A stretch of 46,457 nucleotides of DNA. It comes from Pseudanabaena cinerea FACHB-1277. Lineage in GTDB: Bacteria; Cyanobacteriota; Cyanobacteriia; Pseudanabaenales; Pseudanabaenaceae. The DNA lies in assembly GCF_014696345.1 (NCBI RefSeq), contig NZ_JACJPY010000033.1, positions 1 to 46,457 of the forward strand, given 5' to 3'. Every line of letters starts with the position of its first letter. Position 1 is the first letter of the stretch. Below are positions 1-46,457 of this stretch, piece after piece. The position numbers were made by a program, and so were the translations under genes. Below the pieces are notes generated by a model. It searched no databases and was not told the origin of the DNA. It saw nothing but the letters and a program-made list of their open reading frames with translations.

Positions 1-162
1 AACGGTTCCTTTTCATTCTGCCAAATTGCTCTCACGATTTTGATTTCATCGTAGGTATACGCTTCGCGCAGATGGTCAAACAGATTTCGCAAAGAGTCGC
101 CCCCGATCGCTTCTAAGGCTTCATAAATTACGGTTTGGCGATCAGGCGGTACAAGGCGATCG
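1..162 (-). repeat. Direct repeat copy 1: orphan duplicate of the recQ 3' end
   Basis: This stretch matches positions 4249-4410, the last ~54 codons of recQ, at 160 of 162 bases. The two differences are at 102 (synonymous Gly codon) and 131 (Ile to Val). The match begins at the first base of the window, so it may continue to the left. It ends at 162, inside a HIP1-like GGCGATCGC, just before the stop of the HNH gene. No recQ body is attached here, so it is a remnant that cannot work as a helicase. Together with copy 2 it brackets the two-gene island. The two mismatches argue against a simple assembly duplicate. Confidence 0.93.
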
Positions 163-165
163 CTT

Positions 166-1059
166 TTAGCCATCAAGTTTAGAAAGAAGATTTTGAAATA
201 TTTCACATTTTTTCTGGAACCATTCAATTGAAAACCCATTTTCTCTTAGCACACACACAGAAGCCATCGTGTAAGAATGCTTACCTTCAAAAATGTCAGT
301 TAACTTTTGACAGCAGTTAATGAGCGTTTTATAGGCTTGTTTTTCTGAATTTTTTGGATTGCCAAGGTCTTTAAAAGCGTTCTGTAATTCTATGATCAGG
401 AGTTGAGTGCTTCTCTGTTGTGTTCTTCTCTCTTGGGCTAATTGATCGCGCTCGTTAAGTTTGAAAATCTTGAGACACATCTCACCTCTAGCACTCCCAT
501 TCAAAGAATACATTACTCCTTGAGAATCTACAGCCAAATGATTTTCTGGGTTGTCCTCATCTAGATTACTGATTGGATTGATTAGTAAGGGTCTTTCATT
601 TACTTCTTCGCCAACTGATTGAGCATAGTTCCCAATTACTGGGAAAATGGTGCTTTTAGGACGATTACATTTTTCGCAAGATGGTAGCAGATTGCGCCAG
701 TCGTAGGCTAACCAATAGTAACCATGATGGGGAATATTAGTTTCAAATCCTTGTGAATCTTTGAGATTTACGACATTGCCATTCTCATCTTTGATACCTG
801 CTTTAGGTCGAAAGTGTTCAATGTCAATGCTTTGAGTATCTGCAATAGGAGTTTCACAATAGGCGCAGCGACCATAAAATGGGGCATCTTTGCTGGCAAA
901 ATAAATTTGCTTAATTTCTTTTCTTTTGTAAAGATTGCTGATAATTGGCTTTTTACCTTCAGCAATAATCTCTATTAACTTTTTTGTTTCTTCTTGACAA
1001 TCTCGAATCCATTTTTCCCAGATTTCACTATCTGGCTCTTGAATGAATATTTTCCTCAC
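166..1059 (-). CDS. HNH endonuclease, TIGR02646/PtuB-like (putative anti-phage effector)
   Basis: The 297-residue protein is a probable metal-dependent DNA nuclease of the HNH family found in Septu (PtuB) and in retron Ec78-type defence systems. Visible hallmarks are CAYCE (Cys65, Cys68), DIEHFRPK (His82) and a second CxxC in LPSCEKCNRPK (Cys128, Cys131). The first pair with the second would bind structural zinc, and His82 is the likely catalytic base. HHGYYWLAYDWRNLLPSC is typical of the family. The start is GTG, preceded by a perfect AGGAGG (1067-1072) that lies in the last codons of the upstream ATPase gene. The stop of that gene is 2 nt away, so the two are almost certainly translated together. 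The family assignment is strong; the defence role is inferred from the family and the partner. Confidence 0.88.
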   Translation of the reverse strand: MRKIFIQEPDSEIWEKWIRDCQEETKKLIEIIAEGKKPIISNLYKRKEIKQIYFASKDAPFYGRCAYCETPIADTQSIDIEHFRPKAGIKDENGNVVNLKDSQGFETNIPHHGYYWLAYDWRNLLPSCEKCNRPKSTIFPVIGNYAQSVGEEVNERPLLINPISNLDEDNPENHLAVDSQGVMYSLNGSARGEMCLKIFKLNERDQLAQERRTQQRSTQLLIIELQNAFKDLGNPKNSEKQAYKTLINCCQKLTDIFEGKHSYTMASVCVLRENGFSIEWFQKKCEIFQNLLSKLDG

Positions 1060-1061
1060 CT

Positions 1062-4000
1062 CTAAACCTCCTGATTAGAAAGCTGTTGAAGATGTCTAGT
1101 TAGTTCGAGTTCTAGAAGTTCGGGCGTAATATCATTCGCTACTTTTTCAATCGCTGATTCTACTTCACTCCTAATTAACCTTTCCGTGGGATTTTCGCCA
1201 TCTTGTAAACCTTCTCTTACTTTGCCGCGTAATTCCTGTAATTCATTTTCTTCATCTTCAGTGCGCCTTGTACGACCAAGGAGTTCAGAGTAGCGATCAA
1301 TATCTGTCATGCTACCTAAATTACGACTGGTAACTAAACCAAAAGCTTCTGAGGTGAGTACTTGATCGGCACGTTTACCATATAGTTCTTCTTTATTGAT
1401 TAGCTTAGCTTGAACACCATTGTCATGGCTACGATCTAGCTTCACTAGAAGACCACTCTCGATATCCACAACTCCTGAAGCAGCTAAAGGGGTATGGGTG
1501 GAGGCAATAATTTGAGTGTTAGGGAACATTTCATGAAGACGTTGCACAAAATGACGCTGCCAGAGAGGATGTAAATGTTGTTCAATTTCATCAATGAGTA
1601 GAATTCCGCCAATATTCCCATTCTCTGTTAGTCGATTGGCATGGACAGCCCAACCAATAAAATCTAGCAACCATTGGCTAGTACTGCGATAACCATCACT
1701 GAGGGCGGCAAGGGGCTGTCTGCCCCAAGGTCCTTCAACTTCGATACCGCGATCGCTGTAATGAAACTGATATTCTGCATGGTCATCAAGCATTAGTACT
1801 TTGAGCAATTGTTGCTCGATTTGCTTGCGAACTTCGTCACTGCGCCGCCGTAAAACTACTTCTGGATCTTGGAAAGAGACTTGGGATGTAAACAAGGATT
1901 GCACAGCATCAAGGGTACGGTAGCCTTCATAATTGTTGTGAGATTGGGTAGTACGATTTGCTCCGTAACCACATACAAAAATATCGGACCACAGAAAATC
2001 AGCTTCTGGCTCAATTTTTTGGGTAAGCGTTTCACTTTTTTCTGATTTTTTGGTAATGGTAGTTGTAATCGTATAAGTGTTTGTTTGGTTATTTCCGTCT
2101 AGATTTTGCAAAGATCGATTATCTGGACTTTGTTGACGGGCGATCGCTATTAACTCATTAAGTTTTTCATCTGTGTTTGCTCGCCCAATCATTTCAACGA
2201 TCTGTTCAGAAAGACTAGTATATGGTGAAGGTTGCCCTAATTCTTCTGGTAAAGCATTTTTGAGGTCTTTAAGTTTAGAGATAGTTGGGAAAGCGCTTAG
2301 TAATGCTCGGTGTAATTGTTGTGATCGCACAAGTGGAATTTGTGATGCATCTTTGTTAGACAAAACAATCTTGATATAGCCTTCATCTGCACCATCTCGT
2401 ACCAAGTCTCCAGACAGAAATGACTTTAAAGCGGCAGCATCACTTTGATCGCACAGTCCGAGAGCAATACTTCTGAGTAAAGTAGTTTTTCCTGCGGCAT
2501 TTTCACCCAAAACCATGAACCAATCGGAGGGTTTATCACCTTCAGTAAAGCTTACTTTCAAACTCTCAAAGCATCGAATATTTTTAAGTTCAACTTCGGA
2601 AATCACCAAGTTTCGCCAAGAATAATCGGTTTGCTTAGTATCTAAACTAGTTATGCTTTGTGAATACTCCTGTGCTATTCTTTCATAAGTTTCTTTAAAT
2701 TTATCTATTTTTGTAACAGCTAGTTGAGGGAAGAACCAAGCTGCATGATCATTAGAGTATCTTAAGAGCATTCCCAAATGCAAAGCTAATAAGCCCAAAT
2801 CACCATCTGGTAGTTTTTTTGTGTAAATAGAGAATACAAGATTTTGGTAAAATGTATCTGATGTATTGTCATCTTTAAAACTTAAGTTAAGGTTTTCAAA
2901 GTGATTTTTTAATTGATCTGTTGCATAACTTACATCGATATCAATAATTTTTTTGCGACCTCTTCCAATAGCTGATAGGCAAGCATGACGAATTAACATC
3001 ATTAAATACGTTAAGTTGCCTCCACTATAAGAGGCTATCTTAGTTACTAACTCATGTGAATCAAATAAAGCATCAACGTCTATTCTTTTTTTTAAGAGTA
3101 AAATTAATTTTAGAATCGATAAATCTTCAATTTTCGGAATAGCTGAAACATCAATAAGTCTATAAACATTTACTAATGCTATAATTAAAAACTTTTGCTT
3201 GTCTAAATTAATTCTGGGGAGAACGTAATCAATAAAAATAGGTGATGTATATATTATATTAAAATCGAAATTTAATAGCTCTCTAACTTCAGTACCAAAT
3301 AATTTTTTCGCCGAATCTATATTGCAGCGATCTAAGTTATCAAAGATAAAAGCAATGCCTTTATAATCTTTTTTGCTTTCTTGAAAGATCTGATTTATGG
3401 ACTTAACCAATAAGCAGATTAATCTTCTAAACTCTCTCTGATATATATCTAAAGCCCCGCGATAAGATGAAACTTGTTCTATCCCTGAAGAATCAAGAGG
3501 ATGCGAATAGAATCTGGCTGTTTCATCTTTAATTTTAAGAATGATGCCAGACAAAAGTACCGAAATATCAGTTGATAAGTTTATGTCTTCATTGGATTTA
3601 TTGTAAATTTTACCTACTGTGTACTTAATCGACAGAATTTTGTCTTCAAGAGATAAGTATCCATAATTGGAATCAAGTTCAAAAGCTTCCTCAATAATTC
3701 TGACAAGTAAAAATCTAAAATCTTCAATAATGTTGGAATCAATTTCTATATTATGTTGACTTATATGTCGAACCAAATACAGTGCAGAGAGTAAATAGAT
3801 ATCAATATAATCAAAGTTATCTATGTTTGATATCTTGTCAGCCTCAATATAAATTACATGATAGTCACTACACCAATTCTTAATCAGCAAATTTAATTGT
3901 GTAGTCTTACCACAACCACGATGCCCAGCTAGAAAAAAAGTCTTATGTTCTCCCAATTCCTGCACAAATAGAGAAGCACCGATCGCTTTTACCGCATCAA

Positions 4001-4124
4001 AATCATCCTCATCTAATAAAGGCACATAATATTTGTCAAAATCCTCCCCACTCAGAGGCTTTGGCTCACATACACGATAAGCCTCGCGCAAATCAGTTGC
4101 AGGTTGTGATGGAGAAGATGACAT
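1062..4124 (-). CDS. Fused double P-loop ATPase, PtuA-like C-terminal half
   Basis: The 1020-residue protein has two nucleotide-binding modules. The N-terminal one (about 1-480) has Walker A GHRGCGKTT (67-75) and a Walker B-like AFIFDNLDR near 255, which resembles KAP/STAND/ORC-type ATPases. The C-terminal one (about 515-930) is SMC/ABC-like: Walker A GENAAGKTT near 538, signature LSDGYRSTS near 825, Walker B GILLIDEIEQHLHP and switch ASTHTPL. After it comes YGKRADQVLTSEAFGL, which recalls the DQxLxSxxFG segment of PtuA-type ATPases. PtuA proteins are usually about half this length, so the N-terminal ATPase is an added module. The DNA for about 2650-3950 looks clearly more AT-rich than the C-terminal half, suggesting separate origins. 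It is the first gene of an operon with the HNH nuclease. It may sense phage or foreign DNA and license the nuclease; that is inference. Confidence 0.87.
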   Translation of the reverse strand: MSSSPSQPATDLREAYRVCEPKPLSGEDFDKYYVPLLDEDDFDAVKAIGASLFVQELGEHKTFFLAGHRGCGKTTQLNLLIKNWCSDYHVIYIEADKISNIDNFDYIDIYLLSALYLVRHISQHNIEIDSNIIEDFRFLLVRIIEEAFELDSNYGYLSLEDKILSIKYTVGKIYNKSNEDINLSTDISVLLSGIILKIKDETARFYSHPLDSSGIEQVSSYRGALDIYQREFRRLICLLVKSINQIFQESKKDYKGIAFIFDNLDRCNIDSAKKLFGTEVRELLNFDFNIIYTSPIFIDYVLPRINLDKQKFLIIALVNVYRLIDVSAIPKIEDLSILKLILLLKKRIDVDALFDSHELVTKIASYSGGNLTYLMMLIRHACLSAIGRGRKKIIDIDVSYATDQLKNHFENLNLSFKDDNTSDTFYQNLVFSIYTKKLPDGDLGLLALHLGMLLRYSNDHAAWFFPQLAVTKIDKFKETYERIAQEYSQSITSLDTKQTDYSWRNLVISEVELKNIRCFESLKVSFTEGDKPSDWFMVLGENAAGKTTLLRSIALGLCDQSDAAALKSFLSGDLVRDGADEGYIKIVLSNKDASQIPLVRSQQLHRALLSAFPTISKLKDLKNALPEELGQPSPYTSLSEQIVEMIGRANTDEKLNELIAIARQQSPDNRSLQNLDGNNQTNTYTITTTITKKSEKSETLTQKIEPEADFLWSDIFVCGYGANRTTQSHNNYEGYRTLDAVQSLFTSQVSFQDPEVVLRRRSDEVRKQIEQQLLKVLMLDDHAEYQFHYSDRGIEVEGPWGRQPLAALSDGYRSTSQWLLDFIGWAVHANRLTENGNIGGILLIDEIEQHLHPLWQRHFVQRLHEMFPNTQIIASTHTPLAASGVVDIESGLLVKLDRSHDNGVQAKLINKEELYGKRADQVLTSEAFGLVTSRNLGSMTDIDRYSELLGRTRRTEDEENELQELRGKVREGLQDGENPTERLIRSEVESAIEKVANDITPELLELELTRHLQQLSNQEV

Positions 4125-4244
4125 AGCTTTACTTGTTAAGATCTAAATTTTGGCGATCGCATTGCATCTATTGTAGAGTTTTTGGCTAACAGTTGCATAG
4201 CCTGAAACTTTGATGAGGTTTATGGTAACATAAAAATATTATGC

Positions 4245-6470
4245 TTATAACGGTTCCTTTTCATTCTGCCAAATTGCTCTCACGATTTTGATTTCATCGT
4301 AGGTATACGCTTCGCGCAGATGGTCAAACAGATTTCGCAAAGAGTCGCCGCCGATCGCTTCTAAGGCTTCATAAATTATGGTTTGGCGATCAGGCGGTAC
4401 AAGGCGATCGATGTTAATCGCATAGCCCGCTTCCACTAGCTGCACCAAATGCGTCCAAATTGTCGCAGGTTTTAAGCCGCGATCGCGGGCGATATCATCG
4501 ACATCCAAACCATGCTCATACATTTCTAAGGTAGCCTGATTAGTGGCTAACTTGGAGGACTTCGGTTTGGAAGTAATTGCTTCCATTTTAGCTTTTGGTG
4601 AATCTCTAAACTCGCCAGGGGATGGCGGTGGATATTGTTGATGATGCTCTAGAATAATACCGATAAAGTCATCGGCATATTGTTCTAATTTCTTTTGTCC
4701 CACACCTGATAGCTTGGCAAAGTCGCGGCGTGTAGTGGGTTGATGCTCTGCCATTTGGTTGAGCGTGGCATTGCTAAAAATCACATAGGGCGGTACTGCT
4801 TGCTCATCGGCAAGATTTTTGCGAAGGAGACGCAATTTTTCAAAGAGAATTTCCACATCAACGGGGCGATCGCCGCGATCTCGACTATCGGCAACCACAG
4901 GCTCAGCATCGCGCTCGATGGGCAGTAACACTTGACGCTGACCACGCATCACTTCCCAACTGCGATCGTTCAATTTCAAAATGGCATAGCCATCGGTGGT
5001 GGGCGTGAGATAGCCCTGATGCACTAGCGATCGCGATAATTGTCGCCATTCATCGAGGCTACGATCCTTGCCAATGCCATAGGTGGAGAGTTGATCGTGA
5101 TGATGTTGTAATACCTTCTCTTTACGCGAACCCCGCAATACATCGATCAGATGTGCCGCGCCAAAACGTTCCTTTGTTCTTGCCACACAGGATAGAAACT
5201 TTTGTGCTTCCACTGTCCAATCTTCCATTGGCTTAGGGGTGAGGCAGTTGTCACAATTGCGGCAATTGTCATGAAAATTTTCGCCAAAATAGCGCAACAG
5301 AATCGCACGGCGACAGGTAATTCCTTCAGCATAATCCACCACTTGGCGCAGTTGCTGATGGGCGATCCGTTGCTCTGCTTCCAAAGGTGCATTGGTGTGG
5401 GGATCAACCTTTTGGGCGATGAGATATTTGATGGTTTCTAAATCTTGATATCCCAAAAAGAGCGTACAACGAGAATCTTCACCATCACGCCCCGCTCGCC
5501 CTGATTCTTGATAGTAACCTTCAATATTTTTGGACAGATCGTAATGGATTACAAAGCGCACATCGGGCTTATTGATGCCCATCCCAAAGGCGATCGTGGC
5601 AACCATCACCTGCACATCATCACGAATCCAGCGTGTTTGATTCTCCTCCCTTTCCCTTGGGGTTAATCCCGCATGGTAGGGAATGGCTTCAATGCCATCG
5701 ATTCTTAATCGCTCCGCAATTTCATCGACCCTCTTGCGACTGAGACAATAGACTATGCCAGCACCCTGAGTTTTTTTAATCTGCTGGTATAGATGGATAT
5801 AGGATTGGTCAGCGCCTTGTTTGGGAATGACTTCGTAATAGAGATTAGCGCGATCGAAACTGGCAACATGAATGTAAGGATCTCGCAGTGCCAATTGTTG
5901 ACTGATATCCTCTCGGACGCGCTCGGTGGCAGTGGCAGTCAAGCCAATCATTGGCACATCAGCGAAGGAATTCCGAATGCGACTCAATTGCCGATATTCT
6001 GGACGAAAATCATGCCCCCATTCCGATACGCAGTGTGCCTCATCGATCGCAAATCCTGCGATGCCCACCTGATTCTTGACAATATTGAGAAATTCTAAAA
6101 ACTGCTCATTAAATAGGCGTTCAGGAGCCACATAGATTAATTTAACTGCACCATTGAGAATTGCCTGCGATCGCTGATTACTTTCTCGCCCCGACAAAGT
6201 ACTATTCAAAAAAGTTGCGCCGATGCCATTCTCTTTGAGCGCCGTCACCTGATCCTGCATCAGCGCGATCAATGGCGATACCACAATGGTTACACCCGTT
6301 TTTAACAATGCTGGCAATTGAAAACAAATGGACTTACCGCCACCCGTGGGCATGATCGCCAGAGTATCACGTCCCCCTAAAAATGCCTCAATAATCTCGC
6401 GCTGTCCTGCCCGAAAGGAATCATAACCAAAATATTGCTTTAGCGCCTGTGTTAAAGAATCAGCAATCAT
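4245..6470 (-). CDS. recQ: ATP-dependent DNA helicase RecQ
   Basis: RecQ is a 3'-to-5' superfamily 2 helicase that unwinds recombination and stalled-fork intermediates. In order the protein shows Walker A MPTGGGKSICFQLPAL, the DEAH box in IDEAHCVSEWGHDFRPEY, GLTATAT, the helicase C domain with SGRAGRDG, the four-Cys zinc site (CRRAILLRYFGE then CRNCDNC), a winged-helix RQC region, an HRDC domain (about 530-600) and a C-terminal helix-turn-helix domain (about 650-740). That C-terminal HTH extension is common in cyanobacterial and firmicute RecQ. GTG at 6473 and ATG at 6470 are adjacent possible starts; neither has a clear Shine-Dalgarno. It lies 42 bp after the Uma2 gene on the same strand. 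The last 54 codons are duplicated at the left edge of the window. Confidence 0.97.
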   Translation of the reverse strand: MIADSLTQALKQYFGYDSFRAGQREIIEAFLGGRDTLAIMPTGGGKSICFQLPALLKTGVTIVVSPLIALMQDQVTALKENGIGATFLNSTLSGRESNQRSQAILNGAVKLIYVAPERLFNEQFLEFLNIVKNQVGIAGFAIDEAHCVSEWGHDFRPEYRQLSRIRNSFADVPMIGLTATATERVREDISQQLALRDPYIHVASFDRANLYYEVIPKQGADQSYIHLYQQIKKTQGAGIVYCLSRKRVDEIAERLRIDGIEAIPYHAGLTPREREENQTRWIRDDVQVMVATIAFGMGINKPDVRFVIHYDLSKNIEGYYQESGRAGRDGEDSRCTLFLGYQDLETIKYLIAQKVDPHTNAPLEAEQRIAHQQLRQVVDYAEGITCRRAILLRYFGENFHDNCRNCDNCLTPKPMEDWTVEAQKFLSCVARTKERFGAAHLIDVLRGSRKEKVLQHHHDQLSTYGIGKDRSLDEWRQLSRSLVHQGYLTPTTDGYAILKLNDRSWEVMRGQRQVLLPIERDAEPVVADSRDRGDRPVDVEILFEKLRLLRKNLADEQAVPPYVIFSNATLNQMAEHQPTTRRDFAKLSGVGQKKLEQYADDFIGIILEHHQQYPPPSPGEFRDSPKAKMEAITSKPKSSKLATNQATLEMYEHGLDVDDIARDRGLKPATIWTHLVQLVEAGYAINIDRLVPPDRQTIIYEALEAIGGDSLRNLFDHLREAYTYDEIKIVRAIWQNEKEPL
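4249..4410 (-). repeat. Direct repeat copy 2: 3' end of intact recQ
   Basis: This is the right-hand copy of the duplicated segment, lying inside the functional recQ gene. Its inner end abuts the promoter side of the island (4125-4248). Its outer end diverges from copy 1 after GGCGATCG, where recQ continues ATGTTAATC and copy 1 continues CTTTTAGCC. The island therefore sits immediately downstream of recQ, and recQ stays intact, as with elements that insert at a gene's 3' end and rebuild it. Confidence 0.92.
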
Positions 6471-6512
6471 CACAAATATTCACTGCCATACTATTTTTGT
6501 TTTGGGTATTCA

Positions 6513-7184
6513 TCACGACTTAGCAAACACTTCTAAAAGCCAGCGAAAAATTGCGGCATCATCCTCTAACCTACTACGCTGTAAAGCGGTTTCAATAATT
6601 GCCAAGTCTAAGCCAGCAAGCACCTGTGATTGCCTGATTCTGCCGCTATGTCCATTGGCGATCGCAAAGGCAAATATTTCAGAAGTACGCGCATTAACCA
6701 CCCAATATTCAGGGATACCGATTTTTTCGTAAAGCAATCTTTTATAACCAAGGTCATCTTGAATGGATGTTGCCGCAATTTCAATTACTAAGGTGGGCAG
6801 ATCGAACTGATCGAGATCCACAGCAGTATCATTGCGTGGTGGTAATTTCCCATGAGAACCAATGTAAAAGCTAAGGTCAGGCTGGAATTCGGCAATACCT
6901 TCTTTTCGATAACTACAGTTAGAATATTCGTAAATAGGAATGCGACTCAGCCCCGTCATTACGCCAATCGACTTCGAGACGATCGCATCCTCATGGGCAT
7001 GGCTTGGACTAATGGGAGTCATTTCTATCCTCATTAAATCATGGTCAAAATAGAACTTAGCATCGGCAAAATTTGGATCTTCGGTAAGTTCCCTAAATTC
7101 TAGCCAAGAGACTTTTACCCAAGTATCAGTTTGCGCGTTGGTGGGGATTGTTTTTGGCGTTTGATTGACGATAGTACTGGTCAT
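6513..7184 (-). CDS. Uma2 family endonuclease (DUF820, PD-(D/E)XK fold)
   Basis: The 223-residue protein belongs to the large Uma2/DUF820 group, greatly expanded in cyanobacteria and predicted to have a restriction-endonuclease fold. Seen here are the family blocks ending in FQPDLSFYIG, LPTLVIEIAA and YEKIGIPEYWVVN, which contain the presumed catalytic Asp and the E-x-A motif. In many members a Lys follows at the last catalytic position; here the motif reads EIAATS, so activity is uncertain. The substrate of the family is unknown, and many copies move with repeats. It is co-directional with recQ and close enough to share its transcript. Confidence 0.85.
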   Translation of the reverse strand: MTSTIVNQTPKTIPTNAQTDTWVKVSWLEFRELTEDPNFADAKFYFDHDLMRIEMTPISPSHAHEDAIVSKSIGVMTGLSRIPIYEYSNCSYRKEGIAEFQPDLSFYIGSHGKLPPRNDTAVDLDQFDLPTLVIEIAATSIQDDLGYKRLLYEKIGIPEYWVVNARTSEIFAFAIANGHSGRIRQSQVLAGLDLAIIETALQRSRLEDDAAIFRWLLEVFAKS

Positions 7185-7372
7185 GTCTTCTAGATCTGGC
7201 TGGATCTTGCAGGTGATCTATATTTACTAGGAATTGTCAATTTCGTAATTATACGCTCAAGGAATATTTACTCATTAGGATCTTAGCGTATTGTCTTGCC
7301 ATAATTTAGAATTATGACAGTCGGCAATAGTCACCTCCAGTCCCAGTCTACCAAAGGAAATTTGCAAGAATC

Positions 7373-7702
7373 ATGAAAATCAAAACAATCTTAATTGGCG
7401 TTGCCATTCTTGCTGTCGTGATGGCGGTGAGTAATCCTAACAAAGAGCGTTACATTGAATATACCGTTGATCGATTTTCGGAAACTGGTAGATCTTCACT
7501 CTGTACGGGCGTGGGTGATGCTCAGCAACAATGTAAATTTGCGGTGGCGCTATTAGCATCACAGGGCAAACCCTTAATCCGCGCCTTTCTCGAAAATAGT
7601 ACTCGCCAACAAAATTTCTTACTATTCAGTATCTATACCACCGAATTACCCAATCAAAAATTAACAGCGATCGCTGCCTTTGGCAATTTCCTTAGCAATT
7701 AA
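7373..7702 (+). CDS. DUF4359 domain-containing protein, secreted or membrane-anchored
   Basis: This 109-residue protein has an N-terminal hydrophobic segment (residues about 3-20, ILIGVAILAVVMAVSNP) that serves as a signal anchor, then a small domain with two Cys (SSLCTG and QQCKFA) that could form a disulfide outside the membrane. The layout NPxxExYxEY after the membrane segment fits DUF4359, a family mostly from cyanobacteria with no known function. A possible 20-codon ORF (7314-7376) overlaps the start by ATGA; it may be chance. Confidence 0.75.
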   Translation: MKIKTILIGVAILAVVMAVSNPNKERYIEYTVDRFSETGRSSLCTGVGDAQQQCKFAVALLASQGKPLIRAFLENSTRQQNFLLFSIYTTELPNQKLTAIAAFGNFLSN

Positions 7703-7731
7703 TCATCTGTTCCTTTACCACCCAAGAAGAA

Positions 7732-8562
7732 TTAGGAATTGTCACTATTCTGTAGGGCTTTGACCCGATCGCTCAATGCCACCCATTGAGCAACACTCAG
7801 ATCTTCGGCACGGACTTGAGGGTTAATCGCCATCGATTCCAGAATCGCAACTAGGCGATCGCGATCAATCACCGTCATTAAATTATTGCGTAACATCTTC
7901 CGCTTTGTGGCAAAGCCTAGAGTCAGCAACCGATCTAAGAATTTAGGATCACTGGCGACAGTTATGGGGGGGCGCGGCACAAGGCACACGATCGCCGAAT
8001 TAACCTTGGGTGGTGGATAGAAAGCAGAGGCAGGGACATCACAAATAAAATGGCAATCAGCGAGATATTGCATCCTCACACTGAGGGAGTTATATGCCTT
8101 GTGGCTAGGCTTTGCGGCTAGGCGATCGCCGATCTCTTTCTGCACCAACAGCACAATCCGCCCAAATTGTGACACAGGCTCCGCTAAGGTTCCCAATAGT
8201 TTTTTAAGGATCTCACCCGTAATATTGTAAGGAATATTGGCAATTACCTTATTCGTGGCTTCAGGTAGAGGCAGATCAAGAATGCTGCCTTCAATTAAAT
8301 GGAAGTGAGGATATTTCGTGACAGGCATCGTCACCCGTAACTTGGCACAGAGATCGCGATCAATTTCCACCGCCGTGAGCGACTCCACCAATGGCAATAG
8401 CAAGCGGGTGAGGTTGCCCGTACCAGGACCTATTTCTAAAATGCGATCGCCCTGTTGCAAATGCCCCGCCGCCACAATTTTATTGAGTACCGCCTCACTT
8501 TTGAGCCAATGCTGTCCAAACTGTTTGCGAGGACGGATTTTAAGAGATTCTGATTTGAACAT
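7732..8562 (-). CDS. rsmA: 16S rRNA (adenine1518-N6/adenine1519-N6)-dimethyltransferase
   Basis: RsmA (KsgA) dimethylates two adjacent adenines in helix 45 of 16S rRNA using S-adenosylmethionine, a late step of 30S assembly. The family start RPRKQFGQHWL, the SAM-binding loop EIGPGTGNLT (about 44-53), an acidic loop VEIDRD and the catalytic NIPYNIT motif (about 110-116) are all present. At 276 residues it has the normal length. ATG at 8562 is followed at once by the conserved N-terminus. It is convergent with the DUF4359 gene and divergent from the GNAT gene. Confidence 0.97.
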   Translation of the reverse strand: MFKSESLKIRPRKQFGQHWLKSEAVLNKIVAAGHLQQGDRILEIGPGTGNLTRLLLPLVESLTAVEIDRDLCAKLRVTMPVTKYPHFHLIEGSILDLPLPEATNKVIANIPYNITGEILKKLLGTLAEPVSQFGRIVLLVQKEIGDRLAAKPSHKAYNSLSVRMQYLADCHFICDVPASAFYPPPKVNSAIVCLVPRPPITVASDPKFLDRLLTLGFATKRKMLRNNLMTVIDRDRLVAILESMAINPQVRAEDLSVAQWVALSDRVKALQNSDNS

Positions 8563-8588
8563 GGGCGATCGCTGGTTGGGTTGTTAAT

Positions 8589-8620
8589 TTGCAAAGAACT
8601 TGCAAAGAACTTGCAAAGAA
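8589..8620. repeat. Three tandem copies of an 11-bp unit (TTGCAAAGAAC)
   Basis: The unit TTGCAAAGAAC occurs at 8589-8599 and 8600-8610, with a third copy missing its last base at 8611-8620. It lies in the 92-bp space between the divergent rsmA and GNAT genes, so it overlaps the promoters of both. Slippage could vary the spacing there. Confidence 0.85.
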
Positions 8621-8654
8621 TGAGAGACAGTCACTAGACTAATAACGCTATCTG

Positions 8655-9278
8655 ATGCTACAGCGCTTTAGAGGCTTACAGCAATTGTTTACTATTCGTC
8701 CCGCTAATCCCAAGGATGTCAGCAATTTATCTGACATCCTGACTGAAAGCTTTTATCGCAATATTGCTGATGCCCCTAGTCTCATCAATTTGCTGGTGCG
8801 TCAACTCACTAACTGGGTTTACCCACTCCTGCGCTATGGCATCACCATCGATCTCAATAGCCGCTTTAATGAGCAGTCTCCCTGTTATATTTGCCTAGTG
8901 GCGACCCATCCTGCCAACAAATCTCAGGCGATCGCCTCCCTTGAAATTTGTATGCGCTCCGTACCGATCAAGCCCCGTCAAGGCTTTTGGCAGGATCTGT
9001 GGCGGTGGCAAGACACCCACGAATCGCCCTATATCTTTAATCTAGCCGTGCATCCTCAATGGCGGCGGCGCGGTGTTGCTAAGCAACTGCTCCTAGCCGC
9101 AGAGCAGACCGCCAAGCAATGGGGTTTTAGCCGCTTGTATATCCATGTCCTCGAAGATAACCATGCAGCACGAAGCCTCTACGATCGCCTCGGCTATCAT
9201 CTACATAGCCAAGAGGGAACCATGCCCCATTATTTGCTCGGTCGCCCCCGTCAGTTTTTATTAAAGAAAAAGTTATAG
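8655..9278 (+). CDS. GNAT family N-acetyltransferase
   Basis: The 207-residue protein has the GNAT fold. The acetyl-CoA pyrophosphate loop is visible as HPQWRRRGVAKQLL (about 136-149), and the C-terminal half carries VLEDNHAARSLYDRLGYH, typical of RimI-like members. The N-terminal ~80 residues are less conserved. The substrate cannot be told from the sequence; transfer to an amine of a protein or small molecule is the family activity. It is divergent from rsmA. Confidence 0.88.
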   Translation: MLQRFRGLQQLFTIRPANPKDVSNLSDILTESFYRNIADAPSLINLLVRQLTNWVYPLLRYGITIDLNSRFNEQSPCYICLVATHPANKSQAIASLEICMRSVPIKPRQGFWQDLWRWQDTHESPYIFNLAVHPQWRRRGVAKQLLLAAEQTAKQWGFSRLYIHVLEDNHAARSLYDRLGYHLHSQEGTMPHYLLGRPRQFLLKKKL

Positions 9279-9307
9279 CGATTTTTAAGTTTGTGAACAG
9301 TTTGCTA

Positions 9308-10009
9308 TTACTTAGGTGGCTTCTTGAAATGTATGCCAGTCCTATGCTTGAGATTCGTTAGGTCACGATCTAGAGGATCTACTTGGCTTTTGGGTGTTTC
9401 AGGTTTGGATTTATTAGCTTTTTTAATGTGTTTACGAAGGTAGTCTTTCAAAATGGCTAAAGCATGATAAATCCATAAAGCAGAGAAAAGCCAAAAAATA
9501 TAAGTTATTCCTAAAAACTCACTACTACGAGATCCCGTATAAATCAATATCTCTGAAATCGGTCTTCTGTAGCTTATAAATAAAGGAACAAATATTAATG
9601 AGGGGATAGACGTAGCAAAAGTAGTAACTAAAAAACTAGAAAATACTGTAGACCATCTACTAGGAACTAGCCAGTGGGGAGGGTTTGACTTGAATAGTCT
9701 AATAATTGTCGCTCCAATACATACATAAACAACATGAATTATTAAGGCAAACAGAAAAAATAAAATTATACCGAACAGAAATATTTCGCTCTCTTCAATT
9801 TGCAAAAATTTAGCAAGAATATAAATAATTAAAAATCTGTACACCTCTAGCAAACCTACTATTGTCCCCATGAAGGTAGGTATTGATAATGCAAATGCTT
9901 TCCAAGCCGATGCCCAGTAATATCTAGGCTTTCTCCCAAAAATTAACAGGTAGACTACATAAATTCCAATTACCATAAATAAATTTTGCTTAGATATGTA
10001 GGCATCCAT
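9308..10009 (-). CDS. Hypothetical multi-pass membrane protein
   Basis: I do not recognise this 233-residue protein. It has about five or six hydrophobic segments: near 11-26 (VIGIYVVYLLIFG), 40-70, 76-105 (IILFFLFALIIHVVYVCIG), 122-150 and 170-190. A Lys/Arg/Pro-rich cytoplasmic-type tail follows. Base use is more AT-rich than in the neighbours and there is little HIP1, so it may be a recent arrival. No obvious partner is adjacent. Confidence 0.65.
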   Translation of the reverse strand: MDAYISKQNLFMVIGIYVVYLLIFGRKPRYYWASAWKAFALSIPTFMGTIVGLLEVYRFLIIYILAKFLQIEESEIFLFGIILFFLFALIIHVVYVCIGATIIRLFKSNPPHWLVPSRWSTVFSSFLVTTFATSIPSLIFVPLFISYRRPISEILIYTGSRSSEFLGITYIFWLFSALWIYHALAILKDYLRKHIKKANKSKPETPKSQVDPLDRDLTNLKHRTGIHFKKPPK

Positions 10010-10200
10010 AAGTCATCTGTGGTATTTAATCAATTTTTAATTATTTTAATCTGATCTTCTGGGTTCATGGTAAGTAAATGCAGCTAATAGTAGCCCGAAT
10101 CCTATCTGTGTAACAGTTACAATCTTGTCACATCACTCATGCGCTGTGTCTATGCCATATATGCAATCAAAGTCTCGATATTGGCTAACCTTGGCTCTAA

Positions 10201-10346
10201 GAGCCTGTTTGAAAAGTTTTGATCCCCCTAAATCCCCCTTACGAAAGGGGGACTTTTTTAATCTTTTCCCCCCTTTCGTAAGTAAGGGGGGCTAGGGGGG
10301 ATCAATCAGTATTTTTAGCGCGTGTCCAGACTTTTCAAACAATCTC
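10201..10346. mobile_element. MITE-like element with IS5/IS1031-type terminal inverted repeats
   Basis: The left end GAGCCTGTTTGAAAAGT (10201-10217) and the right end, read on the other strand as GAGATTGTTTGAAAAGT (10330-10346), match at 15 of 17 positions. The element is flanked by TAA on both sides (10198-10200 and 10347-10349), a plausible 3-bp target duplication. TIRs beginning GAG with a TNA duplication fit the IS1031 group of the IS5 family. Inside are runs of C and G (around 10222-10302) that fold back on each other. It has no coding capacity, so any movement needs a transposase elsewhere. The rest of the 10010-10521 gap shows no gene I can support. Confidence 0.8.
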
Positions 10347-10521
10347 TAATGATTCAGTCATTTAACTATTTGCCTGTATTTTTTATGGTTTATACAGCCA
10401 GTTGCGCTTTTATTCTCTGCCCAAACCCCATATAAGCGCTATGAGCTATAGTAATTAGTATATTCTCAAAATATATCTCAAAATATATTACAAAAAATTA
10501 TCAGGAGTACCTCCACCCTCT

Positions 10522-10944
10522 ATGACCATCGCCAAAGATATCCCCACCAATGCACTAGAAACCCAGTCGCTCAGCGATCGCGCCCATGAAGAAAGCTATC
10601 AAATTGCTCAGGCGGCGATCATGGCGGCAGACGATCGCAAGGCGGAGAATATTGTATTACTAGCGATCGGCGATGTGTCCAGCTTGGCAGACTATTTTGT
10701 GATTGTATCGGGACTGTCGAAAACACAGGTAAGGGCGATCGCCAATGCCGTTGAGGATGCAGTTGCAGAAAAAATGGGACGTAAGCCCCGCAACATTGCA
10801 GGATTACAAGACAGCACATGGGTTCTGCTCGATTATGGCGATGTCATTGTCCATGCAATGATGGACAAAGAACGCGAATATTACGGACTAGAAGCATTTT
10901 GGGGTCATGCCCCCAAGTTAGAGGTTGTGATTCCTCAAGTGTAG
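10522..10944 (+). CDS. rsfS: Ribosomal silencing factor RsfS
   Basis: RsfS (Iojap/DUF143) binds ribosomal protein uL14 and blocks joining of the subunits when nutrients are scarce. The 140-residue protein has a ~35-residue N-terminal extension, then the family core: VLLAIGDVSSLADYFVIVSG, AIANAVEDAV, STWVLLDYGDVIVHAM and REYYGLEAFWGHAP. An AGGAG is at 10502-10506, farther than usual from the ATG. A clear terminator follows at 10981. Confidence 0.95.
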   Translation: MTIAKDIPTNALETQSLSDRAHEESYQIAQAAIMAADDRKAENIVLLAIGDVSSLADYFVIVSGLSKTQVRAIANAVEDAVAEKMGRKPRNIAGLQDSTWVLLDYGDVIVHAMMDKEREYYGLEAFWGHAPKLEVVIPQV

Positions 10945-10980
10945 GATCTACAACACTGCGCTATCAAACCGAAACCAAGA

Positions 10981-11014
10981 AAAACATTGCAAGCCTTGCC
11001 TGCAATGTTTTTTT
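10981..11014 (+). terminator. Rho-independent terminator after rsfS
   Basis: AAAACATTGCA (10981-10991) pairs perfectly with TGCAATGTTTT (11001-11011) around a 9-nt loop and runs into TTT. It lies 37 bp after the rsfS stop and before ftrV. Confidence 0.85.
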
Positions 11015-11088
11015 AGGTTTGGTTGAATACACTGCCGATCCAAGGGATAATTGATAAAGCTTTTTTACATTTGGAAATTATAGATTTT

Positions 11089-11313
11089 ATGAAGGTTGGC
11101 GATCGCGTTAGAGTCAAAACATCCCTCAAGGTTTTTCACCATCCTGAACATAAAGGTAAAGCCTTCGATATTGAAGGATTGGAAGGAGAAATCGTGCGGA
11201 TACATACAGAATGGAATGGTCGGGCTATTAGTCCCAACTATCCCTATGAGGTCAGATTTACGCCTAAATTTGTGACTCACCTTGGTGATCACGAATTGCA
11301 AACCTTGGCATAG
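11089..11313 (+). CDS. ftrV: Ferredoxin-thioredoxin reductase, variable chain
   Basis: This is the small SH3-like subunit that supports the catalytic iron-sulphur subunit (FtrC) in passing electrons from photosynthetic ferredoxin to thioredoxin. The 74-residue product starts MKVGDRVRVKTSLKVFHHP and continues with GLEGEIV, TEWNGR and YEVRF, all standard for the chain. An in-frame upstream extension to 11023 would add 22 unrelated residues, so the ATG at 11089 is preferred. The catalytic subunit gene is not in the window. It is a marker of oxygenic phototrophs. Confidence 0.93.
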   Translation: MKVGDRVRVKTSLKVFHHPEHKGKAFDIEGLEGEIVRIHTEWNGRAISPNYPYEVRFTPKFVTHLGDHELQTLA

Positions 11314-11322
11314 GTAATGACG

Positions 11323-11376
11323 ATTCACAAAGGTGTGAAACGCTAAGGTGTGAAACGCGCCTTTGTGAATTGTTTT
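11323..11376 (+). terminator. Terminator hairpin after ftrV
   Basis: ATTCACAAAGG (11323-11333) pairs with CCTTTGTGAAT (11360-11370), followed by TGTTTT. The loop holds two copies of AAGGTGTGAAACGC in tandem, so the hairpin may have grown by a small duplication. Confidence 0.75.
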
Positions 11377-11416
11377 AAAAATATTTGGGTTTCCGTTTAC
11401 TTGTATCGGTGGCTCT

Positions 11417-12427
11417 ATGGAAGCAACTATCCTCAGCATTGTATTTGCGCTATTAAGTGGCACTTACATCTATCGATCATTTCAAATTATCGATGAAGGA
11501 CAGATCGCGCTAGTGGAGAGGTTTGGTAAATACCAAAAAACCATGAAACCAGGCATAAACATTGTCTTGCCGCTAATTGATCGCGTGGCATTGATTAAAA
11601 GTTCGCGGGAGCAAGTCTTAGAAATGAAGCCCTTACCCTGCATGACCTCAGATAATGTCAGCGTCAATGTCAGCGCGGCGATGTACTGGCAAATTAGCAA
11701 CCTCAAAGATGCCCGTTACAAAATTGAAGATGTTGACCAATCTTTGCAGGTATCCCTGTCAACCCAAATTCAAACCCAAATTGGGCGCTATAAGCTGGAC
11801 TATATTATCGGTGGTCAAGAGAGCATTAATAAGGATATTGTTGAAGGGATTCAGAGTGATACTAAGGCTTGGGGCATTGATGTATTGCGGGTAAGGCTTG
11901 GGGAAATTACGATCCCGCCTTCGGTATTGCAATCGATGGAAAAGCAAAAAGCGGCGGAAATTGAGAAAAAAGCCATGATTTCCCTGTCTGAAGGGGAAAA
12001 AACTTCGGAAATTACCAAGGCCGAGGCTGAGGCTTCTTCTAAGAAAATGATCGCTAATTCAGAACGGGAGGTGAAATTGCAACAGACCGAGGCGATCGCC
12101 CTATCCATTGAGCGCATAGCCAAAGCGATCGCTGACAATCCTCATGGTATGGATGCAGTGCATTACCTGTTAGCGCAGAAATATCTGGAAATGGGGCAGG
12201 CGATCGGGCAAAGCCCCAGCAGTAAAGTTTTATTTATGGACCCCAAATCTATTCCTGCGGCGATTCAGTCCCTCTTATCCATGTCAGACTCATTTAATGG
12301 CAGCAACAGCAATTTCACACAGCCTTTTGGTGCAGCAGGAAATATGCCCCCTATTTTCAATAATTTTCCTGAAATACAAAGCAAACCACCTAATAGTATT
12401 GACAATACCGATCCTAGTAAGAACTAG
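11417..12427 (+). CDS. SPFH/Band 7 (stomatin-like) membrane protein
   Basis: The 336-residue protein has a short N-terminal membrane segment (about 3-20), then a Band 7 domain (LVERFGKYQKTMKPGINIVLPLIDRV, shown here in part from residue ~32), a coiled-coil region rich in Ala, Glu and Lys (about 175-235) and a Ser/Asn/Pro-rich tail. The family forms large membrane rings and is linked to protein quality control with proteases; paraslipin/stomatin is the closest group. In other genomes it often sits by an NfeD protein, but none is here. The facing downstream gene encodes a site-2 protease relative, which may or may not be functionally tied. Confidence 0.9.
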   Translation: MEATILSIVFALLSGTYIYRSFQIIDEGQIALVERFGKYQKTMKPGINIVLPLIDRVALIKSSREQVLEMKPLPCMTSDNVSVNVSAAMYWQISNLKDARYKIEDVDQSLQVSLSTQIQTQIGRYKLDYIIGGQESINKDIVEGIQSDTKAWGIDVLRVRLGEITIPPSVLQSMEKQKAAEIEKKAMISLSEGEKTSEITKAEAEASSKKMIANSEREVKLQQTEAIALSIERIAKAIADNPHGMDAVHYLLAQKYLEMGQAIGQSPSSKVLFMDPKSIPAAIQSLLSMSDSFNGSNSNFTQPFGAAGNMPPIFNNFPEIQSKPPNSIDNTDPSKN

Positions 12428-12498
12428 CAGCCATGAATTGACGACGCAAAGCGCCGCCAACTAATCAAACATTTACTAAGCGAAAATGGACTACTTCC

Positions 12499-14073
12499 TT
12501 ACGGCAATAGTCCACCCACCCCAATGCCCATGCGTTCGGCTACGCCTGATGTGAGGGGCAGCAGCACGATCAACATCCAGAATAATGCCACAACTCCTAA
12601 GGCTTCGCGATCGCCGTCTAGGTCTGACAACTCATTGAGCATGGGGCGCTCTAAGTCACGCAATAAAATTAGGATAATCCCCGCCCAATAGAGGGCAAGG
12701 GGGTTAATTACAGTGGCAATTACCAAGAAGATTAATGTTAGTACCGTTGTCCAACCCGCAGTACGTCTGCCATAGATCGCCTGCACGATGCGACCGCCAT
12801 CTAATTGTCCCGCAGGCATCAAGTTCAAGGCGGTGATCACTGAGCCGAGCCAACCTAAAATCACGAGGGGATGAATTGACACAAAACTAGCAGCGATCGC
12901 CTTGCCCAAGAATAATTTAGCGAGGGTTCCTGCCAATACTGAAGCTTGGAAAATTTGGCTAGGAATATCAATCGTTCCCATGCCAATCGCGGATAGACGC
13001 AAGCCAATAATCAGGATGACAAGGGAAAAAATACCACTGGTGATAGCAGGGGCAATTGCAATGTCAAATAGTGCTGACCGATTGGGTAATGGTGAGTAGA
13101 TACGGCTAAATGCCCCAAAGGAGCCTAATTGCGATGATGGCAATAGAAATGGCAAACTCATTTTTATCTTAAATTTATTGGCAACTCTTCGCATCACCAG
13201 CTCACGTAGCAGCAAAATTGCCATGATTCCCAACGCAAAGGGGAGACCTTGGCGATAGTCCTGCCAAGACTGCACCACAGGGATACCAGACACCAAAGCC
13301 CCTAAATTTAGCGCTGTATAGGTGTTTGCAAGAACTAATACTGCGATCAGGATTTGTTGAGGGATAGTGCCATTATCAAAATTGCTGATTCGACTAGGCA
13401 GCACAATCACCACAGGGCGGCGATCCTGACCTTCCACTAAAAATAGATTGTATTTATCGCCAACACGACTTTGCATTTCTTTAGACAGTCGCTCATGGGC
13501 AACATCAGGCTCACCACGCAAATTCCCCTTAAAAATCACACCCTCTTGGTAGGGAATTGTTTCTGTCACGTAGTAAGTCTCAATGCCAAAAATCCCTTGG
13601 ATTAGCTTGAGGTCTTCTAATGGCAAACTCGAAAATTGTTTAGCCTGTTGCAATTTGCCTTGAGACATTGCCAAAGCGATCGGTGTTTTCTTTAAGTTGT
13701 CAGCATTGATATCTATATTGGCATTTGTATTGGCATCTGGGCTATTGAGTCTTTCGCTCAAATTGCCAAGCCCTTCTTTAATTTTGGCTTCAATTTTGGC
13801 GCGTTCAGCAACACTAACCTTGCGTAATTGATTGCCGATCGCCACATAAGCGATGGTTGAACCTAGCAACAAAAAGAGTAAAGTTGTGAAATTAATAAAT
13901 AGTCCTGATACAAATAACCCAAAATAAATCAGCCAAGGTGACATTAGCGCCACAAATTGCAGCCATGAAAGTAATCCTAGCTTGCCAAACTTGCGGGAAC
14001 GGAGATATCCCCAAGCAAGCAACGCGAGGGTAAGTATAAATACAGCGATAGGAATAAATGCAGTTGATTTCAT
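12499..14073 (-). CDS. Site-2 protease family (M50/EGY-like) protein with degenerate active site
   Basis: The 524-residue protein has two N-terminal membrane spans, a ~170-residue soluble part with GNLRGEPDVAHERL, and about six C-terminal spans. It aligns with EGY-type intramembrane zinc proteases through LPFLLPSSQLGSFGAF and the C-terminal zinc motif NLMPAGQLDGGR (about 415-427). The position of the catalytic HEXXH (HELGH in active members) reads RELVM (about 288-292). Both zinc-binding His are therefore lost, while Glu and the second motif remain. It is probably a proteolytically inactive member, similar in this to plant EGY3. The function would be binding or chaperoning membrane clients; that is inference. 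Confidence 0.85.
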   Translation of the reverse strand: MKSTAFIPIAVFILTLALLAWGYLRSRKFGKLGLLSWLQFVALMSPWLIYFGLFVSGLFINFTTLLFLLLGSTIAYVAIGNQLRKVSVAERAKIEAKIKEGLGNLSERLNSPDANTNANIDINADNLKKTPIALAMSQGKLQQAKQFSSLPLEDLKLIQGIFGIETYYVTETIPYQEGVIFKGNLRGEPDVAHERLSKEMQSRVGDKYNLFLVEGQDRRPVVIVLPSRISNFDNGTIPQQILIAVLVLANTYTALNLGALVSGIPVVQSWQDYRQGLPFALGIMAILLLRELVMRRVANKFKIKMSLPFLLPSSQLGSFGAFSRIYSPLPNRSALFDIAIAPAITSGIFSLVILIIGLRLSAIGMGTIDIPSQIFQASVLAGTLAKLFLGKAIAASFVSIHPLVILGWLGSVITALNLMPAGQLDGGRIVQAIYGRRTAGWTTVLTLIFLVIATVINPLALYWAGIILILLRDLERPMLNELSDLDGDREALGVVALFWMLIVLLPLTSGVAERMGIGVGGLLP

Positions 14074-14173
14074 AGAACTAAATTATAGGAAATTATCGAT
14101 GTTCTGGTAAGTAATACCCGATTCCCCATGAAGCTCTTAACATTTACAATGCTTTGCAATCAAACCTCAAGCT

Positions 14174-14222
14174 AAAAAAAAGCTTAAAAGCGATGCTTTA
14201 CAACGCCTCAAAGCTTTTTGGG
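14174..14222. terminator. Probable bidirectional hairpin terminator
   Basis: An A-run with AAAAAGCTTA (about 14177-14186) and AAAGCTTTTT (14210-14219) can pair around a short loop, with T-runs on either strand. It lies between the upstream region of the site-2 protease gene and the end of the next gene on the minus strand. The stem is imperfect. Confidence 0.4.
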
Positions 14223-14295
14223 GCATCCTGCCCGCTTTTTTGGGGAGATTTGTCAGTCAATCAGATAGCCTCAATAGACTGGAATTTACTGTGAT

Positions 14296-15399
14296 TTACG
14301 TCAATAGACTTTTTTGACGCGCATCAAGACAGTCTTGGTCGAGCATTTGATCAAAATTGCGGATGACTTGTTTACAGCGCTTGATATAGACAGATACCCA
14401 CAATTTAATTTGAGCGTGCTGCTCAGTTGTGCAGACAATGGCAGATTGCTTGGGGTGAGAGATATTCCCACTGCGATCAATTTCAAACTCCGACAGCCAT
14501 GATGACTCTGGGCGTGTTGATTTCCAATAATTGGTAACTACGACTTTACCTAGATATTGAGTAGTAAAAATACTAAGTTTATTAAGCGCGGTTAAGAGTT
14601 CATCTAATTTGTACTCACTTGCAACGGTTTTCGATGATACTTGCTTATTAGGTGTCGTGGCAGTTGCAACATTATTGTCATGATCGCCGCGACTGACAGA
14701 TTTCTGACTGCCCGTCTGACTGTCAATCTGATTACTGGCTTGAATGTTAGTCTGGTTGGGAGATTGACTGCTAAGAGGCGGCTTGTCTGAACTCACAGGA
14801 GAGGCTTTAGCGCCGACCGATGAATTGCGACTAGATGTATTTGCCGCAATTGTAGGGGCTGTCACATTGACATTGTTTGTGCTTACACTGGCTGTACTAG
14901 CAGAAATTCTGCTGTTACCTGCTGCATTGGGTGCAGCATATGACTGTTGCGATGTGGCAATTTTGGGTTCTATGTCTTTGATGGCAGCACTTGGGGTACT
15001 CCATTTGTTACTAGGCAAAGAATGCTGTGTAACTGATCCCAATAGGAGCTTAAAGTATGCGACTGTGTTGTATGTATCTGTTTCGATTAAAAACTTGATC
15101 TTAGTAATGCCATGTGCGTAGTTGTTGAGATCAAGTTCGCGATCGGTGAGTACTAGCAGCACTAGACCGTGGGTCAGTTTGTAAATAAAAACAGTATGCC
15201 CAACAAAGTGAAACTCAAATGACTCGAAACCCTCTGGTATGTTTTCGACAACCTGTAGTACGCCTTGACCTAATGCCTGCTTTGTCCTGTCTAATATGGA
15301 GTCCAGCCCATAGAAATAAGGACGCATGCGACGGTTTGTGAGGGCTATCCCCACAACTCCTGCTAAATTCAAAAAATCTTGAATAACCTCCCGACTCAT
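14296..15399 (-). CDS. Hypothetical protein with Roadblock-like N-terminus and low-complexity linker
   Basis: The 367-residue protein has three parts. Residues about 1-118 look like a compact alpha/beta domain ([37 protein letters not shown]) that recalls Roadblock/LC7 proteins. Residues about 135-260 are a Ser/Thr/Asn/Gln-rich disordered linker. The C-terminal ~100 residues form a second domain ([21 protein letters not shown]) ending in an amphipathic helix. I do not know its function. Its ATG is only 19 bp from that of the divergent LysR gene, which suggests the two are controlled together. Confidence 0.75.
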
Positions 15400-15418
15400 T
15401 TTTTCTCACGCTGCTTCT

Positions 15419-16348
15419 ATGATCGATATACCGTTCACCCTAGACCAATTACGCATTCTCAAAGCGATCGCGGCTGAAGGTAGCTTTAAACGTGCTGCCG
15501 ATAGTCTGTATGTATCCCAACCCGCCGTTAGCTTGCAAGTTCAGCATCTAGAGCGACAGCTAGATGTGCCTTTGTTTGATCGCGGTGGTAGAAGGGCGCA
15601 GTTAACGGAGGCAGGACAGTTGCTACTTTCCTATGGCGATCGCATTTTGAGCCTTTGCCAAGAGACTTGCCGCGCCATTGATGATTTACAAAACCTAAAT
15701 GGTGGGACTTTAATTATAGGTGCAAGCCAAACGACTGGAACCTATCTAATGCCTCAAATGATTGGCTTATTTCGTCAGAAATATCCAGAAGTCTCGGTAC
15801 AGCTCCATGTCCATTCTACAAGGCGAACGGCTTGGAGTGTTGCCAATGGGCAGTTAGATTTAGCAATTATTGGCGGCGAAGTTCCTACGGATTTGCTAGA
15901 GTCCCTTGAGATTACCCCATATGCAGAGGATGAACTAGCGCTAATTCTACCAACTTCCCATGAAATTTCTCAGGGGACAAGCTTGTCGATTGAGGATCTT
16001 TATAAATTGCAGTTTATTACCCTTGACTCACAGTCCACGATTCGTAAGGCAATTGATCGGGTGTTGTTAGATAGCGGGGTGGATGCGCGGCAGTTGGCGA
16101 TCGCCATGGAGCTAAATTCGATCGAGGCGATCAAAAATGCGGTACAAGCGGGATTGGGGGCGGCTTTTCTGTCAGTGACGGCGATCAAAAAAGAATTACA
16201 GATGGGGGCATTACAGCAGGTACGCATCGATGGCGTGATTATTAAACGAATGTTATTACAAATTCGCAACCCCAATCGCTATCGCTCTAAGGCAACCGAG
16301 GCTTTTTGCAATGAAGTATTACCAGCCTTTCGCGATAAAGCACCTTGA
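15419..16348 (+). CDS. rbcR: LysR-type transcriptional regulator, RbcR/CbbR (Ycf30) group
   Basis: The 309-residue protein has an N-terminal winged HTH ([20 protein letters not shown], then [20 protein letters not shown]) and a periplasmic-binding-protein-like effector domain with [16 protein letters not shown] and the C-terminal [14 protein letters not shown]. These match the cyanobacterial and red-plastid RbcR/Ycf30 branch, which controls RuBisCO or carbon-concentration genes. No rbcL or ccm gene is in the window, so the target is assumed from the family. LysR proteins often control a divergent neighbour, which here would be the 14296-15399 gene. Confidence 0.85.
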
Positions 16349-16393
16349 GCTAATTAGTGTCTTATCGATTGTGACGAGGCACTAACCAATACA

Positions 16394-17188
16394 TTAACCA
16401 ATAAATATCTCCTCCATATGGTAAGCAAGAAAGTCAGGATGCGGCATGAATTTTTCTGGGAGATTTATTTGTTGATTACTGTAAAAACCAAAGTTTTCAT
16501 CTAATGTTCTTTCAGGCAAAAAGTCTCTGATGTAAGAACTCAAGATGATTTTATAGTCTGAGCTAATTGTGATTAATCCCCTATCAAATGCAGCATCTTG
16601 TGTCTTACTGAGGCAAAGTCCATTACGGGGATCTAATCTATGCTCTGGATATTTACTCCAAGGCAAAATATGACTTGCTACCAAAAGTTCAGGAATTGGG
16701 TTGCCTGTAATGCAGCAGCGTCCATAATAATTACCTAAAACAGTTTCTCGAAAGAAGCTTTGACCGATGCGAACTTTCACATTAGCCTCAGACTCAGTTG
16801 TGGCTGGTGGATGTTTGGGCTTTTTTGTTACCGAAGATGATTTAGACCGCGTAGACTGTATTTCTATCGGAGAATCATCAAATAACAGTTGTAATTTTTC
16901 TTCGCTTTCGCATCCAAGATCATCCCAGTTTTCATAAAATTCTCGCCATATTTCTCTATCTGCCCGACTTGCCCCCTGAAGTGCTTTGATACCTCTTGCT
17001 TGCAATTCAGGATCAAGTGATGCAAAGTTAGCAAGCTTCATTGCTAAACTACTTGGCGTTCTACCTAATTTTTCTGAAACCTCAATAATTATGGGTGTAC
17101 GATAATGAATCTGCCCAAAGGAAAGTTTACAATATAAATTCATTGCGATTACAAGTTCTTCTCGCGACCATCGCTTGCGTTCAGACAT
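16394..17188 (-). CDS. HNH endonuclease, restriction-like (HNH_2 type)
   Basis: The 264-residue protein has an N-terminal helical part (about 1-100, WSREELVIAMNLYCKL), a Ser/Lys/Pro-rich linker (about 108-135) and a C-terminal HNH domain. The domain shows YGRCCITG (Cys158/159), the catalytic ASHILPW (His173), DPRNGLCLS (Asn189) and AAFDRGLI. This layout is that of predicted stand-alone restriction endonucleases. No methyltransferase is next to it. It is divergent from the 17267-18043 gene, with a 78-bp space. Confidence 0.87.
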   Translation of the reverse strand: MSERKRWSREELVIAMNLYCKLSFGQIHYRTPIIIEVSEKLGRTPSSLAMKLANFASLDPELQARGIKALQGASRADREIWREFYENWDDLGCESEEKLQLLFDDSPIEIQSTRSKSSSVTKKPKHPPATTESEANVKVRIGQSFFRETVLGNYYGRCCITGNPIPELLVASHILPWSKYPEHRLDPRNGLCLSKTQDAAFDRGLITISSDYKIILSSYIRDFLPERTLDENFGFYSNQQINLPEKFMPHPDFLAYHMEEIFIG

Positions 17189-17266
17189 ATTAAGGTTATA
17201 AGATTATCATGAACAAAGTATTAGTATATTAAATAAGCTGTCAATTTAGGGTGTTAAATATCTTTT

Positions 17267-18043
17267 ATGTCACAACAAACTCTTAGTAAAGACGAATCCA
17301 GTTTCTTAGGAAAAGTATTGAGCAATCAATATATGGAGACTATTCAAAAAAGAATAGATTGCTGGGTTGAAAAATCAGGAAATCCTCAATATGGATGGAA
17401 AACAGTTTTAGATCATCTTGATGAAATTTTAAATTCCTTTCAAAATGATCTTGACGAAATTTTAGATATTAGATTATCTTCTGGCGAAATTTCCGACAAA
17501 AAACAAGCCATCCGCAGTATTTTTGGCAATTTGTTGGGAAATATAATTATCTATATTTTTATTCAAAATAAGCTTGTTGGTAATATTTCCGAAGGAATTT
17601 TTATTAATAATAAATCTGTGATTCCTAATTTTGAAAAAGTATTCACCATAAACGTTGGAGAACAGCCTGAAAAGCTAAATACAAATTTGGTGATTTATTC
17701 TCTCGGAGAAAATTTGGATTTAAACAAGTGCATTGCTTTTTTTCCTTTACAATCTGATGGTAATCAATTCAAAAAAGCATATAAATGGAAGCTTTTGATG
17801 GAAATTGCCATGTCAGATTGTGAGGTACGCGATAAATATGAAATTTCCTATGATCCGCCAACAGTGCCTTTAGTGTGCTTTGTGACAGTTAACTTTTACA
17901 ACGAGATTAATAATCCTCAACATAGGGGAATGTTTAAATTTTTTGATCGTGCATTTATTGGTAAACCGATTGATCCTCAAGCTACCAACTTTATTTCTCC
18001 TCTTTCCACATTGATCGAATTTATGAATGAAAAACTCAGTTAA
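17267..18043 (+). CDS. Hypothetical AT-rich protein, possible defence partner
   Basis: I do not recognise this 258-residue protein with confidence. It is acidic and helical at the N-terminus (about 1-90), has a hydrophobic stretch near 91-104 (LLGNIIIYIFIQNK), and a C-terminal part with a distinctive NPQHRGMFKFFDRAF. The later part (VRDKYEISYDPPTVPLVCFV, then TVNFYNEI) looks like the core strands of an enzyme, and a type II restriction endonuclease is one possibility I cannot show. Its base use is strongly AT-rich beside hisC, suggesting transfer. The divergent neighbour is an HNH endonuclease. Confidence 0.65.
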   Translation: MSQQTLSKDESSFLGKVLSNQYMETIQKRIDCWVEKSGNPQYGWKTVLDHLDEILNSFQNDLDEILDIRLSSGEISDKKQAIRSIFGNLLGNIIIYIFIQNKLVGNISEGIFINNKSVIPNFEKVFTINVGEQPEKLNTNLVIYSLGENLDLNKCIAFFPLQSDGNQFKKAYKWKLLMEIAMSDCEVRDKYEISYDPPTVPLVCFVTVNFYNEINNPQHRGMFKFFDRAFIGKPIDPQATNFISPLSTLIEFMNEKLS

Positions 18044-18130
18044 TGCGATATTGAAGGAATTATGACAATTCGCAAATAAATCAGATGACTGTAAGGCTGT
18101 TACAATCATAGACTGAACCGCGATTTCTAC

Positions 18131-18158
18131 TTTTTACTTTTACCTTTTTACTTTTACC
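18131..18158. repeat. Heptanucleotide repeat (TTTTTAC TTTTACC) x2 before hisC
   Basis: Four consecutive heptamers, TTTTTAC-TTTTACC-TTTTTAC-TTTTACC, end 8 bp before the hisC ATG. They resemble the short tandemly repeated repetitive (STRR) sequences of filamentous cyanobacteria. They occupy the place of the Shine-Dalgarno, and none is visible. Confidence 0.85.
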
Positions 18159-18166
18159 TTGCCCCC

Positions 18167-19213
18167 ATGAGCTACTTCCGCCCTGCCATTGATGCAATGA
18201 CTGGTTACGTTCCAGGCGAACAACCTAAGTCTGGCATCAAAGTTATTAAACTCAACACGAACGAAAATCCCTATCTGCCATCACCGAAAGCGATCGCGGC
18301 TTTAGCAAGTATCGATCCTGATACGCTGCGGCGTTACCCTGATCCCTTCGCCTATGAGTTTTGTCTGGCGGTGAGTGAGTCGTTGGGTATTCCCAAGGAT
18401 TGGGTGATTGTGGGCAATGGTAGCGATGATGTTTTGAATATTTTGATTAGGGCAGTAGCGGAAGGCAGCGATCGCCAAGTGGTTTATCCGATGCCCACCT
18501 ATGTGCTATATCGTACACTTGCCGCCATGCAACCCGCACAGGTTGCCGAAATCCCCTATGGCGATGATTTTCGGTTGCCGATCGCTGAACTGGTGGCAGC
18601 AAATGGGGCAGTTACTTTTATTGCTTCGCCCAATAGTCCTTCGGGTCATATAGTACCTCTGGCTGATTTGCGGGAGTTGGCGCGACAGGTGACTGGTATT
18701 TTGGCGATCGATGAGGCATATGTAGATTTTGCCGAATATTCAGCTTTGCCCCTCGTGCAAGAATTTGAGAATGTGATTGTGTTACGCACCCTATCAAAGG
18801 GTTACTCTTTGGCAGGTTTACGTTTAGGGTTTGGGATTGCCAATCCTAAACTATTGTCAGGTTTATTTAAGGTCAAAGACAGTTACAACATTGACACGGT
18901 GGCGATCGCGGTTGGTACGGCTGCCATGCGCGATCAAGACTATAAAAATGCTTGTGCTGCAAAGGTAAAAACCTCGCGGACTAAGCTTACTTCAGATCTC
19001 AAGAATCTTGATTACACGGTGCTGGAATCCCACGGTAATTTTGTACTTACCACGCCACCAAAAGGCAATGCTGAAGAAATCTATTTAAAACTCAAAGAAT
19101 CTGGGATTTTAGTGCGCTATTTCAATCAAGCAGGATTGTCTGACAAGCTCCGCATCACTGTTGGTACTGACGAGCAAAATCAGGCTCTAATCGATTTTCT
19201 ATCGACTCTTTAG
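18167..19213 (+). CDS. hisC: Histidinol-phosphate aminotransferase
   Basis: HisC is the PLP enzyme that converts imidazole-acetol phosphate and glutamate to histidinol phosphate in histidine synthesis. The fold type I motifs are clear: KLNTNENPY, NGSDD (about 84-88), FIASPNSPSG, AIDEAYVDF, and the PLP lysine Lys211 in RTLSKGYSLAGLRLG. At 348 residues it has the usual length. A related aromatic or cobalamin (CobD) aminotransferase is possible but less likely. Confidence 0.92.
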   Translation: MSYFRPAIDAMTGYVPGEQPKSGIKVIKLNTNENPYLPSPKAIAALASIDPDTLRRYPDPFAYEFCLAVSESLGIPKDWVIVGNGSDDVLNILIRAVAEGSDRQVVYPMPTYVLYRTLAAMQPAQVAEIPYGDDFRLPIAELVAANGAVTFIASPNSPSGHIVPLADLRELARQVTGILAIDEAYVDFAEYSALPLVQEFENVIVLRTLSKGYSLAGLRLGFGIANPKLLSGLFKVKDSYNIDTVAIAVGTAAMRDQDYKNACAAKVKTSRTKLTSDLKNLDYTVLESHGNFVLTTPPKGNAEEIYLKLKESGILVRYFNQAGLSDKLRITVGTDEQNQALIDFLSTL

Positions 19214-19244
19214 TATTTTCTAATTGACTTATGAGCTAATTCCT

Positions 19245-20396
19245 ATGACACAGCTTAATATTAAGAATCTTGGTCAAATTAAGAGTGCAAATATAGATTT
19301 TGGCGATCTAACTCTGTTTGTTGGTTCTCAAGCCACAGGGAAGAGCATTTTATTACAACTCATAAAGTTGCTATTTGATTTCGAGAATATTAGAGATACT
19401 CTCATGAAATATGGATATCAATGGGAAGCAGATATATCCAACTTTAATGAGCTTTACTTCGGCGAGGGGATGCATAATCTATGGGGTGAAAGTACAAAAG
19501 TAATTCTTTACGATGAAGAAATAGATCTTCAGGAGCTATTAGTAGATGAATTACCCAATGAGTCTGAACAAATTTTTTTTGTGCCTGCCCAACGTGTACT
19601 AACTCTTGAGAATGGATGGCCGCGTTCATTTACTAGTTTTGAAATTGGAGATCCCTATGTTGTCCGTAATTTTAGTGAACATCTTCGCCTACTAATGCAA
19701 CAAGGGTTTAGCAACAAAGATAACACTGTTTTTCCTCAAACAGGACGACTCCGACAAGATATAAGTGATGCCATTAATGCAAGTATTTTTCATAATGCTA
19801 AAGTTGAATTAAATACAGTTGGGATGCGTAAACGCATTCAAATTAATGTTAATGGTAATTTGTTGCCATTTATGGCTTGGTCGGCTGGGCAAAGAGAATT
19901 TATGCCTTTACTTTTAGGACTTTATTGGCTAATGCCTGTGTCAGAAGATTCAAAGAAAGCAGATATCGATGTTGTAGTAATTGAAGAGCCAGAAATGGGT
20001 TTACATCCCCGTGCAATTCTGTCATTTATTTTAGTGTGTTTAGAACTCTTACACAGAGGCTACCGTCTAATTATTTCCACCCATTCACCTGTTCTTTTAG
20101 AAGCAGTTTGGGCAATTCGTAACTTGCAAAATAACAATTCTGATGTTAAGTATCTCTATCAACTTTTTGATTTAAAACCATCACCACCTATTACCGAACT
20201 TTTTGAAAATATCCTCAAAAACAAGAAATTTTCTACCTATTACTTCGATCAAGAGGAAGATGGTGTTGAGGTGCGGGATATTTCATCATTAGATCCCTTT
20301 GATGAAGACTTGTCAACGGCTGATTGGGGCGGATTGACTAGTTTTAGTAGTAAAGCTTCTGAAGTTGTTTCTCATGCGGTTCAAGATACATTATGA
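19245..20396 (+). CDS. AAA family ATPase (AAA_21, OLD/SMC-like) of a two-gene cassette
   Basis: The ~383-residue protein starts with MTQLNIKNLGQI, typical of this family. An earlier in-frame TTG at 19224 is less likely. It has Walker A GSQATGKS (27-34), a conserved WSAGQREFMPLLLG signature, Walker B DVVVIEEPEMGLHPRA and the His switch IISTHSPVLLEAVW. There is no TOPRIM domain at the C-terminus, so it is not a full OLD nuclease. Its stop overlaps the next start by ATGA, so the two products are made together. Such ATPases commonly activate a partner nuclease in defence; here that is inferred. Confidence 0.87.
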   Translation: MTQLNIKNLGQIKSANIDFGDLTLFVGSQATGKSILLQLIKLLFDFENIRDTLMKYGYQWEADISNFNELYFGEGMHNLWGESTKVILYDEEIDLQELLVDELPNESEQIFFVPAQRVLTLENGWPRSFTSFEIGDPYVVRNFSEHLRLLMQQGFSNKDNTVFPQTGRLRQDISDAINASIFHNAKVELNTVGMRKRIQINVNGNLLPFMAWSAGQREFMPLLLGLYWLMPVSEDSKKADIDVVVIEEPEMGLHPRAILSFILVCLELLHRGYRLIISTHSPVLLEAVWAIRNLQNNNSDVKYLYQLFDLKPSPPITELFENILKNKKFSTYYFDQEEDGVEVRDISSLDPFDEDLSTADWGGLTSFSSKASEVVSHAVQDTL

Positions 20397-20836
20397 GTTT
20401 AAAAATGGGTTTCAAAGCTGCGATCGCCGCTACTCCTTTACTAAAAAATGCTTACAAAGAAGGGCTACAAGCATTAGGAAGTTATAGCGTTAAAGTTAAA
20501 CCAACTGACACCAAAAAGTGTGAAGGTAGTGTCGATATTGATGTTGCGGTTAAGGCTGTCTATCCCGAAGAATCGCGATGGGATTATGCGATCGGATATG
20601 ACGGAAAGACATATTTTATTGAAATTCATAGCGCAGAGACATCTCAAGTTACACCAGTTTTAAAAAAGTTTGTCTGGTTAAAGGATTTTTTAGTCGCAGA
20701 AGCATCTGAGTTAAATAAAGAAAACAAGCGATTTTATTGGATTGCTTCGGGCAGAACCCAGATCTTGAAAGGAAGCGTTCAAGAACGTAAACTAGCTCTA
20801 TCAGGAATTATGTTGGTCGGACAACTTAATTTGTGA
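20393..20836 (+). CDS. Hypothetical protein, coupled partner of the AAA ATPase
   Basis: The 147-residue protein overlaps the ATPase by 4 bp. Its central part reads CEGSVDIDVAVKA, RWDYAIGYD and TYFIEIHSA, followed by a helix (VLKKFVWLKDFLVAEA) and RFYWIASGR. The pattern Asp64 - strand - Glu77-x-His79 after a beta hairpin is reminiscent of PD-(D/E)XK nucleases with the Lys replaced, but this is only a resemblance. No domain name is certain. The tight coupling suggests an effector or adaptor. Confidence 0.72.
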   Translation: MSLKMGFKAAIAATPLLKNAYKEGLQALGSYSVKVKPTDTKKCEGSVDIDVAVKAVYPEESRWDYAIGYDGKTYFIEIHSAETSQVTPVLKKFVWLKDFLVAEASELNKENKRFYWIASGRTQILKGSVQERKLALSGIMLVGQLNL

Positions 20837-20903
20837 TAAACAACGAAAGTTTTTTGATTTTTATTCAGCTATAAATCTTTATAAGCTTATTGACAGGTTA
20901 GAA

Positions 20904-21371
20904 CTAATTCAACATAGCGGTACATTCAAGAATTAGTTTTTGATTGGTAAGGGAATAGGGTTGAATTTCTAAGGCGCGGCGAAAAGCAGCGATCGCTTCA
21001 TGGTAATTGCCAAGGGCGGCATGGGATAGCCCTAACCCATGCACCGCGCCAAAGTGATAAGGATTTAGGGCGATCGCCTTTTGGCAGTCCTTAATTGAGC
21101 GCCGATAATCTCCTTGCATATAAAATAAAACTGCCCTGCGGTTCCATGCTTCGACAAAATCAGGCTGAGCATGGATTAATTGCGTCAACATTAATTCTGC
21201 TTGACGGATATTGCCACTGTCCGCCATCATTTGACTCTGGCGCAAAACCTGTAAACCCTGCATCCCCTTCTGCATAAACCACATCTCCCACAGCCCTTGG
21301 GTGGCACGATCACGAATTTCTTCGTCCTCACTCTTGAGATCTCTTAACAATTCTTCGATGGGCTGGCTCAT
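20904..21371 (-). CDS. TPR repeat protein
   Basis: This 155-residue protein has an N-terminal acidic helix (EELLRDLKSEDEEIRDRA) and about three tetratricopeptide repeats (about 40-150), for instance FVEAWNRRAVLFYMQGDYRR and AVHGLGLSHAALGNYHEAIA. There is no signal peptide, so it is cytoplasmic. It is conserved in cyanobacteria as a hypothetical protein. Its ATG lies 33 bp from that of the divergent rhodanese. Confidence 0.85.
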   Translation of the reverse strand: MSQPIEELLRDLKSEDEEIRDRATQGLWEMWFMQKGMQGLQVLRQSQMMADSGNIRQAELMLTQLIHAQPDFVEAWNRRAVLFYMQGDYRRSIKDCQKAIALNPYHFGAVHGLGLSHAALGNYHEAIAAFRRALEIQPYSLTNQKLILECTAMLN

Positions 21372-21404
21372 AATTTATACAAAGCTTTGCAAAATATTAT
21401 ACCT

Positions 21405-21752
21405 ATGTCTATCACCCAAATTAATGTACACGAATTGGCACAACTGCTATCGGGCGATCCCCAAAAGTTACAAGATTTACAACTGATCGATGTGCGGGAA
21501 TGGGATGAGGTTGAGATCGCGGCGATCGCAGCTTTTCAAGTACTGCCTCTCAGTGAATATTCGGAGTGGGCAGCTACTTTTGGCGAGAGGTTTGATCCAC
21601 AGCGCGAGACTCTAGTTTTATGTCATCACGGAATGCGATCGATGCAAATGTGCCAATGGTTAGAAAATCAAGGATTTACCAACGTCAAAAATATTATTGG
21701 CGGCATCGATGCCTACGCCCATTTAGTTGATCCCACAATGGCAAAATATTAA
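21405..21752 (+). CDS. Rhodanese-like sulfurtransferase
   Basis: A single-domain rhodanese of 115 residues from the ATG at 21405; a TTG at 21387 would add six residues with no support. The domain shows LIDVREWDEVEIAAI and the active-site loop LCHHGMRS, with catalytic Cys73 carrying the persulfide, then NIIGGIDAYA. It may transfer sulphur or sense stress in the cytoplasm. The partner is not evident. Confidence 0.9.
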   Translation: MSITQINVHELAQLLSGDPQKLQDLQLIDVREWDEVEIAAIAAFQVLPLSEYSEWAATFGERFDPQRETLVLCHHGMRSMQMCQWLENQGFTNVKNIIGGIDAYAHLVDPTMAKY

Positions 21753-21805
21753 AAAGCTCGGCTTAATCATTTGTTATTGTGCTGTAATCAACTGCGGCAA
21801 TTAGC

Positions 21806-21988
21806 TCACTGGGCAAAGTAAGGCACTGCAAAAAATATCGCTAGACCGATCGCTGAGACAATGCAAGTGGCGATCGTGATGATAATAAATTTGCGATCGC
21901 TGGCTCCATAAAACTTATTAGGCAAAGAACTAGCCAACACCATCAAGCCAATGATCGCGAGAATGGCAATATATAGATTACGATTCAT
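21806..21988 (-). CDS. Small two-span membrane protein
   Basis: From the ATG at 21988 the product is 60 residues with two hydrophobic helices (about 5-22, YIAILAIIGLMVLASSL; and about 36-56, IITIATCIVSAIGLAIFFAV) joined by a short charged loop containing ASDRKF. A TTG 12 codons upstream is also open. I cannot name it; similar small proteins occur in cyanobacteria. Confidence 0.6.
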   Translation of the reverse strand: MNRNLYIAILAIIGLMVLASSLPNKFYGASDRKFIIITIATCIVSAIGLAIFFAVPYFAQ

Positions 21989-22227
21989 AATTTTTGAGCG
22001 GTGCTTGACACCAGAGAAAAGCAAATAATTTAACTGAGATTATTAGGATTTATGCCAAGGTAGGCATTGTCGAGGCAATTCATGAATCGCTATTACAATG
22101 TAAAGAGGGTTTCAGATCCCTTTGCGTAAGTCCTAGTTATTTTTATACAATACTTGTAGTCAACAGAACTTACATAGAATCGCAGCATGAAGTACTGCAA
22201 TTCTACTCAATCTAAAATCACTAAACT

Positions 22228-23640
22228 ATGAAAGATTGGCTATGGTTGCAGCGATCGCTAGCTTCGGAAGATCCTCAAAATTTATCAACGCTGGACAATA
22301 TTTCTGGAGCCGATCTTTGGGAAGCCCTATATATTGATGAGCCGATCGCCGTCCTATTAGAAAGCCCTGCCACAGTCCCATCCAAACTAGCGCGGTACTC
22401 GATTGCCGCAGGCAAGCCTCGCCAGATTTGGACTCCTGCGGTGGGCGAGATCCTGCCATGCCTAGAACAACTGCGATCGCTGATGCAAACCCATTCCCAA
22501 TTCACAGATTTGCCCGATCATCTCCCCTTTACAGGCGGCTATTTGGGATGGTTAGGCTATGACCTTGCTTGGGAGATCGAGCGCCTGCCCTACACCAAGC
22601 CCGACAATCTGCCCTTCCCCGTTGCCTTCTGGTATGAACCCACCAGCTTTGCCATTCTCGACCACCATAGCCATCAACTTTGGCTAGCTGCCACCAAGCC
22701 AGAAGAATTAGTAATACTCAACACCAAAATCGATCGCCTACAAAAAGAAAAGCAATTACCAATTACGAATTACGAATTACGAATTACCAATTACGAATTA
22801 CCAATTACCAATCACCAATCCCCAATCACCTATTCCCCAATCCAACAAGGCTACGAAACAATCGTCAAACAAGCCCAAAAACATATCTATGAGGGGGACA
22901 TTTTTCAGGCTAATTTATCACTGCGCTATGGTTGTGCAGGAGATTTTGATGGTTGGTTGTTATACAAGCAGTTGCAAAATATTAACCCGTCACCTTTTGC
23001 CAGCTATTGGCGCACAACTTGGGGCGAGGTGATTAGTGTGTCCCCTGAGCGCTTAGTGAGTTTGCGCGATCGCCATGCCGAGACGCGCCCGATCGCTGGC
23101 ACGCGCCCAAGGGGCAAAAATCCTGAGCAAGATCAACAACTAGAGCAAGAATTGCTTGCCTGCCATAAGGAGCAAGCGGAACATATCATGCTGGTGGATC
23201 TAGAGCGTAATGATTTGGGGCGGGTATGTGAATGGGGTACGGTCAAGGTTGATGAATTATTGACCATTGAGCGGTATAGCCATGTGATGCACCTCGTGAG
23301 TAATGTGGTGGGAACCTTACGCCGCGATCGCAACTTAGTCGATCTGATTCGTGCCACTTTTCCAGGTGGTACAATTACGGGCTGCCCCAAGGTGCGCTGT
23401 ATGGAAATTGTGGAACGGCTAGAGCCGCAACGCCGTAGTCTGTTCTATGGCTCCTGTGGCTATATCGATCGACGAGGCAATATGGATCTCAATATTTTGA
23501 TTCGCACTTTATTAAAAACAGGGGATCACATTTGGGGTCAGGTGGGCGCGGGCATTGTCGCTGATAGTGTCAGCGATCGCGAGTGGCGCGAGTCGATGCA
23601 AAAAGCGCAGGCGCAGTTAGCAGCCTTGGGGCTAATCTAG
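22228..23640 (+). CDS. pabB: Aminodeoxychorismate synthase component I / anthranilate synthase-type enzyme
   Basis: The 470-residue protein is a chorismate-using enzyme. The N-terminal half has the substrate-protecting region FTGGYLGWLGYDLAWEIE. The C-terminal chorismate-binding half has SVSPERLVSLRD, TRPIAGTRPRGK, MLVDLERNDLGRV, FPGGTITGCPKVRCMEI and FYGSCGYIDRRG. With no glutamine amidotransferase gene beside it and PabB-like spacing, I favour PabB (folate branch) over TrpE. A run of heptamer repeats (22753-22829) is translated in frame in the linker between the halves, giving a repeated ITNYEL(R/P) heptapeptide at about 176-201. A 14-codon ORF upstream (22187-22231) overlaps the start by ATGA. 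Confidence 0.85.
   Translation: MKDWLWLQRSLASEDPQNLSTLDNISGADLWEALYIDEPIAVLLESPATVPSKLARYSIAAGKPRQIWTPAVGEILPCLEQLRSLMQTHSQFTDLPDHLPFTGGYLGWLGYDLAWEIERLPYTKPDNLPFPVAFWYEPTSFAILDHHSHQLWLAATKPEELVILNTKIDRLQKEKQLPITNYELRITNYELPITNHQSPITYSPIQQGYETIVKQAQKHIYEGDIFQANLSLRYGCAGDFDGWLLYKQLQNINPSPFASYWRTTWGEVISVSPERLVSLRDRHAETRPIAGTRPRGKNPEQDQQLEQELLACHKEQAEHIMLVDLERNDLGRVCEWGTVKVDELLTIERYSHVMHLVSNVVGTLRRDRNLVDLIRATFPGGTITGCPKVRCMEIVERLEPQRRSLFYGSCGYIDRRGNMDLNILIRTLLKTGDHIWGQVGAGIVADSVSDREWRESMQKAQAQLAALGLI
22753..22829. repeat. Heptanucleotide STRR array inside the pabB coding frame
   Basis: Eight consecutive perfect (C/G)AATTAC heptamers at 22753-22808 are followed by three near copies (CAATCAC, CAATCCC, CAATCAC). 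Three heptamers make 21 nt, so the array is read as a seven-residue repeat, ITNYELR/P. It lies at the border of the two halves of the enzyme, where extra length is tolerable. Confidence 0.93.
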
Positions 23641-23654
23641 GCAAATATCGTCAA

Positions 23655-24488
23655 TCAGGTGCGCGATAAAATTCCATGCTTAGGCGCAAATATCATCGCG
23701 ATTAGGAAAACTAAAGTTTGGACTACGACAATACAACCGCCTGTCGAAGCGTCGAGGTGATAGCTAATATAAGTTCCTAACAGGCTTGAAACTACCCCCG
23801 AAGTCATGGCAACTAGCGCCATCCGATCAAAGCGATCGCATAACAAATAGGCAGTTGCCCCTGGGGTAATCAACATTGCCACCACTAAAATAATGCCAAC
23901 GGTTTGCAAACCTGCGACTGCGGTTAAGGACAACAAAGATAGCAATACATAATATAAAAAATTAGTATGCAAACCGATGGAGCGGGCATGGGTGGGGTCA
24001 AAGCAAAACAGAATTAAGTCTTTGCGTAAAAGGGCTAAAGTCACTAAAGTAATTGCTGCAATGATTACGGTCTGGATAATATCGCCATCGGCAATTCCCA
24101 AAACATTGCCAAATAAAATATGTCCTAAATCAACGCTGCTTTTGACCTTAGAAACTAAGACAATGCCCAAGGCAAATAGACCAGTAAATACTAAACCGAT
24201 CACCGTATCTTCCTTAACGCGGGTATGGGACTGAATGAAGCCGATCGCCACGACTGAGCCAACCCCAAACACAAAAGCACCGATCGCTAAGGGAATATTC
24301 ATCACATAGGCAAGTACCACTCCTGGCAGCACCGCATGGGATACCGCATCACCCATTAGCGCCCATCCCTTCAGGATCATAAAACAGGATAGAGCGGCAC
24401 AGACTAGCCCCACTAAGGCGCTTACCCAAAGGGCTTTTACCATAAACCCATATTGCAAAGGCGCAATCAACCAATTCATTAAATCCAT
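23655..24488 (-). CDS. mntB: Manganese ABC transporter permease
   Basis: The membrane subunit of a cluster 9 metal importer, with about seven to nine spans. Typical features are the N-terminal VCAALSCFMILKGWALMGDA with SHAVLPGVVLAY, and GLQTVGIILVVAMLITPGAT. The ATG at 24488 (MDLMNWL) is chosen over an upstream TTG at 24557, whose added residues would be encoded by a hairpin repeat. It is the last gene of mntC-mntA-mntB, the same order as in Synechocystis. Confidence 0.92.
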   Translation of the reverse strand: MDLMNWLIAPLQYGFMVKALWVSALVGLVCAALSCFMILKGWALMGDAVSHAVLPGVVLAYVMNIPLAIGAFVFGVGSVVAIGFIQSHTRVKEDTVIGLVFTGLFALGIVLVSKVKSSVDLGHILFGNVLGIADGDIIQTVIIAAITLVTLALLRKDLILFCFDPTHARSIGLHTNFLYYVLLSLLSLTAVAGLQTVGIILVVAMLITPGATAYLLCDRFDRMALVAMTSGVVSSLLGTYISYHLDASTGGCIVVVQTLVFLIAMIFAPKHGILSRT

Positions 24489-24519
24489 GATTTTTCTATA
24501 AATTAAAGGTAAATGAACA

Positions 24520-24583
24520 GATCCCCGACTTTTTGTGTGCTTAGCAGAAGCAATCAATAATTGCTGAGAAAAAGTCGGGGATC
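24520..24583. repeat. Large hairpin in the mntA-mntB gap
   Basis: GATCCCCGACTTTTT (24520-24534) and its perfect complement (24569-24583) form a 15-bp stem directly after the mntA stop codon; GCAAT/ATTGC pairs inside the loop. The mntB start is 31 nt further on. It could reduce read-through to mntB or protect the upstream message. Confidence 0.9.
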
Positions 24584-25366
24584 TTAACCTCTGTGTGCAA
24601 CATAACCACCAAAAGTGCGGCTCAAATTCTCTTCGGTAAATACCTCCGAAGTCTCGCCATAGGCAAGAATTGTGCGATTAATCAATACAACCTGATCGCA
24701 GAAAGTGGTAATCGAGTCGAGGTCATGGGTTGAGATCAAAATCGTGTAACCCGCATCGCGCAAATCCATTAATAAATTGATCATCATCTTTTCGGTCTTA
24801 ACATCAACCCCCGTAAAGGGCTCATCCAATAGCAAAACCTGCCCCTGCTGTGCCAAGGCTCTTGCAAAGAAAGCGCGTTTCTTTTGACCACCCGACAATT
24901 CACCAATCTGGCGATCGCGCAAGTCCCACATTTCCACCCGTTCTAGACTTTCACGCACTATTTGCCGATCCAGCGATCGCGGCATCCGCAAAAAGTTCAT
25001 GTGACCATAACGCCCCATCATCACCACATCATGGACAGTCACAGGGAAGTTCCAATCCACTTCTTCCGATTGCGGTACATAGGCAACTAGACTTTGTTTC
25101 TGCACGAGGCGCATCGGTAAGCCATTAATTAGCACGCGCCCAGTGTCAGGCTTGACAAATCCCATTACCGCTTTAAATAATGTCGATTTACCTGCGCCAT
25201 TCATACCCACTAAGCCACAAATGGAGCCAGATTTTAATTGCAAGGTGGCGCTATGCAGGGCAACCTTGCCATGATAGGCAACGGTGACATTTTCAATGTC
25301 AATGCTGATATTGGGAATAATATTTTGGCTGATATTTGGGTTGATATTATTAATGGAGTTATTCAT
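24584..25366 (-). CDS. mntA: Manganese ABC transporter ATP-binding protein
   Basis: The 260-residue ATPase drives metal uptake. Walker A is GMNGAGKST, the Q-loop is VPQSEEVDW, the signature is LSGGQKKRAFFARAL, Walker B is VLLLDEPFTGVD and the switch is STHDLD. The first ~20 residues are an unusual Asn/Ile-rich repeat (NSINNINPNISQNIIPNIS) before the real domain start ENVTVAYHG. That stretch lies next to a palindromic repeat array, so it may be a later addition. It pairs with mntC and mntB. Confidence 0.94.
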   Translation of the reverse strand: MNNSINNINPNISQNIIPNISIDIENVTVAYHGKVALHSATLQLKSGSICGLVGMNGAGKSTLFKAVMGFVKPDTGRVLINGLPMRLVQKQSLVAYVPQSEEVDWNFPVTVHDVVMMGRYGHMNFLRMPRSLDRQIVRESLERVEMWDLRDRQIGELSGGQKKRAFFARALAQQGQVLLLDEPFTGVDVKTEKMMINLLMDLRDAGYTILISTHDLDSITTFCDQVVLINRTILAYGETSEVFTEENLSRTFGGYVAHRG

Positions 25367-25383
25367 ATCTCAATACATATTTT

Positions 25384-25615
25384 AAGAAGTTGTTTTAAAA
25401 GGTTTGATCCCCCCCAGCCCCCCTTTACAAGGGGGGAGAATCTTCTTCTTCCCCCTTTACAAGGGGGGAGAATCTTCTTCTTCCCCCTTTACAAGGGGGA
25501 TTGAGGGGGATCTTTAGTAACTCTCGATATATCTGATAACTTATGTGTACACGGTACTTGTAAAGGGGGGAGAATCTTCTTCTTCCCCCTTTACAAGGGG
25601 GATTGAGGGGGATCT
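25384..25615. repeat. Array of C/G-run palindromes in the mntC-mntA gap
   Basis: A 32-bp unit starting CCCCCTTTACAAGGGGGG and ending AGAATCTTCTTCTT occurs in full at 25419-25450 and 25451-25482. A third unit is cut short at 25483-25499 and followed by ATTGAGGGGGATC. A second, partial copy of the block is at about 25557-25611. Each CCCCCTT/AAGGGGG is a hairpin with a 3-nt loop. The left flank GTTGTTTTAAAAGG resembles the TIR of the MITE at 10201. It fills most of the 288 bp between mntC and mntA; I see no gene in it. Confidence 0.9.
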
Positions 25616-25654
25616 ACATCATTGAAAAAGTCAGAGATCTTGGCATTTAGTTTC

Positions 25655-26659
25655 TTAACTCGAATCCGATAAGCCCTTGACCAAATTATTCACGTTGTAT
25701 TCCAAGAGCTTGAGATAGGTCGGGGTTGCACCATCAGGAGGTGATAAAGAATCCACATAAAACACACCACCAAACTTTGCGCCCGTCTCCCGCACCACCT
25801 GCATTTGCGCCTCATTGCTGACCGTACTTTCGCAAAATACCGTGGGAATTTTATTTGCCCTCACCACATCAATTACTTTCTGAACTTGCTTTGGGGTGGC
25901 TTGACGCTCGGCATTGACCGCCCATATATAGGCTTCCTTGAGTCCATAGTCTTGAGCGAGATAGCTAAAAGCCCCTTCACAACTGACGATGTAGCGTTTT
26001 TCAGGGGGAATAGCCGCGATCGCCTGTCGTAATTTTTGATCGATCTCCCGAATTTGTTGGCTATATGCTTTCGCATTTGCGTCATATATCGCGGCATTGG
26101 CAGGATCGATCGCTCCTAATGCCTTGCGAATATTTTCCACATAGATCAAGGCATTGCGCGGAGACATCCAAGCATGGGGGTTAGGCTTGCCCTGATAGGC
26201 ATCTTCAGCAATGCTAATGGGCTGGATGCCTTCACTGATCGTCACCCTTGTCACCTTGGGAAAGTTCCCATAAAAGCGTTCTGCCCAACGCTCCAAATTT
26301 AAACCATTATCCAGAATCAAATCGGCTCCTTGCCCCCGCCGAAAATCGCTAGGAGTCGGTTCATAGCCATGTACCTCTGCGCCTGCTTTCACAATTGATT
26401 CCACAACTGCCCGATCGCCTGCCACATTTTGCGCCATGTCCGCTAAGACCGTGAAGGTAGTGAGGATTAATTTTTTACCTTGACGATCGCTGATCGTGGA
26501 GTTTTTGGAGATATCTGCATTATTTGAATTATTATTTGAATTTTGGCGAGCATCGGGCGCAACACAGCCACTCACAGCGATCAATACCCCTGAAAGGAAG
26601 GCAACAATCATTGTGGTTGCAGTTTGGCTATTAAGGTTTTGACTATTTGGCAAACCCAT
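25655..26659 (-). CDS. mntC: Manganese-binding lipoprotein of ABC transporter
   Basis: The 334-residue protein has a lipoprotein signal (hydrophobic about 17-30, lipobox VSGC, Cys32), then the cluster 9 binding fold. The four metal ligands are His97 (AEVHGYEP), His162 (NPHAWMSP), Glu228 (SCEGAF) and Asp303 (VDSLSPP). As I recall them, the Synechocystis MntC ligands are 89, 154, 220 and 295, which gives a constant offset of 8. Cys227 and Cys276 fall at the positions of its disulfide. That makes Mn, not Zn, the likely substrate. The ATG has no Shine-Dalgarno, and an inverted repeat lies just upstream. Confidence 0.95.
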   Translation of the reverse strand: MGLPNSQNLNSQTATTMIVAFLSGVLIAVSGCVAPDARQNSNNNSNNADISKNSTISDRQGKKLILTTFTVLADMAQNVAGDRAVVESIVKAGAEVHGYEPTPSDFRRGQGADLILDNGLNLERWAERFYGNFPKVTRVTISEGIQPISIAEDAYQGKPNPHAWMSPRNALIYVENIRKALGAIDPANAAIYDANAKAYSQQIREIDQKLRQAIAAIPPEKRYIVSCEGAFSYLAQDYGLKEAYIWAVNAERQATPKQVQKVIDVVRANKIPTVFCESTVSNEAQMQVVRETGAKFGGVFYVDSLSPPDGATPTYLKLLEYNVNNLVKGLSDSS

Positions 26660-26666
26660 GATCGCG

Positions 26667-26732
26667 TTTCATAATCAATTCATTATTTATGAATATAGCA
26701 TAGATAATTTAAAAAATGAATCGATTATGAAA
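26667..26732 (-). promoter_or_regulatory. Large inverted repeat over the mntC promoter region
   Basis: TTTCATAATCAATTCATT (26667-26684) and AATGAATCGATTATGAAA (26715-26732) are complementary at 17 of 18 positions across a 30-bp spacer. The near arm ends 8 bp before the mntC ATG. The spacer, on the mntC strand, holds AT-rich -10-like TATGCT and TATATT. The design fits a pair of operators around a promoter; in Synechocystis mntCAB is repressed by ManS/ManR under Mn excess, so ManR is one candidate. No regulator gene is nearby. Confidence 0.7.
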
Positions 26733-26737
26733 TGAAA

Positions 26738-27496
26738 TTATTCCACCGCAAAGGTAATCGCAACCACTGCCCTAATATCTTTATCAATGGAAGAGGTGTT
26801 ATAGGAGCCACTGTTGCTCACTTCGGTAGAATATCGCGCTGTAATTTGAAAGACATCGGTTTCCGCCTTGCGAATTGTGCCAAGACGACTACCAGAAACA
26901 TTGACGATCGCCTCACCTCTAGCCTTTGCATCCTTAGTCGCTTCGGAAATCATTTCCACCCGCAACTGGCTAAGCTGTGTATAGAGATATTCCGCAGGGT
27001 CGGAGGTGAAAGGGATGCCCTCATTAATCAAATCAGTACTTGATTGGGCGATCGCGCTAGTGCCATCCACATCCTTAGAACGGATCTCAAAACGTTGCAC
27101 GAGGCGATAGGCGATGTTTCTGCCCGTTTGCATCCCGTTACTATTGGTTTCAGGGATAGGCTGGGTTTCGATCGCGCTGACGGTGATCGCGTCATCGGGA
27201 ATATTTTTGCTCTTGAGGTAAGTACGCACCCTTGCGTTATAGCGTTTGAGTTCTTGGTAGGCGAGGGGTAGGGTCGTCTGTTGGCTGGAAATGGAGCTAC
27301 GCCAAATCACAAAATCAGCGCGGATGGGTCGGGTTGATGAACCAATTACGGTCAAAACATCATTTGATCTCAGCGATCGCAGGGCATTACCCGCCAGATA
27401 GGCGCTACCAACAAGGGCGATCGATAGGGCAAGCATTCCGCTAAATAGTTGGGGAAATGGCGCAGTTGATTTGGGGAGGTTAGTTTCTGGTTGCAT
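26738..27496 (-). CDS. SIMPL domain (DUF541) protein, membrane-anchored
   Basis: From the ATG at 27496 the product has 252 residues. A TTG at 27574 would add 26 residues. It has a membrane anchor (about 17-36, LFSGMLALSIALVGSAYLAG) and the SIMPL fold: VLTVIGSSTRPIRADFVIW, IPDDAITVSAIETQPI, YRLVQRFEIRS and DAKARGEAIVNVSGSRLG. The family is periplasmic or surface-located and of unclear role. The stop is 6 bp from the outer arm of the mntC inverted repeat. Confidence 0.87.
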   Translation of the reverse strand: MQPETNLPKSTAPFPQLFSGMLALSIALVGSAYLAGNALRSLRSNDVLTVIGSSTRPIRADFVIWRSSISSQQTTLPLAYQELKRYNARVRTYLKSKNIPDDAITVSAIETQPIPETNSNGMQTGRNIAYRLVQRFEIRSKDVDGTSAIAQSSTDLINEGIPFTSDPAEYLYTQLSQLRVEMISEATKDAKARGEAIVNVSGSRLGTIRKAETDVFQITARYSTEVSNSGSYNTSSIDKDIRAVVAITFAVE

Positions 27497-27690
27497 GGCT
27501 TTGTGGGGAATTGAGTGGGGAATAGAGGCTAGATGCGTTGACGTAAGGTCGCTTTGTGTAGTTACTGCCTGCAATAAATCGCAATGTCGGTTTTTACGAT
27601 CTCATAGACAACTTGCAAACGGCGATCGCTGCTAGGATAAATTTGCTATATAGGGTTAAACTTTAGGCAATATCAGAATTTTGTGAGTGC

Positions 27691-27798
27691 ATGAGACCAA
27701 AAGCTATGACCAGCGATCGCATCGAAAAATTTCAGGCTGCTTCCCGTAACTTGCGGTTACAGCCACTTTTGACTGGGGATATACACTCTGAAACGTAG
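27691..27798 (+). CDS. Possible 35-residue small protein
   Basis: An ATG-started ORF of 35 residues lies 8 bp before the TPR protein on the same strand. It contains TSDRIEKFQAASRNLRLQPL and no membrane segment. It could be a leader or the remnant of an older 5' gene. Support is limited to its position and open frame. Confidence 0.25.
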   Translation: MRPKAMTSDRIEKFQAASRNLRLQPLLTGDIHSET

Positions 27799-27806
27799 CA
27801 AAAATC

Positions 27807-29009
27807 ATGTCAAACCTAATCGTTCTCAATGAAGAAAATGCCAATACATACGATCGCCTTGTCGTATCCCTTGAGGCTGGATTAGGAACGTTACAGATCT
27901 TGATCGCGGTGTGCGATAACTCTGCATTAAAAAAAGAGGTGATTAGTCGCTATGAGGCGGAGTTAGAGGCGCAGGGGGTGCGGGTCTATCGGTTGGCACT
28001 AAACCTTGAGGAGCCGAGTTTGTTGCAGGCTTTGATCGATGGCAAGATTGAGTTTAATCAACAGGCGATCGCGACGGCGTTGGGGGCGGAGAAGTTAAGT
28101 AATTTAGGTGCGAGTAATCGCGAAAAGTTAGATAGTTTTTTGGGTTATTTACAATGGACGCGGGAGGCTTTGCGGGGTTATCCTTTGCCAATGGTGTTAT
28201 GGTTGCCTTCGGCATTATTAGTGGAGATCGTCAAAAGAGCGCCCGATTTTTGGAGTTGGCGCGGTGGTGTGTTTAACTTTGGCTTTGCGAAGTTTGATTT
28301 CTCAAAGGTGCAAATTAGTTATAATAGAGATTTTATGTTAGCCCAAAGCGATACTTCTCAAAGATCGAGTTCGGTTCTTTCGGTAAGACAATTAGAAGAT
28401 TCCCTTGCAGAAGCTTTAACAACTTGGGGTGAGGATAGCGCCAATATTGAACCAATTTATGCTCAATTGGGTAAGCTTTATGCAGATAGGGTTTTAGACG
28501 GTAAAACGGATGATCGAGAAAGGGAAACTGTTTTAGCAGAAACATATTTGAAGCGAGCTATTGATATACAAAAAACATATAAACGTAGATCTGATCTTAT
28601 ACATTCGCTAAATAGTTTGGCTTATATGTATAAGTTCCTTGGCTATTGGGATAAAGCTGAATCACTTTACAAAGAATCTCTAGATGAATTGAGAGAAGAA
28701 CCATATAACAAAGAAAGAATTGCATTTATTTGGGGAGTATTGGGAGACATCGAGCGCAATCGCGGCAACTGGGATGCGGCGGAATCTCTCTACAGACAAT
28801 CTTTGCAATTGAGTACTGAATTAGGCGGTTTAGATCTCATTGCTGAAGGGAACTTTGATTTTGCGTTACTTGAAAAACAACGCGGCAATCTCACCCTTGC
28901 CAAACAATACTACAACAAAGCCAAAACCATCTATCAACAACTCGGCGCAATCAAAGACCTAGAGTTTATTGAAAAGGAATGGAATTTGATAGAACAGAGC
29001 GAATCTTGA
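27807..29009 (+). CDS. TPR protein with a degenerate NTPase-like N-terminal domain
   Basis: The 400-residue protein has an N-terminal domain (about 1-170) of a type widespread in cyanobacteria. It has LGTLQILIAVCDNSALKKEV, FLGYLQWTREALRGYPLPMV, LWLPSALLVEIVKRAPDFWS and WRGGVFNF. It looks like a STAND-type NTPase in which the P-loop is absent. After it come three or four TPRs (about 245-395), such as NSLAYMYKFLGYWDKAESLY and GDIERNRGNWDAAESLYRQS. The function is unknown; related proteins bind partners or act in signalling. The 28320-28720 part is AT-rich compared with the start of the gene. Confidence 0.78.
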   Translation: MSNLIVLNEENANTYDRLVVSLEAGLGTLQILIAVCDNSALKKEVISRYEAELEAQGVRVYRLALNLEEPSLLQALIDGKIEFNQQAIATALGAEKLSNLGASNREKLDSFLGYLQWTREALRGYPLPMVLWLPSALLVEIVKRAPDFWSWRGGVFNFGFAKFDFSKVQISYNRDFMLAQSDTSQRSSSVLSVRQLEDSLAEALTTWGEDSANIEPIYAQLGKLYADRVLDGKTDDRERETVLAETYLKRAIDIQKTYKRRSDLIHSLNSLAYMYKFLGYWDKAESLYKESLDELREEPYNKERIAFIWGVLGDIERNRGNWDAAESLYRQSLQLSTELGGLDLIAEGNFDFALLEKQRGNLTLAKQYYNKAKTIYQQLGAIKDLEFIEKEWNLIEQSES

Positions 29010-29010
29010 T

Positions 29011-29213
29011 GTAGGGGTAGAGCATTTGCGCCCCCATCTCGAAACGCATCACCACAATCTCTATCCACAAATGCTCTACCCTCTTTGCTATTCACCAACC
29101 AATTATCCCTGCGGTTTGGTTTTTGGGTGAATGTTGAAGGTTTAGGGCAGAGCATTCCCAAATTAAGATTGTCGGTAAATTAATGAATTGTGGCGGGAAT
29201 GCTCTGCCCCTAC
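29011..29213. repeat. Nested palindromic repeat element
   Basis: The ends GTAGGGGTAGAGCATT (29011-29026) and AATGCTCTGCCCCTAC (29198-29213) are complementary at 15 of 16 positions. Two internal arms carry the same word: AATGCTCTACC (from 29070) pairs with the left end, and GGGCAGAGCATTCCC (from 29145) pairs with the right end. So the unit can fold as two hairpins or one long one. No coding potential; no clear target duplication. It fills most of the gap 29010-29311. Confidence 0.82.
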
Positions 29214-29311
29214 AATTATTGATGTGACAAATGCCTTGAATATGGGATTAAAAAATTGCCGTAGTAGTTAAAACTGACTAATTCCTGATTTTTAACCCGT
29301 TTCAACGGATT

Positions 29312-30349
29312 TTAGCTTTCAGCCCGCAATTTATTATAGGACTTAGCGATCGCTTTGCGTTGGCTGTCACCTGTCAGCTTGAGGGCAAAATTTTCGATGT
29401 TGTTGTACCAACTGCGCGGTAGTAGCCACATTAAATAAGCAGCCAAAATTGTCAGCAGCGATCGCATCGGTTCATAAATTAAAATCTTCCAATTACTTGC
29501 TAAGGCGCGATTTACAAGTTGTACAGATGCCTTACCGTCTTTGTTGCGAATGGCGCGGCGGGCAAGATAACGGAACTGATAAGCACGGGCGAGGGACTCC
29601 CATTTTGCTAAGAGGGCAGGGGCATAGGTGCGGGTTTTGGCAATCACTTTCTCCCATGATTCCAATTGTTTGTTCATATTGGCGGAAAGACTGCCAGAAT
29701 TAACGCGATACAGAGTAAGCGGTTCGGGAATACCTTCAATTTGCCAATTGGTTTGAATGGCGATTCTAATCCAACATTCAATATCTTCTGACTGACGGAA
29801 TTGATCATCAAAATAGAAGTCTTCCACTTCGCCATAGAGATTGTGTTGAAACTTAATGCCTTCAAGGGCTTCACGGCGAATTACAGGGGCAGAGCCGTTG
29901 CCTATGGGGTTGCGACAGAGTAAATGTGGTGCGTCAATATCTGTCAGTTTAGGCATTTGGTATGTGCCGAGGGAATTACTATCTTCATCAATAAACGCAG
30001 AACGGCTGAAGCTAATGCCAACCTTGGGACGGGTTTCTAAATGACGGATATGCTTCTCCAGTTTTTCAGGCATCCAGAGATCATCGCTGTCTAATAGGGC
30101 AATATATTCACCTTGGGCATGGCGAATTCCTGTATTTCTTGCTCCTGCTAAACCCCGATTTTTTTGACGGACAATCCGTATGCGCGGATCATGAAACTGC
30201 TCACATATCTCAATACTGCGATCGGGAGATTGATCGTCAACAATGATTAACTCAAAATCCTGAAATGTCTGTGCTAAGACTGATGTAATGGTTTCGTGAA
30301 CAAAACGTTCAACATTATAGACTGGGACAATTACTGATACTGCGACCAT
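29312..30349 (-). CDS. Glycosyltransferase family 2
   Basis: The 345-residue protein has the GT-A fold: SVIVPVYNVERFVHETITSV, FELIIVDDQSPD, NRGLAGARNTGI, and the metal-binding DxD in LLDSDDLW, with a conserved FRQSEDIECWIR acceptor-side region. A C-terminal segment near 300-320 (LLTILAAYLMWLLP) is hydrophobic, suggesting membrane contact. It is likely to add a sugar in exopolysaccharide or lipopolysaccharide assembly with the genes at 30899-37303. It is transcribed away from them. Confidence 0.92.
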   Translation of the reverse strand: MVAVSVIVPVYNVERFVHETITSVLAQTFQDFELIIVDDQSPDRSIEICEQFHDPRIRIVRQKNRGLAGARNTGIRHAQGEYIALLDSDDLWMPEKLEKHIRHLETRPKVGISFSRSAFIDEDSNSLGTYQMPKLTDIDAPHLLCRNPIGNGSAPVIRREALEGIKFQHNLYGEVEDFYFDDQFRQSEDIECWIRIAIQTNWQIEGIPEPLTLYRVNSGSLSANMNKQLESWEKVIAKTRTYAPALLAKWESLARAYQFRYLARRAIRNKDGKASVQLVNRALASNWKILIYEPMRSLLTILAAYLMWLLPRSWYNNIENFALKLTGDSQRKAIAKSYNKLRAES

Positions 30350-30416
30350 GATTTATTACCGATAATTAGTTATATGTGATGGATGAGCATACTAAATGAA
30401 CATACAGTTTTAAATA

Positions 30417-30635
30417 TCAAGTAGCTGCTTTTTGAGTGGGAAGTAAGTAAGCACAAGTAAACCAAAAACCTAGAAAGCTGTCCTGTCCGCAATCGCAGGC
30501 GGGACAACTTTTGATTTTGGGTTTTAATAACGTAGAAGTCTTTAAGGCTATTGCCAAGCCCTTTGCCAAGCCCTTTGCCAATAAACAGGCAACCCCGATG
30601 CCAGTCCATTGGATGTCTATTGATAATATTTCCAT
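30417..30635 (-). CDS. Possible small protein with CPxCxC motif
   Basis: A 72-residue ORF starts at ATG 30635: a hydrophobic first half with tandem GLAKGLA (from a 12-bp direct repeat around 30550-30580), then KSCPACDCGQDSFLGFWF. The CPACDC motif could bind metal. No Shine-Dalgarno is seen. An overlapping ORF in another frame is less convincing. The rest of the 30350-30898 gap holds only a heptamer repeat and a probable promoter region. Confidence 0.3.
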   Translation of the reverse strand: MEILSIDIQWTGIGVACLLAKGLAKGLAIALKTSTLLKPKIKSCPACDCGQDSFLGFWFTCAYLLPTQKAAT

Positions 30636-30670
30636 TTTACAATGCGATCGCTAATCCTATAAACCAAAAA

Positions 30671-30698
30671 ATCAAAAATCAAAAATCAAAAATCAAAA
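30671..30698. repeat. Heptanucleotide repeat (ATCAAAA) x4
   Basis: Four perfect tandem ATCAAAA heptamers, about 200 bp upstream of the beta-propeller-like gene. It is the third heptamer array in the window after those at 18131 and 22753. Confidence 0.92.
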
Positions 30699-30898
30699 AA
30701 AGCAAAAACTATCCGTCTTGTCAGAGGTCGAACTGATTGACTGACAGCTCAAACCCACACCAGAAAATCTTAGAAAGCTTTGCTAATCAACATTTCAAAA
30801 AATCTCGGTAATTCGTTTGCTCGGTAATTGCTGTAAGTCAGGGCAAAGCGCTGTATAATTTCCAACCAAAGCAGTTATTTTGAAGTTCTTAACCTAGT

Positions 30899-32395
30899 AT
30901 GCAATCGAGTAATCTCTTTAAAGGGTTTAATCAACCAATTGATCGCTATGCTATTGGGTTAGCAACTGTCCTCATGATCGCGATCGCCATTCTGATTGGC
31001 ATTGGCGATCGCACCTTGCCAGAGGTAAAAGACTTTAGTTGGCAAAATCGTAAAATTGATGCCACCAATATCTCCTTTGTGCTGACTTTTAATCGTCCGA
31101 TGGATCGCGACAGCGTGGAGCGAAATCTGAAGATTGAACCAGCCCTTGAGGGTAAAATCAGTTGGTCTTCACGGCGAATGTCCTATACGCCCTTGTCCCC
31201 TGCGACCTATGGGCAGAACTATAGCCTTAGCCTAGAAAATGCTTATGATCGCTTTGGCAATGAGTCCCGGCAACAAAAGACAGCGATCGAACCCTTTACA
31301 GGCAACTTCACTACACCGAGTCCTCGCTTTGCATACATTGGCTCACAGGCAGAGGAGCAGGGCAGAATTGTATTATATGATGTTTTACAAAAGCAGAAAC
31401 GGATACTCACGCCCGAAAGCTTGGCAGTGACAGATTTTCGAGTTTATCCCGATCGCCAAAAGATTATTTTCGGGGCGATCGCGGCGGGAGAGGGTTTATT
31501 AGATCAAAAAATTTACGAAGTTGCCACAGGTATTGATGCAAGCGATCGCCTCAAGGATAGCGAATTAGCTCCCGAAGTGAAATTAATATTAGGGAGTGAT
31601 CAATATCAGAATTTTAAATTTGATCTTTCGCCCGATGGCAAAAATATTTTGGTGCAGCGTCTAGATCGGCAGCAGGTTGGACGCTATGGGCTATGGCTAA
31701 TCAAGGATGGCGAAACACCGCGATCGCTGGACAATCAGCCAGGGGGCGACTTTATGTTTACCCCCGACAGTGCTTCGGTGGCGATCGCTCAGGGTGAAGG
31801 CGTAGCAATTTTGCCATTGGAGCCGCAGTCACCTCCCCTAGACTTCTTGCCAAGGTTTGGTACAGTCTTAGGCTTCGGGCGTAGTGGCATTCAAGCAGCA
31901 ACAATTAAGTTCAATCAAGACTATACGCGATCGCTCTATTTGGTAAATAATCAAGGCTTGCAAAAAGAACTCACTAAAATTAAAGGTTCCATTCTCGGCG
32001 CTCAATTTGACCCCCAAGAAAAGAACCTTTACTGCTTGCTCACCGATGTGGAACAGGATAATACGCGCAACCTTTTCCGAGAAAAGCCCTATCTAGCTGT
32101 CATTAATCTAGAATCTGCGGAACTCAAAAGAATTCTAGAATTACCGCCCCAAAGAGAAGTCCAGTTTAATATTGCGCCCGATGGTCAAGCGATTTTACTA
32201 AATTCGGCAGTGCCTAGCAGTGAAAATATGGATAGCAATAGTAACCCTGCGGATACAGCAACAGCTTCCAGATTGCCTCGCAGCCCAGCAACACCAACAA
32301 AACTGGTGATTTTACCAATCAATCAAGCTAATAACGATTTGCCTCAGCCCAATGTGCTACCCATGTTCGGCACATCACCAAAATGGCTACCGTAG
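30899..32395 (+). CDS. Membrane-anchored Ig-like/beta-propeller-like protein
   Basis: The 498-residue protein has a membrane segment (about 17-37, AIGLATVLMIAIAILIG), then an Ig-like domain of the SbsA type (about 50-130; ISFVLTFNRPMDRDSVERNL), and a propeller-like half with repeated DGK/SPDGK turns (FDLSPDGKNILVQRL, FMFTPDSASVAIAQG, FNIAPDGQAILLNSA). It is probably extracytoplasmic. Location between glycosyltransferases suggests a role in exopolysaccharide export or at the cell surface, but this is only context. Confidence 0.75.
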   Translation: MQSSNLFKGFNQPIDRYAIGLATVLMIAIAILIGIGDRTLPEVKDFSWQNRKIDATNISFVLTFNRPMDRDSVERNLKIEPALEGKISWSSRRMSYTPLSPATYGQNYSLSLENAYDRFGNESRQQKTAIEPFTGNFTTPSPRFAYIGSQAEEQGRIVLYDVLQKQKRILTPESLAVTDFRVYPDRQKIIFGAIAAGEGLLDQKIYEVATGIDASDRLKDSELAPEVKLILGSDQYQNFKFDLSPDGKNILVQRLDRQQVGRYGLWLIKDGETPRSLDNQPGGDFMFTPDSASVAIAQGEGVAILPLEPQSPPLDFLPRFGTVLGFGRSGIQAATIKFNQDYTRSLYLVNNQGLQKELTKIKGSILGAQFDPQEKNLYCLLTDVEQDNTRNLFREKPYLAVINLESAELKRILELPPQREVQFNIAPDGQAILLNSAVPSSENMDSNSNPADTATASRLPRSPATPTKLVILPINQANNDLPQPNVLPMFGTSPKWLP

Positions 32396-32407
32396 GAATG
32401 GGTTTTT

Positions 32408-32440
32408 AAATAAGGAAATGGCTACGCCATTTCTTTATTT
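32408..32440 (+). terminator. Hairpin terminator after the propeller-like gene
   Basis: AAATAAGGAAATGGC (32408-32422) and GCCATTTCTTTATTT (32426-32440) pair around TAC with one mismatch. The stem ends in an A/T-rich region on both strands and lies 13 bp after the stop codon. Confidence 0.65.
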
Positions 32441-32530
32441 GGTATAAGATAGAGCCTTGCTGGAAGCATGGTTTTTTAAGCCCAATTTTCCGATAAAAAC
32501 TGCAAGCCCCTCTCAACTAATATAAAACCC

Positions 32531-33637
32531 ATGAAAGTAGCCCTAGTGCATGATTTCCTGACCCAGCGCGGCGGTGGCGAAAGGGTGTTTGAGCTATTGT
32601 GCAATCATTTTCCTAAAGCTGACATCTACACCTCTGTTTACGATCGCCCAAATACAATCAACCTAGGCGATCGCCCCATCAATACCACCTTTCTCCAGAA
32701 AATTCCAGCCGTCCACAAAAATTTTCGCCTCTTCGCCCCCTTCTACTATCAAGCCTTTCGCACCCTCAACCTACAAGATTACGATCTGATTTTGTCTAGC
32801 AGTTCCAGCTTTGCCAAGGGGATCAAAAAACGTAATGATGCCATACATATTTGTTTTTGCCACAACATCACCCGATTCCTCTGGGACACCGATACTTATT
32901 TGCGAGAATATGGCAGCTTTAGCCTATTCAAACCCCTAATCGAGATTGTCTTTCAATGGATGCGGCAACAGGACTTACGCTATGCCCAATGTCCAGACTA
33001 TTACATCGCTAACTCCACAACCGTTGCCAAGCGCATCGAGAATATTTACCGCAAAGACGCGATCAGCATCAACTATCCCATTGACGATCGCCGATTCACA
33101 TTTTGCGATCAAAAGGAGGACTATTGCCTCGTGTCATCGCGCCATCTTAGCTACAAACGCCTTGATGTGATCGTTGAGGCTTTTAATGCCTTGGGCTTGC
33201 CATTGCTAATTACAGGAGAAGGCCCTGAAACCACAAATTTACAGAGTCGTGCTAAACCGAATATTCAATTTTTGGGTCATGTTAGCGATCGCGATCGCTG
33301 CCAATTAATGGCAAAGGCAAAATTTGTAATTGTCGCGGCTCTAGAAGACTATGGACTCGTACCAATCGAAGCCAACGCCAGTGGCACACCCGTAATCGCC
33401 TATGGTGCAGGCGGCGTATTGGACACACAAATATCAGGATTTACGGGGTTATTTTTTGCAGAACAAACCGCATCATCTTTGGAAAGTGCCATAATCAAAG
33501 CACAAACAATGTCATGGGACTATGCCAAAATTCGTGACCATGCCATTACCAATTTCTCGGAGGCTGTTTTCTTTCAAAAAGTAGATCAAATGATTGCTCA
33601 CATTTGCCAATCTCAAGGCATCAAGTACAATACTTAG
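32531..33637 (+). CDS. Glycosyltransferase family 4
   Basis: The 368-residue protein has the GT-B fold. The N-terminal half starts KVALVHDFLTQRGGGERVFE; the C-terminal half has SSRHLSYKRLDVIVEAFNAL, LLITGEGPE, the E-x7-E region ALEDYGLVPIEANASGTPVI and GAGGVLDTQISGFTG. These belong to retaining enzymes using nucleotide-sugars (often mannosyltransferases). It likely builds the exopolysaccharide repeat unit. Confidence 0.94.
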   Translation: MKVALVHDFLTQRGGGERVFELLCNHFPKADIYTSVYDRPNTINLGDRPINTTFLQKIPAVHKNFRLFAPFYYQAFRTLNLQDYDLILSSSSSFAKGIKKRNDAIHICFCHNITRFLWDTDTYLREYGSFSLFKPLIEIVFQWMRQQDLRYAQCPDYYIANSTTVAKRIENIYRKDAISINYPIDDRRFTFCDQKEDYCLVSSRHLSYKRLDVIVEAFNALGLPLLITGEGPETTNLQSRAKPNIQFLGHVSDRDRCQLMAKAKFVIVAALEDYGLVPIEANASGTPVIAYGAGGVLDTQISGFTGLFFAEQTASSLESAIIKAQTMSWDYAKIRDHAITNFSEAVFFQKVDQMIAHICQSQGIKYNT

Positions 33638-33840
33638 CCCTCAAATCCAAATTACAGCAATACTCGATCACACCTGCTACAAAAAGGGTCGCAGGGCAAA
33701 GCCCCACAATGGGTTTTATGCTATAAGGCTTGCAATAGCTCGCCAACTTGTCAAGTACTGTAAAATAGATGCCCATTGGACTATCAAACCATCTATGCTG
33801 CAAAGCCCAAGTTTTAACTTAATGACTTAAGGACACAACC

Positions 33841-36039
33841 ATGTACAAAAGTGCTGTTAATCCGACATCATCACCAATGGCTGAGCAAGATCCGGGCTAC
33901 GGCAAAATCTTAGCGATCTTTTCAAGAAGAAAATTCTGGGTGTTTGGTGGGCTAACCCTAGGGCTAGTCATAGCTGTTTTTATGAACATCAACTCCAAGC
34001 CCAAATATACTAGTTCGATGCGGTTGTTGGTGGAGTCAACTTACAAATCTCGCTCCACTTCCTTCCTTGATTCTGGAGTACAGATCGATTACACAACACA
34101 GCTAAGTTTATTGCAAAGCTCTTCAATGTATCAGCAAGCAGCAACCTTACTAGCTCAGCAATATCCAGGCATTACAGGCAACGAGTTACGCTCTCTCAAA
34201 ATTGGGATGTTGGGAGGTAAAGAGAATCCCACCAAAATTGTAGAAGTACAGTACACCGACTTTGATCCCATTAAAACCCGTCAAGTTTTACGCGCTTTCC
34301 AAAAAGTCTATACTGACTATAACCGCGAACAACAGGAAAAACGCTTACAGCAAGGACTAGCAGGTATCGATGAACAGATTATAAATGTCCGTAAAAGTAT
34401 TGCCGAAGTAACGGGAGCGATCGAAGATTTTCGCCGCAGAAACAACCTATTCGATGCCAATCAACGGGTTGTAGATGTTACGAGTTTACTCAATAGTGTG
34501 GCTCAACAAAAAATCGCCACTCAGTCGGAACTCAACCAAGCAACTACTAAGTTAGCCACCTTGCAGGAAAAGCTTAATCTTTCACCCCAAAATGCAGTGC
34601 TATTAACAAGGCTCAACCAGTCGCAGCGCTATCAAGCTCTGATTAGTGAAATGCAAGGTATAGAAGTGGCTCTCAATCGTGAGAGGGCAAGATTCCAAAA
34701 GAACTCTCCAATTGTTGAGGTCCTAGAACTAAGATTTCGCCAACAGCAAGCGAGTTTAGAAGAAGAAAGAAGAAGTATTCTCGGTGATGCAGATTTGGCA
34801 AGGTCTTCAGCATGGAATGGGGATCAGTTAAGTGGAGTTGATACCAACCTAGCAACACAAATTGTGGAAACCCAAACACAGATTTCTTTGTTGCAAACTC
34901 GTCTGGAGGCAATTGTTAGTCAGGAGACTAGCTTACGTGCTGAAATTGAGCGACTACCTAAAATATTAAGTGAATATGAGGCTTTGCTGCCAAAATTAAA
35001 GATCCAGCAAGACACATTGCAAATTTTACTTAAAAATCGCCAAGATTTGAGCTTGGAAATTGCCCGTGGTGGCTTTGATTGGCAGGTGGTAGAAGAGCCA
35101 AGCAATGGGTTTAATGATTCTGGGGATACCCTAAAGCGCAACCTGTTATTGGGAGTTGTGGCGGGTCTGTTTATTGGTGGGTTGGCTGCTTTTCTGCGGG
35201 ATATGCAGGATGATACAGTGCGTACATACAACGAGTTAGAGCAGCAAATATCATCCCTTGCATTGTTGGGGATGACCCCTAAGTATTTATTCGCCGATGA
35301 AAGTAACGCTAACTTTTTGCCACAATTTCTGAAGGGACAGTCATCTGAACCTCTCGCTGTAGAAATTATTCAGTGGGCTCCTTTTCGTGAGTCCTTAGAT
35401 CTCATTTACAAAAATATTCAACTTAATAGTTACGATCTCGAAACTGAAGTGCGATCGCTAGTTGTCACCTCAGCCCTCCCCCATGAGGGCAAGTCCACGA
35501 TCGCCCTTGGACTAGCAACCAGTGCCGCCAGACTACATAAGCGTGTGTTGCTCATTGATGGTGATATGCGATCGCCGAGCCTGCACAAAAATCTAAACCT
35601 GCCCAACGATCGCGGTCTGTCAACCTTATTGACGAGTAAAGGAGCAATTACTAGCGATGAGGTGATCCAGTCATCAAACTCCACAATCGACATTTTGACG
35701 GCAGGTCCAATTCCTAGTGACTCAGTAACCTTGCTGAGTTCTGAGTGGATGCAGACGCTCATCTCCAAATTTGAACAGAACTATGATCTTGTGATTATTG
35801 ACTCGCCACCTGTCTTAGGTACAGTCGACACAATTCAGCTAGCATCCTATGCTGACGGGGTTGTGGCGGTAGCCCGCATTGATCGCATTACACGCGGTGA
35901 GTTTTCGCAGTCAATTTCAGTCTTACAGAAATTAAACCTGATCGGGGTCATTGCTAACGCGGTCAAGGAGTTGCCTCACAACTACAACTACAAGTCAATT
36001 GTCGTTGAAGAAGATGAGGACGAAGAAGAGGAAGAATAG
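33841..36039 (+). CDS. Wzc-type polysaccharide co-polymerase with tyrosine-kinase-like ATPase domain
   Basis: The 732-residue protein combines a Wzz chain-length domain (about 18-110, membrane segment about 30-48), a long periplasmic coiled coil (about 150-410), a second membrane segment (LLLGVVAGLFIGGLAAFL, about 437-455) and a cytoplasmic BY-kinase-like domain with Walker A PHEGKSTIA (about 548), A' VLLIDGDMRSP and B LVIIDSPP. The end is KSIVVEEDEDEEEEE. The usual cluster of tyrosines is lacking (one YNY), so autophosphorylation may differ. A good AAGGA Shine-Dalgarno is at 33829. It should control exopolysaccharide length with the neighbouring enzymes. Confidence 0.93.
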   Translation: MYKSAVNPTSSPMAEQDPGYGKILAIFSRRKFWVFGGLTLGLVIAVFMNINSKPKYTSSMRLLVESTYKSRSTSFLDSGVQIDYTTQLSLLQSSSMYQQAATLLAQQYPGITGNELRSLKIGMLGGKENPTKIVEVQYTDFDPIKTRQVLRAFQKVYTDYNREQQEKRLQQGLAGIDEQIINVRKSIAEVTGAIEDFRRRNNLFDANQRVVDVTSLLNSVAQQKIATQSELNQATTKLATLQEKLNLSPQNAVLLTRLNQSQRYQALISEMQGIEVALNRERARFQKNSPIVEVLELRFRQQQASLEEERRSILGDADLARSSAWNGDQLSGVDTNLATQIVETQTQISLLQTRLEAIVSQETSLRAEIERLPKILSEYEALLPKLKIQQDTLQILLKNRQDLSLEIARGGFDWQVVEEPSNGFNDSGDTLKRNLLLGVVAGLFIGGLAAFLRDMQDDTVRTYNELEQQISSLALLGMTPKYLFADESNANFLPQFLKGQSSEPLAVEIIQWAPFRESLDLIYKNIQLNSYDLETEVRSLVVTSALPHEGKSTIALGLATSAARLHKRVLLIDGDMRSPSLHKNLNLPNDRGLSTLLTSKGAITSDEVIQSSNSTIDILTAGPIPSDSVTLLSSEWMQTLISKFEQNYDLVIIDSPPVLGTVDTIQLASYADGVVAVARIDRITRGEFSQSISVLQKLNLIGVIANAVKELPHNYNYKSIVVEEDEDEEEEE

Positions 36040-36355
36040 CTTGCCCTATTGCCTCTATATCTCTCAAAGCCTTAATAGGCTGTAGCAAGTCTTTTTTGTT
36101 TGCAATTATTCCAGATATATTTAGCCAAGAGGTATAACTGACAAAATATAACTTTTATATAACTTCATATAACTTTGTTATTACCTTTGAGTAACTTGTA
36201 GTGCTTGCGGTAGTTCAGAGATTAAGGCATAAATAAAGATATAAGGAAAGTGATAAAAAGTTGATGACTAGCTCAAATTTTAGCTGCGAGTTAATTATTT
36301 AAAAACATTCCTAAATCGTTCTTGATGGAAATGCCAACCAATTGAAGAGACAGCA
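36040..36355. other. 316-bp intergenic region
   Basis: AT-rich spacer between the Wzc-type gene and the sugar transferase. A weak stem AGCCTTAATAGGCT (about 36068-36081) followed by TCTTTTTT could end the first transcript. The repeated ATATAACTT words around 36140-36180 are likely chance. No gene is supported. Confidence 0.5.
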
Positions 36356-37303
36356 ATGACAGGAATAATTGTAGATAGACAGCATTCAGGGCAGGTCAAG
36401 GCTGATCCGACCTTAAACGCCAATCTAATATCCAACCTTAAGTTTCGCCTCAAGCAAGGTAAGCTTTTTATCAGTAACTTACTTGGCAGCAGTCATAGAA
36501 GCTATGCTAATGTGCTGTCTGATTTATCCACCAAAGCCGATAATTGGTTCCATAAATTTATTGGCGATCGCCGCGTCAAGCTCGTTCAAGTTTCACCCGA
36601 TCTAGGCGAATCTCGCCTGATGCAACTGGCGGATACTTGCCATGACAAAGACGTACAGATACTCTTGCAACTGCCACGCATTTGCGAGTCACCTCAAAAG
36701 CATCATTTTTTAGCTTGGAAAATTAAGCGAGCGCTTGACTGGTTGGCAGCCTTAGCTATTTTGCTAGTTTTAAGCCCTGTCATGCTGGGGCTAGCGGCAA
36801 TTATTAAATCCACTTCCAAAGGTTCCATATTCTTCTATCAGTGGCGAGTAGGTGAGCGTGGTCGATTGTTTCGGATTGTTAAATTTCGCACAATGATCAC
36901 TGATGCTGACAAACTGCACCACCTCGTCATGACAGGTCAAAACGGATTGCATAAGTGCAAACATGACCCACGAATCACTTCTGTTGGACGTTGGATGCGG
37001 AAATATAGTCTCGATGAATTGCCGCAATTATTCAATGTTTTACGAGGCGAGATGAGTTTGGTTGGTCCTCGTCCTTGGGCGCTATATGACGCATTACGCA
37101 TCAATGGCTATCGTAAGCGCCGCTTAAATTGCTTGCCTGGTGTCACTGGGGCTTGGCAAGTAAGTGCGCGATCAACCATGCTGGATCTAGATGCTGTCAC
37201 TGACTGCGATTTACAATATCTGCGTCAATGGAGCATTTGGAATGATTTAAAAATTTTATTAATGACAGTTCCTAAGGTTTTATCAGGATTTGGAGCTTGC
37301 TAA
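36356..37303 (+). CDS. Undecaprenyl-phosphate sugar phosphotransferase (initiating)
   Basis: The 315-residue protein belongs to the WbaP/HprT-type bacterial sugar transferases that place the first sugar-1-phosphate on the lipid carrier. After a ~115-residue N-terminal part comes one membrane helix (about 125-148, ALDWLAALAILLVLSPVMLG) and the catalytic domain: GSIFFYQWRVGERGRLFRIVKF-type segment, RTM, RWMRKYSLDELPQLFNVL, MSLVGPRP and LPGVTGAWQVSARS. It starts the exopolysaccharide pathway of the cluster. GAGA lies before the ATG. Confidence 0.93.
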   Translation: MTGIIVDRQHSGQVKADPTLNANLISNLKFRLKQGKLFISNLLGSSHRSYANVLSDLSTKADNWFHKFIGDRRVKLVQVSPDLGESRLMQLADTCHDKDVQILLQLPRICESPQKHHFLAWKIKRALDWLAALAILLVLSPVMLGLAAIIKSTSKGSIFFYQWRVGERGRLFRIVKFRTMITDADKLHHLVMTGQNGLHKCKHDPRITSVGRWMRKYSLDELPQLFNVLRGEMSLVGPRPWALYDALRINGYRKRRLNCLPGVTGAWQVSARSTMLDLDAVTDCDLQYLRQWSIWNDLKILLMTVPKVLSGFGAC

Positions 37304-37422
37304 AATCGTAATCTCTTATTATCCCCTTTTGCTAAAATTCTATCTTCTTTTATTCAGTCTTTTCCAAACTCCAATATCTTGTATTGCTGCATCAAGTCCC
37401 TAATGCTCTGAATTAACCTAGA

Positions 37423-37533
37423 TTGACTGACAAAAGTGTTTGCAAGCCTTGTCAGACAAGATGTCTGCCCCCCAAAGGCATAATCTCTATGAACGAGCAA
37501 GATGCTCGTTTATGGTTAAGATTTGTCAGTCAA
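37423..37533. repeat. MITE-like hairpin-rich element with 12-bp terminal inverted repeats
   Basis: TTGACTGACAAA (37423-37434) and TTTGTCAGTCAA (37522-37533) are exact complements. Between them are two 3-nt-loop hairpins, CAGACA-AGA-TGTCTG and ACGAGCA-AGA-TGCTCGT. An ORF read across it (to 37626) is an accident of the repeat. The remainder of the 37304-37690 gap shows no gene. Confidence 0.85.
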
Positions 37534-37690
37534 ACAGGTCTGTCATTCTCTGAAAATTTAGAAAATCATATTGACGCTATCTGGTACTTCATACATGATT
37601 ATAATTTCCGTATTGCAACTGTTTGAGCCTTTTCACTACTTTCAGATTACTATCTAAACCTTTTTATCATTTTTATCATTAGTTCATATA

Positions 37691-38728
37691 TTGCTAAGAC
37701 CTTTACCATCACCCATTTTATTGGAGCAGCCCCTCACGGCGCTAGCGCCCATGCAAGATGTCACTGATTTAGCATTTATGCAAATGCTGAGTAAATATGG
37801 CTGTCCAGATTACTATGTAACGGAATATTTTCGAGTTTATGCAAATTCCAATATTGATCGCCAGATTCTCAAATCGATCACCCATAACACCACGGACAGA
37901 CCTGTATTTGCTCAATTAATTGGTGAGAGCATTCCCGATTTGTTGCGAATTGCCAGCCAGCTTAGTCAATATCCGATCGCTGGGATTGATCTTAACCTTG
38001 GTTGTCCTGCGCCCCGCGTCTATCGTAAAAATGTTGGTGGCGGACTATTGCGCGAACCTGAGACGGTGGCGCGTATTTTTGATGCATTGCGATCGCAAAT
38101 TTCAGGACTATTCACGGTGAAAATGCGGGTGGGATTTGACTCAACGGCAAATTTTGAGAAATTATTAGACCTGATTAATGATTACCAAATCGATCTATTG
38201 AGTCTGCATGGGCGCACTGTCAAAGAGCTCTATCGCGGCGATGTGCATTATGACCTGATTCGCCAAGCGGTGCAGACGGTTAAATGCCCTGTGTTGGCTA
38301 ATGGCAATGTCACTTCCTATGTCAAGGCGGCAAGCGTAATCCAAATGACAGGGGCGGCAGGGGTGATGATTGGGCGATCGGCAATTCGCAATCCTTGGAT
38401 CTTTCAACAGATCCGCGATCATTTTGCAGGCAACCCCGTTAAGGAGATCGCCCTGAGTGATGTCTATGGCTATATTCATCACCTATTCACCATGACCGAT
38501 CACGATGACTTTCGCGAAAAATCCCATGTGCAGAGTTTAAAGAAATTCTTAAATTTTATCGGTACTGGTGTTGATCCCGAAGGCAAATTTTTAGCAGCAA
38601 TGCGGCTGGTGCAAACTAAGCAAGAATTATTTGATCTATGCGATCGCTATTTACTGACTCATGCCGATCAACCCTTTGCCCTAGACCCATACGCAAGTTT
38701 AATCGCACGTCCTAGCTGCGAAAACTAA
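37691..38728 (+). CDS. dus: tRNA-dihydrouridine synthase
   Basis: This 345-residue flavoenzyme reduces uridine in tRNA D-loops. Motifs are LTALAPMQDVTD, the catalytic Cys105 in LNLGCPAPRVYRKNVGGGLL, KMRVGFD, the phosphate site LHGRTVKELYRG and VLANGNV, GVMIGR. The first available start is TTG at 37691; no ATG fits before the conserved APM. It looks DusC-like by the motifs but the target uridine is not certain. Followed by hairpins. Confidence 0.93.
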   Translation: MLRPLPSPILLEQPLTALAPMQDVTDLAFMQMLSKYGCPDYYVTEYFRVYANSNIDRQILKSITHNTTDRPVFAQLIGESIPDLLRIASQLSQYPIAGIDLNLGCPAPRVYRKNVGGGLLREPETVARIFDALRSQISGLFTVKMRVGFDSTANFEKLLDLINDYQIDLLSLHGRTVKELYRGDVHYDLIRQAVQTVKCPVLANGNVTSYVKAASVIQMTGAAGVMIGRSAIRNPWIFQQIRDHFAGNPVKEIALSDVYGYIHHLFTMTDHDDFREKSHVQSLKKFLNFIGTGVDPEGKFLAAMRLVQTKQELFDLCDRYLLTHADQPFALDPYASLIARPSCEN

Positions 38729-38729
38729 A

Positions 38730-38786
38730 AATTGACACAAATGTGTCAATTTAAAGGGGCAGTACTTTGCACTACCCCTTTTTTAT
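38730..38786. terminator. Bidirectional terminator between dus and psb30
   Basis: Two successive stems: AATTGACACA/TGTGTCAATT (about 38730-38751), then AAGGGGCAGT pairing with ACTACCCCTT (about 38754-38780, one mismatch) followed by TTTT. It ends dus on the plus strand and can end psb30 from the other side. Confidence 0.82.
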
Positions 38787-38791
38787 TAAAT

Positions 38792-38923
38792 CTACAAATC
38801 GCCGTTATTAGCAGATAGCAAAAAGATAATTACAGGGCCAGAAATGACGATCAATGCTAGGCAAGTTAATTGGAAAATTAGCTGAAAGTTGATGCCAGAG
38901 AGCGTGTTGGTTAAAAAGTCCAT
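38792..38923 (-). CDS. psb30: Photosystem II protein Psb30 (Ycf12)
   Basis: A 43-residue single-span protein, MDFLTNTLSG then INFQLIFQLTCLALIVISGP, VIIFLLSANNGDL. The INFxLIxQLTxLALIVxxGP and the ending (N/G)GDL or GNL match Psb30/Ycf12, a small subunit at the edge of photosystem II close to PsbJ and cytochrome b559. The ~10-residue N-terminal extension is longer than in some species. It is too short for standard ORF cut-offs. It stands alone, convergent with dus. Confidence 0.88.
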   Translation of the reverse strand: MDFLTNTLSGINFQLIFQLTCLALIVISGPVIIFLLSANNGDL

Positions 38924-39102
38924 AGTGGTTTTCTTAAATGAGGTTGAAGAATCAAAAGAGTTAGACAAAATTGTAAAGACATTTTAGCAACCATTGAGAC
39001 GCAAAAAACTGATTTTCGCGAAAAGCCGATTAGGACAGTGAGCATTGCCAAAAAATAACGCTATGATTGGAAATATAAAAATGATTGGTAAGAGTTATAC
39101 CC

Positions 39103-40011
39103 GTGCGTTATCAAATGCGTTATCGAGTTTGGTTGCTAACTGTTCTGGCTGCTGTTGGCGTTGGGGCATCTCCACTAAACGCCCAAGCCCTGCTGCACCA
39201 AACTACCAAGATTAACTTTGGCAATCTCGAAGAACAAGCTCTTGGATTGGCAAGGGAAGCCGCCCAACTAGCTCAATTTGAACAATACGATCTGGCACTG
39301 CCCCGCGCTCGCCTAGCGGCGCAGCTAGCACCTAAAGCTTTTCAAACTCAGGGCATCCTTGGCAGTATCTATCTTCGCAAGGAGCAGTACAGTGAGGCGA
39401 TCGCCTCATTAAGCCTAGCCCACAAGCTCAAAAAAGATGAGCCAACAATTTTGTTTAGTCTTGGGGCAGCCTATCTGCGTAACAAAAGCTATCCTGAAGC
39501 AATTAGTACGCTCAAGCAGGGATTGGTACTAGAACCAAAAGCCGCGACAGCGATGTTTGATTTGGGTAATGCCTATTTTCTGACCAAGCGCTACAACGAG
39601 GCTGTCACCATTTATAAGGATGTGCTGACCCTAGACAATAAGTTTTGGGCTGCTACCAATAACATCGGACTGGTGGAGTATGAGCGTGGCAATATTGAGC
39701 AGGCGATCGCTAAGTGGCAGGAATCGCTCAAACAGGCCGAGAAAATTGAATTTCTGGCAGCCGAGCCAACCCTTGCCCTTGCTACCGCCTTTTACCGTAA
39801 AGGGGATCAGGCTAAAGCGATCCAACTAGGTGTGGAGGCGATGAAGATCGATCCCCGTTATGGCAAAATTCCTCACCTAGTAGAAAATCTTTGGGGTGAT
39901 CAATTGATTAACGATGTCAAAGTGATTTTGGCACATCCAAAGGTAAAGACGATCATCGAAGAAAGTGATCTCGCCACTAGACAAGTGCCAAGGTTGCGTT
40001 TACGCAATTAA
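39103..40011 (+). CDS. Secreted TPR repeat protein
   Basis: The start is most likely GTG at 39103, with AAGAG eight bases before it; ATG at 39115 is the alternative. Residues about 5-28 are a signal peptide (VWLLTVLAAVGVGASPLNAQ, cut after AQA). Then about five TPRs follow (for instance AFQTQGILGSIYLRKEQYSE and ATAMFDLGNAYFLTKRYNEA). The C-terminal ~50 residues are non-repeat. Periplasmic or thylakoid-lumen location is likely. Role unknown. Confidence 0.85.
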   Translation: MRYQMRYRVWLLTVLAAVGVGASPLNAQALLHQTTKINFGNLEEQALGLAREAAQLAQFEQYDLALPRARLAAQLAPKAFQTQGILGSIYLRKEQYSEAIASLSLAHKLKKDEPTILFSLGAAYLRNKSYPEAISTLKQGLVLEPKAATAMFDLGNAYFLTKRYNEAVTIYKDVLTLDNKFWAATNNIGLVEYERGNIEQAIAKWQESLKQAEKIEFLAAEPTLALATAFYRKGDQAKAIQLGVEAMKIDPRYGKIPHLVENLWGDQLINDVKVILAHPKVKTIIEESDLATRQVPRLRLRN

Positions 40012-40209
40012 ATAGGCAAGTATGGGTGGCGCTATGCTCTGCTCATACTTGCTATAACGTACTTGCTTGCTATGATTTTCTATGACTTTTGAGGGCTACC
40101 AGACAATGGCGATCGGGGCAATGGCGATCGCGGCAAATTAGAAGAACAAGCATAATAAATCAGATTCCTTTGAGCATTTTATCCATATCACCTGCCGCAG
40201 TAACAAACC

Positions 40210-41040
40210 TCAAACCTTGAGAACCTGTCTCAACAAATACATTCCCGCCACAGAATGACCAACAGGATCAAGGGCTGGACTATAACAGGCGATCGCCATG
40301 CGTTGAGGCGCGATCGCTAATATTGCGCCACTGATACTAGACTTGGCAGGTAATCCCATTTCTTGAGCAAATGCTGCCGAAGTTTCATACATTCCGCAAT
40401 CGATCATAATTTCTAGAACTGTAGCAATATTCGGAACTTGAGACGCAATCAGCAAACTACCAATTTTTGCTAAATCCTTGACATCGCCGCGCAGACAGCA
40501 AATTTCTTCATAGACAGCAAGGGCATGATCGGGATGATCGATGATTCCAGATTTGTGTAATTGAGCCGTAATTTCTAAATTGCGGCGATGGGATACCGAT
40601 CGCACTGAATCCAGCATTGCTTGATCAATGCTCAAATTTGCCCCTGATTGTTGATTGAGCCAAGCTTGCAGATCTTGAGCGCGATCTAAAAGCGAACAAA
40701 GGGCGATCGCCCCACAGTTGAGCATCGGATTAGGGGGCTTGCCGATGGGAATTGTATTAAAGGGTAAGGGTGAGGCTTGGCGGTCAACCAATTGCAATAG
40801 GCGATCGCTGCCTAATAGTTCTAATAGATATAACAATAAAAATGGTTTAACCGCGCTCATCAACGGGAAGGTGAGGTGATGCGCTCCAGCTATTTGCATG
40901 GCGTGACTGGGAGAACTAATGGCGATCGCGATCGCCTGCGGATCGACATTAGCAAGCAAAGGAATATAGCTAGGCAAATTGCCCTTGTTAGTTTCTAACC
41001 TAGCTGTGGCTATTAATTCTTCGAGGTCGGGCATGGACAT
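40210..41040 (-). CDS. glsA: Glutaminase
   Basis: The 276-residue protein belongs to the glutaminase (beta-lactamase-like) family that converts glutamine to glutamate and ammonia. Motifs: the serine-lysine pair in [10 protein letters not shown] (normally PLQSISKVF), [10 protein letters not shown] (normally NPMINAGAIA), [14 protein letters not shown] and [15 protein letters not shown]. It is about 30 residues shorter than typical GlsA. Several positions diverge from the common form, so altered substrate use is possible. Confidence 0.86.
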
Positions 41041-41166
41041 ATTGTTAAAACTATTGCAGTTGATTTTAAATGGTCAGCTTATGCTAAGTTTATTTGCCAA
41101 ACATCGCCTTTTGTTTGCGTAATACGCGATGTATCAAGAACCCGATTTTTTTGCTGGAGTAAGTCT

Positions 41167-42225
41167 ATGAGTCCACAGGAGCGCGTCCCCGTTGGTATTG
41201 TTGGAGCATCAGGTTATGGTGGCATCCAACTAGTCCGACTATTGCTAGAGCATCCGATGGTGAATATTACCTATATGGGCGGCAGTGGTTCCGTAGGACA
41301 AAATTTTGCCGATCTCTATCCCCATGTTGCCCATGCCGTCAATCTTCCCATCGAAAACCTTGAACCCGAAGCGATCGCCGATCGCGCCAAGATTGTATTT
41401 CTCTCCTTGCCCAACGGACTTGCCAGCAAAATCGCACCAAAGCTACTTGCCAAAGGCTGCAAAGTTCTTGATCTATCTGCCGACTACCGCTTTACTGATT
41501 TGCAAACTTACGAATCTTGGTACAAAGAATCCCGTGCCGATGCCGAGGTGAATAGCAAGGCAGTATATGGTCTACCCGAAATTTATCGCGATCGCATTGC
41601 AGGTGCGGATTTAGTCGGCTGTGCAGGCTGTTACCCCACCGCCAGTTTGTTAGCACTGCAACCATTGCTCAAGCAAGGATTGATCGAACCCAGCACGATC
41701 ATTATTGATGCCAAATCTGGCACATCGGGCGGCGGTCGTCAACCCAAAACCAATTTGCTATTAGCGGAGGCCGATGGCTCCTTAGCAGCCTATGGCATTG
41801 CTAGCCATCGACACACGCCTGAAATTGAGCAGATTTGCAGCGACTTGGCAGGACAGGAGGTTTTAGTCCAGTTCACGCCGCACCTAATTCCGATGATTCG
41901 CGGCATTCTCTCAACGGTCTATGCCAAGTTACGCGATCCCGGCTTGGTTAAAGAGGATCTCCTCACTATTTATAAATCCTTTTATCGCAATTCTGAATGG
42001 GTACAGGTATTACCGAAAAACACATTCCCTCAGACCAAATGGGCTTTGGGGACAAATCTTTGCTATCTGGGGGTGGAGGTCGATAGTCGGACAGGCAGAG
42101 TAATTGTGGTGTCAGCGATCGACAATTTGATGAAGGGGCAAGCATCACAGGCGGTGCAATGTATGAATATCATGATGGGTTGGCAAGAGTCTTTGGCATT
42201 GCCTAGGCTCACGTTCTATCCATAG
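41167..42225 (+). CDS. argC: N-acetyl-gamma-glutamyl-phosphate reductase
   Basis: ArgC makes N-acetylglutamate semialdehyde from the acyl phosphate with NADPH in arginine synthesis. The NADP loop [17 protein letters not shown] (about 12-28), catalytic Cys155 in [20 protein letters not shown], the base region [11 protein letters not shown] and the closing [15 protein letters not shown] are all standard. Length 352 is normal. A good GGAG lies before the ATG. Confidence 0.97.
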
Positions 42226-42262
42226 TTACAGCGCTTGGTGCTGACTGTAAACCCCAGGAAAC

Positions 42263-42289
42263 GAGTGGTGATGCAAAGCGCCGCCACTC
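42263..42289. terminator. Hairpin between argC and tadA
   Basis: GAGTGGTGATGC and GCGCCGCCACTC pair with G-T wobbles around AAA. It lies between two convergent genes and could serve both; no T-run of note. A related word GCAAAGCGCCGCC occurs after the SPFH gene near 12446. Confidence 0.5.
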
Positions 42290-42293
42290 ACTT

Positions 42294-42761
42294 CTAGCGT
42301 ATTTTTTGGAACCATGCTTGTAATAATTCCTGACATTCCTGTTCTCTAATCCCTGCGATCGCCTCTAGTTTGTGAAAGGAAACGGGGCTGTCGGGCAGAT
42401 TTGCCACTGTGCGAATGGAGCCTGTTTTGGGATCGTCAGCGCCATAGACAAGGGTACTCAAACGCGCCTGCACAATCGCCCCTGCACACATCGGGCAAGG
42501 CTCTAGGGTGACATATAGCGTGCAACCTGTGAGATGCCAATCTTGCAGAGTAAGGGCTGCCCATCGGATCGCCAGTATTTCGGCATGGGCAGTGGGGTCA
42601 CGATCGCTCTCTTTGCGGTTTGTGGCGGTGGCGATCGCTTCACCATTTTTGACAATCAACGCCCCAACAGGAATTTCGCCCGCCTCACCTGCCATCTTTG
42701 CCAAGGCGATCGCCCGATCCATCCATTGGTAATGGGTTTCTATTTGTGCCATGATGTCCAT
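42294..42761 (-). CDS. tadA: tRNA-specific adenosine deaminase
   Basis: TadA makes inosine at the wobble position of tRNA-Arg(ACG). The zinc site is HAE in DPTAHAEILAIRWAA and PCPMC in TLEPCPMCAGAIVQARL, and the N-terminus is IALAKMAGEAGEIPVGAL. I pick ATG 42761 (MDIMAQIETH; ATG 42752 is also possible). The open frame up to 42890 adds residues unlike the family and overlaps the divergent gene. Confidence 0.94.
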   Translation of the reverse strand: MDIMAQIETHYQWMDRAIALAKMAGEAGEIPVGALIVKNGEAIATATNRKESDRDPTAHAEILAIRWAALTLQDWHLTGCTLYVTLEPCPMCAGAIVQARLSTLVYGADDPKTGSIRTVANLPDSPVSFHKLEAIAGIREQECQELLQAWFQKIR

Positions 42762-42801
42762 AAAGTTAGTAAAAGTTGATTGGAGATTAGGTGAGACTGA
42801 G

Positions 42802-43092
42802 ATGAGTACATCAGAACATATTGAACAATTAGCCGCCGCGATCGCTGAGGATGTGTATATAGATATTGCCAAATGGCATTTATATCTCAATGATGCCCAT
42901 TTACACCGCCCCCTTGCGGAAAAGTTTTATCCTATGCTCATCGATGGCATCACGGAAAGGGATGTTAGCAAAGTTCTCACAGAAACTAAAATCGCCATTG
43001 GCGGCGGCAAGCGTGAGATTTCCTTAAGTGATTTGATTCCCAATAGTTGCCAGCATCGCCTATTGACAATTTTGGAAGAATTTGCCGATTGA
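42802..43092 (+). CDS. DUF3181 family protein
   Basis: From the ATG at 42802 (just after GAGACTGAG) the product is 96 residues: STSEHIEQLAAAIAEDVYID, IAKWHLYLNDAHLHRPLAEK, GGGKREISLSDLIP and CQHRLLTILEEF. This is the DUF3181 family of cyanobacteria. No function known. The stop is 14 bp before the histidine kinase start. Confidence 0.86.
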   Translation: MSTSEHIEQLAAAIAEDVYIDIAKWHLYLNDAHLHRPLAEKFYPMLIDGITERDVSKVLTETKIAIGGGKREISLSDLIPNSCQHRLLTILEEFAD

Positions 43093-43106
43093 TTGAGCCT
43101 TCCTAT

Positions 43107-44438
43107 ATGAATACTGCCGCTAATTCTGTATTTCAATCCATGCGCCGCCGTCTGGCTTTGTGGTATGCGATCGTGACAGCGATTTTGTTGATCGTGTTTG
43201 CCACAGGATTCTATCTTTATGTGCAGACCACTTTAATCGATCGCATTGATGACACCATCGACCATGTGGCAGAAGTAATCGAGCGATCGCTAATTCGTTC
43301 TAATTTGATCGATTTAGAATCTGACTTTAGCCATAATTTCTCCGCAAATGCCCAAGCAATTGATGCCGATCACATTGACATTGATTGGTTTGCACCTAGT
43401 GGCGAAATTCTCTGGACAACCAATAGTAATGTGGAATCATTGCAACCAAGGGAAAAGGGGATTTTGCAACCCGTTTATCGGACAGTGCATCTAGCAGAAA
43501 TAGAACCATTGCGTCAGATGACAGAACCCATAGTGATCAATGGCAAGTTATTGGGCTATTTACGCATTCGCCATCCTTGGTTTGAGGTCACTAAGCCCAT
43601 TAAGCAGTTGTTTTTGGACTTGGCGATCGGCACAACGCTAATGGTGTTTGTGGTGCTGCTGTGTGGTTGGTGGTTAGCAGGGATTGCGATGGAGCCTGTA
43701 CGCGAATCCTATCAACGGCTCAAGCAGTTTACCGCCGATGCTTCCCACGAGTTACGCAATCCCATTGCCGTAATTCAAACTAATGTGCAGGTTGCCCTTG
43801 CCGATCCAGATCCAGCAATTCCGCGATCGCAATTGGAAACCATTGAACGGATTACGCGCCGCTTGGGAAGATTGATTGAAGATTTATTATTTTTAGCAAG
43901 ACATGATGGCGGCAGTAATAATCATCGCCAAGACATTTGCAATCTATCGCAGATCCTGAGTGAGGTGATGGAAGAACAGGCGGCGATCGCCCAACAAAAA
44001 CAGATAGATTTGGAATTGATGCTCCCTTCATCAGACTTATCGGTAGTGGGCGATCGTGATCGTCTCGGTCGTTTATTTACTAATCTCGTCAGCAATGCGA
44101 TCGCCTATACCCCCACAGGTGGCAAGGTACAAGTCGCTACACAGCCCCTAACCAGTCAAAATCAAGTCCAGATCCAAGTGCATGATACAGGCATTGGCAT
44201 TCCTGAAACAGAACTATCGCAAATTTTTGAGCGTTTCTATCGCTATCAATCATCAAAAAATTCCAAACCAAGTTCCAAATCGAAATCTGCTAATCCTGCT
44301 ACCAGTGGCTCAGGGTTGGGTCTTGCCATTGCTCAAGCGATCGCCGAGAGCCATCAGGGTAAAATCAAAGCCGATAGCAAGGTTGGTCAAGGCACAACCT
44401 TTACGGTCAGTTTGCCAATGTCTTGCATCCATTTCTAG
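43107..44438 (+). CDS. Sensor histidine kinase
   Basis: The 443-residue protein (ATG 43107; an earlier TTG is not needed) has two membrane spans (about 19-40 and 169-191) around a ~125-residue outer sensor domain, then the H box ADASHELRNPI (His214), N box LFTNLVSNAIAYTP, and ATP lid motifs DTGIGIPETELSQIFERFYR and GSGLGLAIAQAIAESH. No HAMP is evident. A Lys/Ser-rich insert (NSKPSSKSKSANPA) sits in the lid. No response regulator is adjacent, so it is an orphan kinase here. Confidence 0.94.
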   Translation: MNTAANSVFQSMRRRLALWYAIVTAILLIVFATGFYLYVQTTLIDRIDDTIDHVAEVIERSLIRSNLIDLESDFSHNFSANAQAIDADHIDIDWFAPSGEILWTTNSNVESLQPREKGILQPVYRTVHLAEIEPLRQMTEPIVINGKLLGYLRIRHPWFEVTKPIKQLFLDLAIGTTLMVFVVLLCGWWLAGIAMEPVRESYQRLKQFTADASHELRNPIAVIQTNVQVALADPDPAIPRSQLETIERITRRLGRLIEDLLFLARHDGGSNNHRQDICNLSQILSEVMEEQAAIAQQKQIDLELMLPSSDLSVVGDRDRLGRLFTNLVSNAIAYTPTGGKVQVATQPLTSQNQVQIQVHDTGIGIPETELSQIFERFYRYQSSKNSKPSSKSKSANPATSGSGLGLAIAQAIAESHQGKIKADSKVGQGTTFTVSLPMSCIHF

Positions 44439-44499
44439 CCCAACCCGCTTAGCATCTATTAGATCGAGCAGATTGTAAGTAGCTAGGCATAAATAAACT

Positions 44500-44552
44500 C
44501 AAAACCGAAGAGATTGTTCCGCCCGCTACGCGGGCGGAACAATCTCTGGTTT
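44500..44552. terminator. Strong bidirectional hairpin terminator
   Basis: The arms AGAGATTGTTCCGCCCGC and GCGGGCGGAACAATCTCT (44510-44547) pair perfectly around a 2-nt TA/TAC-type turn, flanked outside by AAAACC and GGTTTT. It ends the kinase gene and the convergent DUF3226 gene. Confidence 0.9.
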
Positions 44553-44623
44553 TAGGATTTAATATGCTGATCTACTTATTACAGACAAAGTTGGTCAAAA
44601 ATAGAACCTGCGGTTACTTTGAC

Positions 44624-45262
44624 TCACAACTCATACAATTCCTTAAACCAAGTCACAAATTTCTGAGCATTAGGATGTGTTCTATCAAAAATAGTTCTCT
44701 TCTTGACTGCTGTTGAGATTTGTAGTCCTGATGGTTCTTGCCAAGCTAACCAAGTGTAAATATTTGCTTTGTCAATGTGATTTGGTGTAACTTTTGCCCC
44801 TCTAATCTTTGCTTCCTGCACCGACTCTTTCGCAAACTCCCATAAAACTTGATTTTCTTCAGGAATAATGTCAGCTAAAAAAGTCTCTAACATCCCACGC
44901 ATCTTGTTGTCAGGCATCATCCAAATCCCAAATTGAATATCATTAGGTGCATTCCAAATTAATCCATTCTCTGGCAGATCTTTTGGCAAATCAGGAATGC
45001 TTGGTAAGCAAACATTTCTGATGCTCGTCCAACGATTATTAGGATGTTCATCGGCATCAATAATGATACCCAGTGTAGTTAGTCCAGAAGCTAATAATTC
45101 TGTCGCAATTACTTCTTCTTTTGCCAAATTTTCGTAACCATTTGAAGGTTTAATCCAGTCAATATCTTTTGCAACAATGAAATTTAACCCATGCGATTTC
45201 ATCAGTTCTGCAATTACAAACTTATCGTCCTTACCTTCAACAAGCAATACTTTATCGTTCAT
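44624..45262 (-). CDS. DUF3226 protein (TOPRIM-like), partner of the AAA ATPase
   Basis: The 212-residue protein starts NDKVLLVEGKDDKFVIAELM, with a Glu at the position of TOPRIM catalysis, and has the GIIIDADEHP acidic motif (about 76-85). DUF3226 is related to the TOPRIM nucleases of OLD proteins. Its ATG is 3 bp after the ATPase stop, so the two form an operon. The arrangement is like an OLD nuclease split in two. The nuclease role is inferred. Confidence 0.83.
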   Translation of the reverse strand: MNDKVLLVEGKDDKFVIAELMKSHGLNFIVAKDIDWIKPSNGYENLAKEEVIATELLASGLTTLGIIIDADEHPNNRWTSIRNVCLPSIPDLPKDLPENGLIWNAPNDIQFGIWMMPDNKMRGMLETFLADIIPEENQVLWEFAKESVQEAKIRGAKVTPNHIDKANIYTWLAWQEPSGLQISTAVKKRTIFDRTHPNAQKFVTWFKELYEL

Positions 45263-45265
45263 GAT

Positions 45266-46354
45266 TTACCGAACCTCAATATGACGTTCCGCCGCGATCG
45301 CAATTTGTCGCTCAGTAAAGACAATGCTGTGCGGTTTTCCTTTTTCTACTCGATGAATCGTAATTCCATCTTCGCTAGGATTTTCTGCATTGGCAATATC
45401 CGCCAAACTCTGCCAGCAATCATTGCTATGGGTAGTTGCAAAAATCTGTACATTAAGACGCTTTGCTGTTTCCCAGAGCATTTTCCACATATCAGACATC
45501 ACGGTAAAATGCAGTCCTGTATCAATTTCATCAACTAACAAAACTCCATCTTTTGCATTGACGATCGCTAAAGCAAGTCCTAGCATTCGCCACATTCCAT
45601 CGCCCATGCTACCAATTGGTATACGTTGATTTTCGGGTGTTTGGACAATAAAACTACCGCGTGTACCTTTATATGAATTCTTGCCAATAAGAGGCGCAAT
45701 TCGTTTTATTTGAGGTTCAATAATCTGTAAAGCCTGAATAACAAGATCTTCTTCTGGCGTAAGTACCTTATCTTCAAATAAATTAAGCGCTTGTTCAGTA
45801 GTTAGTGATGATGAGTTTACAAACTGAAGATTTGACTTGCTATGATTTACTAGACTATTAACCGTGTCTTGCAATGTCTTGAGAGATAGCATTCCTTCTG
45901 AGGAAAGTTTGACTGAGGTTTCAATTTCCATAAAATCTATCAGACGTTTAACACATAGCAATATCAATTCTTGATCTGTATGTTGTGCCTTTCTATTCTT
46001 GATATCAATAATTAATTCTGTTTGATTATCACTAAAACTTTTACCACTGATTGTAAATTTACTATCAATTTGAATTTGATGGTTATAAAAAAGATGACGA
46101 ATCACCAAATTTTTGTCTTGGTATTCTTCATTCATAACATACTCACTTCTACCAGTGATTATTTCTCCTAGTACTTCAAAGTCAAAAGTAAAAGGTGCAT
46201 CAAGAAGTAATTAAAGTGCTTCTAAAATGGAAGTTTTACCACTGTTATTAGTACCAACAATGAGATTTAACCTTCCTAGTTGTCTCATCTCAAAGGATGG
46301 GAAGCAGCGAAAATTTTCTATTTTGAGGGATTTCAACATAATCAATTCGCTCAT
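45266..46354 (-). pseudogene. AAA family ATPase interrupted by one in-frame TAA
   Basis: The gene has its N-terminal part at 46354-46211: MLKSLKIENFRCFPSF and Walker A GTNNSGKTSILEAL, then TAA (46211-46213). It goes on in the same frame with LLLDAPFTFDFEVLGEIITG and the rest to 45266. Later motifs are intact: MGDGMWRMLGLALAI, Walker B GVLLVDEIDTGLHFTV and FATTHSND. In the family EAL is followed by Tyr then LLL, so the ochre is explained by one change of a Tyr codon. A start at 46339 is also possible. It may be a recent null, a sequencing error or read-through. The shorter ORF from ATG 46135 lacks the P-loop. Confidence 0.85.
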
Positions 46355-46416
46355 GTGGGTAAATAGGTGAAATGGTAAAATAGGAAAAAAGTTTTGACGC
46401 AACAACAGACATAAAC

Positions 46417-46457
46417 ATGATCAAGTTTCCCCTAACTGAACTGTTAGACGATCAAGC
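46417..46457 (+). CDS. Start of a probable transposase gene, cut by the window end
   Basis: Reads MIKFPLTELLDDQ to the edge. The opening is like that of a zinc-ribbon transposase family (IS1/IS1595-like) that I recall from cyanobacteria; 13 residues are too few to be sure. Confidence 0.35.
   Translation, partial: MIKFPLTELLDDQ

Follow-up and report, generated by a model that had tools for sequence, protein, structure and literature searches.

A PtuA-PtuB cassette of Pseudanabaena in which a KAP/STAND-type ATPase is fused to an EAD1-containing PtuA

The window analyzed here (46,457 nucleotides, positions 1 to 46,457 of contig NZ_JACJPY010000033.1 of Pseudanabaena cinerea FACHB-1277) carries a two-gene cassette on its minus strand, in which a Septu-type PtuA is joined in one reading frame to a KAP/STAND-type ATPase and holds an EAD1 (effector-associated domain 1) inside its core. 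The fusion gene (1062 to 4124) is followed, 2 bp downstream, by ptuB (166 to 1059). The fusion is well supported as a Septu variant so far undescribed in the literature searched, assembled from an effector pair and a regulator family that are both already known; with an effector pair of the ordinary Septu type and a regulator drawn from an existing, unnamed ATPase family, the system does not count as new in kind. A literature search on PtuA fusions, on EADs with Septu, and on hypervariable sensors returned no description of this architecture. Judging from sequence, we think it probable that the cassette is a mobile Septu-type PtuA-PtuB defense unit whose own fused ATPase would serve as an infection-responsive switch controlling the nuclease.

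The fused gene and its partner nuclease

The original prediction had placed a 1,020-residue open reading frame at 1062 to 4124 and those coordinates proved exact; the strand, absent from that prediction, is minus. Both P-loop ATPases of the fusion are intact, with a Walker A and a Walker B in each half. The first Walker A lies precisely where it had been predicted (aa 67 to 75), and the second, which had been put at about residue 538, spans aa 540 to 548.

1062 to 4124, minus strand: fusion gene, 1,020 aa, KAP/STAND-type ATPase (aa 1 to ~500) plus PtuA with EAD1 insert (aa 505 to 1020)
3840 to 4124, minus strand: aa 1 to 95, conserved ATPase start including Walker A; GC 0.40, 91% DNA identity to the Phormidium tenue FACHB-1050 copy
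3900 to 3926, minus strand: first Walker A, GHRGCGKTT, aa 67 to 75
2613 to 3839, minus strand: aa 96 to 504, variable AT-rich segment; GC ~0.30, 57 to 62% DNA identity to the P. tenue copy
3327 to 3350, minus strand: first Walker B, FIFDNLDR, aa 259 to 266
1062 to 2612, minus strand: PtuA part, ABC/SMC-type ATPase (Septu), aa 505 to 1020
2481 to 2507, minus strand: second Walker A, GENAAGKTT, aa 540 to 548
2100 to 2321, minus strand: EAD1, aa 602 to 675, between the two lobes of PtuA
1683 to 1703, minus strand: PtuA signature, LSDGYRS, aa 808 to 814
1584 to 1604, minus strand: second Walker B, ILLIDEI, aa 841 to 847 (LLIDEIE from aa 842)
166 to 1059, minus strand: ptuB, HNH nuclease of 297 aa with a GTG start, lying 2 bp downstream of the fusion gene
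655 to 867, minus strand: HNH/zinc motif region of PtuB, with C65, C68, E81, H82, N123, C128, C131, N132, and K135 all kept

A KAP/STAND-like ATPase fused to PtuA is what had been predicted, and the separate domain searches of the two halves that had been proposed bear this out. Alone, the N-terminal half scores 21.9 bits against Pfam KAP_NTPase (cutoff, 20); when the whole fusion is scanned, the same model gives 17.7 bits, below the cutoff of 20. The C-terminal half is PtuA1 by PADLOC (best profile, 236 bits; E = 1.9e-70), and its best sequence match in the PDB is the Septu PtuA 8ee4 (E = 1.1e-17), with retron PtuA proteins next. Compared with 15 cyanobacterial PtuA proteins, its set of Walker A, signature, Walker B, and His switch (aa 875 to 877) is complete. 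Ordinary cyanobacterial PtuA proteins measure ~420 to 540 aa, about half the length of the fusion, as had been claimed. The HNH protein is PtuB1 by PADLOC (E = 1e-39), and its zinc/HNH residues are conserved across the 20 other cyanobacterial PtuB proteins compared; no solved structure matched PtuB when searched by sequence. A structure prediction for the whole fusion, made from two sequences, had a mean pLDDT of 31.5 and was unusable.

Only three of the cyanobacterial genomes searched carry the fusion, all in one genus: that of the window, that of P. tenue FACHB-1050 (G025), and a third (G028). This rarity agrees with the earlier view that the fusion is not a standard Septu architecture. The P. 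tenue gene has the same frame of ~1,010 aa and, because that species was sequenced independently, a sequencing error cannot account for the fusion; an assembly error or misread fusion is likewise ruled out by the identical frame in a second species. The G028 copy is split over two contigs, whose pieces we take from their similarity to represent one gene, and its PtuA part (contig C72, locus positions 1 to 883) is interrupted by an in-frame stop near aa 758; this copy is either decayed or an assembly error. None of the other cyanobacterial PtuA matches has a comparably long reading frame, and a wider contig scan gave a single match, on the same P. tenue FACHB-1050 contig. The viral contigs searched contained neither the fusion nor the family of its N-terminal half, and the plasmids and phages searched gave only partial matches, none covering 80%.

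Among known systems, the nearest is Septu itself, represented by the solved PtuA 8ee4 and by E. coli Septu, with which the cassette shares the two-gene form and a PtuA with all motifs followed by an HNH ptuB gene. It differs in that its PtuA is twice the usual length, with a KAP/STAND-type ATPase at the start and EAD1 in the core. Single-chain HNH-PtuA Septu (PADLOC profiles of 726 to 773 aa, which match both proteins) is also a fused form; there PtuB appears to be fused to PtuA, whereas in the present cassette PtuB has its own gene and PtuA is joined to a second ATPase. The third comparison is with retron type I-A (Ec78/Eco7, Ec83/Eco4), whose effector pair is homologous to both cassette proteins; both also match the PADLOC retron I-A ATPase and HNH profiles, as would be expected if this PtuA-PtuB effector were held by a reverse transcriptase and msDNA. 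However, no reverse-transcriptase motif occurs in the open reading frames of the window, no Rfam match rises above threshold around the cassette, no reverse-transcriptase candidate lies beside the P. tenue cassette, and the DNA common to the two cassettes extends only from the leader to the end of ptuB. We therefore rejected a type I-A retron as extremely improbable: the cassette has no reverse transcriptase or msr-msd and carries a fused ATPase as its regulator instead.

Origin of the N-terminal ATPase

The source of the N-terminal half is a family of cyanobacterial ATPases that are normally encoded by a gene of their own, in ATPase-TPR operons. Family members occur in 198 of the 390 cyanobacterial genomes searched (class level); among the matches listed, most are frames of ~450 aa and none but the fusions is longer than 1,000 aa. 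The N-terminal half is homologous to the standalone ATPases from end to end, at no more than 34% identity overall, and has the Walker A, DNLDR, and SGG motifs in common with them. KAP_NTPase matched all 13 relatives scanned, with one standalone member at 28.4 bits. On the N-terminal half, the Pfam STAND and ORC/Cdc6-like models scored under their cutoffs (nSTAND3, 22.0 bits against 27.2), and a sequence search of solved structures returned nothing of interest beyond Walker A. KAP NTPases typically have transmembrane helices inserted in the P-loop domain; the hydropathy profile of the N-terminal half contains no convincing transmembrane stretch (19-residue maximum, 1.75 at aa 312 to 330).

In all 20 class-level loci examined, and in nearly every genus-level locus, the gene directly after the standalone ATPase encodes a TPR protein, usually with a gene overlap of 4 to 58 bp. 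The TPR partners share an N-terminal domain of ~200 aa, and those that were scanned have TPR repeats; the ATPase of the unit has no strong PADLOC or NCBIfam name. The fused version departs from this arrangement: it is joined to PtuA, no TPR partner gene directly follows it, and its aa 96 to 500 are variable and AT rich. The window's own genome has no close copy of the TPR partner, only distant partner-like domains at ~30% identity. The N-terminal half thus came from a two-gene ATPase-TPR system, with PtuA now in place of the TPR partner. In a tree, the three fused N-terminal halves group as one clade within the standalone ATPases, and the stem leading to it measures 2.6 changes per site; this topology agrees with one fusion event and rapid change thereafter.

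Because a family member is fused to a defense effector, ATPase-TPR pairs may themselves act in defense or cell-death signaling, which would be the first functional lead for this large cyanobacterial family. In a distant branch of the family, the next gene encodes a STAND-WD40 protein instead of the TPR partner. The window's own genome includes such a distant-branch ATPase (contig C123, locus positions 2101 to 8472), directly before a 1,638-aa protein with a P loop and WD40 repeats in an NLR-like pair.

The EAD1 insert and a proposed switch

Pfam EAD1 scores 28.9 bits on the fusion (cutoff, 24.2) and 33.4 bits in the genome search; the EAD1 of the P. tenue fusion, at 29.9 bits, is also above the Pfam cutoff. 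Aligned with 18 other cyanobacterial PtuA-type proteins, which have a short stretch at this place, EAD1 is an insert. EAD1 has been proposed to be a coupling adaptor found on effectors and core components of conflict systems (PMC7159879). As in EAD1-linked conflict systems (vWA-MoxR/VMAP, GAP1), the adaptor here sits on a putative effector, but it is embedded in the effector ATPase instead of being terminal, and a cognate EAD1 was not found in this genome. Neither the EAD1 insert nor the mosaic conservation described below featured in the original prediction.

By way of the insert, a vWA-MoxR (VMAP) conflict platform might recruit the PtuA-PtuB nuclease as its effector. In P. tenue, a VMAP-C protein and a trypsin protein each carry EAD1 and lie beside a MoxR-like AAA ATPase, and EAD1 has been proposed to bring effectors to such platforms (PMC7159879). 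The window's own genome likewise encodes a VMAP-C protein with a trypsin-like start beside a MoxR-like ATPase (contig C118, locus positions 445 to 3264), but this unit is a vWA-MoxR-type conflict system without EAD1, and a profile search of the genome (99.99% complete; E <= 0.01) returned no EAD1 besides that of the fusion. Recruitment of this kind is therefore unlikely. Because no second EAD1 was found, self-association appears to be the likelier, and the simplest, role of EAD1 in this genome.

The switch that we favor leans on analogy with STAND proteins that have TPR sensors, in which contacts between sensor and ATPase hold the protein off until a trigger leads to opening and multimerization (PMC6468293). 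In a resting cell, the N-terminal KAP/STAND-type ATPase would keep PtuA-PtuB inactive. A signal of infection, read via the variable aa 96 to 500, would switch the nucleotide state of this ATPase, and the PtuA oligomer would then assemble, with EAD1 either helping PtuA to oligomerize or attaching it to an EAD1-bearing platform. The HNH protein bound to PtuA would cut one of the nucleic acids attacked by known PtuAB systems, phage DNA or host tRNA, and so halt phage production, probably at the cell's expense. Both targets have precedents: tRNA-Tyr is cut by the PtuAB of retron Eco7 and by one E. coli Septu, and phage DNA is cut by another Septu (PMC11555353, PMC13096335). Anti-phage activity of E. 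coli Septu needs both the ATPase and the nuclease (PMC13096335).

Clearly less likely than such a switch is an N-terminal ATPase that is no sensor but acts as an oligomerization or assembly hub concentrating PtuA-PtuB, with the trigger read by PtuA or another protein. Ordinary PtuA works without an extra ATPase, the proposed coupling function of EAD1 (PMC7159879) would suit a hub, and PtuA alone forms a trimer of dimers, as quoted in PMC11980606. However, a pure scaffold is expected to be conserved, and aa 96 to 500 are instead the most variable part of a cassette whose PtuA is ~90% identical between species. To our knowledge, the trigger of retron-free Septu is not settled. If our switch reading holds, the fusion found here, which joins PtuA to a switch-type ATPase in nature, indicates where an answer may lie.

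Mosaic conservation and mobility

Conservation between the window and P. tenue copies changes sharply along the cassette. DNA identity is 0.91 over aa 1 to 95, falls to 0.57 over aa 96 to 250 and 0.62 over aa 251 to 500, and then returns to 0.88 (aa 505 to 600), 0.92 (EAD1), and 0.86 to 0.91 (aa 691 to 935) before declining to 0.74 over aa 936 to 1020 and 0.66 to 0.77 in ptuB. The contrasts between conserved and variable blocks have Fisher p values of about 1e-26 and 1e-70 (from rounded counts). Synonymous divergence follows the same pattern, with dS of ~0.4 in aa 1 to 95, 1.0 to 2.6 in aa 96 to 500, and 0.23 to 0.59 in aa 505 to 935. Because synonymous divergence itself jumps, aa 96 to 500 seem to have a history different from that of their flanks and not merely a faster protein clock. 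The segment is still under constraint, because omega there is 0.18 to 0.44; codon positions 1 and 2 are more conserved than position 3. Uniform fast evolution of the whole N-terminal half is ruled out by its first 95 codons, which are 91% identical in DNA.

Base composition changes at the same boundary, with a GC content of ~0.30 in aa 96 to 505 versus 0.45 in the flanks. The original prediction had described the DNA of the N-terminal half as more AT rich and had read this as a sign of the join. The description applies to aa 96 to 505 and fails for the first 95 codons (GC 0.40). The reading as a join mark was discarded: AT richness starts after codon 95, inside the N-terminal half, and is common to all three fusions and not to the standalone ATPases. 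The standalone relatives have no identity step at codon 95 and no comparable drop into AT-rich DNA. In all three fused copies the GC content of the variable segment (2613 to 3839) is 0.28 to 0.31, though synonymous sites are saturated among them.

AT-rich composition and the very long stem in the tree might also mark the N-terminal half as a decaying remnant, left by a chance fusion in a mobile cassette and drifting toward AT under relaxed constraint. We consider this very unlikely: the frame stays open over 500 codons in two species, omega is about 0.2 to 0.4 with the first two codon positions better conserved than the third, the Walker A, Walker B (DNLDR), and SGGN motifs are intact in all three copies, and the proteins of the two species are 96% identical over aa 1 to 95.

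The variation in aa 96 to 500 fits recognition; alternatively, it could reflect long separate descent with compositional bias. If the segment does recognize a signal, recombination would swap it between alleles. More tentatively, the fusion may possess an exchangeable sensor, with aa 96 to 500 swapped between conserved anchors and a homotypic EAD1, and would then be a single-chain, NLR-like receptor driving PtuA-PtuB. The sharp boundary between conserved and variable parts would in that case be a natural trace of recognition parts being exchanged in a bacterial immune receptor. The window matches the G028 copy (0.84 to 0.89) better than that of P. tenue from aa 936 to the end of ptuB, whereas over aa 736 to 935 it is closer to P. 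tenue (0.91) than to G028 (0.80). These identities mark a second exchange point and hint that the PtuA tail and PtuB travel together, perhaps because the two touch.

The limits and surroundings of the cassette bear on its mobility.

4125 to 4230, minus strand: leader, 82% identical over 101 bp to the P. tenue copy; the common cassette begins here
4249 to 4416, no strand assigned: direct repeat, right copy, within recQ (4245 to 6473)
1 to 168, no strand assigned: direct repeat, left copy, 168 bp, equal to the recQ 3' end; the contig ends inside it

DNA common to the window and P. tenue cassettes extends from ~106 bp before the start of the fusion gene to just past the end of ptuB, and the genomic site differs between the two. 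The housekeeping gene recQ is ~74% identical in DNA between the same two genomes; the conserved blocks of the cassette are more alike than the genomes are (~90% versus 74%), which indicates that the cassette moves. In the window, it lies directly after recQ and is flanked by a 168-bp repeat of the recQ 3' end, the copies of which are 98% identical, as if the cassette had entered the end of recQ with the gene restored; the contig ends inside the left copy. In P. tenue and two further genomes (G018 and G027), no cassette lies beside recQ. Elsewhere in the window, self-comparison also revealed short exact direct repeats of 39 and 53 bp at 25429 to 25615.

Follow-up and report, generated by a model that had tools for sequence, protein, structure and literature searches.

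At the right end of the 46,457-nucleotide stretch analyzed here (the window), which is contig C107 of the Pseudanabaena cinerea FACHB-1277 assembly (4.77 Mb in 179 contigs; genome G000), an AAA ATPase frame carrying a stop codon lies next to a complete DUF3226 gene. The locus raises two questions: whether the ATPase is genuinely broken, and what such a gene pair does where it is whole. We consider it probable that the window holds a decayed copy of the candidate system PDC-M38, and that its intact relatives combine a PARIS/OLD-like sensor ATPase with a Toprim nuclease whose modules are swapped between genomes.

The ATPase frame and its DUF3226 partner

The ATPase gene (45266–46339, minus strand), recognized from the open reading frame list and from the family models PDC-M38A and AAA_15, spans 357 codons, the same length as the intact homologue in G009 (357 aa). 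As a preliminary description of this DNA had reported, the frame is open except for an ochre codon, TAA (46211–46213, minus strand), which is codon 43 in the frame translation and falls just past the P-loop GTNNSGKT. Both pieces flanking the stop match AAA_15 and PDC-M38A, and because the 42-aa piece before it (1.7e-20) and the 289-aa piece after it (1.5e-62) each match PDC-M38A, a chance origin of the split frame is excluded. The residue expected at codon 43 had been given as tyrosine, which is wrong: glutamine is found in 15/15 Pseudanabaena relatives, and the 77 wider loci have Gln (53), Glu (7), Leu (5), His (5), Asp (3), Tyr (2), Lys (1) and Ile (1). Conservation of the stop among strains had also been raised as a check, and TAA is absent from this position in all 15 near relatives and all 77 wider loci.

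Outside the stop, the window ATPase keeps its catalytic residues. Walker A (GTNNSGKT, codons 29–36; 46232–46255, minus strand) consists of residues that are invariant in 47 homologues. Alignment of homologues also places a signature-like motif, GSMGDGMWR (codons 243–251; 45587–45613, minus strand), and Walker B, GVLLVDEID (codons 265–273; 45521–45547, minus strand).

Separated from the ATPase by 3 nt, the DUF3226 gene (44624–45262, minus strand) is intact and encodes a 212-aa candidate Toprim-fold nuclease that matches PF11536 (E = 3.5e-65) and PDC-M38B (9.4e-65). Alignment identifies a putative Toprim glutamate, E9 (45236–45238, minus strand), its role assigned by analogy to OLD (PMC6755086, in excerpt), and a DxD motif, D69-A70-D71 (45050–45058, minus strand). 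Across 43 sequences E9, D69 and D71 are invariant or near-invariant and E126 and K165 are invariant; the latter two may be counterparts of the glutamate for the second metal and of the lysine in Bp OLD (PMC6755086, in excerpt), an equivalence drawn by analogy.

Judged by family models, the window pair is a broken copy of the PADLOC candidate PDC-M38 (PDC-M38A plus PDC-M38B): both genes match over most of their length, adjacent and in the same order, but the window copy is not intact, having both the ochre codon and an insertion sequence (IS). A literature search for DUF3226 or PDC-M38 found no published function, and PDC-M38 is a candidate label. ATPase and DUF3226 genes are neighbours across cyanobacteria, and some Planctomycetes, Desulfobulbaceae and Proteobacteria also have them side by side. 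DUF3226 had 0 matches in phage records; elsewhere there were 9 distant plasmid matches and 4 in viral contigs.

The window carries other loci of related type. A Septu-like pair (166–4124) comprises an HNH protein resembling PtuB and a PtuA-like ATPase of 1020 aa, which has an additional P-loop part at its N terminus and also shows an EAD1-like match. A second ATPase cassette (19224–20836) matches the candidate PDC-M56A/PDC-M56B over nearly full length; kinship of DUF3226 with the partner gene of this PDC-M56 locus was considered and rejected, as the two showed no similarity. A short palindromic repeat with GC-rich arms lies at 44500–44580, and the rest of the genome contains about ten relatives of it.

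Inactivation in the window and in its relatives

A second lesion lies at the ATPase start. The final nucleotides of the window (46348–46457, plus strand) are the left end of an IS1595-like element with a transposase start at ATG 46417. The contig end truncates the element, within a repeat that matches 30 places in the genome. The IS1595-like family call rests on a related copy in G009, which encodes a transposase (DDE_Tnp_IS1595, E = 1.5e-18). Between the element and the ATPase, an 8-bp target duplication, AATCAATT (46340–46347), abuts the ATPase ATG. Of the element's 14 right ends, one, located on contig C164, has a flank that opens with the same AATCAATT, and this flank has 30 nt in common with the uninterrupted site in G021, reaching the G021 ATPase ATG. 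The 8-bp duplication and the empty site in G021 thus make it most likely that the element separates the ATPase ATG from the DNA once upstream of it, and that this old upstream region is on C164. We infer that the insertion is a lesion independent of the ochre codon. The preliminary description had regarded everything downstream of the stop as intact, which holds for DUF3226, and had overlooked the IS end on the upstream side of the ATPase.

We conclude that the window ATPase is a genuine and fairly recent pseudogene with two lesions, ordinary in itself. Nonsynonymous to synonymous changes were 11:18 in the G000 lineage versus 2:24 in that of G009 with two outgroups (Fisher p = 0.011), and 15:30 versus 4:34 with one outgroup (p = 0.018), counts that include the stop codon itself and that cassette exchange could disturb. 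The loss is not old, since the catalytic residues are kept and dN/dS between window and G009 remains low (0.042/0.569). An error of sequencing or assembly at the TAA, leaving the ATPase intact in the cell, would take just one substitution, and every other ATPase motif is intact; we nevertheless regard it as quite unlikely, because the IS insertion, which the assembly shows separately on two contigs, cuts the gene from its upstream DNA in any case and because amino acid changes are in surplus in the G000 lineage. The assembly is also 99.99% complete and 0.11% contaminated, scores that do not test single bases. Read-through or recoding of the ochre codon into a regulated full-length ATPase would fit a frame open on both sides of the TAA, but is scarcely credible, as none of the 38 tRNA genes searched for a suppressor has a UAA-reading anticodon and the stop is unique to the window genome, with no conserved context. 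It is also very unlikely that a shortened ATPase restarting at the internal ATG 46135 is functional: a 289-aa open reading frame does exist downstream of the stop, but its product would lack Walker A, invariant in the 47 homologues, and all 15 near relatives have the full frame. Among the outcomes offered in the preliminary description, recent loss therefore stands, error has become less likely and read-through is set aside.

Loss of the ATPase–DUF3226 unit is common and recurs in Pseudanabaena. A close-type cassette or remnant was found in 17 genomes (16 ATPases plus G028), and 4/17 are broken, in four ways. Besides the window genome, with its ochre codon and IS insertion, G013 has a nonsense codon at DUF3226 codon 182 (L047 / L091 4534–5079), while its near-identical sister G012 is intact; G016 has DUF3226 interrupted near codon 4, with ATPase and nuclease on different contigs (L012, L042); and G028 retains a 5'-truncated remnant. 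The G016 contig ends at the DUF3226 break have similar inverted ends and an IS-like look. Among 84 named loci, two genes of intact length are present in 74, and 10 do not pass simple length criteria, in one case solely because the contig ends.

The genomic position of the cassette also recurs. The cassette directly follows metH in 6/15 Pseudanabaena loci by a strict pattern, or 8/15 if L013 and L014, which depart slightly from it, are included. Within the genus, cassettes recur at the 3' end of metH (L091 20–3436; L088 4327–4608), and in G009 just a 93-aa ORF from the metH end precedes the cassette among the listed ORFs. Cyanobacteria are described as lacking Rho (PMC13289151, in the part available).

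Exchange of modules between intact relatives

Comparison of the window with its congeners (other Pseudanabaena) revealed a mosaic. Across eight tabulated relatives, identity to the window is 82–94% in the initial 120 bp of the ATPase, drops to 35–60% in the centre in some of them, and is 74–95% over codons about 240–357. For comparison, the control gene asd shows 78–80% identity to 24 congeners (a short G031 match included). At 4-fold sites, identity is 31–44% in asd, 43–81% in the N block and 51–63% in the C block, with the exception of G031, whose C block (23%) is not recombinant-like. Identity profiles define one exchange module, V1, as the hypervariable ATPase centre from codon 43 to about 232–240 (45644–46213, minus strand). 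The other, V2, comprises the ATPase tail (codons 336–357) and approximately the first 60 residues of DUF3226 (45083–45334, minus strand), and in other pairs takes in the whole of DUF3226.

Pseudanabaena DUF3226 falls into three types (A, B and C), and near-identical ATPase centres occur with different types: window/G009 (89%, C/A), G021/G013 (99%, A/B) and G010/G014 (84%, A/B). The ATPase body and DUF3226 give trees that are mutually rejected (AU p = 7e-7 and 1e-91). By Mantel test the centre is not correlated with DUF3226 (rho = -0.05, p = 0.60), whereas the tail is (rho = 0.74, p = 0.0005). Out of 167 informative ATPase columns, the four that track DUF3226 type (344, 345, 352 and 353) are all in the last 14 residues; at the nucleotide level the association starts at about codon 335, one exception lying at 318. 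The ATPase tail and DUF3226 thus move together. The intact relatives are thus clear and repeated mosaics, in which V1 and V2 have been exchanged independently between near-invariant blocks.

Exchange extends beyond the genus, to Microcystis, Nostoc and the Dolichospermum group. The 63 loci outside Pseudanabaena form 1953 pairs, 80 of which are at least 75% identical in DUF3226 or in the centre. Within these 80, DUF3226 is at least 75% identical while the centre is at most 55% in 27 pairs, and the centre is at least 75% identical while DUF3226 is at most 70% in 16. Six pairs, picked from the most discordant, were segmented by DNA identity. Successive segments are 94, 58 and 96% identical in L178/L181 (Anabaena/Dolichospermum; borders at codons 42/43 and 260/261), 98, 45 and 97% in L156/L165 (Microcystis) and 91, 57 and 93% in L139/L141 (Nostoc). 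In the Microcystis pair L132/L165 (96, 60 and 97%) the difference is limited to codons 345–436, the ATPase tail and DUF3226 start. Two-segment patterns were found in L149/L181 (96 and 78%, border 382/383) and L148/L161 (95 and 68%, border 334/335). A sharp border at codon 42/43 occurs in two pairs other than the window comparisons, and we take its falling on the window's stop codon to be a coincidence.

The cassette is compact and sits at different places, because in most of eleven aligned pairs identity collapses soon past the ATPase start and the DUF3226 end. Upstream flank is common to L132/L165 and to L139/L154; that of L132 and L165 is near-identical, and the two loci differ mainly in a block of ~92 codons. 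Across 61 loci outside Pseudanabaena, ATPase and DUF3226 identities are strongly correlated (rho = 0.88), and coupling to DUF3226 does not set the tail apart (partial rho = 0.12). Linkage, not docking, may therefore explain why tail and DUF3226 move together, and a docking role of the ATPase tail is weakly supported. A literature search at the level of listings did not find such module exchange.

Relaxed constraint could also make the centre variable, and the centre is the least conserved part across 47 distant homologues too. We think this reading has very little chance of being correct, given step-like borders with 94–98% DNA identity on either side of 45–58%, discordant ATPase-body and DUF3226 trees, and 4-fold-site identity in the N and C blocks that exceeds the asd control for most pairs. 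Exchange between conserved blocks accounts for the pattern, and the relatives amount to natural chimeras, with one nuclease beside different ATPase centres and vice versa and with borders defined to within a few codons. These chimeras make it testable which part of an OLD/PARIS-like ATPase recognizes phage and which part holds the nuclease.

Candidate function and relation to known systems

The preliminary description had proposed a split OLD-type ATPase-nuclease, and fold and architecture support this. The predicted DUF3226 model (mean pLDDT 91.7) aligns with OLD Toprim structures 6nk8 (Z = 10.5, rmsd 4.7, 173 residues) and 6p74 (Z = 9.1, rmsd 3.3, 133 residues) and with the retron Eco2 Toprim (Z = 8.4); it also aligns with GajA (7.5) and PARIS chain 8ux9_A (7.1), where values below 8 may reflect just a common arrangement. 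Its best fold match is an uncharacterized archaeal protein, 2p62 (Z = 12.3, rmsd 3.5, 191 residues). Fold comparison alone was informative here, as a PDB sequence search with the DUF3226 profile gave nothing significant (best E = 0.2); Foldseek alone found no DUF3226 match at E ≤ 0.001. The ATPase model from the intact relative L121 (pLDDT 90.3) aligns with PtuA, SMC, Rad50, GajA and AriA at Z = 17–19, including the AriA–AriB entry 8v46_B (17.2). These predicted models fit an OLD/PtuA/SMC-like ATPase paired with an OLD Toprim-like DUF3226, a split OLD that is PARIS-like by architecture.

By analogy with PARIS, anti-phage defence is a candidate function of the pair. Transferring the sense-and-release mechanism of AriA/AriB, we infer that in intact relatives the ATPase would hold the DUF3226 Toprim nuclease until an infection signal, read by the hypervariable ATPase centre, releases or activates it; the freed nuclease would then cut nucleic acid and stop phage growth. 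We propose from the exchange pattern that the centre may be a swappable phage-sensor module. Diversifying selection, acting on the sensor and also on a part that serves as effector or in docking, would then account for swaps of the centre and for those that take the tail together with DUF3226, either its start or the whole of it. In the window, with the IS1595-like element 8 bp before the ATPase start cutting the gene from its former upstream DNA, no active ATPase would be made, a restart at ATG 46135 would yield a product without the P-loop, and the intact DUF3226 may be silent or unregulated without an active ATPase. More tentatively, and with somewhat less than even confidence, we suggest a split OLD-like immune system whose sensor and effector-side modules are traded by recombination in the invariant blocks, giving combinatorial specificity, with cassettes repeatedly switched off by nonsense mutations or IS insertions. 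A DNA-repair or housekeeping role for the ATPase–Toprim couple is unlikely. The ATPase fold is also near Rad50, SMC and RecF, and an OLD-family ATPase is reported to have a cell-cycle role in an archaeon (PMC12796447, in the portion available); against this stand patchy presence (DUF3226 in 21/38 family genomes), frequent breakage, changing flanks and module swaps, and the two other defence-type loci in the window.

The defence reading draws most directly on PARIS, in which AriA detects phage proteins and sets free AriB, which cuts tRNA (PMC12409363, available text). With its ATPase and Toprim parts encoded by different genes, PARIS has been put forward as class 4 of OLD (PMC10568477, available text). 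The window pair likewise encodes an ABC ATPase and a Toprim nuclease candidate on two adjacent genes, and the predicted folds align. By family models the pair is nevertheless not PARIS, since none of the four families that DUF3226 matches at E ≤ 1 is an AriB model. The window ATPase does match AriA (9.9e-19), though it scores far better to PDC-M38A (1.5e-62). With class 1 and 2 OLD proteins, including GajA, the pair has in common the Toprim fold, the E and DxD residues and the ATPase type, but it consists of two ORFs where OLD is one polypeptide. The ATPase also matches AbiLi of the AbiL system (AbiLi/AbiLii) at 1.5e-29, whereas its DUF3226 partner matches no AbiLii model. In the specificity subunit of Type I restriction systems, conserved blocks flank a variable recognition part that is replaced through recombination. 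The ATPase–DUF3226 mosaic would work in the same way, with a variable part set between conserved blocks, although the proteins are unrelated and the recognition role of the ATPase centre is a putative one.
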